Virus record (IMG/VR): IMGVR_UViG_3300031237_000265
Coordinates: 1 to 47,166 of that record
Length of the DNA: 47,166 nucleotides
Strand: one strand, 5' to 3'
Source of the DNA: a virus
Under the pieces are notes generated by a model, which was not told the origin of the DNA, did no database searches, and worked only from the letters and a program-made list of their open reading frames with translations. Shown here one piece after another: positions 1-47,166 of the stretch (position 1 is its first letter; each line of letters begins with the position of its first letter). The translations under genes and the position numbers were made by a program.

Positions 1-1104
1 TTATGCCACGTCGATCCACTCAGCGCCTCGACTGTCGCGGTACAGATCGGTCATGGAGGCCGAACGGTGACCGAGTAGTTTCTGGGCATCGCGGCCTTCG
101 AGCTCATGAAGCCTTGCCGCCAGTGAGCGCTGTTCGTGAAAGGACGGTGGCTGCCGACCAAAAGTTATCCCCAGCTTCGCGCCGGCTTTGTCCCGAGCTT
201 CGGCAAACGCCGAGCTCAGCGTGTCCAGCACCACCGGTTGGCCAGCCTTGGCCCGCCCCGGCGCCTTTGCATGGTGCACCAGGTGTTGTGACAGAACGTT
301 ATCTCGGCATTGTTTGACGACTTGGGCCAAATCAAGGTCGACCGACTCAAGTCGGATGCCGGTGCTGATCCGAAGCCTGGCGCCGGTCTTGGACTGTACG
401 ACATGCAGGAAGCCGTCATGCACATCCTTGAACAGCATCGAGGCGATGTCATCCCGCCGCTGTCCGGTAAGTACTGCCAGTTCCATCGCCCGGCGCAGCC
501 ACGGCTTCGTGGCTTCCTCATAGATTGCCTTCCACAGTTCCAGCGTCAGCCGCTCGCGCTTGATGTTCACCCGCGCCGCCTTGGTCACCTCGACCGGGTT
601 GGTGTCTGCCCACCCCCGCGCCTGAGCCTCGGCGAACACGTCTCGCAATAGCGAGCGCATCGCCCGGGCCATCTGCGCCTTCCCTTCTTTGGCCATACCT
701 GTCAGGTAATCGGCCACATCCATCGTTGTGATTTCCTTGATCCCTTTTGACCCGAACACCGCAGCCAGTCGATTTATCCGCATGCCCACGTTTTTGTTGC
801 TGCTTGCAGACAGCTTGCGCTCCGCGAATAGCTCGCGGTATTCATCCAGCCATTCGGAAAACAGCTTGCCGGGAGCTGGCGCTGGCGTGCTGATCCGCTC
901 GGTGAGGGTTGGCTTGACGGTGTCGGCATGGTTGGCGGCGACGGCCTCACGAATGGCCGCCTCCTTGTCTTTGCCCAGGCCGAACACGCGACCACTGACT
1001 GGGTCGCGGTACGTGTAATAAGTGACGCCGTTGCGAGCGTCGGTCTTGCGGTAGAGATTGGGCGGGAGATCCTTCGACCCGGTGTTACGCGGCCTGGGCG
1101 CCAT
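1..1104 (-). CDS. int: Phage tyrosine integrase
   Basis: This 367-aa protein would catalyse integration and excision of the phage between attP and attB. The C-terminal half has the tyrosine-recombinase signature in order: Arg at 216/217 (TGQRRDDI), Lys239 (QSKTGARLRI), His323-x-x-Arg326 (FHEQR), His346 (LLGHRS) and the nucleophile Tyr355 (TDLYRD). The N-terminal part (about 1-180) carries the arm-binding and core-binding domains. It overlaps the excisionase start by 20 nt, so the two are translated from one leftward message. The stop codon lies at the window edge, so attP presumably lies just outside. Family assignment is firm. Confidence 0.96.
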   Translation of the reverse strand: MAPRPRNTGSKDLPPNLYRKTDARNGVTYYTYRDPVSGRVFGLGKDKEAAIREAVAANHADTVKPTLTERISTPAPAPGKLFSEWLDEYRELFAERKLSASSNKNVGMRINRLAAVFGSKGIKEITTMDVADYLTGMAKEGKAQMARAMRSLLRDVFAEAQARGWADTNPVEVTKAARVNIKRERLTLELWKAIYEEATKPWLRRAMELAVLTGQRRDDIASMLFKDVHDGFLHVVQSKTGARLRISTGIRLESVDLDLAQVVKQCRDNVLSQHLVHHAKAPGRAKAGQPVVLDTLSSAFAEARDKAGAKLGITFGRQPPSFHEQRSLAARLHELEGRDAQKLLGHRSASMTDLYRDSRGAEWIDVA

Positions 1105-1327
1105 TGCGTGCTCTCTCTATTCTGCTGATCAGGCTGCCACCGACGATCCGGACGGGCTGCTGGTCAGGTTCCTGGTAGTGGGCGTTGGATTCTACATAGT
1201 AGTTGCGCCCGTGCTTGACCGGTATCGGTGCGATCCGGCCTTCTCGCGCCCATTTGCGCAAGGTGTTGGGACTGGGTGGCGTCTTGAACTCGGCCGCCGC
1301 CCATTCGTCGAGGGTTACTTTGCTCAT
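1085..1327 (-). CDS. xis: Excisionase-like DNA-binding protein
   Basis: This 80-aa basic protein has a MerR/excisionase-type winged-helix N-terminus: PSPNTLRKWAREGRI resembles the recognition helix of Xis proteins that bend DNA at attachment sites. It ends inside the integrase gene (20-nt overlap), the usual xis-int arrangement. GGAG five bases before the ATG supports the start. It is expected to bias the integrase towards excision. Family assignment rests on the helix-turn-helix pattern and position. Confidence 0.8.
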   Translation of the reverse strand: MSKVTLDEWAAAEFKTPPSPNTLRKWAREGRIAPIPVKHGRNYYVESNAHYQEPDQQPVRIVGGSLISRIERARNGAQAA

Positions 1328-1362
1328 GAATGCTCCATGCCGCGCGTGGCGGCAGAAGGTGG

Positions 1363-1857
1363 TTATTGGGTGGCTGCTTTGGCATGGCCGACGCAGAACT
1401 TCGTGGGCTCGCCCTGTTCATCCAGGTGTGCGTGACACATGAAGCCTTTTCGGTCGTGAGCCATGAACTCGGCATCGCAGGTTGTAATGGGTGACTGATT
1501 GGCAATTGATCCCAGCCTGTACGCGCACCCATGGCACGCGCCTTTCGGGTCGCACTTGCTGGCGATCTGGACGCCCTGGCATGCGCCGATGATGGTTGGC
1601 AGGTTCACGCTGGTGAATTTGTCGGGATGGACTCCACACTCTTCGATCAACACCTGGTCGCTCATCTCGGCGCAGTTCTCGGCGACCGAGTTGGCCATGC
1701 CGATGAACTGTGCCAGCAGCTCAACCAGGCGCTGCGAACCGTTCAGTTGTAGGTAGGCGGTGAGCGCCTCGCGGCGCATTGCCAAATCGAACTGAGCGAT
1801 GCCGGCCAAATCCATGGCATCACTCCGGGTCATGCTGTACTCGCAGTTTGCAGGCAT
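1363..1857 (-). CDS. Cysteine-rich phage protein of unknown function
   Basis: This gene encodes 164 aa. I chose the ATG at 1857 because GAGG lies seven bases upstream; a longer reading frame would run through a strong hairpin (1869-1889). The N-terminal two thirds is helical and acidic. The C-terminal third holds clustered cysteines and histidines (CDPKGACHGCAYRL, GFMCHAHL, FCVGHA), suggesting one or two structural zinc sites. No family recognised. It follows the 139-aa gene in the left operon, separated by the hairpin. Confidence 0.7.
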   Translation of the reverse strand: MPANCEYSMTRSDAMDLAGIAQFDLAMRREALTAYLQLNGSQRLVELLAQFIGMANSVAENCAEMSDQVLIEECGVHPDKFTSVNLPTIIGACQGVQIASKCDPKGACHGCAYRLGSIANQSPITTCDAEFMAHDRKGFMCHAHLDEQGEPTKFCVGHAKAATQ

Positions 1858-1868
1858 GCGGATTCCTC

Positions 1869-1889
1869 GCCTGCCGTTTACCGGCAGGC
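1869..1889 (-). other. Intercistronic hairpin
   Basis: GCCTGCCG pairs with CGGCAGGC across a five-base loop, with no T-tract on either side, so it is not a standard terminator. It occupies the gap between the stop at 1908 and the start at 1857 of the left operon. It may act in mRNA processing or stability (inference). Confidence 0.5.
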
Positions 1890-1907
1890 TGGTAGGTTGA
1901 AGAGGCG

Positions 1908-2327
1908 TTAGATCGGCTCGGCGGGCGTTGGCGGCGACTCTTGCCACTCAATGACGTCAGCGCCGAAGTCTTTGCTGGTGAAATCGATAGCGCCGAATTC
2001 CCAGTGGTAGGTGAAAGGCAGTGAGCGGCGCTCGCACCGAGTCAGGATCGTTCCGCAGGAAAGCCGCAGATCAATCATCGGCACACCCGGATCTTCTTCT
2101 GGGTCGGCGTCATGCCAGTTGCCTGCGATCTGTTCGACGGCCCTAACCACGTCTGCGATTTCAAATTCCCGGCCTTTAGGCCCGACAGTGCAGCGAATCT
2201 GATGGATCGCCGTTTGCCAGCGATCCTTGCGGACAACGGCGCCGTCTTCCCGGAATTCGTAGTCCTCCGGCTTTTCCCCCCTGAATTCTGGCTTTCTGAA
2301 GTCTTGTTCGGTCACTGATCTATTCAT
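1908..2327 (-). CDS. Hypothetical phage early protein (139 aa)
   Basis: This 139-aa acidic protein is unrecognised. Its start is fixed by an ATGA overlap with the stop of the upstream 22-codon gene (start 2325-2327, upstream stop 2324-2326), so it is translationally coupled. The sequence alternates charged strands (DGAVVRKDRW, LRLSCGTILTRCERR) and ends in a proline-rich tail. There are no membrane segments and no obvious catalytic motif. Operon position suggests an accessory early function. Confidence 0.7.
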   Translation of the reverse strand: MNRSVTEQDFRKPEFRGEKPEDYEFREDGAVVRKDRWQTAIHQIRCTVGPKGREFEIADVVRAVEQIAGNWHDADPEEDPGVPMIDLRLSCGTILTRCERRSLPFTYHWEFGAIDFTSKDFGADVIEWQESPPTPAEPI

Positions 2328-2392
2328 CGCCGTGGCCCCTTGTAGATGAGCCAGGCCATGTAGGCGAGGGCTGGCGCTGTGAGCAGGATCAT
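2324..2392 (-). CDS. 22-aa membrane microprotein
   Basis: The frame encodes MILLTAPALAYMAWLIYKG followed by PRR: one hydrophobic helix with a positively charged end, as in small inner-membrane proteins. Both ends support a real gene: its ATG overlaps the ASCH gene stop (ATGA at 2389-2392) and its stop overlaps the next ATG (ATGA at 2324-2327). Without it there would be a 61-nt gap in an otherwise coupled run of genes. Function unknown. Confidence 0.6.
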   Translation of the reverse strand: MILLTAPALAYMAWLIYKGPRR

Positions 2393-2763
2393 TGCAGCGC
2401 CTCCGTTGGGACTTCGAAAAAGCCAAGCTGGCCTTTGTACGGCACGAACGGAACAGGCTCTGCTGAGTCGACGACAAAACCGTACTTTCCGAAAAACCAA
2501 GGCGATTCGGCTCGATCCACGCAATCGTAGAGATGAGCAACTCCAACCACACCGCCGCGATCCAGTTCGTCAAAGCCAGGGATTTCGACGCCCATGGAGC
2601 TGGCGAAGTCCCGGGTATCTTCGTACTCCTGCCGGGTCATACCTTTCGAGGCGTGGATCAGGAAGCGGCCGCGGAATTTCGTCGGCCAGTCGCGGTTTTC
2701 GATGTGCTTGTGTCCATTGACGATCAACCAGGCCCAGGGCTGGCGAATGGAAAGTGCTTTCAT
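2389..2763 (-). CDS. ASCH-domain protein
   Basis: This 124-aa protein fits the ASCH fold (PUA-like, RNA/nucleotide-binding). The signature is N-terminal: MKALSIRQPWAWLIVNG, then ENRDW and FRGRFLIHASKG. The C-terminus contains GFVVDSAEPV and ends in a strand-rich segment. The family is linked to RNA binding or modified-nucleotide handling; its phage role is not known. The start at 2763 overlaps the upstream stop (ATGA, 2760-2763). Confidence 0.85.
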   Translation of the reverse strand: MKALSIRQPWAWLIVNGHKHIENRDWPTKFRGRFLIHASKGMTRQEYEDTRDFASSMGVEIPGFDELDRGGVVGVAHLYDCVDRAESPWFFGKYGFVVDSAEPVPFVPYKGQLGFFEVPTEALQ

Positions 2764-3074
2764 GGCATCACCTCGCGCCGGGCCCACTGCACGTATGGTC
2801 CGTCTTCAGTGTCGAAAATGCCGAGCAGGAACCACTCATACGCGGGCGGCGTTTCGGGCTCCCATCCGAGGCAGTGGCAGGCGTCAGCATCCCAATAAGG
2901 ATGGGCTTCCAGGTCCGACTCCATATGCCAGCCGACCACTTTGAGGCGCTGGCCATCGAGCCACGCTTTGTAGGCTTCGTGGTCGTCATCGAATTCTGGG
3001 ATGTCCGGGTGCCACCAATACCCGTCCTCGTCGCGCACAACTGCAACGGGGCCAATCAACTTTTCTTCAGGCAT
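2760..3074 (-). CDS. Hypothetical acidic phage protein (104 aa)
   Basis: This 104-aa protein is very acidic and tryptophan-rich (DGYWWHPDIPEF, YKAWLDGQ, YVQWARRE). I recognise no family. It is coupled to the ASCH gene through an ATGA overlap at its end and follows a small hairpin (3087-3100) at its start. No signal or membrane segment. Confidence 0.7.
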   Translation of the reverse strand: MPEEKLIGPVAVVRDEDGYWWHPDIPEFDDDHEAYKAWLDGQRLKVVGWHMESDLEAHPYWDADACHCLGWEPETPPAYEWFLLGIFDTEDGPYVQWARREVMP

Positions 3075-3086
3075 GACTGTTCCTTT

Positions 3087-3100
3087 GCCGCTAAAGCGGC
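3087..3100 (-). other. Intercistronic hairpin
   Basis: GCCGC pairs with GCGGC around a four-base loop, in the 47-nt gap between two genes of the left operon. There is no U-tract. It belongs to a set of similar gap hairpins in this operon. Confidence 0.35.
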
Positions 3101-3121
3101 TGACTTTGAAGGGGGAGGGAG

Positions 3122-3862
3122 TTACTGCTGACTGGTGATGTGGGCGTGAGTGCGTGCGGCGTGCATCTCTGCATCAGTGGCCTTGCGTCCCGACACCCAC
3201 ATGCCATCGGGGTGGCGCTGGAAGGTCCAGCCGTAGTGGGCGTTTGCCTCATCGATCATGATGGCGAACTTGCCGCCGATGGCCTCGATCATGCCCTTGA
3301 TCTGAACCTCATCCGTTAGGCGAGGCTGCCGGGCCGGCGCTTTGATAGATAGGCCGCCTACAGCCTTGCTGTAGATGAATTTTATCTGGTCCCATGGAAT
3401 CGTATGCTGCTGGCCGTACTCGCCCTCACCGTCGCAGATGTTGCAGAACTCCGAAGGCTCCTCCAGTTCAGCGCACTCAGGACAGTCTTGGGTGACACTC
3501 AACTGAAACTCACCAAGTAGTAGGCCTTTGGCGCCGTTCTCTGCTGTAAGGCGGACGGGCATGATGCAGTAGCCATCTGGGATGGTCAGTTCGTCAATGC
3601 GCTGATCAGCTGCGTTCAGGCGCAGCTGCAGAGCTTGTTCGCGGGCCATGGATTCTGCGAGCAGCACGCTGTCTGGCTTGTAAGGCGTTGGGCAGTCGCC
3701 GTCGGGCAGTTCCGTGAAGGTGCCCTGAGCTTTGCAGCCCCGGCAGATCGTCAGGCCGCCGTCGTAGGGGTCGACGGCATCGTTGAAATGCTTATTCATT
3801 CCGCAATCTCCGGTGTCAGCCGCGCGCGCCGGGCCGAGATAAGTAATTGTTGGCTCGCTCAC
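3122..3862 (-). CDS. Zinc-finger-like phage protein (246 aa)
   Basis: The 246-aa reading starts with GTG at 3862, with AGGGG upstream and only 11 nt after the preceding stop. An internal ATG at 3799 with GGAG upstream would give 225 aa. CxxC pairs occur near the N-terminus (CRGCKAQG) and in the middle (CPECAELE...FCNICDGEG), a DnaJ-like zinc pattern. The C-terminus (WTFQRHPDGMWVSGRKATD) resembles a small phage domain of unknown role. No enzyme motif seen. Confidence 0.7.
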   Translation of the reverse strand: MSEPTITYLGPARAADTGDCGMNKHFNDAVDPYDGGLTICRGCKAQGTFTELPDGDCPTPYKPDSVLLAESMAREQALQLRLNAADQRIDELTIPDGYCIMPVRLTAENGAKGLLLGEFQLSVTQDCPECAELEEPSEFCNICDGEGEYGQQHTIPWDQIKFIYSKAVGGLSIKAPARQPRLTDEVQIKGMIEAIGGKFAIMIDEANAHYGWTFQRHPDGMWVSGRKATDAEMHAARTHAHITSQQ

Positions 3863-3873
3863 TTTGAACCCCT

Positions 3874-4431
3874 TCAATTGTCCGTACCCGTGTAGGTGCG
3901 CCAAGGAACCTTGACGCCGCTGACCAGAAAACCCCAAGTGCCCTGGTAGGGGCCGCTGATGAATAGGGTGAAGGCGCCGCCCTCGGCAACGCTGTCGATC
4001 CGGTGGTACTCGCCATAGCTGAGTGAGGCGGTGTCGCCCGGGCGGCGATCGATGTACTCGGTGGCCTGGGCGGATGCTGGAACGTTCAGGCCAGCCAGCG
4101 CCGAGTCTTCGTGGTCTAGCAGGCGCTGTTCTGTGTAACCGCCGCGCAGGATGATCGTGCGGGCGTTCCACGGATGGTCGTGCAGATCACGGTCATTGTC
4201 CGGTCGCTTGATGTGGTGGATCCGCACTGACCACGGGCACCACCAGAGCCGCGATCTATGATTGTCCCGGTCGTACGGGTTGAACAGCCACCAGCGGCCC
4301 ATGTACATCTCGGCGCCGTCGGCGGACATGATGTGCAGGTAAGGCGTGCGCTTGGCGCGGTCGATGAGCCAGGCTGAAATGGCAGGGCGTGCCAGCAGCT
4401 TGGCGACCAGGCGCCAGAAGAGATTGATCAT
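3874..4431 (-). CDS. Cupin-like phage protein
   Basis: This 185-aa protein begins with a hydrophobic helix (INLFWRLVAKLL). It then has a beta-rich core with a cupin metal-site pattern: HDHPW near residue 84 and EYHRID near 140, separated by a GxY-rich stretch. Cupins hold a metal for dioxygenase, isomerase or sensing roles; the substrate here is unknown. It overlaps the 92-aa gene before it by ATGA (4428-4431). Fold call moderate, function unknown. Confidence 0.65.
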   Translation of the reverse strand: MINLFWRLVAKLLARPAISAWLIDRAKRTPYLHIMSADGAEMYMGRWWLFNPYDRDNHRSRLWWCPWSVRIHHIKRPDNDRDLHDHPWNARTIILRGGYTEQRLLDHEDSALAGLNVPASAQATEYIDRRPGDTASLSYGEYHRIDSVAEGGAFTLFISGPYQGTWGFLVSGVKVPWRTYTGTDN

Positions 4432-4706
4432 GTTGGCTCCTTGTCGTGGCCGGGGCAGCCGTTTCCGGCGAAATCGAAACCCTCACAGGGCGGCCCGAAT
4501 GGCAGAACCTCTTTGCCCTGGGCCAGCGCTTCAAGCAGATGATCCTTCGCCTCGTCGGCGGTGCAATCACGACCACCTTCGAAGCGGAACATACCTTTGA
4601 GCTGGCGCTTGCTGAAGTCGCGCAGTGCGCCGCGCACGCTCAAATGTATATGGAAGGTTCGGCCGTTTGGCCCGAACGGATCTGCCGGTCGGTTTTCTGT
4701 GGGCAT
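4428..4706 (-). CDS. Hypothetical phage early protein (92 aa)
   Basis: This 92-aa protein has a central basic segment (RGALRDFSKRQLKGMFRFEGG) and a helical part (TADEAKDHLLEALAQGKEV), then a Cys/Gly/Pro-rich tail. No family recognised. It ends in an ATGA overlap with the cupin-like gene and begins after a hairpin in the gap following the methyltransferase. Confidence 0.65.
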   Translation of the reverse strand: MPTENRPADPFGPNGRTFHIHLSVRGALRDFSKRQLKGMFRFEGGRDCTADEAKDHLLEALAQGKEVLPFGPPCEGFDFAGNGCPGHDKEPT

Positions 4707-4719
4707 GGGGCGTCCTATG

Positions 4720-4734
4720 CCGGGTCATGCCCGG
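4720..4734 (-). other. Intercistronic hairpin
   Basis: CCGGG pairs with CCCGG around a five-base loop, between the methyltransferase stop and the 92-aa gene. There is no U-tract, so it is not a classical terminator. Confidence 0.35.
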
Positions 4735-4750
4735 GCGGTCGAGTTGGGAG

Positions 4751-6553
4751 TTATGCAGCGAGGCGCTGGTAAAGCTCGATGATGTCGGCGGCGTTAGCCA
4801 GGACCAGGCCCTCGGCTTCATCCGGGCAGACGCTGTTTCCGATCAGCCGGACCTGGTCCGTTTTGTTGATATCGCGCCATTCTTCGGCGCCAGTGACCGG
4901 ATCAACGAACAGCCCGCGGTCGATGATGTAGCTCTCGGCAAAGCCCTGGGCGCGCTTCAGTTCAGGCGGTTGGAGCATGCGCAGGGTGATGTCCACCAGT
5001 ACATACCCGCCGACCATGACCATCTCAGCCGGGTCTTTGAAGTGTTCCGGCAAGTGCTCATGCATGAATGCAGCGCAGCGCCGGGCGCCTTCCATCTGCT
5101 CAGGTGTGAGCGTGTCCGGCACCTGCACGACCTCGACCAGTGCGACCCGGTCCTTTGTCGGCAGGGTATGCATCGGCTCGGTAAGCGAAATGCCGTCCTT
5201 CTCGTTGCCGTAGTACTTCACCAGGTAGGCGCTGGCCAGTCGTTGATTGGCGCCGGACTGGCAGATAGTCGATAGCGGCGAGTCGGCGGCTCGGCCGTCG
5301 CCGTCGTAGAAACCGCCGTTTGCCTGCTCAAAGAACGCCACCGATACCGCATGATGCCCGGTGCTGGTAGCGACAACGCCCAGCGGACCAGCAACGTCGG
5401 CGCCGACAGAACCTTTTCGCAGAGTGACCATGTTCGCCGCGGCTAATGCAAAGTGGCCACCCTTGACCTGGGCGACCTGCGTGCGCAGAGGTTCCTGCAC
5501 GTCAAAGTTGCGTTGGGCTGACCCATTGGCGCACTCGGTAAGGAATGGCGCCGCCACCGGCTGGACCAGAGCGTGATGTGTGCCTCCGGCGCTGATGGTC
5601 GACAGCGCTTCGTCGACGCCGTGGGTGCTGGTGTGTGATTCAGAAGTGCCTCGCATCGGGACAATGAATGGCTTCGCACTGGTCAGTACATGCCGCCAGC
5701 AGCCCTTGGCCACCCGTCGCATGGTGTTCACTGCCATCGGCTTGTCGCGGAAGATGGTGCGGCCCAAGTTGCTCCAGTCGATGCACTCGGCGGCCGTGCG
5801 CCATGGTTTCTGTTTCGCCGTCGGCATTTTGTGGCGCTTCGCCGCGGGCCATACGATTGGTTTGCCGTCACTGCGCGCCACCAGGTAGAGGCGTTTGCGA
5901 ATGGTCGGTGCGCCGGCATTGGCCGCGATGCGCTCGCGCCACTCGACGTTGTAGCCGAGGCCCCGCACCAGCGCTTCCATCGGCACGAACTCGCCGATTG
6001 ACTCAAGAATCTCCGGCATGTCCGGGTGTTCAGCGGCAAGGCCGGTGCTCAGCGCTGCAATGAATGACCTGAAGGTGCGGCCGCGCTCGGCCTTGATCGG
6101 CTGGCCTTCCTCATCGATCGGGCCCCAGTCGCAGAACTCTTCGACGTTCTCAAGAAACATCAGGCGGGGCCGGGTAGCGTGAGCCCAGCGCACAACAACC
6201 CAGGCCAGTCCACGCACACCACGATCGCGCGGCGCGCCACCCTTGGCCTTGCTGTGGTGTCGGCAGTCTGGCGAGGCCCAGAGGATGCCTACTGGCTGGC
6301 CCCCGGTGGCAAGTACCGGATCAACTTCGAACACGTCGGCAACATAGTGCGCCGTCTTCGGGTGATTGGCGCGGTGTACAGCCAGGGCGATGGGGTTGTG
6401 GTTTACCGCCACGTCCGGCTCCCGATACGCCCGGGCGATGCCGGTGCTCGCGCCGCCGCCACCGGCGAACAGGTCAACCACCAGCTCTTTTTCGAACGGC
6501 AGGCCCATGCTTGGCTGGCCATGGATGAACTGGGGTTTCTGTTGTGCGGACAT
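4751..6553 (-). CDS. C5-cytosine DNA methyltransferase
   Basis: This 600-aa enzyme would transfer a methyl group from SAM to C5 of cytosine, probably protecting phage DNA from host restriction. Motif I is VVDLFAGGGGASTGI (residues 25-39). The catalytic Cys97 lies in SPDCRHHS, replacing the usual PPCQ. Motif VI is LENVEEF (Glu135). Motif VIII is IRKRLYLVAR (about 218-227) and motif X is LIGNSV near the end. The region between VIII and X, the target-recognition part, is long and internally repetitive (EPLRT, SPLSTI, EPMHTL). No cognate nuclease is nearby, so it looks like an orphan. AGG lies before the ATG. Confidence 0.93.
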   Translation of the reverse strand: MSAQQKPQFIHGQPSMGLPFEKELVVDLFAGGGGASTGIARAYREPDVAVNHNPIALAVHRANHPKTAHYVADVFEVDPVLATGGQPVGILWASPDCRHHSKAKGGAPRDRGVRGLAWVVVRWAHATRPRLMFLENVEEFCDWGPIDEEGQPIKAERGRTFRSFIAALSTGLAAEHPDMPEILESIGEFVPMEALVRGLGYNVEWRERIAANAGAPTIRKRLYLVARSDGKPIVWPAAKRHKMPTAKQKPWRTAAECIDWSNLGRTIFRDKPMAVNTMRRVAKGCWRHVLTSAKPFIVPMRGTSESHTSTHGVDEALSTISAGGTHHALVQPVAAPFLTECANGSAQRNFDVQEPLRTQVAQVKGGHFALAAANMVTLRKGSVGADVAGPLGVVATSTGHHAVSVAFFEQANGGFYDGDGRAADSPLSTICQSGANQRLASAYLVKYYGNEKDGISLTEPMHTLPTKDRVALVEVVQVPDTLTPEQMEGARRCAAFMHEHLPEHFKDPAEMVMVGGYVLVDITLRMLQPPELKRAQGFAESYIIDRGLFVDPVTGAEEWRDINKTDQVRLIGNSVCPDEAEGLVLANAADIIELYQRLAA

Positions 6554-6630
6554 AGGTGATCCTCGCCGACTGGCGTGACTCGTTTAAGTGGGATGCGTTG
6601 GAGTTCGGAGCAGTAGTTGGGGGGTGGGTC

Positions 6631-6648
6631 AGGCCGGTTTCCCGGCCT
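6631..6648 (-). other. GAAA-tetraloop hairpin after DUF2303
   Basis: On the minus strand AGGCCGG and CCGGCCT form a seven-pair stem closed by GAAA, a stable GNRA tetraloop. It starts eight bases after the DUF2303 stop and lacks a U-tract. It may be a processing or stability element (inference). Confidence 0.5.
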
Positions 6649-6655
6649 GTGCTAC

Positions 6656-7471
6656 TTACTTTGGATCGAAGGCACCCAAAGACAGCGCCGCGGCATCGCC
6701 GATCTGTTCCTGAAGCACTGACTTGAACTCCTGCGCGATCTCTTCGCGCTGGACTTCTTCACCAACCCAGCGCAGTTTCAGTGCCGGCTGTGCACCGCTG
6801 GTGATGACCGAGATGCGCAGAATGATCTCGCGCAGCTGCAGCCCTTCGAACGGTACGACCGAGAAGATCAGCGAAGTCGGCAGCGTTTCTTTACTGGTCG
6901 CCTCGATGGCATCCATTGCGCTGCGGCTGGCGCGGGTTTCGCTGACGGTGTGATCGCTTTCCGAAGATGCTTTCACCGTGATGGTTCGCACCGCAGCGAT
7001 GGCTTTGACCAGGCTGATGTTCTGGTTGTCTTCGCCAACGGCCGACAGCGTGCTGTTCCAGTCCTCAATCCAGTCGCTCATGTCCTTCTGCGACATGGCG
7101 CGACCACTGATTGCCTGCACCGCCTGGTAACCAGCCGTTGCCTTCAGCTTGAGCACCGCCCGATCATCAGCGTGACCAGGCGCCGCTTCGGTGCCGAGGT
7201 TGAACAGCACCGAGCAGGTCATCTCATCTTGATTGATGAAGCCCTTGGCATCCACGACCGCCCGGTCGGTGACGTACTTGCCGAAGTCCAGCAGTGAGTT
7301 GGTAGAGAATGTGCCACGGAAGCGGCTGCGGAATGCGCTGTAGGCTTCCAGATTGACCACCTTTGCGCCTTCAGGAATCACCGCAGTAGGCATGTCAGTA
7401 TCGAGCGCCTTTGCCGTGGCAATCAGCGCGGTGTCGGTGATCAGTTGAATTGCTTCTTTCGTCAGGGACAT
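6656..7471 (-). CDS. DUF2303 (YfdQ-like) protein
   Basis: This 271-aa protein matches the general make-up of DUF2303/YfdQ proteins found in prophage early regions, such as E. coli CPS-53. The N-terminus has an AVIPEGAKVVNLEAY stretch. The middle has LLDFGKYVTDRAVVDAKGFINQ, and the C-terminus is a strand-rich LKLRWVGEEVQREEIAQEF segment. The biochemical role is unknown; cytoplasmic, no membrane segments. The start is well defined, and a 46-nt gap separates it from the next upstream gene. Confidence 0.8.
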   Translation of the reverse strand: MSLTKEAIQLITDTALIATAKALDTDMPTAVIPEGAKVVNLEAYSAFRSRFRGTFSTNSLLDFGKYVTDRAVVDAKGFINQDEMTCSVLFNLGTEAAPGHADDRAVLKLKATAGYQAVQAISGRAMSQKDMSDWIEDWNSTLSAVGEDNQNISLVKAIAAVRTITVKASSESDHTVSETRASRSAMDAIEATSKETLPTSLIFSVVPFEGLQLREIILRISVITSGAQPALKLRWVGEEVQREEIAQEFKSVLQEQIGDAAALSLGAFDPK

Positions 7472-7517
7472 TTGTCAGGTCTCTATGGGGAAGGGGTAGA
7501 GCGGGGTATAGCGGTGG

Positions 7518-7865
7518 TCAGGTGCGGCGCGGGATAGGCGCCTCGTCCCGGGTGAACATTTGGTCGTGCTTCTCAGCAAACAGCGAGATCTTGCCGCCGC
7601 TGCCGACGTGCATCGGCGTGTCCAGGCTGGTGTTCTCGCTGCGGGTACCGCGCTTGGTCGGCACCTTGTAGTCGAGTTTGTGTTTGATCTTCACTTGACT
7701 GGATTCGCCGATCTGGCTGAAGTCCAGAGTGATCACCAGCTTTCCGACCTTACCGTGGTCGACTACCCCGGCAGCTACTTCGGAAAGGGCGTGGCCGATT
7801 TGGCTGGCGAATGCGCCGCCGTTAAGCTCCTCGAGGAACTCGGCGGTATCGGTTGGGGTGGGCAT
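7518..7865 (-). CDS. Hypothetical protein next to DUF2303
   Basis: This 115-aa protein starts at 7865, where GGAG precedes the ATG by about eight bases. The N-terminus is helical (FLEELNGGAFASQIGHAL). The centre is strand-rich (KLVITLDFS, QVKIKHKLDYKVP). Similar small genes accompany yfdQ in other prophages, so a joint role with DUF2303 is plausible (inference). No catalytic residues stand out. Confidence 0.7.
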   Translation of the reverse strand: MPTPTDTAEFLEELNGGAFASQIGHALSEVAAGVVDHGKVGKLVITLDFSQIGESSQVKIKHKLDYKVPTKRGTRSENTSLDTPMHVGSGGKISLFAEKHDQMFTRDEAPIPRRT

Positions 7866-7956
7866 GGCTGTTTCTCCGGGATGGCCAAGAGGCCGCTGGG
7901 TGGAAGGTTGAATTGCGATTGGCGAAGGCGCTGGCGCACCTGGTGGTTGATACGTC

Positions 7957-8418
7957 TCATGCGGCTCTCTGCTGACTCCAGACACCCACGGCGTCGAACA
8001 CTCTGGCGGCCTGTTCTTCCGTGAGTGAGACCTCGGCCGGGATGGCAATCCAGCCCGATGCGACCCGATGATTCGGATTGCTCTCGGCGACCAGGTCTTT
8101 GTAGGTTTCTTCGATCACGTCTTCGAGGTGCGCGGCCAGGTAGTTGCCCTGGGGCGCGACCTCTACCGACTTGGTGTAGCGGTGCCCGCGCTGATCGCGG
8201 CACTGGACGCTGACGTAGATTGTCCAGCGGTGCGGGAAGTCGCAGACCGCGTCGGCGAGGCGCTGGCCGGGCGGGATGTTTTTGCAGTTCTTCCAGTTGA
8301 TCATGCCCTGGCGGCCGCTTGGATCAATGTTCACCACCGCGACGTGGTTGGTGCTGAGCAGCGCCCGGCAAGAGCGTTCGATCCTGGCCCGCATATTGTT
8401 GGGCTTGCGCTTGCTCAT
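7957..8418 (-). CDS. Hypothetical phage early protein (153 aa)
   Basis: This 153-aa protein has a basic N-terminus (SKRKPNNMRARIERS). A strand-rich middle follows (HVAVVNIDPSGRQGMINW, RWTIYVSVQCRDQRG). The C-terminal helical segment is EEQAARVFDAVGVW. I do not recognise the family. Its start overlaps the upstream stop (ATGA, 8415-8418). A second ATG overlaps its own stop at 7958-7960 but opens only a short frame. Confidence 0.7.
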   Translation of the reverse strand: MSKRKPNNMRARIERSCRALLSTNHVAVVNIDPSGRQGMINWKNCKNIPPGQRLADAVCDFPHRWTIYVSVQCRDQRGHRYTKSVEVAPQGNYLAAHLEDVIEETYKDLVAESNPNHRVASGWIAIPAEVSLTEEQAARVFDAVGVWSQQRAA

Positions 8419-8648
8419 AGAGACTCCGTGATACGCCTCAGTGCGATCCGCTCTGCGTGGGATGGGGAGCGGCGCCGGCGCTTTAGGACGGTGTCGGGGT
8501 CGATCTTGTCCGAGCGGGGTGGACGGGGCTCAGGCTTGAAGGCGGCAGCCGGTTCAGCATTGCCGCCGGTCCCGAAGAACTGATCCAGCTTTCGGTTCAG
8601 GTCGTCGATCATCGAGTCGCGCGGGTTGGGCATTGGCACACCGATCAC
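8415..8648 (-). CDS. Small basic phage protein (77 aa)
   Basis: This 77-aa protein has a helical N-terminus (MIDDLNRKLDQFFGTGG), a proline-rich linker and a very basic C-terminus (LKRRRRSPSHAERIALRRI), suggestive of nucleic-acid binding. It is linked to both neighbours by ATGA overlaps (8415-8418 and 8645-8648). Family unknown. Confidence 0.65.
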   Translation of the reverse strand: MIGVPMPNPRDSMIDDLNRKLDQFFGTGGNAEPAAAFKPEPRPPRSDKIDPDTVLKRRRRSPSHAERIALRRITESL

Positions 8649-8917
8649 TGCGCACCTCCGGGGAGGCGGTTGGCCTTTGCTTCGAACTGCATTGCGAGGT
8701 CGTGAGCGGCCTTAAAGCCTTGGCGGAAAGCGCGAGTCTTGCCGGTTGTAAGGTCGACGATCTGGAACATGCCGACGCTTTCGCCTGTTACCTGGAAGCG
8801 CACAGGTTTCGGTGGCACTGGCCGATCAATGCGCCCGAAGAACGCGGCGCGCGCGGCGTTTGTTTGCTGCAGCAGCACACCGAGTTCGTCGATGCGCTCT
8901 TGAAATGATGGATGCAT
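8645..8917 (-). CDS. Hypothetical phage early protein (90 aa)
   Basis: This 90-aa protein starts at 8917 with GAGGG upstream. The N-terminal helix (FQERIDELGVLLQQTNAARAAFF) could be a coiled coil. The C-terminus has a beta strand pair and a helix (FQIVDLTTGKTRAFRQGFKA). The family is not recognised. A long RNA hairpin (8942-9008) lies about 25 nt upstream of this start and could affect its translation. Confidence 0.65.
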   Translation of the reverse strand: MHPSFQERIDELGVLLQQTNAARAAFFGRIDRPVPPKPVRFQVTGESVGMFQIVDLTTGKTRAFRQGFKAAHDLAMQFEAKANRLPGGAQ

Positions 8918-8941
8918 GGTTGGTCCCTCGGTGTGGGTGTG

Positions 8942-9008
8942 GATATTCGGCAATACCTTGGCCGCCCGCTTGGGTCGGTGGGCGCGGGGGAAGGTGCTGG
9001 CGAATATC
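8942..9008 (-). other. Long RNA hairpin in left operon leader
   Basis: Arms 8942-8959 and 8991-9008 are inverted repeats, with about 16 of 18 positions pairing as RNA including one G-U. The 31-nt interior contains a further GC-rich stem (CGCCC/GGGCG). The result is a rod-like hairpin of about 67 nt in an otherwise empty 255-nt gap (8918-9172). No U-tract follows on the minus strand, so it is not a simple terminator. It may be a regulatory leader, an antitermination element or an sRNA part (inference). Confidence 0.6.
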
Positions 9009-9172
9009 GACAAAGGGAGGGTGCCCAGGCCCGCTACTGGCGACGGCCTGGGTTTGCAGCATCAAGTTGTCCTGGTGCGATGGGGTGGCCTACCGGAATT
9101 CCGGCCAATGCGCGGTGACATCGACGACCTGCTGTCCGCTGCCTGTATGAGTGCTGGGCACAGCCTTCAGGC

Positions 9173-9433
9173 TTACTGCGCCACGCAGGTGGATCGCTCG
9201 TCTACTTCATGGTCGTGACTCCTATCGCTCGCACACTGGGCAGGCAGTGGCCACCTATCGAAGCTGCATTGGAATGTCGGTCCACACCATTTTCTGCAAT
9301 CGACGTCCGGGTATTCGCCACAATCCGATTGCTCTGGAGATGCTTTTTTCATGACCCGCCGACATTCCGATGCAGCCTCTTGCGAGGTGATCGGGCAGTT
9401 ATCGTCAGGCTGACGTGGCGCTGGCTGTCTCAA
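9173..9433 (-). CDS. Putative cysteine-rich small protein
   Basis: This 86-aa frame starts with TTG at 9433, overlapping the upstream stop (TTGA, 9430-9433). It contains seven cysteines spread along the chain (DNCPIT, SECRRV, SDCGEY, VDCRKWC, FQCSF, AQCAS). An internal ATG (MKKASPEQ) could be the true start. No family recognised. The overlap and open frame favour a gene, but the rare start and unusual composition keep this tentative. Confidence 0.42.
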   Translation of the reverse strand: MRQPAPRQPDDNCPITSQEAASECRRVMKKASPEQSDCGEYPDVDCRKWCGPTFQCSFDRWPLPAQCASDRSHDHEVDERSTCVAQ

Positions 9434-9732
9434 ATCACTGCGGTCATGGTCTTGGACCCGTCGCCGTGCGTGGTCGTGATCAGCATCGGCGCGGGCCGGC
9501 CACTGCGACGGATGAGGGCATTAGCTTGCGCAAACACTGGGTTGGGTTCGTCGTTGCCATCGGGCAGCAGCGTGCTGCAAACCAAGCTGGAGCAGTCCTC
9601 GCCGTTCGGCCCCTCGCCATCGTGAGCAATGTCGAAGCTCGCCATCATCGCGATGCCGTGCTCCCTGCTGATGGCGATGATCTGCTGCATGAGGGGGCTG
9701 ATTTGGTCGTCGTAAACCTGTTCTTTGTTCAT
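9430..9732 (-). CDS. Hypothetical phage early protein (100 aa)
   Basis: This 100-aa protein is read from the ATG at 9732, where GGAG sits eight bases upstream; two in-frame ATGs lie slightly further up. The sequence has a helical N-terminus (YDDQISPLMQQIIAISREHG), then alternating strands (IAMMASFDIAHDGEG, APMLITTTHGDGSK). It looks like a small alpha/beta cytoplasmic protein. No family recognised. A conserved hairpin (9753-9789) sits in its leader. Confidence 0.7.
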   Translation of the reverse strand: MNKEQVYDDQISPLMQQIIAISREHGIAMMASFDIAHDGEGPNGEDCSSLVCSTLLPDGNDEPNPVFAQANALIRRSGRPAPMLITTTHGDGSKTMTAVI

Positions 9733-9752
9733 TGTCATAGCTCCGGTTGTCA

Positions 9753-9789
9753 TCCCGCTGCCCACTCAGTGAATGGGCAGAAGTGATGC
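9753..9789 (-). promoter_or_regulatory. Conserved leader hairpin, copy 1
   Basis: CTGCCCA pairs with TGGGCAG around a nine-base loop, about 25 nt upstream of the 9732 start. The flanks (tcccg on one side, agtgatgc on the other, plus-strand reading) match those of two further copies at 10846-10880 and 11222-11255. The stem sequence differs here but remains paired, which suggests a conserved RNA structure. Confidence 0.55.
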
Positions 9790-9938
9790 TATTGAGCGAA
9801 GCGAAACCACATGACCACGCCCAGGGCGAGACCGGAGATAACCCCGGCCAGGAAGGCAATGGAGATGATGTGAAGGAAACTCGCGACCATCAGCATGGTT
9901 CCGCCCAATAGGATCGCGATCAGTAAGCGGGTGATCAC
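9789..9938 (-). CDS. 49-aa two-helix membrane protein
   Basis: This gene reads from a GTG at 9938 that overlaps the stop of the TAXI gene (GTGA, 9935-9938). The 49-aa product is almost entirely hydrophobic: ITRLLIAILLGGTMLMVASF, then ISIAFLAGVISGLALGVVMW, ending RFAQ. Two transmembrane helices with a short turn are predicted. Coupling to the secreted solute-binding protein suggests that both act at the envelope, perhaps in exclusion of other phages (inference). Not recognised as a known family. Confidence 0.6.
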   Translation of the reverse strand: MITRLLIAILLGGTMLMVASFLHIISIAFLAGVISGLALGVVMWFRFAQ

Positions 9939-10819
9939 CGCACCACCTTCACGACACTGTTGATACCTTTATCCACAGCGCGGCGGACCTTCTTCGCTTC
10001 GTCTGGCTGCATGCTTTTCAGATAGTCGTTGTTGAACACGATCTGAGCGCGCAGGCAGTAAGTGTCAGGCTTGCCCATCGTCGAAGTGTCCAGGCCGCTT
10101 TGGCCTTCTTTGTCGACAACGCAGTGGGTGTAAAGCGGGTTGTTGTTGGCGTCTTTTGCGTCTTCGAATGAACTGTCGTTCACCTCGCCAATCAGGATCT
10201 GCTTGCTGAAGTCGGCCGTGATGTCGTTCGGGATCTTCCCGGCGCGACCGATGTACAGCATGCCGGCGATCTCGATGCGCACACCGGCCTTCGTGACGTA
10301 GCCCTGGGCGACTGCTTCGGCCGCGCTGTACCAGTCGTCAAACTCGACGATTCGTGCGCCTTCGTAATCCTTGTCGGTCTTGATCCAATTGCGGACCGTG
10401 ACCAATGCCCCGGATCCAGACACCGCCGCAAAGGCGTACTTCGCCGCAACGCTGTCTTTTTCCATCTTGCCGAAGTCATCGACGCCGGCCTTGCCGTGCA
10501 GCCAGTAGATGACCTCCTGGTGTGCATCGCTGACCTTGAGATCGGCCGGCATCGGCAAACTGATCACCGCGTCGTTCTGGATGACCGCGATGTCGCAGGC
10601 CCCGTCCTTCAGCTTCTCGGCATTCTCTACCGAGCCACCAGTGTTGATCACTTTCGCCTCCCCGCCGTCCTGCTTGGCAATGGTGTTGCCGATGCTGGTG
10701 GCCAGGCTTTCGTAAAAGCCGCCTTCACCACCGGAGCAGAAACGAAGGGGAGGCGGTGCCGCGCTGGCGATGGCTGAAACACTCAGCAGCACAGCCAGCA
10801 ATAACGCTTTCGATTTCAT
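9935..10819 (-). CDS. Secreted TAXI-type solute-binding protein
   Basis: This 294-aa protein carries a clear Sec signal peptide (KSKALLLAVLLSVSAIASA, then APPPL). The mature part resembles TAXI-family TRAP transporter binding proteins: LRFCSGGEGGFYESLATSIG, then NTGGSVENAEKLKDGACDIAVIQ near the ligand site, and a GSGALVTVRNW loop. It should fold as a two-lobed periplasmic binding protein. No TRAP permease is present, so it either serves a host transporter or has been repurposed. The start at 10819 has GAGGAAC upstream; a longer frame lacks support. Confidence 0.78.
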   Translation of the reverse strand: MKSKALLLAVLLSVSAIASAAPPPLRFCSGGEGGFYESLATSIGNTIAKQDGGEAKVINTGGSVENAEKLKDGACDIAVIQNDAVISLPMPADLKVSDAHQEVIYWLHGKAGVDDFGKMEKDSVAAKYAFAAVSGSGALVTVRNWIKTDKDYEGARIVEFDDWYSAAEAVAQGYVTKAGVRIEIAGMLYIGRAGKIPNDITADFSKQILIGEVNDSSFEDAKDANNNPLYTHCVVDKEGQSGLDTSTMGKPDTYCLRAQIVFNNDYLKSMQPDEAKKVRRAVDKGINSVVKVVR

Positions 10820-10845
10820 GGGTGTTCCTCTGGGTTGGGTGACAT

Positions 10846-10880
10846 CCCGATGCACCCTGTCGCCAAGGTGCAGCAGTGAT
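10846..10880 (-). promoter_or_regulatory. Conserved leader hairpin, copy 2
   Basis: TGCACC pairs with GGTGCA around a ten-base loop, 32 nt upstream of the TAXI gene start. Over 35 nt it matches copy 3 (11222-11255) at 29 positions by my count, with stems conserved and most changes in the loop. It is likely a shared regulatory RNA element of the left operon. Confidence 0.6.
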
Positions 10881-10893
10881 GCTTTGCCGTCGT

Positions 10894-11199
10894 TTACGCG
10901 ATAAAAACACCATCAGTAGATTCCCCAGCTGGGCCTTGAGGATTTGGGCTTTCAGCCTGGCCAACGATAATTTCTCGTCGCATTGCCTCGGCAACGAGCG
11001 CGGTCTGGCGGTGAACCCCCAGCTTGAACATCGCGTTGGATATCCGCTTGACCACCGTCCCTGGCTCAACATCGAACGTTCTGGCGATTTGTTTGGCGGT
11101 CAAGCCTTGCGCAACTGAAAGCAGAAATTGAAGTTCTCGACGGGCAAGGCCTCGGCCGAGATGGCCGATCCATGTGCCGCTTTTGATTGTTGATTCCAT
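10894..11199 (-). CDS. LuxR-type HTH DNA-binding protein
   Basis: This 101-aa protein is essentially a stand-alone GerE/LuxR helix-turn-helix: LARRELQFLLSVAQGLTAKQ, then IARTFDVEPGTVVKRISNAMFKLGVHRQTALVAEA (about 17-73). It has no sensory domain, so it may be constitutively active or regulated by its level. It is the first gene after PL and could control the left operon or host genes. GAGG eight bases before the ATG at 11199 supports the start. Confidence 0.85.
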   Translation of the reverse strand: MESTIKSGTWIGHLGRGLARRELQFLLSVAQGLTAKQIARTFDVEPGTVVKRISNAMFKLGVHRQTALVAEAMRREIIVGQAESPNPQGPAGESTDGVFIA

Positions 11200-11221
11200 G
11201 CTGTTTACCTCTCGGTTATTT

Positions 11222-11255
11222 TCCCAATGCACCCGGTCAACCAGGTGCATCAGTG
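11222..11255 (-). promoter_or_regulatory. Conserved leader hairpin, copy 3
   Basis: ATGCACC pairs with GGTGCAT around a ten-base loop, about 27 nt before the LuxR-type gene. It closely matches the hairpin at 10846-10880 in stem and flanks. It lies at the end of the long PL leader. Confidence 0.6.
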
Positions 11256-11590
11256 AAAATGTTCCGTGTTTCGTACCTCCGTTACTGGCCACGGTGGGCT
11301 GGGCTGAACACAGGCAAAAATTGCCTTAGTTCGATCTCGCCGCACGTCCGCCGGGTTTCCCCACCACTGCCCGTCGTCGCACATTTCGTGTTCGATGCTG
11401 TTACGGGTGGCTGTGCTGCTTCGCGTCCTCCATGTGGGAGTCCGGCCAGTTCCAGAGCTGGCATGGTCGACGGTTTAGCTTTCTCACCACCGGCATGCCG
11501 GTACGTCGCTGGGTCACGTCTGACTGTTAAAGAGCGGCGGGTTTCTTGACCCTTCGCGGCTGGCCCCTGATTGGGTGCCGGTTGCGATGG
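11256..11590 (-). other. PL leader region, no convincing gene
   Basis: About 335 nt between PL and the first left gene show no gene I can support. A 107-codon minus-strand frame crosses it (11282-11605), but it extends upstream of the PL start point and has no ribosome site. The leader contains a perfect 14-bp palindrome at 11489-11502 (ACCGGCA/TGCCGGT) and CCAG...CTGG repeats. It may hold antitermination signals or a small RNA (inference). Confidence 0.45.
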
Positions 11591-11595
11591 AGTGA

Positions 11596-11624
11596 ATTTA
11601 AGCAAGCTGAATTGCGACAGTCAA
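11596..11624 (-). promoter_or_regulatory. Leftward early promoter PL
   Basis: On the minus strand TTGACT (11619-11624), a 17-bp spacer and TTAAAT (11596-11601) form a strong sigma-70 promoter. Operators overlap both hexamers, so bound repressor would block it. It would drive the left operon starting near 11589. Confidence 0.75.
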
Positions 11625-11658
11625 GCATGCTTAAGAAAATAAATTCAGATTGCTTAAT
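11598..11658. promoter_or_regulatory. Left operator cluster OL (three sites)
   Basis: Three 14-bp sites resembling TTMAGCATGCTTAA lie at 11598-11611 (TTAAGCAAGCTGAA), 11621-11634 (TCAAGCATGCTTAA) and 11645-11658 (TTCAGATTGCTTAA). Centres are 23 and 24 bp apart. The same motif recurs beside the cI/cro promoters, so these are the likely CI/Cro binding sites. Confidence 0.75.
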
Positions 11659-11669
11659 TCTGCGGGCGA

Positions 11670-11693
11670 AAAAAAAACCCGCTTAAGGCGGGC
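11670..11693 (-). terminator. Terminator after DUF1654 gene
   Basis: On the minus strand CCCGC-TTAAG-type loop-GCGGG is followed by nine T residues, a classical intrinsic terminator. It stands about 20 nt after the DUF1654 stop and just before OL, separating that transcript from the PL operon. Confidence 0.85.
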
Positions 11694-11711
11694 TTCATTC
11701 ATTCGAAGCGA

Positions 11712-11969
11712 TCAATCCTCGCTGGGTACGGTCCAGTAAATGAACACGCCGCCGTCTTCCTGGTGTTCCACCGTGACGTTATCGTTCTCGCCAATTTCCT
11801 GCATAAGCTGGCTCCAGCCGTCTTCAGGCTCATCTGGCGAGCGGAAGAGCGTGGCCTCTTTGGCTTTCTGCGCAGCCGGTGAATTGATGATCTTCTGCAC
11901 GCGCAATCCCATCAGCTCGAAAGAGCTAGGAGGGGTAATGGATGCTGGTTCTTTCTTTGCTTTCGCCAT
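11712..11969 (-). CDS. DUF1654 protein under LexA control
   Basis: This 85-aa protein fits DUF1654, a Pseudomonas-restricted family: SFELMGLRVQKIINSPAAQK, then LFRSPDEPEDGWSQLMQEIG and NVTVEHQEDGGVFIYWTV. Its function is unknown. It sits between OL and cI with its own promoter and terminator, as rex does in lambda. A LexA box overlaps its start site, so it should be expressed on DNA damage. That makes a role in prophage induction, such as acting on the repressor, plausible (inference). Confidence 0.82.
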   Translation of the reverse strand: MAKAKKEPASITPPSSFELMGLRVQKIINSPAAQKAKEATLFRSPDEPEDGWSQLMQEIGENDNVTVEHQEDGGVFIYWTVPSED

Positions 11970-11987
11970 GATTCTTGCTCTTATTTA

Positions 11988-12003
11988 CTGTATGAATAAA
12001 CAG
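11988..12003. promoter_or_regulatory. LexA (SOS) box
   Basis: CTGTATGAATAAACAG matches the gammaproteobacterial SOS box (CTG-N10-CAG with an AT-rich centre). It is extended to a 20-bp imperfect palindrome TACTG...CAGTA. It lies just downstream of the -10 hexamer of the DUF1654 promoter, so bound LexA would block initiation. Confidence 0.8.
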
Positions 12004-12006
12004 TAT

Positions 12007-12036
12007 TTTATACATCAATGTAAGGTGGCGCGACAA
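12007..12036 (-). promoter_or_regulatory. SOS-controlled promoter of DUF1654 gene
   Basis: On the minus strand TTGTCG (12031-12036), an 18-bp spacer and TATAAA (12007-12012) form a good sigma-70 promoter. Its start point falls within the LexA box. The transcript leader would be about 30 nt. Confidence 0.6.
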
Positions 12037-12070
12037 GAGTACTTTTGTACTCCGTTGGGTTGCGGACAAC

Positions 12071-12095
12071 AAAAAGCCCGCACAGGGGCGGGCTT
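12071..12095 (-). terminator. cI transcript terminator
   Basis: On the minus strand AGCCCGC pairs with GCGGGCT around a six-base loop, followed by TTTTT. It lies about 50 nt after the cI stop and upstream of the DUF1654 promoter, isolating the two transcripts. Confidence 0.85.
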
Positions 12096-12143
12096 CCTTT
12101 GTTCACAAAATACTTCGAGAAGAACCCGGGCCAGATGACTGGG

Positions 12144-12815
12144 CTATCTGAAAATCGACTTCGGCATTTTGCCGTCCACTACTGTGCCAACGACCTCCCA
12201 ATCACCATCCATAGGAGTCGTCGGGAATGAAGGGTTTAATGGTTTTAGGTAGAACTCTCCTGCATCCCGAAGAAACTGCTTAAATGTTGCCTCGTTCGTG
12301 TCAGGCATGCGGGCCACAACGAGCTGGCCGGAATTGGGTTCAATCTCAGGGGCGACAAGGATCAGAGAACCCTCTGGGAAGGATGCGCCGACGGCGCTCG
12401 TCATGGACTGCCCCACAACCTTAAGCCAGAAAGCACTCTCGCCAGCCCATACATCTGATGAGTGCCTTTCGCACGCTGCAACGTTAGACGTGTCCATTGC
12501 CTCGGTTGCTGCTCCAGCCTGTACCCAACTGATTTCTGGGTACATAAATGATCGTGTTGGCTGTAACGCCACTTCCACGTTAGAGGGGTGGCCTGCCTTG
12601 GTGGAAACCATGTCGCCAGTACCATTCGCGAGCCATTCAGCGCTCACGCCGGTCGCCTTCGCAAGAGCGAAAAGGTTTTCAGGTTTTAGCGCCTTGCTAT
12701 CACCGTTCACCCATTGAGTTACGGCCGAAGCCGAGACGCCGCAAAGAGCAGCGATATCCTTTTTTAGTTTCTTGCTGTGCTTGATCGCCTGGGCGATTCG
12801 GTCGTGTCTGCTCAT
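12144..12815 (-). CDS. cI: CI-type phage repressor (HTH + S24 peptidase)
   Basis: This 223-aa repressor should maintain lysogeny by binding the 14-bp operators. Residues about 5-65 form an XRE helix-turn-helix (KKDIAALCGVSASAVTQW). The C-terminal S24/LexA domain has the self-cleavage site Ala100-Gly101 (WVQAGAA), catalytic Ser137 (VVGQSMT) and Lys179 (ATFKQFL), so RecA-stimulated autocleavage on DNA damage is expected. It is divergent from cro. No Shine-Dalgarno is visible, and the predicted PRM -10 places the start point at the ATG, so its mRNA may be leaderless. Confidence 0.94.
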   Translation of the reverse strand: MSRHDRIAQAIKHSKKLKKDIAALCGVSASAVTQWVNGDSKALKPENLFALAKATGVSAEWLANGTGDMVSTKAGHPSNVEVALQPTRSFMYPEISWVQAGAATEAMDTSNVAACERHSSDVWAGESAFWLKVVGQSMTSAVGASFPEGSLILVAPEIEPNSGQLVVARMPDTNEATFKQFLRDAGEFYLKPLNPSFPTTPMDGDWEVVGTVVDGKMPKSIFR

Positions 12816-12821
12816 AGGTAA

Positions 12822-12850
12822 ATGTTAAGCGAACTTAATTTAAGCATGCC
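12822..12850 (-). promoter_or_regulatory. Candidate repressor promoter PRM
   Basis: TAACAT (minus strand, 12822-12827) ends six bases before the cI ATG, so transcription would begin at or near the start codon. The -35 region (GGCATG, 12845-12850) is poor and overlaps an operator. This would suit a promoter activated by bound repressor, as in lambda (inference). Confidence 0.4.
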
Positions 12851-12895
12851 TTTAGCGTGGAAACAGTATTGATGTCGATAATTCAGCATGCTTAA
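12825..12895. promoter_or_regulatory. Right operator cluster OR (three sites)
   Basis: Sites lie at 12825-12838 (TTAAGCGAACTTAA), 12840-12853 (TTAAGCATGCCTTT) and 12882-12895 (TTCAGCATGCTTAA). They match the left operators. The third covers the PR -10 box; the first two cover the PRM region. Spacing is 15 and 42 bp between centres, unlike the even spacing on the left. Confidence 0.75.
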
Positions 12896-12897
12896 AT
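12869..12897 (+). promoter_or_regulatory. Rightward early promoter PR
   Basis: TTGATG (12869-12874), 17-bp spacer and TTAAAT (12892-12897) mirror the PL promoter. An operator overlaps the -10 box. It would start the cro-replication transcript around 12904. Confidence 0.75.
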
Positions 12898-12923
12898 AGA
12901 CCTATCGCTAAAGGAGCGAATTT

Positions 12924-13103
12924 ATGAAAACCAAAGATGCGGCTATGCATTTCGGCTCGAAGAAGAAGCTTGCGGTTGCCCTGAACATCAGTCCTGGCGC
13001 AGTGACCATGTGGGGTGATCACGTGCCCGAGTCTCGCCAGTACCAAATTCAGGTTCTGACCAAGGGTGCTCTGAAGGCCGACCCCAAGCTTTCAGCCGCC
13101 TAA
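12924..13103 (+). CDS. cro: Cro-type repressor
   Basis: This 59-aa protein starts at an ATG with AAGGAG eight bases upstream. It resembles the short P22-type Cro family: MKTKDAAMHFGSKKKLAVAL, then NISPGAVTMWGDHVPESRQY and IQVLTKG. The helix-turn-helix spans about residues 4-35. It lies immediately after PR and opposite cI, the canonical cro position, and should bind the same operators to favour lytic growth. Its length makes it easy to miss. Confidence 0.88.
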   Translation: MKTKDAAMHFGSKKKLAVALNISPGAVTMWGDHVPESRQYQIQVLTKGALKADPKLSAA

Positions 13104-13138
13104 CCCAGCCCTGTCACACCGACCCCGGAAGTGAACCA

Positions 13139-13492
13139 ATGGCCTACAAAAACAAGACGCATCGCAACACCCACCAGCTGAAGTCGCGCCTCAATGACGC
13201 CGCTTACGCCGCCCTCGAGGTTGAAGCGTTAGCGCGTGAGATTCAGCCGGGCGCCTTGGTTCGCGACCTCACGTTGGCGGCTCTGCGGTTCAAGGAGGAT
13301 TACGGGTACTTCCCGTTGGTCGATGACGGCGAGTCGGACGAGCTGGACGGCTTTCCAGCGCTGGGCGAACTGGCCCGCGAGCTGAAAATTCAGCCTGGTG
13401 CGCTAGTTCGCGACCTCATACGTGCGGCCCTGAAAGCCAAGCGAGAGCAGGACACGATTTCCCAAGTTAACGACAAGAAACTCAGCGCCTGA
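13139..13492 (+). CDS. Small protein with internal duplication
   Basis: This 117-aa protein has a basic N-terminus (AYKNKTHRNTHQLKSRL), then two copies of a 19-residue unit. The first is AREIQPGALVRDLTLAALR (about 32-50), the second ARELKIQPGALVRDLIRAALK (about 78-98). Each looks like a strand plus helices, possibly a ribbon-helix-helix type binding unit. It occupies the cII position, so a regulatory role is plausible but not shown. GGAAG lies nine bases before the start. Confidence 0.72.
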   Translation: MAYKNKTHRNTHQLKSRLNDAAYAALEVEALAREIQPGALVRDLTLAALRFKEDYGYFPLVDDGESDELDGFPALGELARELKIQPGALVRDLIRAALKAKREQDTISQVNDKKLSA

Positions 13493-13514
13493 TTAGGCCA
13501 TGGAGGAGGCACCA

Positions 13515-13766
13515 ATGCCTGCAATACACGAAGTAGGGCAGTACACGCAGGACGAGAAGGACGAGCTTGAGCGCTGGGCTGACGAGGTCGGTATCGGCAT
13601 GGATCAGCTAGCTGATCGAATCCTGCAGATGACTGAGCGAGCGGTCGAGCGGCGCAGTGCTGCTCGCCTCGCAGCAGATAAAGACACCTTGCAAAACCGT
13701 CTCTCGGCTCACTGCGCACAAGTGGCGCAGGCAGAAAACGTGATTTCGATTTTCCCCGTGAGGTAA
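13515..13766 (+). CDS. Small helical phage protein (83 aa)
   Basis: This 83-aa protein starts at 13515, where GGAGG sits seven to eight bases upstream; an earlier in-frame ATG (13500) overlaps that ribosome site. The chain is charged and helical (DEKDELERWADEVGIGMDQLADRILQM). It resembles small phage DNA-binding or regulatory proteins in length, but I do not recognise a family. It follows the duplicated-repeat gene by 22 nt. Confidence 0.68.
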   Translation: MPAIHEVGQYTQDEKDELERWADEVGIGMDQLADRILQMTERAVERRSAARLAADKDTLQNRLSAHCAQVAQAENVISIFPVR

Positions 13767-13772
13767 CGGTCC

Positions 13773-13838
13773 GGCCCCTTATTAGGGGCCAGCGCAGCAA
13801 CGATTGGGCCAAGCGGGGCTGGCACCTAATAAGGGGCC
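13773..13838. repeat. Long inverted repeat (21-bp arms)
   Basis: Arms 13773-13793 and 13818-13838 are inverted copies matching at 20 of 21 bases, separated by 24 nt. The left arm alone is also a near palindrome (GGCCCCT...AGGGGCC). The structure directly follows the 83-aa gene. It could be an RNA attenuator in the PR transcript or a protein-binding or replication element. Confidence 0.75.
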
Positions 13839-13855
13839 AAGAAGAAAAGAAGGTC

Positions 13856-14011
13856 ATGGGTTCGTCCCTGGTCGAGCTGATGAAACAAGTATCGGATTTA
13901 GCAGGGAGTTGGGGTAGTGCACTGGAATGGCTGTTGATTCATCCAGTACTCAAATTACAGGCACAAAAAAGCCGGTGGCTAGACCGGCTTCTTCACAACA
14001 CAAACACTTGA
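13856..14011 (+). CDS. Possible 51-aa protein
   Basis: An ATG frame of 51 codons encodes a helical peptide (MGSSLVELMKQVSDLAGSWG, then SALEWLLIHPVLKL). Its stop overlaps the ribosome site of the next gene (TTGAGGGG). AAGG stands only two bases before the ATG, an unfavourable spacing. A hairpin with terminator features lies inside the frame. Coding status is uncertain. Confidence 0.3.
   Translation: MGSSLVELMKQVSDLAGSWGSALEWLLIHPVLKLQAQKSRWLDRLLHNTNT
13969..13990. terminator. Hairpin, leftward terminator-like
   Basis: AAGCCGGT pairs with ACCGGCTT around six bases. Six A residues lie on its left side, so leftward RNA would end in U6. Rightward the tail is TTCTTC, which is weaker. It might attenuate the PR transcript or stop antisense transcription. 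Confidence 0.5.
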
Positions 14012-14020
14012 GGGGCCATT

Positions 14021-14725
14021 ATGAACACGATCGTCGCTCCAAGCAATACGGTCACCATGTCGAGCCGGGAGATTGCTGAGCTCACCGGCAAGCAGCACAA
14101 GGACGTCATTCGTGACATCCGTGTGATGCGCAAGGCACTGGCAGACGATGGCGCAGATTTGCGCCATCTCCAGGAGGTCAAGGATGGGCGGGGGTACACC
14201 GCCGAATTTCACCTTGATCGCATCCTGACTGAAACCCTGCTGACCGGCTACAGCATCCCGCTTCGCCATCGTGTCGTGACACGTTTAGGCGAACTGGAAA
14301 ACGTGTCACGACAGGTTGTCACTATTCCGCAATCCCTTCCCGAAGCACTCCGTCTTGCCGCTGATCTGGCTGACAAGAACGGTGAGCTTCAACGCGTCAT
14401 TTCCGAACAGGCCCCGAAAGTTGCAGCTATCAAACGGCTTGCCGCCGCTGGAGGAGCGATTTGCGTCACTGATGCGGCCAAGCAGCTTGGCCTCTCCCCG
14501 TCGCGGCTGTTTGCTTGGCTTGAGCAGCACCGCTGGATCTATCGGCGCCCAGGCTGCAAACGCTGGGTTGCCTATCAGCCGCGCATTACCTCCGGGCACA
14601 TGACCCACAAGGTTACCGCCTTGAAGCCTGACCCAGAAACCGGGATCGAGCGCGCAGCCTTCGACCCCATGGTTACCCCGAAAGGTCTTACCCGTCTCGC
14701 TGAACTCATGCAGGAGGCCGCGTAA
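14021..14725 (+). CDS. Rha/ANT-type phage antirepressor protein
   Basis: This 234-aa protein has an N-terminal Rha domain (MSSREIAELTGKQHKDVIRD near residues 13-32, then GYTAEFHLDRILTETLLTGY). The C-terminal ANT/KilAC-type domain spans about residues 130-215 (AICVTDAAKQLGLSPSRLF, then WIYRRPGCKRWVAY). Such proteins regulate phage development or antagonise repressors. GAGGGG six bases before the ATG gives a strong start, and the stop overlaps the replication gene (TAATG). Domain call firm, exact target unknown. Confidence 0.88.
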   Translation: MNTIVAPSNTVTMSSREIAELTGKQHKDVIRDIRVMRKALADDGADLRHLQEVKDGRGYTAEFHLDRILTETLLTGYSIPLRHRVVTRLGELENVSRQVVTIPQSLPEALRLAADLADKNGELQRVISEQAPKVAAIKRLAAAGGAICVTDAAKQLGLSPSRLFAWLEQHRWIYRRPGCKRWVAYQPRITSGHMTHKVTALKPDPETGIERAAFDPMVTPKGLTRLAELMQEAA

Positions 14726-15477
14726 TGGCCGGCGACTGGATCAAATTTGAACTCACCACCTTGGACAAGCCTGAGGTTTGCCAGATCGCCGACCTGGCCG
14801 ATATCGACCCCGATGCGGTCGTCGGCAAGCTGATGCGCGTTTGGGGTTGGTTCGACCAACAAACCGAAAACGGTAACGCTCCGAGCGTTAGTAAAAAGTT
14901 ACTGGATCGTCTCGTTGGCGTTATCGGTTTCTGCGAGCACATGAAGTCGGTCGCTTGGATGATCGAACTAGACGGTGTGATCAGCCTTCCGCATTTCGAC
15001 CGCCATAACGGTAAGACTGCTAAAAACAGGCTTCTCACGGCAAAGCGCGTTGCAAACCACAAGGCGAGTAACGGTAAAAGTAACGCAGCGAACGTTAGCG
15101 GTGCGTTACCTAAAGAAGAAGTAGAGAAGAGTAAAGACCCTCTCTCCGCGCAGGAATCCATCGATCCTCGCATGCCAACCGAAATGACCCTCACCTGGCA
15201 GCCTGATCAGACGTTGCTGGAAACCTACGCGTTTCACCGAGGCCTTGCGCTGGACCTATTCACCGATGAGGTGATCAAGGCTTTCACCGGTCACTACGAG
15301 CCGAAGCGGCAGGTGAACACGCAGGGCGAGTGGGTGAGCATGTTGGTCAAGTGGGTGAAGAACGACACGGTGCGTGCCGCTGCGGCCTCGAATGTCACCC
15401 CGATCCGGCAAAAAGCTGCGGGCTCTTCAGACTATGACGATGACGACACCTCCTGGCAAAACGGGGTGCAATCGTGA
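14725..15477 (+). CDS. Replication initiation protein, lambda O-like
   Basis: This 250-aa protein should bind the phage origin and recruit the helicase loader. Residues 1-95 form a winged-helix-like domain (WIKFELTTLDKPEVCQIADL, LMRVWGWFDQQTENG). The linker (about 100-150) is polar and repetitive. The C-terminal part (MTLTWQPDQTLLETYAFHRG, GEWVSMLVKWVKND) resembles DnaT-like primosomal domains. Iteron-like DNA repeats lie within the gene, as in lambda. It overlaps the P-like gene. Confidence 0.82.
   Translation: MAGDWIKFELTTLDKPEVCQIADLADIDPDAVVGKLMRVWGWFDQQTENGNAPSVSKKLLDRLVGVIGFCEHMKSVAWMIELDGVISLPHFDRHNGKTAKNRLLTAKRVANHKASNGKSNAANVSGALPKEEVEKSKDPLSAQESIDPRMPTEMTLTWQPDQTLLETYAFHRGLALDLFTDEVIKAFTGHYEPKRQVNTQGEWVSMLVKWVKNDTVRAAAASNVTPIRQKAAGSSDYDDDDTSWQNGVQS
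14874..15109. repeat. Iteron-like repeats, candidate replication origin
   Basis: TAACG-type units recur inside the O-like gene: an inverted pair TAACGCT/AGCGTTA at 14874-14890, TAACGGTAA near 15006 and 15070, TAACGC at 15081, AACGTTAG near 15091, and GCGTTAC at 15103-15109. Clustering in the region encoding the interdomain linker matches the lambda origin layout. Function is inferred. Confidence 0.5.
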
Positions 15478-16163
15478 TGAAGAACGTTTCTGTGATTGCT
15501 CAGGGACTATGGCCGGGCGCCCAAGATGGTGAGTTCATCGCGGCAGGCGACAATCCTCGGAAGCCTAAGGATGAAGCCAGCTCAACGCTGGTGACGGCCG
15601 TGAATAATCTGTTCAAAGAGCTCCGTTCGATACGCTCCGCATGGCGTCAGGCTTGGCCTGATCAAGAGACGTATCAGGCGTCGAAGCGCCAGTGGTTTCA
15701 GGCGTTTATCGAGGCAGGGATATGCAGTCAGGGCCAGATTGATTTCGGCATGACCCAAGTTCGTAAGCAGTCCGGTGACTTCATTCCAAGCCCTGGCCAA
15801 TTCATCGAATGGTGCAAGCCAACCCCCGAAATGCTCGGCTTGCCTTCACTCGCCGTCGCGCATCGGGAAGCATGCCGAAATGCTCACCCGGGCATGGCTG
15901 GGCAGGGCAAGTGGTCGCATGACGCGGTTTGGCATACGGCCAAGGAATGCGGTTTTGAGAGCCTGAACAAACTCGACGCAGGGCTCAGTCTGAAGCTATT
16001 CGATCGTAACTACACGATCACCATCCGACGCTTGCTAGACGGTCAACCGCTTCAGCCGATGCCCAAGGCGCTACCAGCTCGTGCCGAATCTAGGATCACA
16101 CCTGAAGTTGGCAACGACGCCCTGGCCAATTTGCGCGCCAAGCTGGGAGGTGCCCGTGGCTGA
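15474..16163 (+). CDS. Helicase loader, lambda P-like
   Basis: This 229-aa protein resembles the lambda P family, which delivers the host DnaB helicase to the origin. Typical parts are VNNLFKELRSIRSAWRQAWP, KRQWFQAFIEAGICSQGQI and DFIPSPGQFIEWCKP. It starts at GTG 15474, or ATG three bases later, overlapping the O-like stop. The C-terminus ends with the common NLRAKLGG pattern. Position directly after the O-like gene supports the call. Confidence 0.85.
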   Translation: MMKNVSVIAQGLWPGAQDGEFIAAGDNPRKPKDEASSTLVTAVNNLFKELRSIRSAWRQAWPDQETYQASKRQWFQAFIEAGICSQGQIDFGMTQVRKQSGDFIPSPGQFIEWCKPTPEMLGLPSLAVAHREACRNAHPGMAGQGKWSHDAVWHTAKECGFESLNKLDAGLSLKLFDRNYTITIRRLLDGQPLQPMPKALPARAESRITPEVGNDALANLRAKLGGARG

Positions 16164-16359
16164 TGATCGCCTTGCCCCGACCAATCCCGTTGAGTACCGG
16201 TACGCCGTGCACTGCTGTGGCTACAAGTTGGACCTCACTGACAAACCAGATCGCGCGGTCGGTCTGTTCGAGCACCGAGCTATTGCTCAGCAGTTCGGTC
16301 GCCTGATGTGGCCGAACACTTTCGAAATTATCGACGTTATCACTGGGGAGAGGGTATGA
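16156..16359 (+). CDS. Hypothetical phage protein (67 aa)
   Basis: This 67-aa protein starts at GTG 16156 with a strong GGGAGG six bases upstream and overlaps the helicase-loader stop. It has a strand-rich look (YRYAVHCCGYKLDL, PNTFEIIDVITGERV) and resembles small phage proteins that report on positional arguments of replication operons, but I cannot name a family. Its stop overlaps the next ATG (ATGA). Confidence 0.65.
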   Translation: MADDRLAPTNPVEYRYAVHCCGYKLDLTDKPDRAVGLFEHRAIAQQFGRLMWPNTFEIIDVITGERV

Positions 16360-16487
16360 GCGCCTACCTGAACGACCACGTTGTTCACCTCTGGTTCGCC
16401 TTCTTGGTGATCGTTGGTGTCGGCACCTGGTGCGGTATTCGCCACCTTGCGCGCCGGCTCCGGGTGGCACGGGGTGAGCGTAATTGA
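16356..16487 (+). CDS. 43-aa single-pass membrane protein
   Basis: The 43-aa product has one hydrophobic helix (HLWFAFLVIVGVGTWCGI), then a basic tail (RHLARRLRVARGERN), which suggests an inner-membrane protein with a cytoplasmic basic end. It is joined to both neighbours by ATGA (16356-16359) and TTGA (16484-16487) overlaps, which strongly favours a true gene. Function unknown. Confidence 0.65.
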   Translation: MSAYLNDHVVHLWFAFLVIVGVGTWCGIRHLARRLRVARGERN

Positions 16488-16918
16488 AGCCCGTCGCATT
16501 GCAGTTGCTAATGCCACGGTCCACCAGAGCACCGCGACTTGACCGCGAAGGCATCGAGCAGGCCGCTCTAATTTCCGAGCTGCGCGCCCGGATGCCAAAA
16601 GTGGCCGACCTGATCTACCACGTCCCCAACGGCGGGCATCGTCACAAATCCGTCGCCGGAAAGCTGAAGCAGCAGGGCGTTGTGGCTGGTATTCCGGACC
16701 TGGTCTTGACCATGGCGCGCGGTGGGTACTTCGGCCTGTACATCGAGTTCAAGGCCACACCACCGAATGATGCAGACGTCTCGCCGGCACAGCACGAACG
16801 CATTCGCAAACTCAACGAACAGGGCTATCTGGCGATCGTGTGTCGTGGGCATTTCGATGCCGTAGAGGCCATCCGCGATTACCTCCGTCTCCCTCCTACT
16901 GTCGTGGTGATCCAATGA
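16484..16918 (+). CDS. VRR-NUC domain nuclease
   Basis: This 144-aa protein has the VRR-NUC (PD-(D/E)XK) core: YHVPNGGHRHKSVAGKLKQQ, GVVAGIPDLVLTMARGG, then LYIEFKATPP, with Asp in IPDL and Glu-x-Lys in EFK as catalytic residues. The C-terminal helix is QHERIRKLNEQGYLA. Such enzymes cut branched DNA; here it may resolve replication or recombination intermediates. The TTG start at 16484 overlaps the previous stop; an ATG at 16511 has no ribosome site. Confidence 0.9.
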   Translation: MKPVALQLLMPRSTRAPRLDREGIEQAALISELRARMPKVADLIYHVPNGGHRHKSVAGKLKQQGVVAGIPDLVLTMARGGYFGLYIEFKATPPNDADVSPAQHERIRKLNEQGYLAIVCRGHFDAVEAIRDYLRLPPTVVVIQ

Positions 16919-17187
16919 GCCATCCGTTCAAGCCTGGCGACCAGGCGCTGACGCTTAAAGCCGGCTTCGGGTTTGCGGCCATGACCGAAGTCACGCTGGA
17001 TATTTTTATAGGCGAAGGCCTGAAGGCAGTTCAGCCTGATGGCCAAGTGTGGACAGCGCCATACGATGGCTGGGTGATCTATCGCGAAGATGCCGACGGC
17101 TGCGGGTTCTTTCGGGCTCGCCACCTGATGCCTTTGCGCGGCGACTTCATCCCTGAGCAACAGAAGTCGCATGAGGTTTCAGCATGA
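16915..17187 (+). CDS. Hypothetical phage protein (90 aa)
   Basis: This 90-aa protein starts at the ATG overlapping the nuclease stop (ATGA, 16915-16918). Its residues suggest a small beta-barrel (FKPGDQALTLKAGFGFAAM, WTAPYDGWVIYREDADG). No family recognised. Its stop overlaps the second recombinase start (ATGA, 17184-17187), so expression is coupled. Confidence 0.7.
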   Translation: MSHPFKPGDQALTLKAGFGFAAMTEVTLDIFIGEGLKAVQPDGQVWTAPYDGWVIYREDADGCGFFRARHLMPLRGDFIPEQQKSHEVSA

Positions 17188-18464
17188 CCAGTGCCGCCGT
17201 AAAGATCACCGACGCCGAGATCAAGCGTCAGGCTGCTGGCGATGTCCGGGACCTGAGGGATACCGAGAATCGCGGCCTATACCTGCGCTTCACCCGCGCC
17301 CGCGCCCGGGCATCGTGGTACCTGGTAGTGAAGGGCGAGTGGAAGCGCATCGGCAGCTTTCCCGACCTGAATGCCAAGCAGGTTGTGGCCGCGCTGCCGG
17401 CGATCCGCCTGCGCCTGGAGGCCGGTGCTGGGTCGAACCTTTCGAAGTGGGTAACCACCGGCGAGCTGTTGGACTGGTACGCCGAGCGCATGTCCCGCGA
17501 CCGCAACCTGTCGAGCAAACGCAAGAAGACCGGCGCTTCGCTGATCAAGTGCCACCTGATCCCATGCCTGGGCAATCTGCCGCTCGCCGGCATCGATAAG
17601 GCAACCCTCGACAGCCAGTTCATGTGGCCGTTGCAGGAGAAGATCGGCATCGACTACGTGCGTTCGGCGTTCCAGCTGCTGGCCCTGGCATTCCGTCAGG
17701 CGTTCAAGCTGGGCCACATCTCGGCCAATCCTATGGCCGCCATCAAGTTCAACGACTTCTCGAAGGCCAAGGTCGGGATCAAGCCATCGCGCCTGCGTGG
17801 TGTTCAGCTGCAAGGTCTGCTCGAGCAGCTGAGCGAAGTCACCAAGGCTGCGCCGCTGGATGCCATGTTGGCCTTGATGATGCTCTGTCATGGCACACGT
17901 ATCGGCGAAACGCGTCAGGCGCGCTGGTCGCACATCAGCCTGGCCGAGCGTGAGTGGTTCATTCCGGCCGAGCACACCAAGACTGGTGTTGAGCATCACC
18001 TGCCACTGACAGAGCAAGCGTGCGAGCTGCTGATCCGGTATCGAGAAGGTCAGTACGCCAGAGGATATGACGGCCAGTTCCTGTTCCCGGCTCGCAATGG
18101 CAAGGCCCTGAGTGAAGGCCAAGCCAGTGCCGTATTCACCCGGTTGGGGCAGGGCGAGTGGACCAGTCACGACCTGCGCAAGGTGGCCCGCACCGGGTGG
18201 GCAGACATCGGCATTGACCACCTGATCGGTGAGCTGCTGATCAACCACGCGATGGGCCACAACGTGAAGGTGTACATCCAGTCGGACGTGATGAGCCGCA
18301 AGCGTGACGCCTTGGAACAGTGGCACGCGCATCTAGACCAGAAGGGTTTCAACCACATTCACGGGTTGACCGGCTTTAGAACCGGAGATTCTGGTAATGC
18401 GCTGGAAGCCACGAAACATAAGGCCCGCGAGGCCATTCAAGAATCAACCATAGGCGAGGTTTAA
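17184..18464 (+). CDS. Second tyrosine recombinase in replication operon
   Basis: This 426-aa protein belongs to the phage integrase family. The catalytic set is complete: Arg239 (GTRIGETR), Lys266 (EHTKTG), His329-x-x-Arg332 (SHDLRK), His355/His359 (NHAMGHN) and Tyr364 (VYIQSD). The N-terminus (about 1-80) resembles arm-binding domains of P4-type integrases. It is embedded in the rightward operon by ATGA overlap, far from the integrase at the left edge, so it is unlikely to be the main integrase. Possible roles are dimer resolution, DNA inversion or control of excision (inference). Confidence 0.92.
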   Translation: MTSAAVKITDAEIKRQAAGDVRDLRDTENRGLYLRFTRARARASWYLVVKGEWKRIGSFPDLNAKQVVAALPAIRLRLEAGAGSNLSKWVTTGELLDWYAERMSRDRNLSSKRKKTGASLIKCHLIPCLGNLPLAGIDKATLDSQFMWPLQEKIGIDYVRSAFQLLALAFRQAFKLGHISANPMAAIKFNDFSKAKVGIKPSRLRGVQLQGLLEQLSEVTKAAPLDAMLALMMLCHGTRIGETRQARWSHISLAEREWFIPAEHTKTGVEHHLPLTEQACELLIRYREGQYARGYDGQFLFPARNGKALSEGQASAVFTRLGQGEWTSHDLRKVARTGWADIGIDHLIGELLINHAMGHNVKVYIQSDVMSRKRDALEQWHAHLDQKGFNHIHGLTGFRTGDSGNALEATKHKAREAIQESTIGEV

Positions 18465-18466
18465 AA

Positions 18467-18784
18467 ATGATGAAAAAGAGCCATGGCCCCGCCTTTCGTC
18501 GCGAACTCAAGCCGCTGATGGAGTGCAGCATCTGTCGCGGTGCGGGCAGCACAGAGGGCGTTTTCCACCGCCTCGACTGCCTGGCTTGCCATGCATCCGG
18601 CTGGGTTTGTCGGGCCACTGGCGACGCGGTGCCGTTGGAAGAACTGGTACCGCAACTGAGCATGAAGCTGCGCAACGCCATTGCTGACCTTGCAAGGGCG
18701 CGCCAAGCCATCGGCGGTGCCCACGAACAATATGAACAGAACAACCGCCGCGGTGCCGGCAGATCGAACTTCACCGGCGACTGA
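18467..18784 (+). CDS. Small zinc-finger-like protein
   Basis: This 105-aa protein has two CxxC pairs near its N-terminus (MECSICRGAGS, then LDCLACHASG), a DnaJ-type zinc pattern. A helical C-terminal half follows (LSMKLRNAIADLARARQAIG). GAGG before the ATG supports the start. It follows the recombinase stop by two bases. Zinc-finger proteins of this size recur in Pseudomonas phage operons near the late regulator; role unknown. Confidence 0.72.
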   Translation: MMKKSHGPAFRRELKPLMECSICRGAGSTEGVFHRLDCLACHASGWVCRATGDAVPLEELVPQLSMKLRNAIADLARARQAIGGAHEQYEQNNRRGAGRSNFTGD

Positions 18785-18818
18785 TCGCCGTTCTTTATTT
18801 TTGCTGGGGAGAGTCACT

Positions 18819-19496
18819 ATGAAACTGATCGGAGCGCGTCAAGCCTGGACCGACTCGCAGCATGAGTCGAACGCCTCAATATCCGCCGTAGCCATTGACT
18901 CGGCCAAGTCCGCCACCATCGCCAAGAAGGTCAGGGCTCGTCAGCATGAGGTGGTCTTTGCTGCCATGGGCGATGACAAAGAGGAACGTATAAAGGTGGC
19001 TCGCCAGCGCATCAGCATCAGCGAAACACGCCGTACACCGATCGGGCGATCCACAGCTCGCGCCGCGCATCTGGCAATGATGGGCAAGATTCAGCGCGCC
19101 ATTGGCACGCTGCCTTTTCAGGTGCAGCAGTTTGGGCACTTCCTTTACCACCCGTGCCTGACCATGCAACACGTAATGAATGCCGTATTGCTGATCACCG
19201 CCAAGGCGCAGCTCCCTGATCTGACTTCAGCCAAGCGTGTGAAGGCTCAGTACCTGGTGACGCTGGCATTGCAGTCGTACAAAGCTGAAGTGACCGGTGC
19301 CGCCGAATGGGGGCCGGCTCGGGTGGCTGCTGAAATGAATGCGTTCTTCGGGGTATCGATTGAGCCGAAGCACTGGAATCGCGACTGGCTGGACTTGTGG
19401 GAATCACTGAAAGCGGTGATCAAAGAAGTGGATCTTGAGGCTCAATCTCCTGTGTGGCAGTTGATTCACGCGGAGAAAGAAGAATCGGCAGCGTAA
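18819..19496 (+). CDS. Probable late antiterminator (Q position)
   Basis: This 225-aa basic protein starts at the ATG 18819 with GGGGAGAG upstream. It is helical (RTPIGRSTARAAHLAMMGKI, MQHVMNAVLLITAKAQLPDL) and ends in a tryptophan-containing segment (HWNRDWLDLWESLKAVI). I do not recognise it by sequence. Its position as the last gene before a consensus promoter and short-range terminator is exactly that of lambda Q, and several terminators inside the late operon require such a factor. The Q call is contextual. Confidence 0.55.
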   Translation: MKLIGARQAWTDSQHESNASISAVAIDSAKSATIAKKVRARQHEVVFAAMGDDKEERIKVARQRISISETRRTPIGRSTARAAHLAMMGKIQRAIGTLPFQVQQFGHFLYHPCLTMQHVMNAVLLITAKAQLPDLTSAKRVKAQYLVTLALQSYKAEVTGAAEWGPARVAAEMNAFFGVSIEPKHWNRDWLDLWESLKAVIKEVDLEAQSPVWQLIHAEKEESAA

Positions 19497-19500
19497 TCTG

Positions 19501-19529
19501 TTGACATGGTGGGAGTTTGCGGGTAATTT
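19501..19529 (+). promoter_or_regulatory. Late promoter PR'
   Basis: TTGACA (19501-19506), 17-bp spacer and TAATTT (19524-19529) form a near-consensus promoter five bases after the Q-like gene. Transcription would start around 19536 and drive the late genes. Confidence 0.78.
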
Positions 19530-19570
19530 TCCCATAGTGCGCAACTTACCTCAAACGCACACCCCTTCGA

Positions 19571-19599
19571 AAACCCGGCCATTGAGCCGGGTTTTTTAT
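19571..19599 (+). terminator. Terminator downstream of PR' (tR'-like)
   Basis: AAACCCGGC pairs with GCCGGGTTT around six bases, followed by a T run. It lies about 60 nt after the PR' start, so without antitermination only a short RNA would be made, as with lambda 6S RNA. Confidence 0.88.
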
Positions 19600-19633
19600 T
19601 GCTCAAAGAAAACCCACCCACAAGGAATGCCGA

Positions 19634-19924
19634 ATGATGAAGCGACTCTCCGCTTACCTGGGCCTGGCGCTTGCCGCCTGCCTGTCCTGTTTCTCCATGT
19701 CGGCATTCGCCGAGCCGATCACCAGTGCGTACCACGCGGCATTCGTCGCGAGCGAGCCGCAAGGTGTTGCGCTCAAGCGACTCGACCTGACCCTGGCCAT
19801 GTGGCGAACGGGTAGCCAGTCCAGTGACGAAGGCCTGAAGACCAATCTGCGCGCAACCAGCAATCACTTCGTGATGACCTCGGCGAAACCCCTGCCCGAG
19901 AGCGACGGTTTGTCGCCCTGCTGA
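19634..19924 (+). CDS. Small secreted protein of unknown function
   Basis: This 96-aa protein has a signal peptide (MMKRLSAYLGLALAACLSCF, then SMSAFA) and would be exported to the periplasm. The mature part is short (EPITSAYHAAFVASEPQGVA, then LKRLDLTLAMWRTGSQ) with no recognised domain. It is the first gene after PR'-tR', so it is expressed late. AAGGAA precedes the double ATG. Role in lysis or envelope change is possible but unsupported. Confidence 0.72.
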   Translation: MMKRLSAYLGLALAACLSCFSMSAFAEPITSAYHAAFVASEPQGVALKRLDLTLAMWRTGSQSSDEGLKTNLRATSNHFVMTSAKPLPESDGLSPC

Positions 19925-19953
19925 ATAAGCCTGGTCGAAACGGAAAAAGCCCG

Positions 19954-19973
19954 AAGCGTGTTCGCGCTTTTTT
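19954..19973 (+). terminator. Weak terminator-like hairpin
   Basis: AAGCG pairs with CGCTT around six bases, followed by TTTT. The stem is short. It sits 30 nt after the secreted-protein stop. Confidence 0.4.
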
Positions 19974-20071
19974 GTACCGCCGAGGAAAGCCGCTACCAAG
20001 TGGATGCTTTCCCGGATGTATCAAATCCAATCGTTTCAGCTCCACCACACCCATCAACCCGAGGAAACATC

Positions 20072-20329
20072 ATGTCTCCAGTAATGCGCTGCAAAATGGT
20101 CTGCCACGAAGTCACGCATGTGCGTCACGCCAATCAAGAGCGTGACGATCCGTTGTGTGATGTTCGATTCGGCGCGGTGTGTGCTCTGCCAAAAGATCCG
20201 CCTGGCGAAAACGCCGTATTCGGCAAGTACACGCCGGTAGCTGAGTACAAGGCCAAGATCGTGAAGTCAGTCGCCGACAAGCTCGAGCCGGGCAAGGCTT
20301 ACTATATCGACTTCACCCTGGCCGAATAA
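20072..20329 (+). CDS. Hypothetical phage protein (85 aa)
   Basis: This 85-aa protein starts with GAGGAAAC upstream. It has three cysteines near the N-terminus and a strand-rich composition (VRFGAVCALPKDPPGENAVF, GKYTPVAEYKAKI, YYIDFTLAE). No family recognised. It is a stand-alone gene between two terminators. Confidence 0.68.
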   Translation: MSPVMRCKMVCHEVTHVRHANQERDDPLCDVRFGAVCALPKDPPGENAVFGKYTPVAEYKAKIVKSVADKLEPGKAYYIDFTLAE

Positions 20330-20362
20330 GGCCATCAAATTAACCGCTGCTCCCCAGCGTTT

Positions 20363-20387
20363 GGCGCCTCACACGGCGCCTTTTTTA
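20363..20387 (+). terminator. Intrinsic terminator
   Basis: GGCGCC-TCACAC-GGCGCC followed by TTTTTT. It ends 16 nt before the next gene start at 20403, so late transcription must pass it. Confidence 0.82.
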
Positions 20388-20402
20388 TTCACGGTGCCGC
20401 TC

Positions 20403-20720
20403 ATGACAGAAGTTTCGCGCATTGCAGACAGCGCCACATTCAAGGTCGCTGTCCCGATATTGCAAACGATCTTATCTGCCGGCGCCATTGGTGCGTTTGT
20501 GTATGTGGTGGGCTCGCTCGGATCACTCCAGGTGCAGCTCGCCAACTACCAGACCAATCAGGCTCTCATCGGCCAGCGGGTTGATTCCTTGGAGCGATCG
20601 AGGGAGTCGACAGACAAGCTCGTCGACTCCCTGCGCATCTCGACCCAGCGCCAAGAGTTTCAGGTCAACCAGGTAGGTGAGAGCCTCAAGGCTTTAGCCC
20701 AGATGGGTAGACCCAAGTGA
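20403..20720 (+). CDS. Membrane/coiled-coil lysis-associated protein
   Basis: This 105-aa protein has one transmembrane helix (about 18-38: ILQTILSAGAIGAFVYVVGS) followed by a long predicted coiled coil (SLQVQLANYQTNQALIGQRV, then DSLERSRESTDKLVDSLRIS). This layout is like i-spanins or hemolysin-type holin partners. It is followed by a lipoprotein and a holin, so a lysis role is likely. The start at 20403 follows a terminator. Not assigned to a named family. Confidence 0.62.
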   Translation: MTEVSRIADSATFKVAVPILQTILSAGAIGAFVYVVGSLGSLQVQLANYQTNQALIGQRVDSLERSRESTDKLVDSLRISTQRQEFQVNQVGESLKALAQMGRPK

Positions 20721-20959
20721 AGCGTCTTCTGATCGTCCTCATGCTGCTCACTGGGTGCGCACAGACAGACACGATCACCGAGCCGCCCAAGGTTCAACAC
20801 ACCACCCTTTACCGCTACATCAGCGAACCATGCGTTCCAGTCGAAGGCCAAAGCGAGCAGCTGCGGAAAGCTCTGAAGAGTCGCGACGAGTGGAAGCGCT
20901 ATGCCGAAAGCCTCGAGCAACTACCTGCAGCGAAGAAAGCTCATGACCCTAATCCCTGA
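20717..20959 (+). CDS. Small lipoprotein, o-spanin candidate
   Basis: This 80-aa protein has a lipoprotein signal (KRLLIVLMLLTGC, lipobox LLTGC at 10-14). A short mature chain follows (TEPPKVQHTTLYRYISEPC, then LRKALKSRDEWKRYAESLEQ). It starts at GTG overlapping the previous stop (GTGA). Paired with the preceding membrane/coiled-coil gene it may act as an outer-membrane spanin subunit. A second spanin set lies at 45.3-45.8 kb. Confidence 0.68.
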   Translation: MKRLLIVLMLLTGCAQTDTITEPPKVQHTTLYRYISEPCVPVEGQSEQLRKALKSRDEWKRYAESLEQLPAAKKAHDPNP

Positions 20960-21179
20960 ATGGCGAAAGTTCTGGCGAATGACCAGTGTTCAATTGGCGA
21001 TCGTTGGTGTCGCGCTCAATGCTGCGGCCACTGGCTGGTCAGCGTTCCAAGGTGCTGTTGACCCGCTGGTGTTTGCCTCGGTGAACATGGTGCTCGGTGT
21101 CGCCGTTGCGGTGTCTCGGGTCATTCAGCAGCCAAAGCTGCGTGAAGACGTACAGAAGCCCGACGAACAATCGAGCTGA
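20943..21179 (+). CDS. Putative holin
   Basis: This 78-aa protein has two hydrophobic helices (about 15-35, SVQLAIVGVALNAAATGWSA; about 40-60, PLVFASVNMVLGVAVAVSRV). A charged C-terminal tail (REDVQKPDEQSS) follows. This matches small two-helix holins that release the endolysin. It overlaps the lipoprotein gene by 17 nt. The endolysin itself is encoded about 24 kb further right. Confidence 0.75.
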   Translation: MTLIPEWRKFWRMTSVQLAIVGVALNAAATGWSAFQGAVDPLVFASVNMVLGVAVAVSRVIQQPKLREDVQKPDEQSS

Positions 21180-21212
21180 TCAACGACAGAAAGTGTGTGA
21201 TGGGGAGTCGAG

Positions 21213-21842
21213 ATGTCGGGGCCAATTGCAATATCCGTCCGATACGACGTGAAGGAACTGACCAAGAAGCTTTCGGCTCTTGCGTACAAACAGATCGGAT
21301 ATGCGACAGCTCGTGCGCTGACCGCTATTGGTACCGAGGTTGCGGATGATGAGATTGATAACATCGCGTCGACCTTCAAGCAGCCCCGACCATTTACGCA
21401 GAGGTCAGTTGGTGTCCAAGGTGCAAGGAAGGACACGCTGAAGGCGATCGTCTACGTCAAACCCATCGCGGCCAAGTACTTGGCGCCCTACGAGGAAGGT
21501 GGCTCGCATGTTCTATCTGGTCGCGCGCTGCTCAACCCGAAGAACATCAAGCTCGACAAGTATGGTCAATTACCTCGCAAGGCCCTTGAGCGGTTGAAGG
21601 CCCGGGCTGATGTGTTCATCGGTCCAGTGAAGACCAAGGCAGGCATGGTCAATGGTGTGTGGCAGCGGATACCGGCGAAGAAGAAGGTCGCTGCACATCT
21701 CAAGTTGCTGATCCGTTTCGGCGATGCGTTGGCCGTGACCAAGCGCCTGAACTATCGCAGCCGCGCCCAGGCACTCGTGAACCGCCGCTTCAATGCCGTG
21801 TTCGCTGAGGCCATCGGGCACGCGCTCGCGACGGCGCGCTGA
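21213..21842 (+). CDS. Putative minor structural (tail completion-like) protein
   Basis: This 209-aa basic protein lies between the holin and terminase genes. Its N-terminus (GPIAISVRYDVKELTKKLSA, then GYATARALTAIGTEVADDEI) and the LAPYEEGGSHVLSGRALLNP stretch recall tail-completion or minor tail protein Z types. The identity is tentative. GGGGAG seven bases upstream supports the start. Such a gene before terminase is unusual in lambda order. Confidence 0.45.
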   Translation: MSGPIAISVRYDVKELTKKLSALAYKQIGYATARALTAIGTEVADDEIDNIASTFKQPRPFTQRSVGVQGARKDTLKAIVYVKPIAAKYLAPYEEGGSHVLSGRALLNPKNIKLDKYGQLPRKALERLKARADVFIGPVKTKAGMVNGVWQRIPAKKKVAAHLKLLIRFGDALAVTKRLNYRSRAQALVNRRFNAVFAEAIGHALATAR

Positions 21843-22001
21843 GGCACCCTCCCTGCACCGTCGTGGTGCGTCGAGACGTCCTCGGGAGGGGTACCCCCCC
21901 ATGATGGGTCCCTCTGCGCCCTTCTGGCATCGAGGGCATTGCGCGCCGCGCTACTCCCCCAGCTATGAAGTATCAAAGGTGTTCGCACCCCGGTCCCGAC
22001 A
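21843..22001. other. Candidate cos/packaging region
   Basis: This 159-nt gap before the Nu1-like small terminase holds short palindromes: GCACC-GTCGT-GGTGC near 21854-21868, CCCTCC/GGAGGG, and GCGCGCCGCGC near 21943. A GpA-type terminase implies cos packaging, and cos normally precedes terS. No cleavage site can be fixed by eye. Confidence 0.4.
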
Positions 22002-22607
22002 ATGAAAGAAGGTATCTCCATTCGCGAGTTCGCGAGACGCGAAGGCGTGTCCGATACGCTGGTTCGAAAAGCGCTGAAACTCAAGCGCCTCGCGGCTTTT
22101 GCCGATGGCTCGATAAATCCGGCGCTGGCCGGAAGCAGTTGGCGCGAAGGTAATGCGAAGGCTGCGAACAGTGCGAACCAAAGTGCGAACCCTGTGGTTC
22201 GCAGTTCGCAGGTCGAGCCGCGCGCTGCGAACCTCTTGCCGGACGAGGATGAGTCGCTCGAAGGGCAGGCGTTGTGGTTGCTGGAAAACGGCGGAGTTGC
22301 CACCCGCGACTATGCCGATGCCCTGCGCCTGAAAGAGAACTACCTGGCGCTGCTGCGTCAACTTGAGTACGAGCAGAAGTCGGGCGCCCTGGTCTCTCTG
22401 GATATCGCGGAAAAAATCCTATTTGAACAAGCGCGGGCATCACGTGATGCCTGGCTCAACTGGCCTACCCGTATTGGCCCACTCTTGGCCGCGGACCTTG
22501 GGCTTGAGGCTGATCGTGTGGTCGGAGCATTGACGGAGTATGTCCACAAACACATCAGCCAGCTCGGCGAGCCAGAAATTGAGGTCGAGTTCGCTAGCGA
22601 AACCTGA
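22002..22607 (+). CDS. terS: Terminase small subunit (Nu1-like)
   Basis: This 201-aa protein would recognise the packaging site. A helix-turn-helix N-terminus (ISIREFARREGVSDTLVRKA, residues 5-24) matches the winged-helix of lambda Nu1. The C-terminal part (AEKILFEQARASRDAWLNWP) is typical for binding the large subunit. It overlaps the large terminase gene by 68 nt. Good family confidence by motif and position. Confidence 0.85.
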   Translation: MKEGISIREFARREGVSDTLVRKALKLKRLAAFADGSINPALAGSSWREGNAKAANSANQSANPVVRSSQVEPRAANLLPDEDESLEGQALWLLENGGVATRDYADALRLKENYLALLRQLEYEQKSGALVSLDIAEKILFEQARASRDAWLNWPTRIGPLLAADLGLEADRVVGALTEYVHKHISQLGEPEIEVEFASET

Positions 22608-24678
22608 CCGCCTGGTGCTCGCCTATCGCCAAGGCTGGACCCCTCCGCCGCGCATCACTGTCCCGGACTGGGCAGACCGGTACCGCCGTCTGGCCAAAGA
22701 GGCCGGCGCCATTTCCGGCAACTGGGAAACCTCCACTGTCGAGGTTGCCCGCGGTCCCATGATGGCGGTTACCGAAGCCGGTGTGCACGTCATCACCGTG
22801 ATGGTCAGCACCCAGTTGCTGAAAACTGCGTTGCTGGAAAACATCTTCGGCTACTTCGCGCACCTTGATCCGTGCCCGATGTTGTTGTTGCAACCCAAGG
22901 AGGCCGCCGCCGAGCAGTTCTCCAAGGAACGCATCAGCCCGCTGGTCCGTACGACCCCGGTCCTGCGTGCCTTAGTTGGTTCCGGTAAGACTAGGTCTTC
23001 CGATGAGACACTGTTGTACAAGGCCTTTCCCGGTGGTTTTTTGGCATTGGCCGGCGCTGGTAGCCCGGACAACCTGGCGCGCCGCCCTATTCGCATTCTG
23101 CTGAGTGACGAGGTCGACAAATACCCGATCACCCGTGAGGGCGATCCGATCATGCTCGCTGAAGAGCGGACAGCAAGCTTCGGGGCCAACTGGCTTTCGG
23201 TGCGGGCCTGCTCCCCGACGGTAGAGGATGAGTCACGAATTGAAAAAAGCTACCTGGCTTCCGATCAGCGCCGAGCCTCTGTGCAGTGTCCGGCCTGCGG
23301 CCATCGTCAGTTTCCCGAGTTTTTCAAACATGTCCATTGGCAGAAGGATCCGGAAACCGGCGCTCACCTACCAAAAACGGCGCGAATGTATTGCGAGGGG
23401 TGCGGTGATCAGTGGTCCGAAGGTGATCGACTCAAGTCGTTGCGCAGCATTCGCTGGCATCAGACCAAGGTCTTCCAGTGCTGCGGTGATCGGCATCAGC
23501 CGCTTGAGCAGTACGAAGCCTCTTGGAATCTCGACCGCGTCGGTGCCGTAGAGCGCGTATGGACACTGTCAGAGAGCCCACGGCACTCGGTTTATCTGGC
23601 TCGTTGCCCCACCTGTGGCAGTCACCCGGTTGATAACGAACACGCGGGCTTCACCGCGTCGAAGCTGTACAGCCCCTGGTCTAAAGACAAGCCGGCAGAC
23701 ATTGCCCGCAAATGGTTGGCCTGTGGCGACGACGAGGACATGAAGCTCGCTTTTTACAATACCCAGCTTGGCCTTCCTTACCGGAAGAACTCCGGTCGGG
23801 AGATCCAGATTGAAAGTCTGGCGGCACGCTGTGAAATCTGGGCAGCAGAGGTGCCCGACGGTGTCGCATTGATCACCGTAGGCATCGACTGCCAGGACTA
23901 CCGGCTGGAAATGGAAGTCATCGGTTGGGGCGTCAACGAAGAGTCTTGGTCGATTGATTATCACGTCATCGAAGGCGAGTTCGATCAACCAGAAACTCAG
24001 GCCTTGCTCGATGCGTACCTTAAGCGCATCTGGTACCGCGCCGATGGTTACGCCTTTCCGGTGATGGCCGCCTGTTTCGATTCCGGCGGTCACCACACGC
24101 AGGCGGTCTATGCCTTCTGCAAAGCTCGCATCGGTCGCCGAATCTGGGCGATCAAAGGTGAGTCAGCGCGGAACGGCAAACGCTCTCCGGTTTGGCCGAC
24201 GAAAGTGCCAAGTCGGCGCAGCAAAGCCACCTATCGCCCAGTCATGCTGGGGGTGAACGCGGCAAAAGACACCATCGTGACGCGCTTGATGAAGGACAAA
24301 CCGGGGCCGGGCTACATGCACTTCCCGGTCAGTCGCGACATCAACTACTTCGCCCAGCTCACTGCTGAGCGGTCGGTGGTGAAAGAGACGGGAGGCGTGA
24401 AGTATCGCGTCTGGGAGCCCCGGCCTGGCCGTGCAAACGAAGGTCTCGACTGCCGCGTGTACGGCTATGCCGCGCTATGCGGGCTCATGCACATGGGTAT
24501 CAAGCTGAACAAGTTGGCTGAAAAGGTCAACGCGCTGATCGGTATCCCTGTTCGTCGCCCCGATCCAGAGCCAGCAGATCCGCTGGATGAGTCCGAGCCA
24601 GAAGGAAAGAAAACTGGCCCGCAAGTCATCCCGTCGAAACCCATCAAGAAAAAAACGCTGGCCAGCCGGCTCGCGTAG
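22540..24678 (+). CDS. terL: Terminase large subunit (GpA family)
   Basis: This 712-aa packaging ATPase-nuclease matches the lambda GpA family: ITVPDWADRYRRLAKEAGAI near 39-58, a Walker A position reading STQLLKTA (90-97) where relatives have SAQVGKTE-like residues, Walker B RILLSDEVDKYP (185-196) and zinc-like CPACG/CEGCG/CPTCG pairs. The nuclease half includes ALITVGIDCQDYRLEMEVIG. The ATG at 22540 is only one base after GGAG, so a start slightly downstream is possible. Confidence 0.93.
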   Translation: MSTNTSASSASQKLRSSSLAKPDRLVLAYRQGWTPPPRITVPDWADRYRRLAKEAGAISGNWETSTVEVARGPMMAVTEAGVHVITVMVSTQLLKTALLENIFGYFAHLDPCPMLLLQPKEAAAEQFSKERISPLVRTTPVLRALVGSGKTRSSDETLLYKAFPGGFLALAGAGSPDNLARRPIRILLSDEVDKYPITREGDPIMLAEERTASFGANWLSVRACSPTVEDESRIEKSYLASDQRRASVQCPACGHRQFPEFFKHVHWQKDPETGAHLPKTARMYCEGCGDQWSEGDRLKSLRSIRWHQTKVFQCCGDRHQPLEQYEASWNLDRVGAVERVWTLSESPRHSVYLARCPTCGSHPVDNEHAGFTASKLYSPWSKDKPADIARKWLACGDDEDMKLAFYNTQLGLPYRKNSGREIQIESLAARCEIWAAEVPDGVALITVGIDCQDYRLEMEVIGWGVNEESWSIDYHVIEGEFDQPETQALLDAYLKRIWYRADGYAFPVMAACFDSGGHHTQAVYAFCKARIGRRIWAIKGESARNGKRSPVWPTKVPSRRSKATYRPVMLGVNAAKDTIVTRLMKDKPGPGYMHFPVSRDINYFAQLTAERSVVKETGGVKYRVWEPRPGRANEGLDCRVYGYAALCGLMHMGIKLNKLAEKVNALIGIPVRRPDPEPADPLDESEPEGKKTGPQVIPSKPIKKKTLASRLA

Positions 24679-24717
24679 AACGTCCCCGCTCCGGCGGGGC
24701 AGACCTGGAGTTATCCC

Positions 24718-24987
24718 ATGAACCGTTGTGGCCCAAACAGTAGTTTGTTGGCGGGCATTTCCCGGGAGTCATTGCAGGTGTCCTTGCAGAATGCCCAGCA
24801 GGCCTACCTCCAATTATCGATGGGCGGCAAGGTGGAAACCGCGACTTACACCCAGGGTGACGGCTCGAAGAGCATCACCTTCACCCGGGCCAATATTTCC
24901 CAACTCGTAAACATCATTCAGATGCTGCAGCAACAGCTCGGCATTGTTGGCCGGGCCCGTCGACCTCTCACATTCAGGTTCAAGTGA
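24718..24987 (+). CDS. Head-tail joining protein gpW
   Basis: This 89-aa protein fits the gpW family that closes the head connector. The pattern is a helix (SLQVSLQNAQQAYLQLSMG), a strand hairpin (GGKVETATYTQGDGSKSITF) and a helix (ANISQLVNIIQMLQQQLG). It lies between terminase and portal exactly as in lambda and overlaps the portal start (ATGA). Confidence 0.9.
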   Translation: MNRCGPNSSLLAGISRESLQVSLQNAQQAYLQLSMGGKVETATYTQGDGSKSITFTRANISQLVNIIQMLQQQLGIVGRARRPLTFRFK

Positions 24988-26639
24988 TGAATAACCCTGT
25001 ATCGATTGTTGGGCTCGACGGTAAGCCGATCCAGCCTTTGCGGCCGAGCCGGGGAAAGATGCTTGCACCCGGTGGTGGTTCGCCCTACGACGCTGCTGAT
25101 ATCTACGGTGAGCATGTCTCTGGCTGGAACCCAGTCCTCGGTTCGCCAGATGGCGAGCTCAACATGTACCGTGACCGGATCGTTTCCCGTGTCCGGGACC
25201 TGGTCCGAAATGATGGATGGGCATCGGGCGCGGTCACCCGCATTCTCGACAACGCCATTGGCGGTCACTTCCGGCCATTGATCAAACCGGACTGGCGCGC
25301 CTTGGCGGCCTATACCGGTAAAAAGGCCTTTGATGCCACCTGGGCGCACGAGTTTGCCCAAGTGGCCAGCGCGAACTATCGGACGTGGGCGTTTGACACT
25401 GGCCGTTACTGCGACGCACAGCGTTCGCTGACCATTACACAGATGATGCGTCTGGGCTTTCGCCACAAGCTGATCGACGGCGACTCCTTGATGCAAGCCT
25501 GCTATATCCCTGAACGCGTGGGCCTTGGCCGTGCGAGGTATGCGACAGCGATCCAGCTGATCGATCCGGATCGGTTGAGCAACCCACAGCAGCAATTCGA
25601 TTCAAACTCGTCTCGTGGTGGCGTCGTACTTGATGGCTTTGGTGCCGCAAAGGCGTACTGGATTCGCAAAGCACATCAGGGTGACTGGTGGGCAGCAGCC
25701 GACAGCGTGACCTGGGAACAGATCCCTCGGGAAACCGAGTGGGGGCGGCCGATCATCATTCATGACTTCGATCATGACCGGGCTTCGCAGCACCGTGGTG
25801 GCTCAGGCATTTTCGCGCCGATTCTGCAGCGCATGAAAATGCTCGCAAAATACGACGCCGTCGAGCTGGATGCGGCGGTGATCAATTCGATTTTCGGGGC
25901 GTACATCGAAAGCCCTTTCGATCACAGTCTGGTTGCGGAAGCCGTTGGTGAAGGGGACGACATTTCGGCCTATCAGGATCAACGCGCTGATTACCATGCC
26001 AGCCGAAAAACCATGCTCGGTGAAGCACGAGTACCGATTCTGTTTCCCGGCGAGAAGATCAACGCAGTCACCGCAACCCGGCCGAATGCCAACTTTGCAG
26101 GGTTCGAGAAATCGTTCCTGAACAACTTTGCCTCGGCCACAGGCTTGTCGGCACAGCAGATGTCGCACGATTGGTCAGATACCAACTACAGCTCGGCGCG
26201 TGGCGCTCTGCTGGAAGCGTTCAAGACCCTTACGCGTCGCCGTAACGACTTTGCCAACAACACCGCACAGCCGGTGCTGGGCTGCTTCATGGAGGAATCC
26301 ATGGAAGTCGATGATTACCCACTGCCACACGGTGCCCCAGAGTTCATGGAGTGCCGGTCGATGTACTCGCGCGCCGAATGGATGGGGCCAGCTCGTGGCT
26401 GGATTGATCCGGTCGCTGAGAAGCAAGGCGCGGTGCTGGGGATGGATGCGGGGCTTTCCACGCTGCAACAGGAATGCATGGAGCAGGGCCTGGACTACGA
26501 GGAAGTGCTCGAGCAGCGCAAACGCGAAATCGACAAGTTCAAAGAACTGGGCATCCCTTGTCCCACTTGGGCCGGCATGCAGATCCCCGGCGGATACACG
26601 TCGGCGGACGACGCCATACAGAAACCGAGGCCTACCTAA
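24984..26639 (+). CDS. Portal protein (lambda gpB family)
   Basis: This 551-aa protein forms the DNA-entry ring at the capsid vertex. Characteristic features are MYRDRIVSRVRDLVRNDGWA with GAVTRILDNAIGGHFRPLIK (about 55-95), RVGLGRARYATAIQLIDPDR and the C-terminal SYSSARGA-like DTNYSSARGALLEAFKTLTR. The length fits the family. Start overlaps the gpW stop; the stop overlaps the protease start (TAATG). Confidence 0.93.
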   Translation: MMNNPVSIVGLDGKPIQPLRPSRGKMLAPGGGSPYDAADIYGEHVSGWNPVLGSPDGELNMYRDRIVSRVRDLVRNDGWASGAVTRILDNAIGGHFRPLIKPDWRALAAYTGKKAFDATWAHEFAQVASANYRTWAFDTGRYCDAQRSLTITQMMRLGFRHKLIDGDSLMQACYIPERVGLGRARYATAIQLIDPDRLSNPQQQFDSNSSRGGVVLDGFGAAKAYWIRKAHQGDWWAAADSVTWEQIPRETEWGRPIIIHDFDHDRASQHRGGSGIFAPILQRMKMLAKYDAVELDAAVINSIFGAYIESPFDHSLVAEAVGEGDDISAYQDQRADYHASRKTMLGEARVPILFPGEKINAVTATRPNANFAGFEKSFLNNFASATGLSAQQMSHDWSDTNYSSARGALLEAFKTLTRRRNDFANNTAQPVLGCFMEESMEVDDYPLPHGAPEFMECRSMYSRAEWMGPARGWIDPVAEKQGAVLGMDAGLSTLQQECMEQGLDYEEVLEQRKREIDKFKELGIPCPTWAGMQIPGGYTSADDAIQKPRPT

Positions 26640-27517
26640 TGCAATTTGGACATCTTGCTCAACGGCTCTTCAACGTGCCGGTAGCGATCCGACCGGAGAA
26701 AGCCGAGGTCATCATGGCCGCCCTGGCTGAGCGTATGGGTATCGGTCGGATGATGCGGGTCAGTGGCGATGCCATTGACCTGACACCGCTCGCTTTGGAT
26801 GGTGATGGCTACAGCTACGCCGATCGGGAATCTCGCGATAGCGGCTATGACCTGGTGGGAAGTGTGGCGGTCATCCCCATCCACGGCACACTGGTCCAGA
26901 AAACCGGGACGCTCAGGCCGTGGAGCGGCATGACCGGTTACGACGGATTGCGCCAGGCGTTTCTGACTGCGCTGTACGACCCCAAGGTCGAGGCGATTGT
27001 GCTGGATGTTGATTCACCAGGTGGTGAAGTCTCTGGTTGCTTCGACTTGGTCGACACTATTTACAGCGCCCGAGGGGTCAAGCCGATCTGGTCGATTCTC
27101 AACGAGTCGGCGTATTCGGCGGCCTATGCCTTGGCCAGCGCCGCTGACAAGATTTACGTCCCGCGTACCGGCGGCACAGGATCCATCGGTGTGATCTGCA
27201 TGCATGTCGATTTTTCCAAGGCGCTGACTTCCGCCGGCATCGAGGTGACCTTCATCACCTACGGCGATCGCAAGGCCGACGGCCATTCCGAGATCCCCTT
27301 GTCGGCTCCGGCGCTGGCGCGGTTCCAGGATGACATCGACACCATGGGCGAACTGTTTGTGGAAACCGTCGCCCGCAATCGAAACATCGCGGCCAGCAAG
27401 GTTCGCGCAACCCAAGCTGGCACCTACCTCGGCGCTGCCGGTGTTGCTGCTGGTTTGGCCGACGCTGTCGCGGCGCCCGACGCCGCTTTCCGGGCGCTGA
27501 TTTCCCAGCTGGCCTAG
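26639..27517 (+). CDS. Capsid maturation protease (S49, lambda C-like)
   Basis: This 292-aa protein is a ClpP/SppA-type serine peptidase: VAVIPIHGTLVQKTG, IVLDVDSPGGEVSG, and the nucleophile in NESAYSAAYALASAAD (Ser in YSAA). GTGSIGVICMHVDFSKALTS and the C-terminal TYLGAAGVAAGLADAV complete the fold. It processes scaffold and portal during head assembly. The start codon overlaps the portal stop. Confidence 0.94.
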   Translation: MQFGHLAQRLFNVPVAIRPEKAEVIMAALAERMGIGRMMRVSGDAIDLTPLALDGDGYSYADRESRDSGYDLVGSVAVIPIHGTLVQKTGTLRPWSGMTGYDGLRQAFLTALYDPKVEAIVLDVDSPGGEVSGCFDLVDTIYSARGVKPIWSILNESAYSAAYALASAADKIYVPRTGGTGSIGVICMHVDFSKALTSAGIEVTFITYGDRKADGHSEIPLSAPALARFQDDIDTMGELFVETVARNRNIAASKVRATQAGTYLGAAGVAAGLADAVAAPDAAFRALISQLA

Positions 27518-27541
27518 CACCAACCAATCAGAGGATTGACC

Positions 27542-28180
27542 ATGACCATTCGAAACAGACTGAGTGCGGCGATGCCGTTTGCCCAGCTGCTGGGTTTCCA
27601 CCCGCGCGCCGATGAGGGCGACGACGAGGATAAATCCAAGCGTGCCAAGGGCGAGGGTGATGAGCCGGACAGGGACGACGATACCCAAGGCAAAAAAGCC
27701 AAAGGTAAGAAGGCCGAAAACGACGAAGACGACAAGGATGACGATGACGGTCGTGCCAAAGGTGCCAATGGCGAGGGCGACGATCCGGACAAGGACGATG
27801 CCAAAGGGCGTAAAGCCAAACGCGCCGATGATGATTCCGACGCCGAAGATGATGATGAAGAGACGGCATCCAAGCAGGCCATCGTCAGCCAGGAACGCGC
27901 GCGCTGTGCCCAGATCGTGGCTCACGGTTTCAAGGCTGGCAGCCCGGAGCAGGCTTGCGTGTTTGCCTTCGACACCGGCATGTCTGCTGATGCCGCGATC
28001 AGCGCTATCAATGCCGCCGGAGTCGTGGGCGGTAAGGGCGGTAGCTTCAAAGACCGCATGGCCGCCGCCAAGGTCCAGAACGTTGGCGCCGGCGGTGGTG
28101 ACGATCTCCCGGCTGATGTTTCGCCGGTCGCGCAACAAATCATTGCGGCCGCAGCTCGCGCTCAGCCTCAGACACGCTAA
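27542..28180 (+). CDS. Scaffold-like capsid assembly protein
   Basis: This 212-aa protein has a long low-complexity acidic/basic middle (runs of Asp, Glu and Lys, residues about 25-115) and a helical C-terminus (QAIVSQERARCAQIVAHGFK, then DRMAAAKVQNV). Such composition and its place between protease and decoration protein fit an internal scaffold cleaved by the protease. The start is the ATG at 27542 with GAGG upstream. Confidence 0.78.
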   Translation: MTIRNRLSAAMPFAQLLGFHPRADEGDDEDKSKRAKGEGDEPDRDDDTQGKKAKGKKAENDEDDKDDDDGRAKGANGEGDDPDKDDAKGRKAKRADDDSDAEDDDEETASKQAIVSQERARCAQIVAHGFKAGSPEQACVFAFDTGMSADAAISAINAAGVVGGKGGSFKDRMAAAKVQNVGAGGGDDLPADVSPVAQQIIAAAARAQPQTR

Positions 28181-28207
28181 CCCCAACGTCTAACGGAGAT
28201 CGACAGC

Positions 28208-28903
28208 ATGTCGCTGACCCCAACTGAAATTCGAGATAACCCTCAACAACCCGGCGTCCAGGCTCAGGTCTACATTCCTGATCAGCTGATCGCCGATGCG
28301 CGCAACCTAGTGACGCAGCCAATTCTGTTGGGTGCTGGCGTACTGAAGCGCGGCACGGTGCTGGGCCAACAAAATGTCAACCCAGTGCAGGTGGTGGCCG
28401 GGGCGAGTAACACCGGCAACGGCACCGTTGGCACAGTGGCCGTTGGCTCTGCCGTCGAAACTGGCGGGTATGTGTTGCTGGCCACCTCGGCCACCGTGTT
28501 CAAAGTGACCGACCCAGAAGGTACCGTGCTGGGTAATGCCACCGTGGGCACCGCGTTCAGTCACGCCGAGATCGGTTTCACCATCACCGCGGGCAGTACC
28601 GCGTTCGTGGTTGGCGATAACTTCACAATCAACGTCTTTGATGCCGTCGGCACCTACATCCAGTGTGTTCGCACCGCATCGGACGGCAGTCAGAACCCGG
28701 TTGCCATTCTCGTCGATGACGCGGATGCGACGGATGGCCCCGTCACAGCTGGTGCTTACCTGGCCGGCGAGTTCAATGCCTCGAAGCTGATCTTCAGTTC
28801 AACCTGGGCGCTCGCGGCACTGGTATCGGCGATGCGCCCTTACGGGCTGTTCGCCAAATCCTCGATCTCGTCGGCTTCGCCGTCGAACAACTCGGCGCCG
28901 TAA
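28208..28903 (+). CDS. Head decoration protein (gpD family)
   Basis: This 231-aa protein fits the lambda gpD family, which stabilises expanded heads: YIPDQLIADARNLVTQPILL at the N-terminus, then FDAVGTYIQCVRTASDGSQN and AGAYLAGEFNASKLIFSSTW at the C-terminus. A beta-rich insert of about 75 residues (GNGTVGTVAVGSAVETGGYV onwards) makes it about twice lambda gpD, a form I know from Pseudomonas phages. A terminator follows. Confidence 0.88.
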   Translation: MSLTPTEIRDNPQQPGVQAQVYIPDQLIADARNLVTQPILLGAGVLKRGTVLGQQNVNPVQVVAGASNTGNGTVGTVAVGSAVETGGYVLLATSATVFKVTDPEGTVLGNATVGTAFSHAEIGFTITAGSTAFVVGDNFTINVFDAVGTYIQCVRTASDGSQNPVAILVDDADATDGPVTAGAYLAGEFNASKLIFSSTWALAALVSAMRPYGLFAKSSISSASPSNNSAP

Positions 28904-28932
28904 TTCGGCCCATACCCTACTGTCCACAAAGG

Positions 28933-28953
28933 CCCGCTGATGCGGGTTTTTTT
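28933..28953 (+). terminator. Intrinsic terminator after gpD
   Basis: CCCGC-TGAT-GCGGG followed by seven T residues, 30 nt after the decoration gene and before the major capsid gene. Confidence 0.85.
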
Positions 28954-28991
28954 GTGGTCTGGATTTAGCATTTTATTGCTTGGAGAGGCCC

Positions 28992-30071
28992 ATGACCGCC
29001 GCCAGTTCGTTTCCTTTCAGCACCACCGACCTGATTCAGGTCGTGCCGACGCTCAAGCGTCCGCAGAAATTCCTGCTCGACAAGTTCTTCCCGAACATCC
29101 AGAGCTCGGAAACCGAGTTCGTGGCGATCGATATCGACGTCGGCCTGCGCCGTATGGCCCCGTTCATCAGCCCCCTGGTGCAGGGCAAGCTGGTTGAGCA
29201 ACGCCGCTACCAGACCAACACCTACAAACCGGCCTACATCAAGGACAAGCGTGCCCCTGATCTGCGCAAGCCTATCATGCGTCAGATCGGTGAACGCATC
29301 GGTGGTGGTTCCATGACCGCCGGCGAGCGCGAGATGGCCAACGTCGCCTTCGAAATGGCGGATCAGATTGACATGCTCGATCGGCGCCTGGAGTGGATGG
29401 CGGCTTCTGCGCTGCTCACCGGCAAGGTCGTGGTTTCGGGCGAGGGTTTCGAAACCGAAGTGGTGGACTTCGGCCGTGACTCCCAGCTGTCGATTGCCCT
29501 GACTGGCAATAGCCGATGGGGCATCCCGGCCAACTTCAACGCAGCTGGCCGCGACACCATTCCAGCCAACAATCTGGAAGAGTGGCAGACCCTGATGCTG
29601 CAGCTTTCCGGGGCTCAGGCCACTGACCTGGTCTTCACCACGTCGGCTTGGAAGACCTTTTCCAATGACGAAAAAGTCTTCGGCGCGATCTTCTTCCCGA
29701 AACAATCCGAAGCCGGCAGCATCAACATCGGCCCACAGATTGCACCGGGCGCGGTCTACAAAGGTCGCTGGGGCCAGTTCGATCTGTGGCTGTACAACGA
29801 CTGGTTTATCGATGACAACGGTGTTGAACAACCAATGTTGCCGGACGGCTACATGATCATGTCGGGTCAGCAACTGCTGGGTACCCGCGCGTTCGGCTCC
29901 ATTCTCGACCCGTCGTTCAACTACCAGGCCATGCCGTACGCGCCGAAAACTTGGGTCGAGCAGGATCCGGCGCAGCGAATTCTGCTGATGCAGAGCTCGC
30001 CTCTGGTCATCCCGAGCCGGGTTAACGCCTGCCTTGCTGCGAAAGTCTGCGCTCCGGCGAGCGGCAGCTGA
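28992..30071 (+). CDS. Major capsid protein (gpE family)
   Basis: This 359-aa protein matches the lambda gpE/HK97-fold family: FSTTDLIQVVPTLKRPQKFL near the N-terminus, ETEFVAIDIDVGLRRMAPFI, and KDKRAPDLRKPIMRQIGERI. The C-terminal part has TWVEQDPAQRILLMQSSPLV typical of this family. GGAGAGG precedes the ATG. It is the main shell protein of the virion. Confidence 0.94.
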   Translation: MTAASSFPFSTTDLIQVVPTLKRPQKFLLDKFFPNIQSSETEFVAIDIDVGLRRMAPFISPLVQGKLVEQRRYQTNTYKPAYIKDKRAPDLRKPIMRQIGERIGGGSMTAGEREMANVAFEMADQIDMLDRRLEWMAASALLTGKVVVSGEGFETEVVDFGRDSQLSIALTGNSRWGIPANFNAAGRDTIPANNLEEWQTLMLQLSGAQATDLVFTTSAWKTFSNDEKVFGAIFFPKQSEAGSINIGPQIAPGAVYKGRWGQFDLWLYNDWFIDDNGVEQPMLPDGYMIMSGQQLLGTRAFGSILDPSFNYQAMPYAPKTWVEQDPAQRILLMQSSPLVIPSRVNACLAAKVCAPASGS

Positions 30072-30307
30072 TGGCCCGCGCCTCTGAAGCGGAGGTCTCT
30101 GTAACGGAGGCCGTCGTGGCTCATGGCCGAACCGTGATGGGCGTGGATGGCAAGCGTTACGGACCCGGCGAGACCGTCGAGGTGCCAGCGACTGAGGTCG
30201 CGTCTCTGACAGCACTGGGGTTTCTCGTCGACGGCGATGCTGTCGTGAAGAAACAAAGCGGGCCGCATGTCAGCGTGGCTGCCGGGCCCACCGTGAGGAT
30301 CGCGTAA
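30071..30307 (+). CDS. Small head-associated protein (78 aa)
   Basis: This 78-aa protein starts at an ATG overlapping the capsid stop (TGATG). It is strand-rich (GVDGKRYGPGETVEVPATEV) and ends with a basic tail (VRIA). The place corresponds to FI in lambda, but the sequence does not resemble FI. A role in head completion is possible. Its stop overlaps the FII-like start. Confidence 0.62.
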   Translation: MARASEAEVSVTEAVVAHGRTVMGVDGKRYGPGETVEVPATEVASLTALGFLVDGDAVVKKQSGPHVSVAAGPTVRIA

Positions 30308-30642
30308 TGATCGACTGGGATAGTCTGGTGCTTGGCCCGCTGGAAACCATTTTTGGCGAGGGTGAGCATCCGGCCGGAAAGGTGATGTTCTATCCAGCGG
30401 TCGGTACCGGCTATGCCATCGATGGCGTTTTTGATTCTGCCTATCGGGAGGTCGAGATGATCGACCCGATGGTCGGGGTCACCTCGACTCAGCCCGTGCT
30501 GGGTGTTCGTCTCTCCGTATTTGTTATGCCACCGGAGCAAGACGATCAGGTATTTATCCCTCGCGTTGGCAAACGGTACCTAGTGATGGACGTACGGCCT
30601 GACAGTCATGGCTGGGCCAAACTCATGCTGAGTGAAATGTAA
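30307..30642 (+). CDS. Head-tail connector (FII-like)
   Basis: This 111-aa protein resembles the phage attachment (FII) family: YAIDGVFDSAYREVEMIDPM, VTSTQPVLGVRLSVFVMPPE, then GKRYLVMDVRPDSHGWAKLM. It would join the filled head to the tail. Start and stop overlap both neighbours by one base. Confidence 0.8.
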   Translation: MIDWDSLVLGPLETIFGEGEHPAGKVMFYPAVGTGYAIDGVFDSAYREVEMIDPMVGVTSTQPVLGVRLSVFVMPPEQDDQVFIPRVGKRYLVMDVRPDSHGWAKLMLSEM

Positions 30643-31331
30643 TGACCACCACTTCCCAATTGCGGCAGATAACGGCAGAAGCGCTCAAAGCCAGTACATC
30701 TGCTGGCGATAATGTTTTTGCTGCACGGTCTTGGCCAACCTGGAATGGCAGCTACCCGATTATCTGGCTGCACTCTCCGGAAGAGTTCAAGGAGTCATTG
30801 GGCCGAAATGGCGGGCCTCAATACACCGTGACGGCAACGATTCGGATTTCCGCCCGAGTCCAGCTGAAGGCACTTCCACGAAACGCCGCAGCCAGCGCGA
30901 TGATCCTCGCGCTGGAGGGCATGCAGCGTCAGATTGAAATGGCGCTGATCAACTTCCCGCCACTGATGAGCCGCCTACAGCAGTTCCCCTTCATCCGCTC
31001 CACCATGGACGAGGATGGTGACGGCGAACAGCAGCTGGGCGAGTTGGTCATGGATGTTGGTATGGAGTTTTACCAGGGCCCGGAGGACTTTTATCCTCTC
31101 GAAGGTCCTGAACCGGTTCCACCGTTTGATCCGGCCGCAGAGGTGGCGGCCGTTCAGCCAATCAGTCCGCTCGATTCGGTAGAAGTCACAGACGACCTGA
31201 CCAACGTTTTTGATCCTTCCGGCACTTACCCCGATGCGCCATTTCCCGATGCGGTCAATCCGGCGCCCCGAGCTGCCGGCCCTGACGGGCGCGAAGAGGG
31301 TGGTCTCTCATTTGAAAATCTGCAGGAGTAA
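30642..31331 (+). CDS. Tail terminator/completion-like protein
   Basis: This 229-aa protein has an N-terminal 140-residue domain (TSAGDNVFAARSWPTWNGSY, PIIWLHSPEEFKESLG, TATIRISARVQLKAL) that resembles minor tail or tail-terminator proteins. An acidic, proline-rich C-terminal extension follows (PVPPFDPAAEVAAVQPISPL). It is at the head-tail boundary. Assignment by position and general pattern only. Confidence 0.55.
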   Translation: MTTTSQLRQITAEALKASTSAGDNVFAARSWPTWNGSYPIIWLHSPEEFKESLGRNGGPQYTVTATIRISARVQLKALPRNAAASAMILALEGMQRQIEMALINFPPLMSRLQQFPFIRSTMDEDGDGEQQLGELVMDVGMEFYQGPEDFYPLEGPEPVPPFDPAAEVAAVQPISPLDSVEVTDDLTNVFDPSGTYPDAPFPDAVNPAPRAAGPDGREEGGLSFENLQE

Positions 31332-31333
31332 TC

Positions 31334-31546
31334 ATGCGAATTTATCCCTCGCCGGGGCTGCTGGTGCGTGACCCGGTAAAACGCGACTTCCTGCCAGATG
31401 CTGGGCGCGAAGTTCCAGACGGCGACATTTATTGGTCGCGACGGCTGAATTGCAACGATGCAACCCTCACTCCTCCAGCCCCGGAAGTTTCCGTGCCGGC
31501 CAAGGCGGAAAAAACCAAAGCCATTGAAGGGAGTGACCGTCAATGA
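31334..31546 (+). CDS. DUF2635 protein (Mu-type tail module)
   Basis: This 70-aa protein matches DUF2635: RIYPSPGLLVRDPVKRDFLP, then GREVPDGDIYWSRRLNCND. The family sits immediately before the sheath gene in Mu-like phages. Its stop overlaps the sheath start (ATGA). Its biochemical role is unknown. Confidence 0.85.
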   Translation: MRIYPSPGLLVRDPVKRDFLPDAGREVPDGDIYWSRRLNCNDATLTPPAPEVSVPAKAEKTKAIEGSDRQ

Positions 31547-33021
31547 CCGTCCCGTTCAGCAATATCCCGGCGAACCTGCGGGTTCCACTGTTCTATGCCG
31601 AAGTCGATAACTCTCAGGCGAACAGCGGTGCTCAGACCCAGCGCACTCTGATCATCGGCCAGATCACTGCGTCGGGTAACGGCGTGGTGAACGTCCCGGT
31701 GCTGGGACAGGGTGTCAGTGACGCCAAAGCCAAGGGCGGCCTGGGCTCCATGCTGGCATTGATGACCGACGCTTATGTGCGCGCCGATGATTTCGGTGAG
31801 GTCTGGTTTTTGCCGCTGGCGGACGCTGCCGGCGGTGTTGCCGCGACCGGCACGGTGCTCATCGCCGGAACCCCGACGGCAACTGGCGTGATCTCGCTGT
31901 ACATCGCCGGGCAGCTGCTGAGTCTGACCGTCACCACTGGTGAACTGGCTGCCGATATCGCCACCGCGTTGGCAGCGTTGGTGAACAGTTCCAGCGATCT
32001 GCCGGTTACTGCGACAGCCGCTACCGCGACGGTCACCCTCACGGCCAAAAATAAAGGGCTCGGGGGCAACGAAATTGACCTGCGCCTGAATTACCAAGGT
32101 TCATCGAGCGGTGAGGCTGTTCCGGCAGGCCTGACCCTGACCCTGACGCAGATGGCTTCGGGAGCTACCAACCCGACGCTGGACACTGCACTGGCGAACC
32201 TTGGTGACGAGCCCTTCGACTTTATCGTTTGCCCTTACACCGATACCGCTTCGTTGAACGCGTTGAAAAACCTGCTCAATGACAAGACCGGCCGGTGGAG
32301 CTACGCGAATCAGGTCTACGGGCATGTGTTTGCTGCGCAGCGCGGAACAGTTTCGGCTTTGTCGACTGCCGGTAATGCCCGCAACAACCAGCACGAAAGC
32401 ATCATGGGCTTCTATAACTCGCCGTCGCCGGCGTGGATTTGGGCAGCAGATGTGGCTGGTACGGCCGCCGTTGCGCTACGCGCCGATCCGGGCCGTCCGC
32501 TGCAGACGCTCACTTTGAGCACAGTGCTGGCGCCGCCGTCGCCTTCGCAATTCATTCTGGGCGAGCGCAATACACTGCTGTGGGATGGCATCTCGACATT
32601 CATGGTTGGCAGTGACGGCACCGTGGCGATCGAGAACTTGATCACCACCTACCAGCAGAATGCCTTCGGAGCAGCAGACGACAGCTACCTGCAAGTTGAA
32701 ACTCTGTTTCTGCTGATGTTTGTTTTGCGGGCGCAGCGCTCGCTGGTGACCTCCAAGTATTCGCGAGTGAAGCTGGCAGCCAATGGCACCCGCTTTGCGC
32801 CGGGCTCGGCCATCGTCACCCCCAACATCATCAAGGCAGACCTGATCGCTCAGTACGGTGAACTGGAATTCAACGGCTATGTGCAGGATGCCGCCGGCTT
32901 CGCCAAGGGGCTCATCGTCGAGAAGAACAGCATCAACCCCAACCGGGTTGACGTGTTGTGGCCCGGCACCCTGATTAACCAGCTGCGGATTTTCGCGCTG
33001 CTCGCTCAATTCCGCCTGTAA
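31543..33021 (+). CDS. Contractile tail sheath protein (Mu gpL-like)
   Basis: This 492-aa protein fits the tail sheath family. The start, VPFSNIPANLRVPLFYAEVD with NSQANSGAQTQRTLIIGQIT, is characteristic. The body contains EPFDFIVCPYTDTASLNALK and RTLSL-type DPGRPLQTLTLSTVLAPPSP. The C-terminus has RSLVTSKYSRVKLAANGTRF and VDVLWPGTLINQLRIFALLA. Its presence makes this a contractile-tailed phage. Confidence 0.95.
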   Translation: MTVPFSNIPANLRVPLFYAEVDNSQANSGAQTQRTLIIGQITASGNGVVNVPVLGQGVSDAKAKGGLGSMLALMTDAYVRADDFGEVWFLPLADAAGGVAATGTVLIAGTPTATGVISLYIAGQLLSLTVTTGELAADIATALAALVNSSSDLPVTATAATATVTLTAKNKGLGGNEIDLRLNYQGSSSGEAVPAGLTLTLTQMASGATNPTLDTALANLGDEPFDFIVCPYTDTASLNALKNLLNDKTGRWSYANQVYGHVFAAQRGTVSALSTAGNARNNQHESIMGFYNSPSPAWIWAADVAGTAAVALRADPGRPLQTLTLSTVLAPPSPSQFILGERNTLLWDGISTFMVGSDGTVAIENLITTYQQNAFGAADDSYLQVETLFLLMFVLRAQRSLVTSKYSRVKLAANGTRFAPGSAIVTPNIIKADLIAQYGELEFNGYVQDAAGFAKGLIVEKNSINPNRVDVLWPGTLINQLRIFALLAQFRL

Positions 33022-33041
33022 CCCAGGCCACCCGTCAACGG

Positions 33042-33063
33042 CCGCTTTCGAGCGGTTTTTTTT
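33042..33063 (+). terminator. Intrinsic terminator after sheath gene
   Basis: CCGCT-TTCG-AGCGG followed by eight T residues. GCCTGGAG, the ribosome site of the tube gene, follows at once. Confidence 0.85.
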
Positions 33064-33078
33064 CGCCTGGAGATAAAC

Positions 33079-33447
33079 ATGGCTGATAACACCAACCGCC
33101 TCGCCGGGACCTGCTACCTGACCGTCGACGGCGTGAGCTACATGCTTGCCGGTGACTTTTCCTACAAGGTTTCCGGGGTGTCCCGTGAAACCCTGAAAGG
33201 TCAGGACGGCGTCCACGGTTACAGCGAGACGCCACAGCCCGGCTACATCGCCGCAACGCTGCGTGACTCGGCGAACCTGAGCCTGGCCGACATCAACGGC
33301 ATGAGCAACGCCACCGTCGTGGCCGAGCTAGCCAACGGCAAAACCATCATCGGTCGCAACATGTGGGCCCTCGACCAACAAGAAGCCAAATCTTCCGACG
33401 CCACTATTGAAGTGAAGTGGGAAAGCCCTTCCGTAACGGAGAACTGA
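33079..33447 (+). CDS. Tail tube protein (Mu gpM-like)
   Basis: This 122-aa protein matches the Mu-type tail tube family: RLAGTCYLTVDGVSYMLAGD, then DGVHGYSETPQPGYIAATLR, and a C-terminal strand (DATIEVKWESPSVTEN). It polymerises under the sheath. The ribosome site follows a terminator. Confidence 0.92.
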   Translation: MADNTNRLAGTCYLTVDGVSYMLAGDFSYKVSGVSRETLKGQDGVHGYSETPQPGYIAATLRDSANLSLADINGMSNATVVAELANGKTIIGRNMWALDQQEAKSSDATIEVKWESPSVTEN

Positions 33448-33450
33448 TCC

Positions 33451-33744
33451 ATGTTCGAAGAAGAAATCACCATCACCCTGGTAAAGCCTGTAGTGCTCGG
33501 GAAGGGCGATTCTGCCATTACTTATTCTGAGCTGAAGTTGCGCGAGCCGAATGCTGGCGAAATTGAAAAGGCCACCCGCGCCGACACCTCTGTTGGCGCG
33601 GCAATCACGCTCATCGGTCTGATTGCTGGCATCCCGCGCGGTGCTGCTGAAAAACTCTGCAAGCGGGATCTGGTGTCGGCAAATAACTTTCTCGAGGGTT
33701 TTACCGACTCTGGCCTGCTGGTGGAGGAGGCTGGCCAGAGCTGA
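33451..33744 (+). CDS. Tail assembly chaperone (Mu gp41-like)
   Basis: This 97-aa protein resembles phage tail assembly chaperones of the Mu gp41 type: ITITLVKPVVLGKGDSAITY, ELKLREPNAGEIEKATRADT. It starts three bases after the tube stop and should coat the tape measure during tail building. The frame contains a -1 slippery site near its end (33696-33702) that can extend it. Confidence 0.85.
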   Translation: MFEEEITITLVKPVVLGKGDSAITYSELKLREPNAGEIEKATRADTSVGAAITLIGLIAGIPRGAAEKLCKRDLVSANNFLEGFTDSGLLVEEAGQS

Positions 33745-33851
33745 TTGCCGAGCTGACCAAGTATTACGGCTGGGGCCCGCGCGAGGCGTGGTCGTTGAGT
33801 TTGAAGGAATTGAGCTGGTGGAATGACCAAGCTAAGCGCATGGCGGGGTAA
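33451..33851 (+). CDS. Frameshifted tail chaperone fusion (join 33451..33702, 33702..33851)
   Basis: A -1 shift at GGGTTTT (33696-33702) would lead into a second frame open to 33851, giving a 133-aa fusion. The added part contains WPELIAELTKYYGWGPREAW and LKELSWWNDQAKRM, resembling the GpE/gp42 partner of the chaperone in Mu- and P2-like phages. The site is in the correct X XXY YYZ register, and the second frame has no own start. Its stop overlaps the tape-measure start (TAATG). The shift is predicted, not shown. Confidence 0.72.
33696..33702 (+). promoter_or_regulatory. -1 ribosomal slippery heptamer
   Basis: G GGT TTT is in frame with the chaperone (GAG GGT TTT ACC), a canonical slippery pattern. 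It lies 16 codons before the zero-frame stop. Confidence 0.65.
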
Positions 33852-35887
33852 TGACAGTGGGTAATACCTTCACGATCACGATCGACGCGGTGGATAAAGC
33901 CACCGCCACGGTGCGCAAGGTCAATGATTCCATCAACCGCCTGACCCGGCCGTTTGAGGAGGTTGGCAAATCCTTCAAAGGCCTAGGTCGTGAGTTGGGC
34001 TTTGAAAAAATCGGCAAGAACCTGGGCAATATTGGCCGAGAGGCCAGCACTGCTGCGAGAGGTATTGGCTCGATTGTCGCGCCTATGGCGGCAATTACCG
34101 GAATCGGTTCGGTGGCGGGGATTGCTGCATTGGCCAGCAACTGGGCGAACCTCGGTCGGTCCATCGACAACAGCGCGCACACCATTGGTATTTCGACCGG
34201 GCAGCTTCAATCTTTCCGGGGCGCTGCGAAAATGGTCGGCGTGGATGCTGCTGATACCACTTCGAGCCTGGACAACCTGGCCACCACGATGCAGGACGCG
34301 CAGTGGGGGCGGAACCAAGGCGCCCTGATGATGTTCAACAAGCTCGGCATTGGCTTGAAGAAAACCAAGGAAGGTGCGTGGGATGTGGTGGGGCAGTACA
34401 AGGCGGTGGCCAATGCAATCGCCAAGGAAGCTGATCCCCAGAAGCAAAAACTCATTGCCAGAGCGTTTGGCATGGAGGGGATGCTGCCGTTCCTTCGTGA
34501 AGGGGCTGCTGGCATCGAACGCTATGAAACCATGGTCAAGCGCCTTGGCTATGTGATGAGCGAGGGCGCAGTAAAACGTGGCAAGGAATTTTCACAGTCG
34601 CTGGCCGGTCTCGGCGTGGTCGTGGATGGAACCAAGAACGCCATCGGCGACAAACTGATTCCTGTCATGAAACCGCTGATCGATCAGTTCACCAACTGGC
34701 TGTCGGTCAATCGCGACCTGATTGCTACCAATGTCGGTGACTGGGCCAAAGGTTTCGCCACGTGGATCGGCAAGATCGACTGGAAGAAGGTCGGCGAAGG
34801 GATTGTTAGTTTCGGCAAAGGAATCGGCAAGGTCGTCGACTGGCTTGGCGGTTGGGAAAACGCTGCTATCGCAGTTGTGCTGGTGATGAACGCCGGCGTT
34901 ATTGGCAGCGTCCTTTCTTTGGGCTTGACGCTCGGCCGGGCGGGCATTGGCATTCTGTCGTTTATCGGCCTTCTCGGCCGCTGGAAAGGCGCGGCCAACG
35001 CAGCAGCTGTAGCACAGAACTCGTTGGTTACAGGTCAAGGCGTCAGCTGGTTGGCCTCCGGTGCTGCTGTGGGCTTAACGACGGCGGCTGTTGGCGCTGG
35101 TGCCATGCTGTACTCGCCATCCCTCAACCAGGGTGAAGATGAAGAGGTTCGACGAATCCGTGCATCTCAGGGCCTGCCAGAGAACGAACCTAAAACGCCG
35201 AAGCTGGATGCCCTCGCCGGTGCCTGGAATAAGGTTCAGGGCACCAACAAGGACATGGCCAGCTTTGCCCAGGACTATTTTCAGGCTCAAGGTTGGAGCA
35301 AACAGGCCGCTGCCGGCATTGTTGGGAACGGTATTGCCGAAAGCAATCTGGATCCTACCGCCTTGGGTGACTGGGGCAGAGCCCGCGGGATCTTCCAGTG
35401 GCATCGTGATCGCCAGGACAACTTCGAGAAATGGGCCGGGTTCAGCATGATGGATCCGCGCGCGGACACCATGAAACAGTTGGAATTTGCCAACTACGAA
35501 CTGACTCAAGGAACAGAGTCATCCGCTGGCTCGAAACTTCGTGGCGCCAAAACTGCTGAAGAGGCTGGGGCTATTGCCTCGCGCAGCTGGCTGCGACCTG
35601 GCACCACGGAGGAAGCGAAGGATCGTGAGGCTTCTGCCCGCGCTGCCCTGGCTCGAGTATTGGAAGGGCCTGTCACCTCGGCCGCATCTCCAACCTCGCA
35701 AGATCAACCTGTTGCACCCAAAGGGCCGTACAACATGGGTAACGTTCCAGGCCCAACCAATGGGAAAGTGAAGGTAGAAGTCGAGCTTAAAGGTGCAACC
35801 GAGGGGACCAAGGTGAGCGTTCAGTCCGAGGGTAATGTCCAGGGCTCCAGCCGTATCGCTTACACCGGAGTAGGGGGAGGCGTATGA
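33851..35887 (+). CDS. Tape measure protein with tail lysozyme domain
   Basis: This 678-aa protein sets tail length. The N-terminal 450 residues are helical and Gly/Ala-rich (FEEVGKSFKGLGRELGFEKI, SIDNSAHTIGISTGQLQSFR) with hydrophobic segments near 335-420. Residues about 467-600 resemble a phage tail lysozyme (FAQDYFQAQGWSKQAAAGIV, GNGIAESNLDPTALGDWG, RGIFQWHRDRQDNFEKW), with Glu in AESN as likely catalytic residue. It would help cross peptidoglycan on infection. Start overlaps the frameshift stop. Confidence 0.92.
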   Translation: MTVGNTFTITIDAVDKATATVRKVNDSINRLTRPFEEVGKSFKGLGRELGFEKIGKNLGNIGREASTAARGIGSIVAPMAAITGIGSVAGIAALASNWANLGRSIDNSAHTIGISTGQLQSFRGAAKMVGVDAADTTSSLDNLATTMQDAQWGRNQGALMMFNKLGIGLKKTKEGAWDVVGQYKAVANAIAKEADPQKQKLIARAFGMEGMLPFLREGAAGIERYETMVKRLGYVMSEGAVKRGKEFSQSLAGLGVVVDGTKNAIGDKLIPVMKPLIDQFTNWLSVNRDLIATNVGDWAKGFATWIGKIDWKKVGEGIVSFGKGIGKVVDWLGGWENAAIAVVLVMNAGVIGSVLSLGLTLGRAGIGILSFIGLLGRWKGAANAAAVAQNSLVTGQGVSWLASGAAVGLTTAAVGAGAMLYSPSLNQGEDEEVRRIRASQGLPENEPKTPKLDALAGAWNKVQGTNKDMASFAQDYFQAQGWSKQAAAGIVGNGIAESNLDPTALGDWGRARGIFQWHRDRQDNFEKWAGFSMMDPRADTMKQLEFANYELTQGTESSAGSKLRGAKTAEEAGAIASRSWLRPGTTEEAKDREASARAALARVLEGPVTSAASPTSQDQPVAPKGPYNMGNVPGPTNGKVKVEVELKGATEGTKVSVQSEGNVQGSSRIAYTGVGGGV

Positions 35888-37314
35888 GTTTACTATCCGA
35901 CATCATCCAGATCGCGGAGGAGTCCAACAAGACCTGGACCGAGACCTTGCACAAGGCCTCATTTCGCGGGGTGCCATTCGCGGTCTACGGCGGGGATGCC
36001 CGCTTTGGCCGCCGACTGGCTCTCCACGAATACCCTGGACGAGATAAGCCGTACATTGAAGACATGGGGCGGTCGACTCGGCGAATCCGCATGAGCGGCT
36101 TCCTCGTCACCGACAGCTTCATCTACGGTGGCGGAAGTGCCTTGGCCCAGCGAGATGCACTGGTGGCTGCGGCAGAGAAGCCAGGCCCTGGGGCACTCAT
36201 CCATCCAACGCTCGGCGCGCTGACTGTCAGCGTGCCGGCCGAGGGCTTGAGCGTCGTCGAGCGCTGGGACATGGGGCGCTACTTCGAAATCAGCTTCACC
36301 TTCATCGAGTCAGGCGACCGAGTATTTCCGAGCATCACGTCTTCTACCGGCAGTCTGCTGGATAAGTTGGCGGCGGCACTCGGGTTGTCTTCCGCGCTGG
36401 ACTTCGTGCGCAAGGTAATCGGCGGTGTTACTGCCGTAATCAACGCGGTTGAGGGTGTGATTAAATTCGGCAAAGCCATCGTGGGCATGGTCGTTGGCGT
36501 CATTGCGGACTTCAAGGTTCTTGTGGGGCGCATCACTCGGGACGTGCGCAGCATCACCAGCTTGGCCGGGCTGATGACTGGCGACTTTGGTCGCTACGCC
36601 AATGGCAATGTCAGCAGCGCCTTGATAGCCAGCAAAAAAGCAAAAGACAGCGGCGCGACAATGGCGGATTTGATCGCCAAGAACACCGCAAACCGCGCGG
36701 CAGTTGATACGGCTATGGACAACCTGGTTGAGGCCGCAGCGAATCTAGATGCGAGTAACGGCGCGGTTTTTACTGATGCCGTTCAGGTTCTCATGGATTC
36801 CTTGGTGGCGGGCATCGCCGATCCCGGTGATGCAATCGCGTTGCTCGGTCCGCTTGCCAGTTATACCCCTGAAGCGTTTAGCGGTGCGGGCGTGATTGGT
36901 TCGGCGCGAGTTGTCGCCCAAAACGCAACGGCGGCGCTGTTGCGGCGCGCGGCTTTGGCGGCGATCGGTAAAGTGGTGGCGACTTATGTGCCGAGCTCAT
37001 ACGACGAGGCCATCGACACCATGGGGGTCGTAACGGGGTTTATTGATGCCGAGGTGCTGTCGGCGGGGGATTCCGGGGATGACGAAAGCTATAACGCCTT
37101 GCTCGCGCTCCGTCAGGCGGTGGTCGTTGCGCTGACCACCACTGGCGCAACACTTCCCAACCTTGAGACCTTCACGTTCCGCACGGCCCTGCCAGCGCTG
37201 GTCATGGCCAACAGGCTTTATCAGGATGCCTCGCGCACTAATGAGTTGATCCAGCAGGCAAACCCGATACACCCGGCGTTCATGCCGACCACTATCAAGG
37301 CCCTGGCCCGGTAA
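35884..37314 (+). CDS. Mu gpN-like DNA circularization/tail protein
   Basis: This 476-aa protein matches the DNA_circ_N family: ASFRGVPFAVYGGDARFGRR, LALHEYPGRDKPYIEDMG, and GFLVTDSFIYGGGSALAQRD at the N-terminus. A long helical, Ala-rich middle follows. In Mu gpN is a baseplate/tail component. It begins at an ATG overlapping the tape-measure stop (ATGA). Confidence 0.92.
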   Translation: MSLLSDIIQIAEESNKTWTETLHKASFRGVPFAVYGGDARFGRRLALHEYPGRDKPYIEDMGRSTRRIRMSGFLVTDSFIYGGGSALAQRDALVAAAEKPGPGALIHPTLGALTVSVPAEGLSVVERWDMGRYFEISFTFIESGDRVFPSITSSTGSLLDKLAAALGLSSALDFVRKVIGGVTAVINAVEGVIKFGKAIVGMVVGVIADFKVLVGRITRDVRSITSLAGLMTGDFGRYANGNVSSALIASKKAKDSGATMADLIAKNTANRAAVDTAMDNLVEAAANLDASNGAVFTDAVQVLMDSLVAGIADPGDAIALLGPLASYTPEAFSGAGVIGSARVVAQNATAALLRRAALAAIGKVVATYVPSSYDEAIDTMGVVTGFIDAEVLSAGDSGDDESYNALLALRQAVVVALTTTGATLPNLETFTFRTALPALVMANRLYQDASRTNELIQQANPIHPAFMPTTIKALAR

Positions 37315-37323
37315 GGAAATCTT

Positions 37324-38421
37324 GTGGAAGAAGACGAACTCTACCTGACCTCCGGGGACCAGGTTGTGACCGGCTGGACGGATATCCGGGTCACTCGTGG
37401 TATTGAGCGGCTGCCCAGTGACTTCAACATCGGTATGACTGAGCTCTACCCGGGCGAGCTCAATCGTTTGACGGTAGAACCTGATGCACCCTGCCAGATT
37501 CGCCTGGGTGATGACCCTGTGATTACTGGGTATGTCGACCACTTCGTTCCCAGCATCACCGCAGGTGAACACTCGATCCGCGTCAACGGTCGGTCCAAGT
37601 GCGCCGATCTGATCGATTGCGCAGCGGAGTGGCCTGGGGGCCAGATCACAAACCAGACGGTGCTAGGGATCGCGCAGAAGCTCGCCTCTATTTACGGCTC
37701 GACCGTCAACGGGGCCCCGGAAGGGATTCGAGTCACATCCGATGTAACGGACCTGCCGATCCTCCCCCAGACCAATGTCATGCTGGGTGAATCGGCCTTT
37801 GACATCATTGACAGGATGTCTCGATTTTCTGCGGTGCTGGCTTACGACCTTGCGGACGGCAGTCTGTTTCTGTCGAGAGCCGGCACCCGTCGAGCCGCGA
37901 GTGGGTTTGCGGAGGGCGTAAACGTCCAGCGAGCTTTCATCGACTACTCCTCAAACCTCATTTATTCCGATTACAACGTCTACATCCAATCGGTCGACAC
38001 CTTCACCGACCTTGGACAGGCGGGTAACCAGCTCTACAAGGTAAAGGATCTCAACTGCAAGCGGCACCGGGCGATGGTCATCATCTCTGAAGGTGGTGGC
38101 TTGGGTAACGAGATCGCGGTTCAGCGTGCTGAGTGGGAGGCCGCCAGGCGCTTTGGACGTTCTCGGGTGATCAGACTAACCACCGATAGCTGGCGCGATT
38201 CTTCCGGTGCGCTCTGGGAGCCCAATACCCTAGTCCCCGTTTCTCTGCCGAAACTTAAATTCATCGCAGAAGGCATGTTGATCAGCGAAGTCACGTTCCT
38301 GCGTAACTCGTACTCGGGGACAACGGCCGAAATCACCTTGATGGCTCCAGAAGCCTTCCTGCCGCAACCCATCAACCTCACGCCGCTGTATGGCGAATTC
38401 AGTATGCCGGTGACGCAATGA
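37324..38421 (+). CDS. Mu gpP-like baseplate hub protein
   Basis: This 365-aa protein resembles the gpP/gpD (T4 gp27-type) hub family: VVTGWTDIRVTRGIERLPSD, FNIGMTELYPGELNRLTVEP, and a C-terminal ALWEPNTLVPVSLPKLKFIA with VTFLRNSYSGTTAEITLMAP. It begins at GTG 37324 with AAGGAA upstream. Its stop overlaps the gp45-like start (ATGA). Confidence 0.9.
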   Translation: MEEDELYLTSGDQVVTGWTDIRVTRGIERLPSDFNIGMTELYPGELNRLTVEPDAPCQIRLGDDPVITGYVDHFVPSITAGEHSIRVNGRSKCADLIDCAAEWPGGQITNQTVLGIAQKLASIYGSTVNGAPEGIRVTSDVTDLPILPQTNVMLGESAFDIIDRMSRFSAVLAYDLADGSLFLSRAGTRRAASGFAEGVNVQRAFIDYSSNLIYSDYNVYIQSVDTFTDLGQAGNQLYKVKDLNCKRHRAMVIISEGGGLGNEIAVQRAEWEAARRFGRSRVIRLTTDSWRDSSGALWEPNTLVPVSLPKLKFIAEGMLISEVTFLRNSYSGTTAEITLMAPEAFLPQPINLTPLYGEFSMPVTQ

Positions 38422-39014
38422 GCCATCCAACGAATCAACCTCGCGATGACGTCGGCGCGCTTCAACGGCTATGGCGAAGAGTTCAATTGATGTCGAGCTG
38501 GGGCCGGGTGACGTTTGCGGACGACAGCAAAACTGCTCAGCTGCTGCAGGTGAAACTCAATGACTCAGAAACTCGTGACGCAACACCCCGGGTAGCAGAG
38601 TTCGGATTTACTTCCATGCCGCCCAATGGTTCCGATGTCCTGATGGTCTTCATGGGAGGCGACCGATCCAAAGGTGTGGTGGTCGCCACAGGCCACCAAG
38701 GAAGCCGCCCAGTAGGGCTGACCTCAGGCGAGAGCATGGTGTATGACCTGTGGGGAAAGAGTATCTACTTCACCAAGGACGGCGGGATTATGGTCGAAGC
38801 CCAGGGCACACCAGTGACTGTCAACAATGCAACGGTGGTGACCATCAATGCAGCGGACAGCATAGAGATGGTGACGCCGCTTCTACACGTTACCGGTGAT
38901 ATCGTCGCTGACGGCAACGTTAGCGATAGCGTCCGGGCGATGGCCGAAGATCGCCTGATATTCAATACGCACACCAATGGGAGCGGCACGACAACGCCGA
39001 CACCACAACAATGA
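38418..39014 (+). CDS. Baseplate spike protein (Mu gp45-like)
   Basis: This 198-aa protein fits the Mu gp45 family: LQRLWRRVQLMSSWGRVTFA, FGFTSMPPNGSDVLMVFMGG, then VVVATGHQGSRPVGLTSGES. The C-terminal beta-helix-like repeats (VTVNNATVVTINAADSIEMV) form the puncturing spike. It overlaps both neighbours by ATGA. Confidence 0.92.
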   Translation: MSHPTNQPRDDVGALQRLWRRVQLMSSWGRVTFADDSKTAQLLQVKLNDSETRDATPRVAEFGFTSMPPNGSDVLMVFMGGDRSKGVVVATGHQGSRPVGLTSGESMVYDLWGKSIYFTKDGGIMVEAQGTPVTVNNATVVTINAADSIEMVTPLLHVTGDIVADGNVSDSVRAMAEDRLIFNTHTNGSGTTTPTPQQ

Positions 39015-39454
39015 GCGATATCACAACTACCTGGATCGTAGAGTCAGGCACGGGCGACTGGTCAATCAGCGGTGGCGCGCTGACCAGCGGGGATGACTTG
39101 GCCACTGCCGCGCTGATCAGCTTGTTCAGTGATCGCGAAGCAGATGCTGCCGATGTACCCCCTGACGGCAGCAATGACCGCCGAGGATGGTGGGGAGATG
39201 ATGGTGAAGACGTTCCGATCGGCTCACGGCTTTGGCTCCTCGATCGTTCCCGGCTGACTCCAGCCGTTGCCAACACGGCACGTATCTACATGGAGGAAGC
39301 ACTCAAGTGGATGGTCGATGATGAAGTGGCCACCAGCATCAAGGTGCTCACAGCAATTGCTGGTAACAACCAATTGAACTCGATCATCACGATCACTCGC
39401 AGCGACGGCACCGTGATACCGCTCAAATTCAACTGGGCGTGGCGACAAAGCTGA
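39011..39454 (+). CDS. Mu gp46-like baseplate protein
   Basis: This 147-aa protein belongs to the GP46 family (T4 gp25-like): LATAALISLFSDREADAADV, then GWWGDDGEDVPIGSRLWLLD, RSRLTPAVANTARIYMEEAL. It links the baseplate wedge to the sheath. Start overlaps the gp45 stop (ATGA). Confidence 0.92.
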   Translation: MSDITTTWIVESGTGDWSISGGALTSGDDLATAALISLFSDREADAADVPPDGSNDRRGWWGDDGEDVPIGSRLWLLDRSRLTPAVANTARIYMEEALKWMVDDEVATSIKVLTAIAGNNQLNSIITITRSDGTVIPLKFNWAWRQS

Positions 39455-39470
39455 CAGCTAACTTTTTACG

Positions 39471-39494
39471 ATCCCGCCATGAGCGGGATTTTTT
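39471..39494 (+). terminator. Intrinsic terminator within baseplate genes
   Basis: ATCCCGC-CATGA-GCGGGAT followed by TTTTT. CGCCTGGAG, the ribosome site of the next gene, follows directly. Confidence 0.85.
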
Positions 39495-39514
39495 CCGCCT
39501 GGAGTTCATCCCTT

Positions 39515-40642
39515 ATGCCATTTACGAGACCGACGCTCTCGGAGCTGCGATCGCGGGTAGCGTCCGATATCACCTCAGGCCTTCCCACTGCTGATGGATT
39601 GTTACGCTTTTCCAACCTGCAGATCATCGGCAAGGCTGTAGCCGGGCTGGGCCATCTGAACTATGGGTATCTGGATTGGATCGCAAAACAAGCGGTGCCC
39701 TACACCTCATCGGGTGAGTATTTGTATGCTTGGGGCGCGCTGAAAAATGTCTATCCGAAGACCGCCTCGTTTGCTTCAGGTGCTGTCACCTTTCCTGGAA
39801 CTGTTGGTGCCGGAATAGATATCGGAACAGAGATCACCCGCAGCGACTCCGTGACGTTCACCGTGCAAGCAAGCGCTACGGTAGGCGTTGGTGAGATGGT
39901 CACAGTTCAAGTAAAGGCGGATGTGGCTGGCGAACTGGGCAATACGCCGGTAGGTAGCCTGATGACTCTCGGAGTATCTATTCCCGGTATTCCATCCAGC
40001 GGGGCAGTGACGACCGTGATCACGGGCGGTGCCGAGCAGGAGGAGGACGATGCCTTCTTTCAACGCATGCTGGAGGCTTACCAAAACACACCAAACGGTG
40101 GGTCCATTACCGACTACCCGATCTGGGCCAAGGCGGTCCAGGGTGTGACACGGGCGTGGTGCGCACCGAACGGTTTCGGTACCGGAACCGTTGTGGTCTA
40201 CGTGATGTTTGATGAGGCAAACGCAGATCACCAGGGATTTCCTCAAGGTGCCAACGGTATTTCGTCCAGCGATAACAGGGTTACTTCTGGAAATCTTGCG
40301 GCCGGTGATCAGCTCGCAGTGGCCAACAGCATTTTCCCCAAACAGCCGGTCACGGCAATGGTGTATGCCTGCTCGCCAATCGCCGCCCCGAAAAACTTCA
40401 CGATCACTGGACTGACGGGCGCTTCGACAGCCACCCGTAACGCAGTTGCGGCAGCCATCGCAGAAGTTTTCATAGAGCAGGGGGCACCGGTGACTGATAG
40501 TTCCTTTGTGGCTCTGTCGGACATCGACTCAGCGATCGCGGCAATCGCATCGACCAAGGGGTTCGTGATCACCTCGCCCGTGGCGAACATCTCCAACGTC
40601 CTCGGCTACCTCCCCACTCTCGGCACCATTACCTATAGCTGA
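39515..40642 (+). CDS. Baseplate J-like protein (Mu gp47)
   Basis: This 375-aa protein matches the baseplate J family: PTLSELRSRVASDITSGLPT, FSNLQIIGKAVAGLGHLNYG, YAWGALKNVYPKTASFASGA, and EEDDAFFQRMLEAYQNTPNG. It builds the baseplate wedge. The start is the ATG at 39515 preceded by CTGGAG. Confidence 0.94.
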   Translation: MPFTRPTLSELRSRVASDITSGLPTADGLLRFSNLQIIGKAVAGLGHLNYGYLDWIAKQAVPYTSSGEYLYAWGALKNVYPKTASFASGAVTFPGTVGAGIDIGTEITRSDSVTFTVQASATVGVGEMVTVQVKADVAGELGNTPVGSLMTLGVSIPGIPSSGAVTTVITGGAEQEEDDAFFQRMLEAYQNTPNGGSITDYPIWAKAVQGVTRAWCAPNGFGTGTVVVYVMFDEANADHQGFPQGANGISSSDNRVTSGNLAAGDQLAVANSIFPKQPVTAMVYACSPIAAPKNFTITGLTGASTATRNAVAAAIAEVFIEQGAPVTDSSFVALSDIDSAIAAIASTKGFVITSPVANISNVLGYLPTLGTITYS

Positions 40643-40648
40643 TCTCCT

Positions 40649-41245
40649 ATGCCAAAGCCTTCGTTCACGAGCGCCGATTTCACATCCGCGCTGCTTGGGC
40701 TGCTTCCGCGCGGCCGCGTTTGGCCGAAAGAGCTCAGCAGCGTCCATGCGCAGGCCGTCTCCTGCTATGCCCCAACCTTCCAACGAATCAGTGATTCGGC
40801 CTTGGGGTTGCTGGTCGATGCGTTTCCTTCTACAGCCGTCAACCTGCTGGGTGAATGGGAGTCGACCCTTGGTTTACCGGATCCTTGCGCCGGCGTTTCG
40901 CCGACGTTTCAGGGGCGGCGCAACCAGGTGGTTGCTCGATTCACCAACACTGGCGGCCAGTCAATCCAGTTCTTCAAGGCTTTTGCGCTCGGTCTTGGTT
41001 ACACCGTGACCATCACGCAGTACGCCCCCTTTCGGTGCGGACAAAGCACCTGCGGACAACAGCTCGGAAACGAAGACTGGTTTTTTACCTGGGCCATCAA
41101 TTCTGCGCTCAACACCATCACCTACTTCCGTACTGGGCAATCAGCCATGGGCGACCCACTGGCTTCCTGGGGGAATTCGGTGCTCGAGTGCGAGCTCAGT
41201 GAAGCCAAGCCAGCGCATACCATTCTTCAATTCCATTATTCGTGA
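40649..41245 (+). CDS. DUF2313 baseplate protein (Mu gp48)
   Basis: This 198-aa protein fits DUF2313/gp48: FTSALLGLLPRGRVWPKELS, VDAFPSTAVNLLGEWESTLG, and RRNQVVARFTNTGGQSIQFF. Two cysteines in CGQSTCGQQLGNEDWFF are near the C-terminus. It is the last baseplate gene before the fibre, the usual order. Confidence 0.9.
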   Translation: MPKPSFTSADFTSALLGLLPRGRVWPKELSSVHAQAVSCYAPTFQRISDSALGLLVDAFPSTAVNLLGEWESTLGLPDPCAGVSPTFQGRRNQVVARFTNTGGQSIQFFKAFALGLGYTVTITQYAPFRCGQSTCGQQLGNEDWFFTWAINSALNTITYFRTGQSAMGDPLASWGNSVLECELSEAKPAHTILQFHYS

Positions 41246-41253
41246 GGCCCTAG

Positions 41254-42537
41254 ATGTATCAAATTGATAATTCGACAGCAGTGGCATCCATTCCCGCGAG
41301 TACTGCCGCTGGCACAGCTGGTTTTTTCACGGATGGAAACCCGGCAACGGGTGTTCCAGCAACGATCATGCCTGCCGAATACCAGAACATGTTGATGATG
41401 GAAATCATCAACGTGCTAACAGCTGCGGGCATTACTCCCTCCAAGTCAAACTTCACGCAGCTTCTTGCCGCAATCAAAGCCGTGAATCGGCAAGGCGTCA
41501 TCCTCACCGATACCGGCACCGCCAATGCTTATACGGCTGTGAACGCACCTTCGCTCACTGCGTTGCCGGCTACTGGCTACACACAGCGCATTAACATTGC
41601 GAATGCCAATACCAGTGCTTCAACATTCGCACCGGACGGGCTTGCTGCGAAGCCGGTATACGGTTTAGGCCTTCAGCCTCTTCAGGGTGGCGAGTTGCCG
41701 GCCGGTGTCGCTGTTCTGATGTACTTGGTGCAGGCTGGGGTAAACAGTGGTAATGGCGCCTGGATCATTCTTGAATCGCTCGGCGGTGCATCGCAAGTAG
41801 CCCCCGCCACCAAGAGTCTGCACGCTATGCAGCTTGGACAAGCTACCGGCAGGCTTCTTCGCACTACCGTCTACATAAAGATAGTCGGAGTTCAAAACGT
41901 ATTCGTTGATAGTGCTGGCGGAACTACAACCGGCGCCACGTCCTTTAACCCTCTATCGACTGCGACAAAGTGGCGTATGCGTGTCCTGGCAGGTGGTGGT
42001 GGTGGTGGCGGCGCTGGAGCCGCATCATCAAGCCAAGTTTCTTGCGGGACTGGTGGCGGTGGAGGTGGTTATGCTGAGGGTATCTATACGGGAGTATCAG
42101 GGTCTCAGACTGTTGCTGTGGGCTCCGGAGGGGCTGGAGGTATTGGTGCTGCCGTTGGCGCGTCAGGAGGCACCTCAAGCGTCGGCGCAATCCTATCTGC
42201 TGTGGGCGGCGGCGGTGGCAACTACGGAGTAAGCGCTGCAACATGTTTCACATCGCCAGCCCTTGGCGGAACATCTTCGGGAGGGGTTGTTAGTTCTCAG
42301 GGCGGCGGAAGCCTTTCTGCAATATCATATTTTTCAAACGGTTGCGCAGTCGCTTCTGGCGGTGGTGGCTCTGCGATGGGACCTTCTTCTGCCGGCTCTC
42401 TTACCGTGACCAGCACTGCGGGTCAGTCGGGGGGACTTGGTGGAGGCGGTGGTGGGGCGGCAGCATTCTCTTCCGGGGCAGCTAATAATGGTGGTGTAGG
42501 TGGTTCTGGTATTGTAATTATTGAGGAATACGCATAA
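41254..42537 (+). CDS. Tail fibre protein with glycine-rich tip
   Basis: This 427-aa protein has a typical fibre N-terminus (YQIDNSTAVASIPASTAAGT, then VPATIMPAEYQNMLMMEIIN) that docks to the baseplate. The C-terminal 190 residues are glycine-rich (GGGGGGGAGAASSSQ, GGGGGGYAEGIYTGVSGSQT, VAVGSGGAGGIGAAVGASGG) and end in SGIVIIEEYA. Such polyglycine sandwiches form the receptor-binding tip in some T4-like adhesins and are common in Pseudomonas phages. Host-range determinant by inference. Its stop overlaps the next start. Confidence 0.88.
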   Translation: MYQIDNSTAVASIPASTAAGTAGFFTDGNPATGVPATIMPAEYQNMLMMEIINVLTAAGITPSKSNFTQLLAAIKAVNRQGVILTDTGTANAYTAVNAPSLTALPATGYTQRINIANANTSASTFAPDGLAAKPVYGLGLQPLQGGELPAGVAVLMYLVQAGVNSGNGAWIILESLGGASQVAPATKSLHAMQLGQATGRLLRTTVYIKIVGVQNVFVDSAGGTTTGATSFNPLSTATKWRMRVLAGGGGGGGAGAASSSQVSCGTGGGGGGYAEGIYTGVSGSQTVAVGSGGAGGIGAAVGASGGTSSVGAILSAVGGGGGNYGVSAATCFTSPALGGTSSGGVVSSQGGGSLSAISYFSNGCAVASGGGGSAMGPSSAGSLTVTSTAGQSGGLGGGGGGAAAFSSGAANNGGVGGSGIVIIEEYA

Positions 42538-42992
42538 TGAAAACTTACGCGCGAGTCCAAGATGGTGTTTTTGCAGAACTCATTGAGCCTGTAGTGTACG
42601 ACACAGAAGAGGCAGAGTGGACTGCAGGTGATCCAAGCAGAGTTGGCTCTGAAGTCCCGATCGAGCAACGATTCACTGCCGAACTTGTAGCAACGATGCA
42701 TGACATCACTGGGTTGGAGCCAATGCCACAGCCGGACTGGAGGTATAACGGCTCAGTGTTTTCGCCACCGACTCCCCCTATTATCGACCTTGTGGCTGTC
42801 AACGAGGCTCATCTTCAGTCATTGTTGGATGATGCGTCGAGAGCTATGGCGCCAATTCTGGTTAGTCTACAGCTTGGCGATGCGACCGATGACGAGACGG
42901 TGGCGGCCAGGGCCTGGCAAGCATACTACCGTGAGCTGAAGGTCGTGGATGTTACCGTCCCAGAGCCTGATTGGCCTGTTGCTCCAGCATAA
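42537..42992 (+). CDS. Tail fibre assembly protein
   Basis: This 151-aa protein follows the fibre with a TAATG overlap. MKTYARVQDGVFAELIEPVV, then QPDWRYNGSVFSPPTPP, fits the tail-fibre assembly chaperones of Pseudomonas phages. The C-terminus (AARAWQAYYRELKVVDVTV) matches the usual WxxYRxxL pattern. It likely helps trimerise the fibre. Confidence 0.8.
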   Translation: MKTYARVQDGVFAELIEPVVYDTEEAEWTAGDPSRVGSEVPIEQRFTAELVATMHDITGLEPMPQPDWRYNGSVFSPPTPPIIDLVAVNEAHLQSLLDDASRAMAPILVSLQLGDATDDETVAARAWQAYYRELKVVDVTVPEPDWPVAPA

Positions 42993-43013
42993 GCCCGCTG
43001 CAAGATATCGCAC

Positions 43014-43036
43014 CCGCCATCGAGCGGTATTTTTTT
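43014..43036 (+). terminator. Weak terminator after fibre genes
   Basis: CCGC-CATCGA-GCGG followed by TATTTTTTT. The stem is only four pairs, but T7 and its position after the fibre assembly gene support it. It precedes the degenerate gene remnant. Confidence 0.5.
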
Positions 43037-43046
43037 GCCTAGATAA

Positions 43047-43162
43047 ATGTACCGCAATCGAGAAGAACCGAGATATTCGCGCACGCACGCGGTGGGCAGA
43101 AGCTCGTCGGCCTGCTCGTGTTGATCGTGGTGCTGATGGCTGGCAGCATGTCGGCCGCCTAG
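43047..43162 (+). pseudogene. Degenerate remnant of small membrane-protein gene
   Basis: After a terminator there is GCCTAGATAAA, resembling the module GCCTGGAGATAAA seen before the tube gene but lacking two bases of the ribosome site. Then IEKNRDIRAR is readable in one frame, and GQKLVGLLVLIVVLMAGSM ending in a TAG (43160-43162) in another. This looks like the start of a small membrane protein with a frameshift and a nonsense codon. The parent could have been a holin or spanin gene. Weak evidence; the rest of the gap 42993-43307 shows no gene. Confidence 0.25.
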
Positions 43163-43307
43163 TTCTGGCAGGCCGCCGCTGTCACGAATCCACCAGAGCG
43201 CGGCGTCGTGCGCCCTATCGTTTTCAACTGTGATATATTCGCCCGGCTCCGTAGCCTGTACGGACAAACACTGGAAGTTAGTCCGAAACATCAGCAGGAG
43301 TTGGGTT

Positions 43308-44690
43308 ATGCAGTCTGGGGTAATACGGCAATCTTGGTTTGTGGCGATTGGCATGCTGGCATTTGTATGTATCTTGCTTTCATCTCTTATTCCGCCTTTT
43401 ATGTCGCCAGACGAGGTGGATCACGTAAAAAGAGCGTATTGGCTGTCCCAGGGACATGTCATTCTTGACACTGAGGAAGGACAGAACTCAGGAGGGCAAG
43501 TTGATACTGGCCTGACGCAGTACATGAATTCATACTACCTAACGTTTATGAAGGACAGGAATCACAAGGTTACTGCCAGTGAAGTTGCCGAAGCTCCTTC
43601 CATGCAATGGTCCGGGCAGTCTGTATATAGCCCTGCTCCAGGGACGGGGTACTACCTGCCGCTCGCCTACGCGCCGCAAGCGGTAGCGCTGGGCTTTGGT
43701 AAACTCGCCGGTTTAAGCGTAGATACTTCATACCGCTTGGCGCGCTTGTTTTCTCTGATAGCGGCCCTCGTTATCTTGCTGGTCGCAATATCGATTTACG
43801 AGATAAACCCCTTGGCTGCTGCCTTACTTATTCTGCCGATGAGCCTATTTCAGCTGTCCTCGGCCAGTTTAGACGGTATTACTAACGCCCTGGCTGTCCT
43901 TGCAATATCGTTATTTATGAGGGTCTCCGTAGATCGGGAGGATTCTAATCGCTGGCTTGCGCCACTTCTCGGGATTACTCTATTTGTTCTTGTAACAAGT
44001 CGCGCCCATCTACTGCCCATGCTATTCCTGCCGTTCATTTGCTACGCATATAGCCGCGACAATCGGACCTTGGTCGTTGCTGCGCTTTCCGTGGTTGCCG
44101 TTTTCGGATGGCTCGCCTTGGCCGCCCACTATACCGTCGACCATCGGATGGTAACGGGCACTCCGGTTGGGCAGATAGTCAAACATTACGTATTCCACCC
44201 GTTTGATTTTTTCGGTGTTGTTTACGAAACGTTATCCAGCCCAATAATCCGGAATTTCTATTCCGTAGCATTTATCGGAAACCTTGGGTGGTTAGATACG
44301 CCTATTTTTCCTGGCGCTTACACTAAACTTTGCTGGCTTCTGCTGATCGCGCTTTTAGTATCACTAAAATTATCCAACTTCAAAGAGAATCGCTTAGCTA
44401 GACTGGCAATGGCCGGATGCGCGATTCTTTCTATTTTTATGGTGTTCTTTGCGCTGCTCGTAACTTACAACGAGTTCCCAGCGGAAACAATTCAAGGCGT
44501 ACAGGGTCGTTACTTTTTGGTTCCGGCGCTTATGATTTCCTACGCGCTAGCATTAAGCTTAAAAGAACGCTCTCAAATACGTAGGTTGGGGTGGTATCTC
44601 GTGCTTTGCGTATTTCTGACATATTCCACCTATAGCACCATGAAGCTGGTGACGTCCAAATACTACATCGTTGAGTCTGTGGCCCGATAG
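43308..44690 (+). CDS. DUF2142 membrane protein (likely conversion gene)
   Basis: This 460-aa protein has about ten transmembrane helices and fits DUF2142: LLSSLIPPFMSPDEVDHVKR near the N-terminus, where Asp/Glu/His after the first helix recall GT-C glycosyltransferases. Later helices include LFQLSSASLDGITNALAVLA. It may glycosylate or otherwise alter surface polysaccharide (inference). AGGAG precedes the ATG 43308. Base composition looks AT-richer than the neighbouring late genes, as expected for an imported gene. No virion role is apparent. Confidence 0.82.
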   Translation: MQSGVIRQSWFVAIGMLAFVCILLSSLIPPFMSPDEVDHVKRAYWLSQGHVILDTEEGQNSGGQVDTGLTQYMNSYYLTFMKDRNHKVTASEVAEAPSMQWSGQSVYSPAPGTGYYLPLAYAPQAVALGFGKLAGLSVDTSYRLARLFSLIAALVILLVAISIYEINPLAAALLILPMSLFQLSSASLDGITNALAVLAISLFMRVSVDREDSNRWLAPLLGITLFVLVTSRAHLLPMLFLPFICYAYSRDNRTLVVAALSVVAVFGWLALAAHYTVDHRMVTGTPVGQIVKHYVFHPFDFFGVVYETLSSPIIRNFYSVAFIGNLGWLDTPIFPGAYTKLCWLLLIALLVSLKLSNFKENRLARLAMAGCAILSIFMVFFALLVTYNEFPAETIQGVQGRYFLVPALMISYALALSLKERSQIRRLGWYLVLCVFLTYSTYSTMKLVTSKYYIVESVAR

Positions 44691-44738
44691 GGATACCCAA
44701 CGGGCTCATGCCGTAAATTTATCGCCGATGAATAAAAG

Positions 44739-44760
44739 CCCGCCAGGCGCGGGTTTTTTT
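44739..44760 (+). terminator. Intrinsic terminator before endolysin
   Basis: CCCGC-CAGGC-GCGGG followed by seven T residues. ACGCCTGGAG, the endolysin ribosome site, follows. Confidence 0.87.
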
Positions 44761-44776
44761 ACGCCTGGAGAAAAGC

Positions 44777-45328
44777 ATGCCCATCACCGCGCAGCAGCTG
44801 CTACAGATCCTCCCTGGCGCCGGCAAGCAAGCCGGCGTTTTTGCGTCTGCGTTGAACCTGGCCATGGAGCGGTACCAGATCAACACTCGCCTGCGAATGG
44901 CGGCGTTCATTGCCCAGGTAGGCCATGAGTCCGGCCAGTTCCGGTACGTGAAGGAGCTTGGTGGTGACCAATACCTGAGCAAGTACGACACCGGTCCGCT
45001 GGCCAAGCGGCTGGGCAATACGCCAGAGGCTGACGGTGACGGTCAAAAATACCGGGGGCGCGGCCTGATCCAGATCACTGGCCACGACAACTACCTGGCA
45101 TGCAGCAAGGCGCTGTTCGGCGACGCCCGCCTGTTGCGTACGCCTGAACTGCTGGAGCAGGCCGAGTGGGCTGCCAAGTCGGCGGCGTGGTTCTGGAATT
45201 CGCGGAACCTGAATGCTTTTGCCGATGCGGGCGACTTCGTGACCGTCACGCGGCGCATCAATGGCGGGACCAATGGCCTGGCCGAGCGCCAAGCTTTCTA
45301 CGCCGCAGCGTTGAAGGTGCTGACATGA
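44777..45328 (+). CDS. GH19 chitinase-like endolysin
   Basis: This 183-aa enzyme would cleave peptidoglycan glycan strands at the end of infection. It shows the GH19 pattern: MAAFIAQVGHESGQFRYVKE with Glu51 and Glu60, KYRGRGLIQITGHDNYLACS, and SAAWFWNSRNLNAFADAGD, ending RRINGGTNGLAERQAFY. There is no signal peptide, so release requires a holin, encoded far upstream at 20.9 kb. Start follows GGAG. Confidence 0.94.
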   Translation: MPITAQQLLQILPGAGKQAGVFASALNLAMERYQINTRLRMAAFIAQVGHESGQFRYVKELGGDQYLSKYDTGPLAKRLGNTPEADGDGQKYRGRGLIQITGHDNYLACSKALFGDARLLRTPELLEQAEWAAKSAAWFWNSRNLNAFADAGDFVTVTRRINGGTNGLAERQAFYAAALKVLT

Positions 45329-45837
45329 ACATCTGGCTCCGACTCCTTCCTTGTATCGCTGCGGTGCTGCTGGTGGCGGGTGCGTTGTTTGGCGCCTATC
45401 ACCACGGAGTGAGTGTCACCGACGCAACGTGGCAGTCGGCGTGGAGCGACCGGAACACCCTGGACGCCAAGGCCAAGGCTGCGAACGAAGCCGCTGCACG
45501 CGCCAAGGAGCAGGCCTACCAACGCTCAATTGAAAAGGCGACCCAAGATGGCCAACGAACGATCGACCAAGCAACTGCTGATGCTGCCGCTGCTCGCGCT
45601 GCTGCTGACGGCCTGCGCGGGGCAGCCGACACTCTTGCCGCTCGACTCGCAGCCAGTGAAGCCAGCGGCAATTCCTGCACTGCCGCCACAAGCAAGGCAG
45701 CTTCCCGCGCCGCAATGGTGCTTGCCGACGTGCTCAAGCGCGCTGACCAGCGAGCGGGTGAATTGGCTGAAGCTGCTGACCAAGCCAGAGTCCGCGGAGT
45801 GACTTGCGAGCATGCATATGAAGTGCTCACAAGGTGA
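45325..45837 (+). CDS. Rz-like i-spanin (DUF2514)
   Basis: This 170-aa protein has an N-terminal membrane helix (IWLRLLPCIAAVLLVAGALF) and a long Ala-rich coiled coil (AKAKAANEAAARAKEQAYQR), fitting DUF2514 spanins that link inner and outer membranes. It overlaps the endolysin stop (ATGA). An Rz1 gene is nested inside it. Role: fusing the membranes at lysis. Confidence 0.88.
   Translation: MNIWLRLLPCIAAVLLVAGALFGAYHHGVSVTDATWQSAWSDRNTLDAKAKAANEAAARAKEQAYQRSIEKATQDGQRTIDQATADAAAARAAADGLRGAADTLAARLAASEASGNSCTAATSKAASRAAMVLADVLKRADQRAGELAEAADQARVRGVTCEHAYEVLTR
45548..45802 (+). CDS. Nested Rz1-like o-spanin lipoprotein
   Basis: This 84-aa frame lies wholly inside the Rz gene in the +1 frame. 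MANERSTKQLLMLPLLALLL then TAC forms a lipoprotein signal (lipobox LLTAC). The mature part is proline-rich (PVKPAAIPALPPQARQLPAP), typical of Rz1. The nested Rz/Rz1 layout is classical. CCAAG precedes the ATG. Confidence 0.85.
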   Translation: MANERSTKQLLMLPLLALLLTACAGQPTLLPLDSQPVKPAAIPALPPQARQLPAPQWCLPTCSSALTSERVNWLKLLTKPESAE

Positions 45838-45921
45838 ATGTCCTGCGATAGAGATGTGCCGGAAGGGCTGGACAGATTGAAGGTGGTGTACTACGTTCTT
45901 GCGGAACAATATGGATGTTGA
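45838..45921 (+). CDS. Possible 27-aa peptide
   Basis: An ATG directly after the Rz stop opens a 27-codon frame (MSCDRDVPEGLDRLKVVYYV, then LAEQYGC). Its stop overlaps the ribosome site of the next gene (TTGAGGG). AAGG lies only three bases upstream. It may be a small coupled gene or chance. Confidence 0.28.
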   Translation: MSCDRDVPEGLDRLKVVYYVLAEQYGC

Positions 45922-45929
45922 GGGCGCAC

Positions 45930-46787
45930 ATGAAGAATAATATTTGTCCTGTATGTAGTGGTTTTCTTGTTCGGGGAGTTCAAGCGTGGCACTTCAAGTG
46001 CAATGCTTGTTTTTACGAAAAAGGTAATCTCCAACCGACAATTAATGAGTCGTCATCGCACGAGCTTATTGATGAAGCCGATAGAGAAACCGGGCTTCGC
46101 GAAATTCGCATGAATAATTTCAGAAAATTGCTCGGCGTTATATCTTCACTTAAACCAGGTGGTGGAACTCTAGTAGATGTTGGTTGTGCTCATGGCTGGT
46201 TTGTAGAAACAGCTATGACAAAATTTGAAGTGCTTGGAATTGAACCAGATAAGGCAGTATTCAAGTCGACCGCCGCAAAAGGTCTTCCAGTTCGCGAAGG
46301 CTACTTTCCTGGCGTGCTGAAAACCGCTGAAACTTTCGACGTTATCGTGTTCAATGATGTTATCGAACACATACCGAGCATCGACGATGTGCTTATGGCG
46401 TGCCATGAACGACTGAATGAAGGCGGACTGCTCGTCTTGAATTTGCCGAGCAGTGACGGAATTTTCTACAAGCTCTCAAGGCTTTTCGGTCGGATAGGTA
46501 AGTTCGGTTTTTTCGAAAGACTTTGGCAAAAGGATCTGCCCTCACCACACGTCCACTATTTCAACACCAAGAACCTTTCGGGCTTGTTGAAAAAAACTAA
46601 TTTTGTCACGGTTAAGTCAGGCACTCTCCCGACGTTGGGGCTGGCAGGCTTGTATACCAGAATCTCCTACACTGGGAAGCTTGGCACTGTCTCGAAGGCC
46701 TTGATCTATTGCGTGATCGCCTCGGCTCTGCCGATTTTGCGTCTACTTCCGAGCGACATCGTTTACGTTGTCGCAAGGAAGGGGTAG
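45930..46787 (+). CDS. SAM-dependent methyltransferase with zinc ribbon
   Basis: This 285-aa protein has an N-terminal zinc ribbon (CPVCSGFLVRG...FKCNACFYEKG). A class I methyltransferase fold follows: motif I TLVDVGCAHGWFVETAM (about 81-97), VLGIEPD, DVIVFNDVIEHI and LNEGGLLVLNLPSS. It resembles methyltransferases acting on polysaccharide or small molecules rather than DNA. The AT-rich composition and position after lysis genes suggest a lysogenic-conversion gene. GAGGG precedes the ATG 45930. Confidence 0.85.
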   Translation: MKNNICPVCSGFLVRGVQAWHFKCNACFYEKGNLQPTINESSSHELIDEADRETGLREIRMNNFRKLLGVISSLKPGGGTLVDVGCAHGWFVETAMTKFEVLGIEPDKAVFKSTAAKGLPVREGYFPGVLKTAETFDVIVFNDVIEHIPSIDDVLMACHERLNEGGLLVLNLPSSDGIFYKLSRLFGRIGKFGFFERLWQKDLPSPHVHYFNTKNLSGLLKKTNFVTVKSGTLPTLGLAGLYTRISYTGKLGTVSKALIYCVIASALPILRLLPSDIVYVVARKG

Positions 46788-46809
46788 TACTCCCGCCCGT
46801 CGGTAACAG

Positions 46810-47166
46810 TTGAAGATATCTCAAGAGCCCCTCGATAATGTTCATTTATCCAGTATCGGCCGGGCCATGTACTTCCTTATTACGCGCATGAGAGAGAAGG
46901 GTGTCGCCCGGGAGTGGAAGGCGATCCGGCAAACGGTCGGCATTCGCGGTGACATCAACATCAGAAACCAGATGTGCGAGCAGCTCAACCGGACAAGTGA
47001 CATTGCTGAAATCCGTCCGGCTGGCATGCCGCTCGATGCGGTGCCGCTTCTTCCGCTGATGGATGCCAGGTTGTCAGGTATGGCGACCAACGCTTTCACG
47101 CTGAGTGGTCTGGAGGAAATCGACGGCTGCCTGTATGCGCAGTCGTGGTGGTGCAGGGAGGTTTGA
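46810..47166 (+). CDS. Hypothetical protein at right edge
   Basis: The frame ends at the window boundary with TGA. It can start at TTG 46810 (118 aa) or ATG 46867 (MYFLITRMREKGVAREWKAI, 99 aa); neither has a strong ribosome site. The sequence continues RQTVGIRGDINIRNQMCEQL and AVPLLPLMDARLSGMATNAF. It is helical and mildly basic. No family recognised. It may be phage or flanking. Confidence 0.6.
   Translation: MKISQEPLDNVHLSSIGRAMYFLITRMREKGVAREWKAIRQTVGIRGDINIRNQMCEQLNRTSDIAEIRPAGMPLDAVPLLPLMDARLSGMATNAFTLSGLEEIDGCLYAQSWWCREV

Follow-up and report, generated by a model that had tools for sequence, protein, structure and literature searches.

LexA-controlled prophage genes that promote induction include tum of coliphage 186 and the antirepressor genes of Salmonella Gifsy-type prophages, and DinI, also under LexA control, is a small acidic protein encoded both in chromosomes and in prophages. 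For Pseudomonas putida KT2440, PMC4595014 places PP_3901, a gene of prophage P1, in the regulons of both LexA1 and LexA2 (with reference to Abella et al. 2007). According to the same paper, the gene is upregulated by mitomycin C, by nalidixic acid and by H2O2, and several prophage genes reportedly need it for their induction after DNA damage (again citing Abella et al. 2007). When parts of P1 are deleted, the entire prophage is often lost by excision (PMC12894663), so the PP_3901 phenotype could be confounded. Here we compare with these systems a DUF1654 gene in the immunity region of a viral record, analysed over its full length of 47,166 nucleotides (hereafter, the window).

One of the closest known systems is PP_3901 itself. 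All four PP_3901 qPCR and promoter primers taken from PMC4595014 match one IMG/VR prophage contig (L268), on or directly before a PF07867 (DUF1654) gene encoding an 86-aa protein (E 1.7e-32), whose promoter carries two types of LexA box spaced as in the window and whose neighbours, HicAB towards cI and a LuxR/sigma-like gene towards PL, follow the order of the KT2440 prophage P1 map of PMC12894663. On these sequence matches, PP_3901 is a DUF1654 gene with the window's type of promoter, and the window gene, which has both box types and is located in the immunity region, to the PL side of cI, is by the same comparison another member of the PP_3901 type. Both are PF07867 members, share a promoter layout of LexA2 box, TAAAATACTG and LexA1 box, and lie between the PL operon and the cI side next to a LuxR/sigma-like gene of the same kind. 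They differ in that protein identity is only moderate (86 aa in PP_3901, 85 aa in the window), KT2440 has hicAB and rexAB between DUF1654 and cI where the window has no gene, and the LexA2 half-site of PP_3901 reads GTGC instead of GTAC. The first-pass annotation of this DNA had stated that DUF1654 has no known function and had suggested an induction factor or an antirepressor. The statement on function holds only formally, given the phenotype reported for PP_3901 in PMC4595014, and the term induction factor is well founded because PP_3901 is here identified as a DUF1654 gene with that reported phenotype.

Table 1. Immunity-region features of the window, with the evidence for each
Feature	Position	Strand	Evidence
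First gene of the PL side, LuxR/sigma-like HTH (phrog_3282)	10894..11199	-	profile matches
OL, three operators (11598-11611, 11621-11634, 11644-11657)	11598..11657		operator scan
Rho-independent terminator of the DUF1654 unit, before OL	11674..11696	-	terminator scan
DUF1654 gene, 85 aa, PP_3901-type without ...PF tail	11712..11969	-	PF07867 E 5.9e-27, phrog_2707, AlphaFold mean pLDDT 89
Predicted LexA (LexA1-type) box CTGTTTATTCATACAG (gene's direction), over expected transcription start	11988..12003	-	exact sequence, matrix scan, family conservation
Inferred sigma-70 promoter of DUF1654	12007..12036	-	-35 TTGTCG (12036-12031), 18-bp spacer, -10 TATAAA (12012-12007), read by eye
Predicted LexA2-type box GAGTACAAAAGTACTC, just upstream of inferred -35	12037..12052	-	promoter alignment, host lexA2 match
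Terminator-like hairpin between cI and DUF1654, T-run after hairpin on minus strand	12074..12095		scan and sequence
CI repressor, HTH_3 and Peptidase_S24, VQAG cleavage motif, GQSM serine, TFKQ lysine	12144..12815	-	profiles and LexA alignment
Cro (P22_Cro)	12924..13103	+	profile match
OR, three operators (12825-12838, 12840-12853, 12882-12895)	12825..12895		operator scan

The window's DUF1654 gene occupies a lambdoid immunity region (Table 1), and its product matches PF07867 at 93.6 bits against a curated cut-off of 27. Because the six TTAAGCATGCTTAA-like operators in the window fall into two triplets, at OL and OR, and occur nowhere else, the gene can be placed between OL and cI, as had been proposed; in a scan of the window, none of the CI operator matches fell inside the promoter of DUF1654. 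The terminator-like hairpin is predicted to separate DUF1654 from the cI transcript, and on the explanation that we favour the gene would be an autonomous SOS-controlled unit. The first-pass annotation had set a LexA box on the start site of a DUF1654 promoter. The overlap of the box with the expected start stands, while the promoter itself was read by eye and a consensus promoter scan made no call for TTGTCG-18-TATAAA; the TAAAATACTG block within it is conserved in the promoter alignment. Elsewhere in the window, a separate Ant/Rha-type antirepressor gene (ant) is preceded at about 75 bp by a weak LexA-like site, CTGTTGATTCATCCAG (13931-13946), which we dropped because it comes no higher than fourth among the window's sites and no conservation was seen in the nearest relatives. 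The early-left region carries, as an odd cargo, a gene for a TRAP/TAXI-type periplasmic solute-binding protein (9935-10855; weak family match), and PADLOC returned no defence-system match.

The LexA1-type box, an exact 16-mer (CTGTATGAATAAACAG), is the sole CTGT-N8-ACAG match in the 47-kb window; such matches are expected there by chance at a mean of 0.44, so the single match argues little by itself. With a LexA matrix derived solely from the boxes of host lexA genes and of chromosomal DUF1654 genes, it scores 18.4, a value that 1 of 20 shuffles reached; the next best window site scores 11.8. The box-to-start distance is 34 bp, with the near end of the box 18 bp before the ATG. What lifts the box above chance is its conservation at a nearly fixed position: among 174 DUF1654 loci fetched from viral contigs and bacterial genomes, 172 have a box just upstream of the gene (CTG-N10-CAG agreeing with the consensus at 12 or more of 16 positions), mostly at 28-39 bp once starts are corrected. 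This set partly overlaps the first 20 relatives, all of which have the box directly upstream after a misannotated start in TC7 is mended. One of the two box-less loci ends at a contig edge and the other has a single altered base. Before other ORFs of the same loci, a box occurs in 39 of 2,810 cases, many of them the same box viewed from an overlapping or divergent ORF. The conserved palindrome over the promoter is, at the sequence level, the mark of a LexA-regulon gene; SOS control of the window gene is very likely, and LexA would be expected to bind the predicted boxes. Conservation of the box in relatives, which had been named as a check on the earlier proposal, is what these loci show. Among the relatives, P54-like contigs (L011:2668-3315; L155, L161, L166, L169 and others) carry two divergent DUF1654 genes flanking one LexA box, the public annotation of vB_PaeS-D14E (L015) wrongly names DUF1654 HslU, and the annotated start in TC7 (L018) is too early, putting the LexA box inside the gene.

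Two further elements, a LexA2-type site and chromosomal members of the family, had been overlooked in the first-pass annotation. Aligned promoters of the window type contain two conserved blocks, TAAAATACTGTTTATTCATACAG and GAGTACAAANGTNCTC, separated by variable sequence, of which GAGTACAAANGTNCTC lies about 80 bp before the start codon and corresponds in the window to the LexA2-type box, 81-83 bp before the ATG. In six Pseudomonas genomes (L204-L209), the same sequence stands right at the start of the second lexA gene (GAGTACAAATGTACTC or ...GTGCTC), and the first lexA has CTG-N10-CAG boxes. Of 176 promoters tested, 11 contain the LexA2-type core (background, 0.002 per stretch), and both boxes are conserved in 11 window-type promoters including that of PP_3901. 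Since both box types match those of host lexA genes, the window promoter reads as one predicted to be doubly controlled, and LexA2 probably acts through the box upstream of the -35.

DUF1654 was found in 218 of 249 sampled genomes of Pseudomonas, the genus to which genome G002 belongs; across the class of G002, 369 genomes were sampled and G002 was the only one to have it. Of the 174 loci, 161 have a CI-type S24 repressor no more than about 4 kb away, the 13 without a detected cI including contig ends and apparent host flanks, and the 3' end of cI always faces DUF1654. Orientation is of two kinds, with 151 genes converging on cI and 10 running with it as in the window. F116 gp28 and its homologues (phi297, LESphi3, D14O, P54, AUS531phi) resemble the window gene in lying between PL and cI with a LexA box 30-38 bp upstream, and differ from it in having about 30% identity, the converging orientation, no LexA2 box and, in many members, a ...PF tail that the window protein lacks. 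In the chromosomal branch, 19 of 20 sampled loci place DUF1654 upstream of, and on the same strand as, the Endonuclease I gene (endA), with a gap of 5-7 bp (342 bp in one locus). These units resemble the window gene in lacking the tail and in having their own LexA box, mostly 34-38 bp upstream, and differ in having no repressor nearby and in the endA gene that follows; an example is L254:5301-6285, with upstream box CTGTATGCACGTACAG, and 18 similar loci lie among L248-L266. In a comparison over 84 alignment columns, the DUF1654 proteins of three IMG/VR contigs (L107, L110 and L113) group with the chromosomal branch, for which reason these viral records appear to include host flank.

The protein itself offers few structural clues. 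The window DUF1654 is confidently predicted to fold as alpha-alpha-beta-alpha-beta-beta (AlphaFold mean pLDDT 89), and the model had no match at E<=0.001 in either a Foldseek search of the PDB (best E 0.045) or a viral structure library. We do not claim the winged-helix likeness of some weak PDB hits, as TM-scores reach at most about 0.45. DUF1654 shares with DinI small size, acidity, LexA control and copies in chromosome and prophages; homology to DinI was considered and set aside, PF07867 being the only profile that matches at E<=0.1 and DinI being absent from the PDB fold hits listed.

The window CI bears directly on what the gene might do. Its cleavage site and Ser/Lys dyad are intact in alignment with LexA, and the dyad is kept in relatives too; because CI retains the serine and lysine of S24 self-cleavage, DUF1654 does not replace CI cleavage. 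Together with the near-universal box, this supports the earlier suggestion of a second SOS input beside CI self-cleavage. Near-identical DUF1654 proteins are paired with CIs that share only about 22-25% identity in their DNA-binding halves and 98-100% in their S24 halves, a pattern that, in the sequences, is one of recombination inside cI that would swap immunity and keep the SOS-sensing half. Three CI pairs (L155/L166, L171/L194 and L128/L151) have nearly identical S24 halves and unrelated DNA-binding halves. Across pairs with at least 700 bp of unrelated cargo between the genes, median S24 identity rises over increasing bins of DUF1654 identity (0.46, 0.52, 0.73 and 0.96; Spearman 0.44, on pairs that are not independent). 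This covariation fits a role at the step of repressor cleavage, and it may reflect ordinary backbone linkage.

We weigh several accounts of DUF1654, of which the one we hold somewhat likelier than the rest taken together is that of a LexA1- and LexA2-controlled induction factor of the PP_3901 type acting at RecA-dependent inactivation of S24 repressors. The gene would be repressed by host LexA1, through the box over its start site, and probably also by host LexA2, through the box upstream of the -35, rather than by the phage CI. DNA damage would activate RecA, inactivating LexA and beginning CI self-cleavage; release of LexA would switch on DUF1654, which would then help the prophage to complete or amplify induction. 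Its most likely target would be the RecA-dependent inactivation of S24 repressors rather than the CI DNA-binding domain, and we infer this molecular target from the patterns above. Several points count against this account: because the chromosomal copy sits upstream of endA with no cI near, the core activity of DUF1654 is not CI-specific; the PP_3901 phenotype could be confounded by prophage loss; the covariation with the S24 half may be backbone linkage; and the structure searches gave no match at E<=0.001. We rejected an antisense or read-through effect of this SOS-controlled transcript on cI or PL as a general mechanism, since the gene is oriented differently in different phages and the window copy is followed by a terminator.

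The same chromosomal units, with their own LexA boxes directly upstream of endA in 19 of 20 loci, invite a different account, in which DUF1654, induced by damage, serves DNA metabolism as an SOS effector. It would work on the RecA, SSB or nuclease machinery in favour of phage DNA or repair, and the position next to cI would be no more than a protected moron site like that of lambda rex. All DUF1654 proteins are acidic (pI 4.1-5.0), and an acidic stretch ending exactly in PF, predicted disordered in F116-type proteins (for example L039) and resembling the ...DDDIPF C-terminus of host SSB, closes 102 of 142 unique prophage-type proteins compared with 13 of 6,186 other ORFs. However, the window protein ends in ...PSED rather than in an SSB-type C-terminal peptide, the tail is missing from the whole window clade and from the chromosomal copies, and PMC4595014 reports PP_3901 as needed for prophage gene induction; we consider this account a possible but unlikely one. 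More speculative still is a reading in which DUF1654 is a Pseudomonas-centred SOS family, made up of a single chromosomal branch coupled to endA and several branches in prophages, that tunes RecA-dependent repressor cleavage, the SSB-like tail of the F116 type acting on SSB-coated DNA or SSB partners. If this were true, a prophage would bring along its own version of an SOS modulator of the host, dedicated to amplifying induction.

A classical antirepressor, binding CI and blocking its operator binding as the LexA-controlled Tum of coliphage 186 would suggest, is in keeping with LexA control, with the linkage to cI in 161 of 174 loci and with the PP_3901 phenotype as given in PMC4595014. We nevertheless regard it as improbable: near-identical DUF1654 proteins serve CIs with DNA-binding halves only about 22-25% identical, which leans against a target in that domain, chromosomal copies have no CI near, the window already has ant, and the window CI, set beside the Tum and Gifsy-type systems, is an S24 protein that keeps its self-cleavage residues. 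Like tum and the Gifsy-type genes, the window DUF1654 would be repressed by LexA and favour induction; we saw no sequence relation between them. It is very improbable that the box matches by chance and that DUF1654 lies outside SOS regulation: one CTGT-N8-ACAG site in 47 kb is not rare, but the position-specific conservation (172 of 174) and the LexA regulation of PP_3901 published in PMC4595014 both speak against it.

Taken as a whole, the observation made in the first-pass annotation holds and is strengthened, and the interpretation offered there is partly supported. In the literature that we searched, which is thin in subscription journals, we found neither PF07867, family-wide LexA control of DUF1654, the identity of PP_3901 as a DUF1654 gene, the endA-linked chromosomal branch, nor the SSB-like tail, and the family-wide generalisation of LexA control appears unreported there; the name DUF1654 occurs in one paper. 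Our findings tie the DUF1654 family to PP_3901, the sole reported phenotype that we found for it, and, for a domain without annotation that 218 of 249 sampled Pseudomonas genomes carry, they predict a nearly universal family of SOS genes. They thereby raise the question of whether temperate Pseudomonas phages need, besides CI cleavage, a second SOS-controlled step in order to induce.
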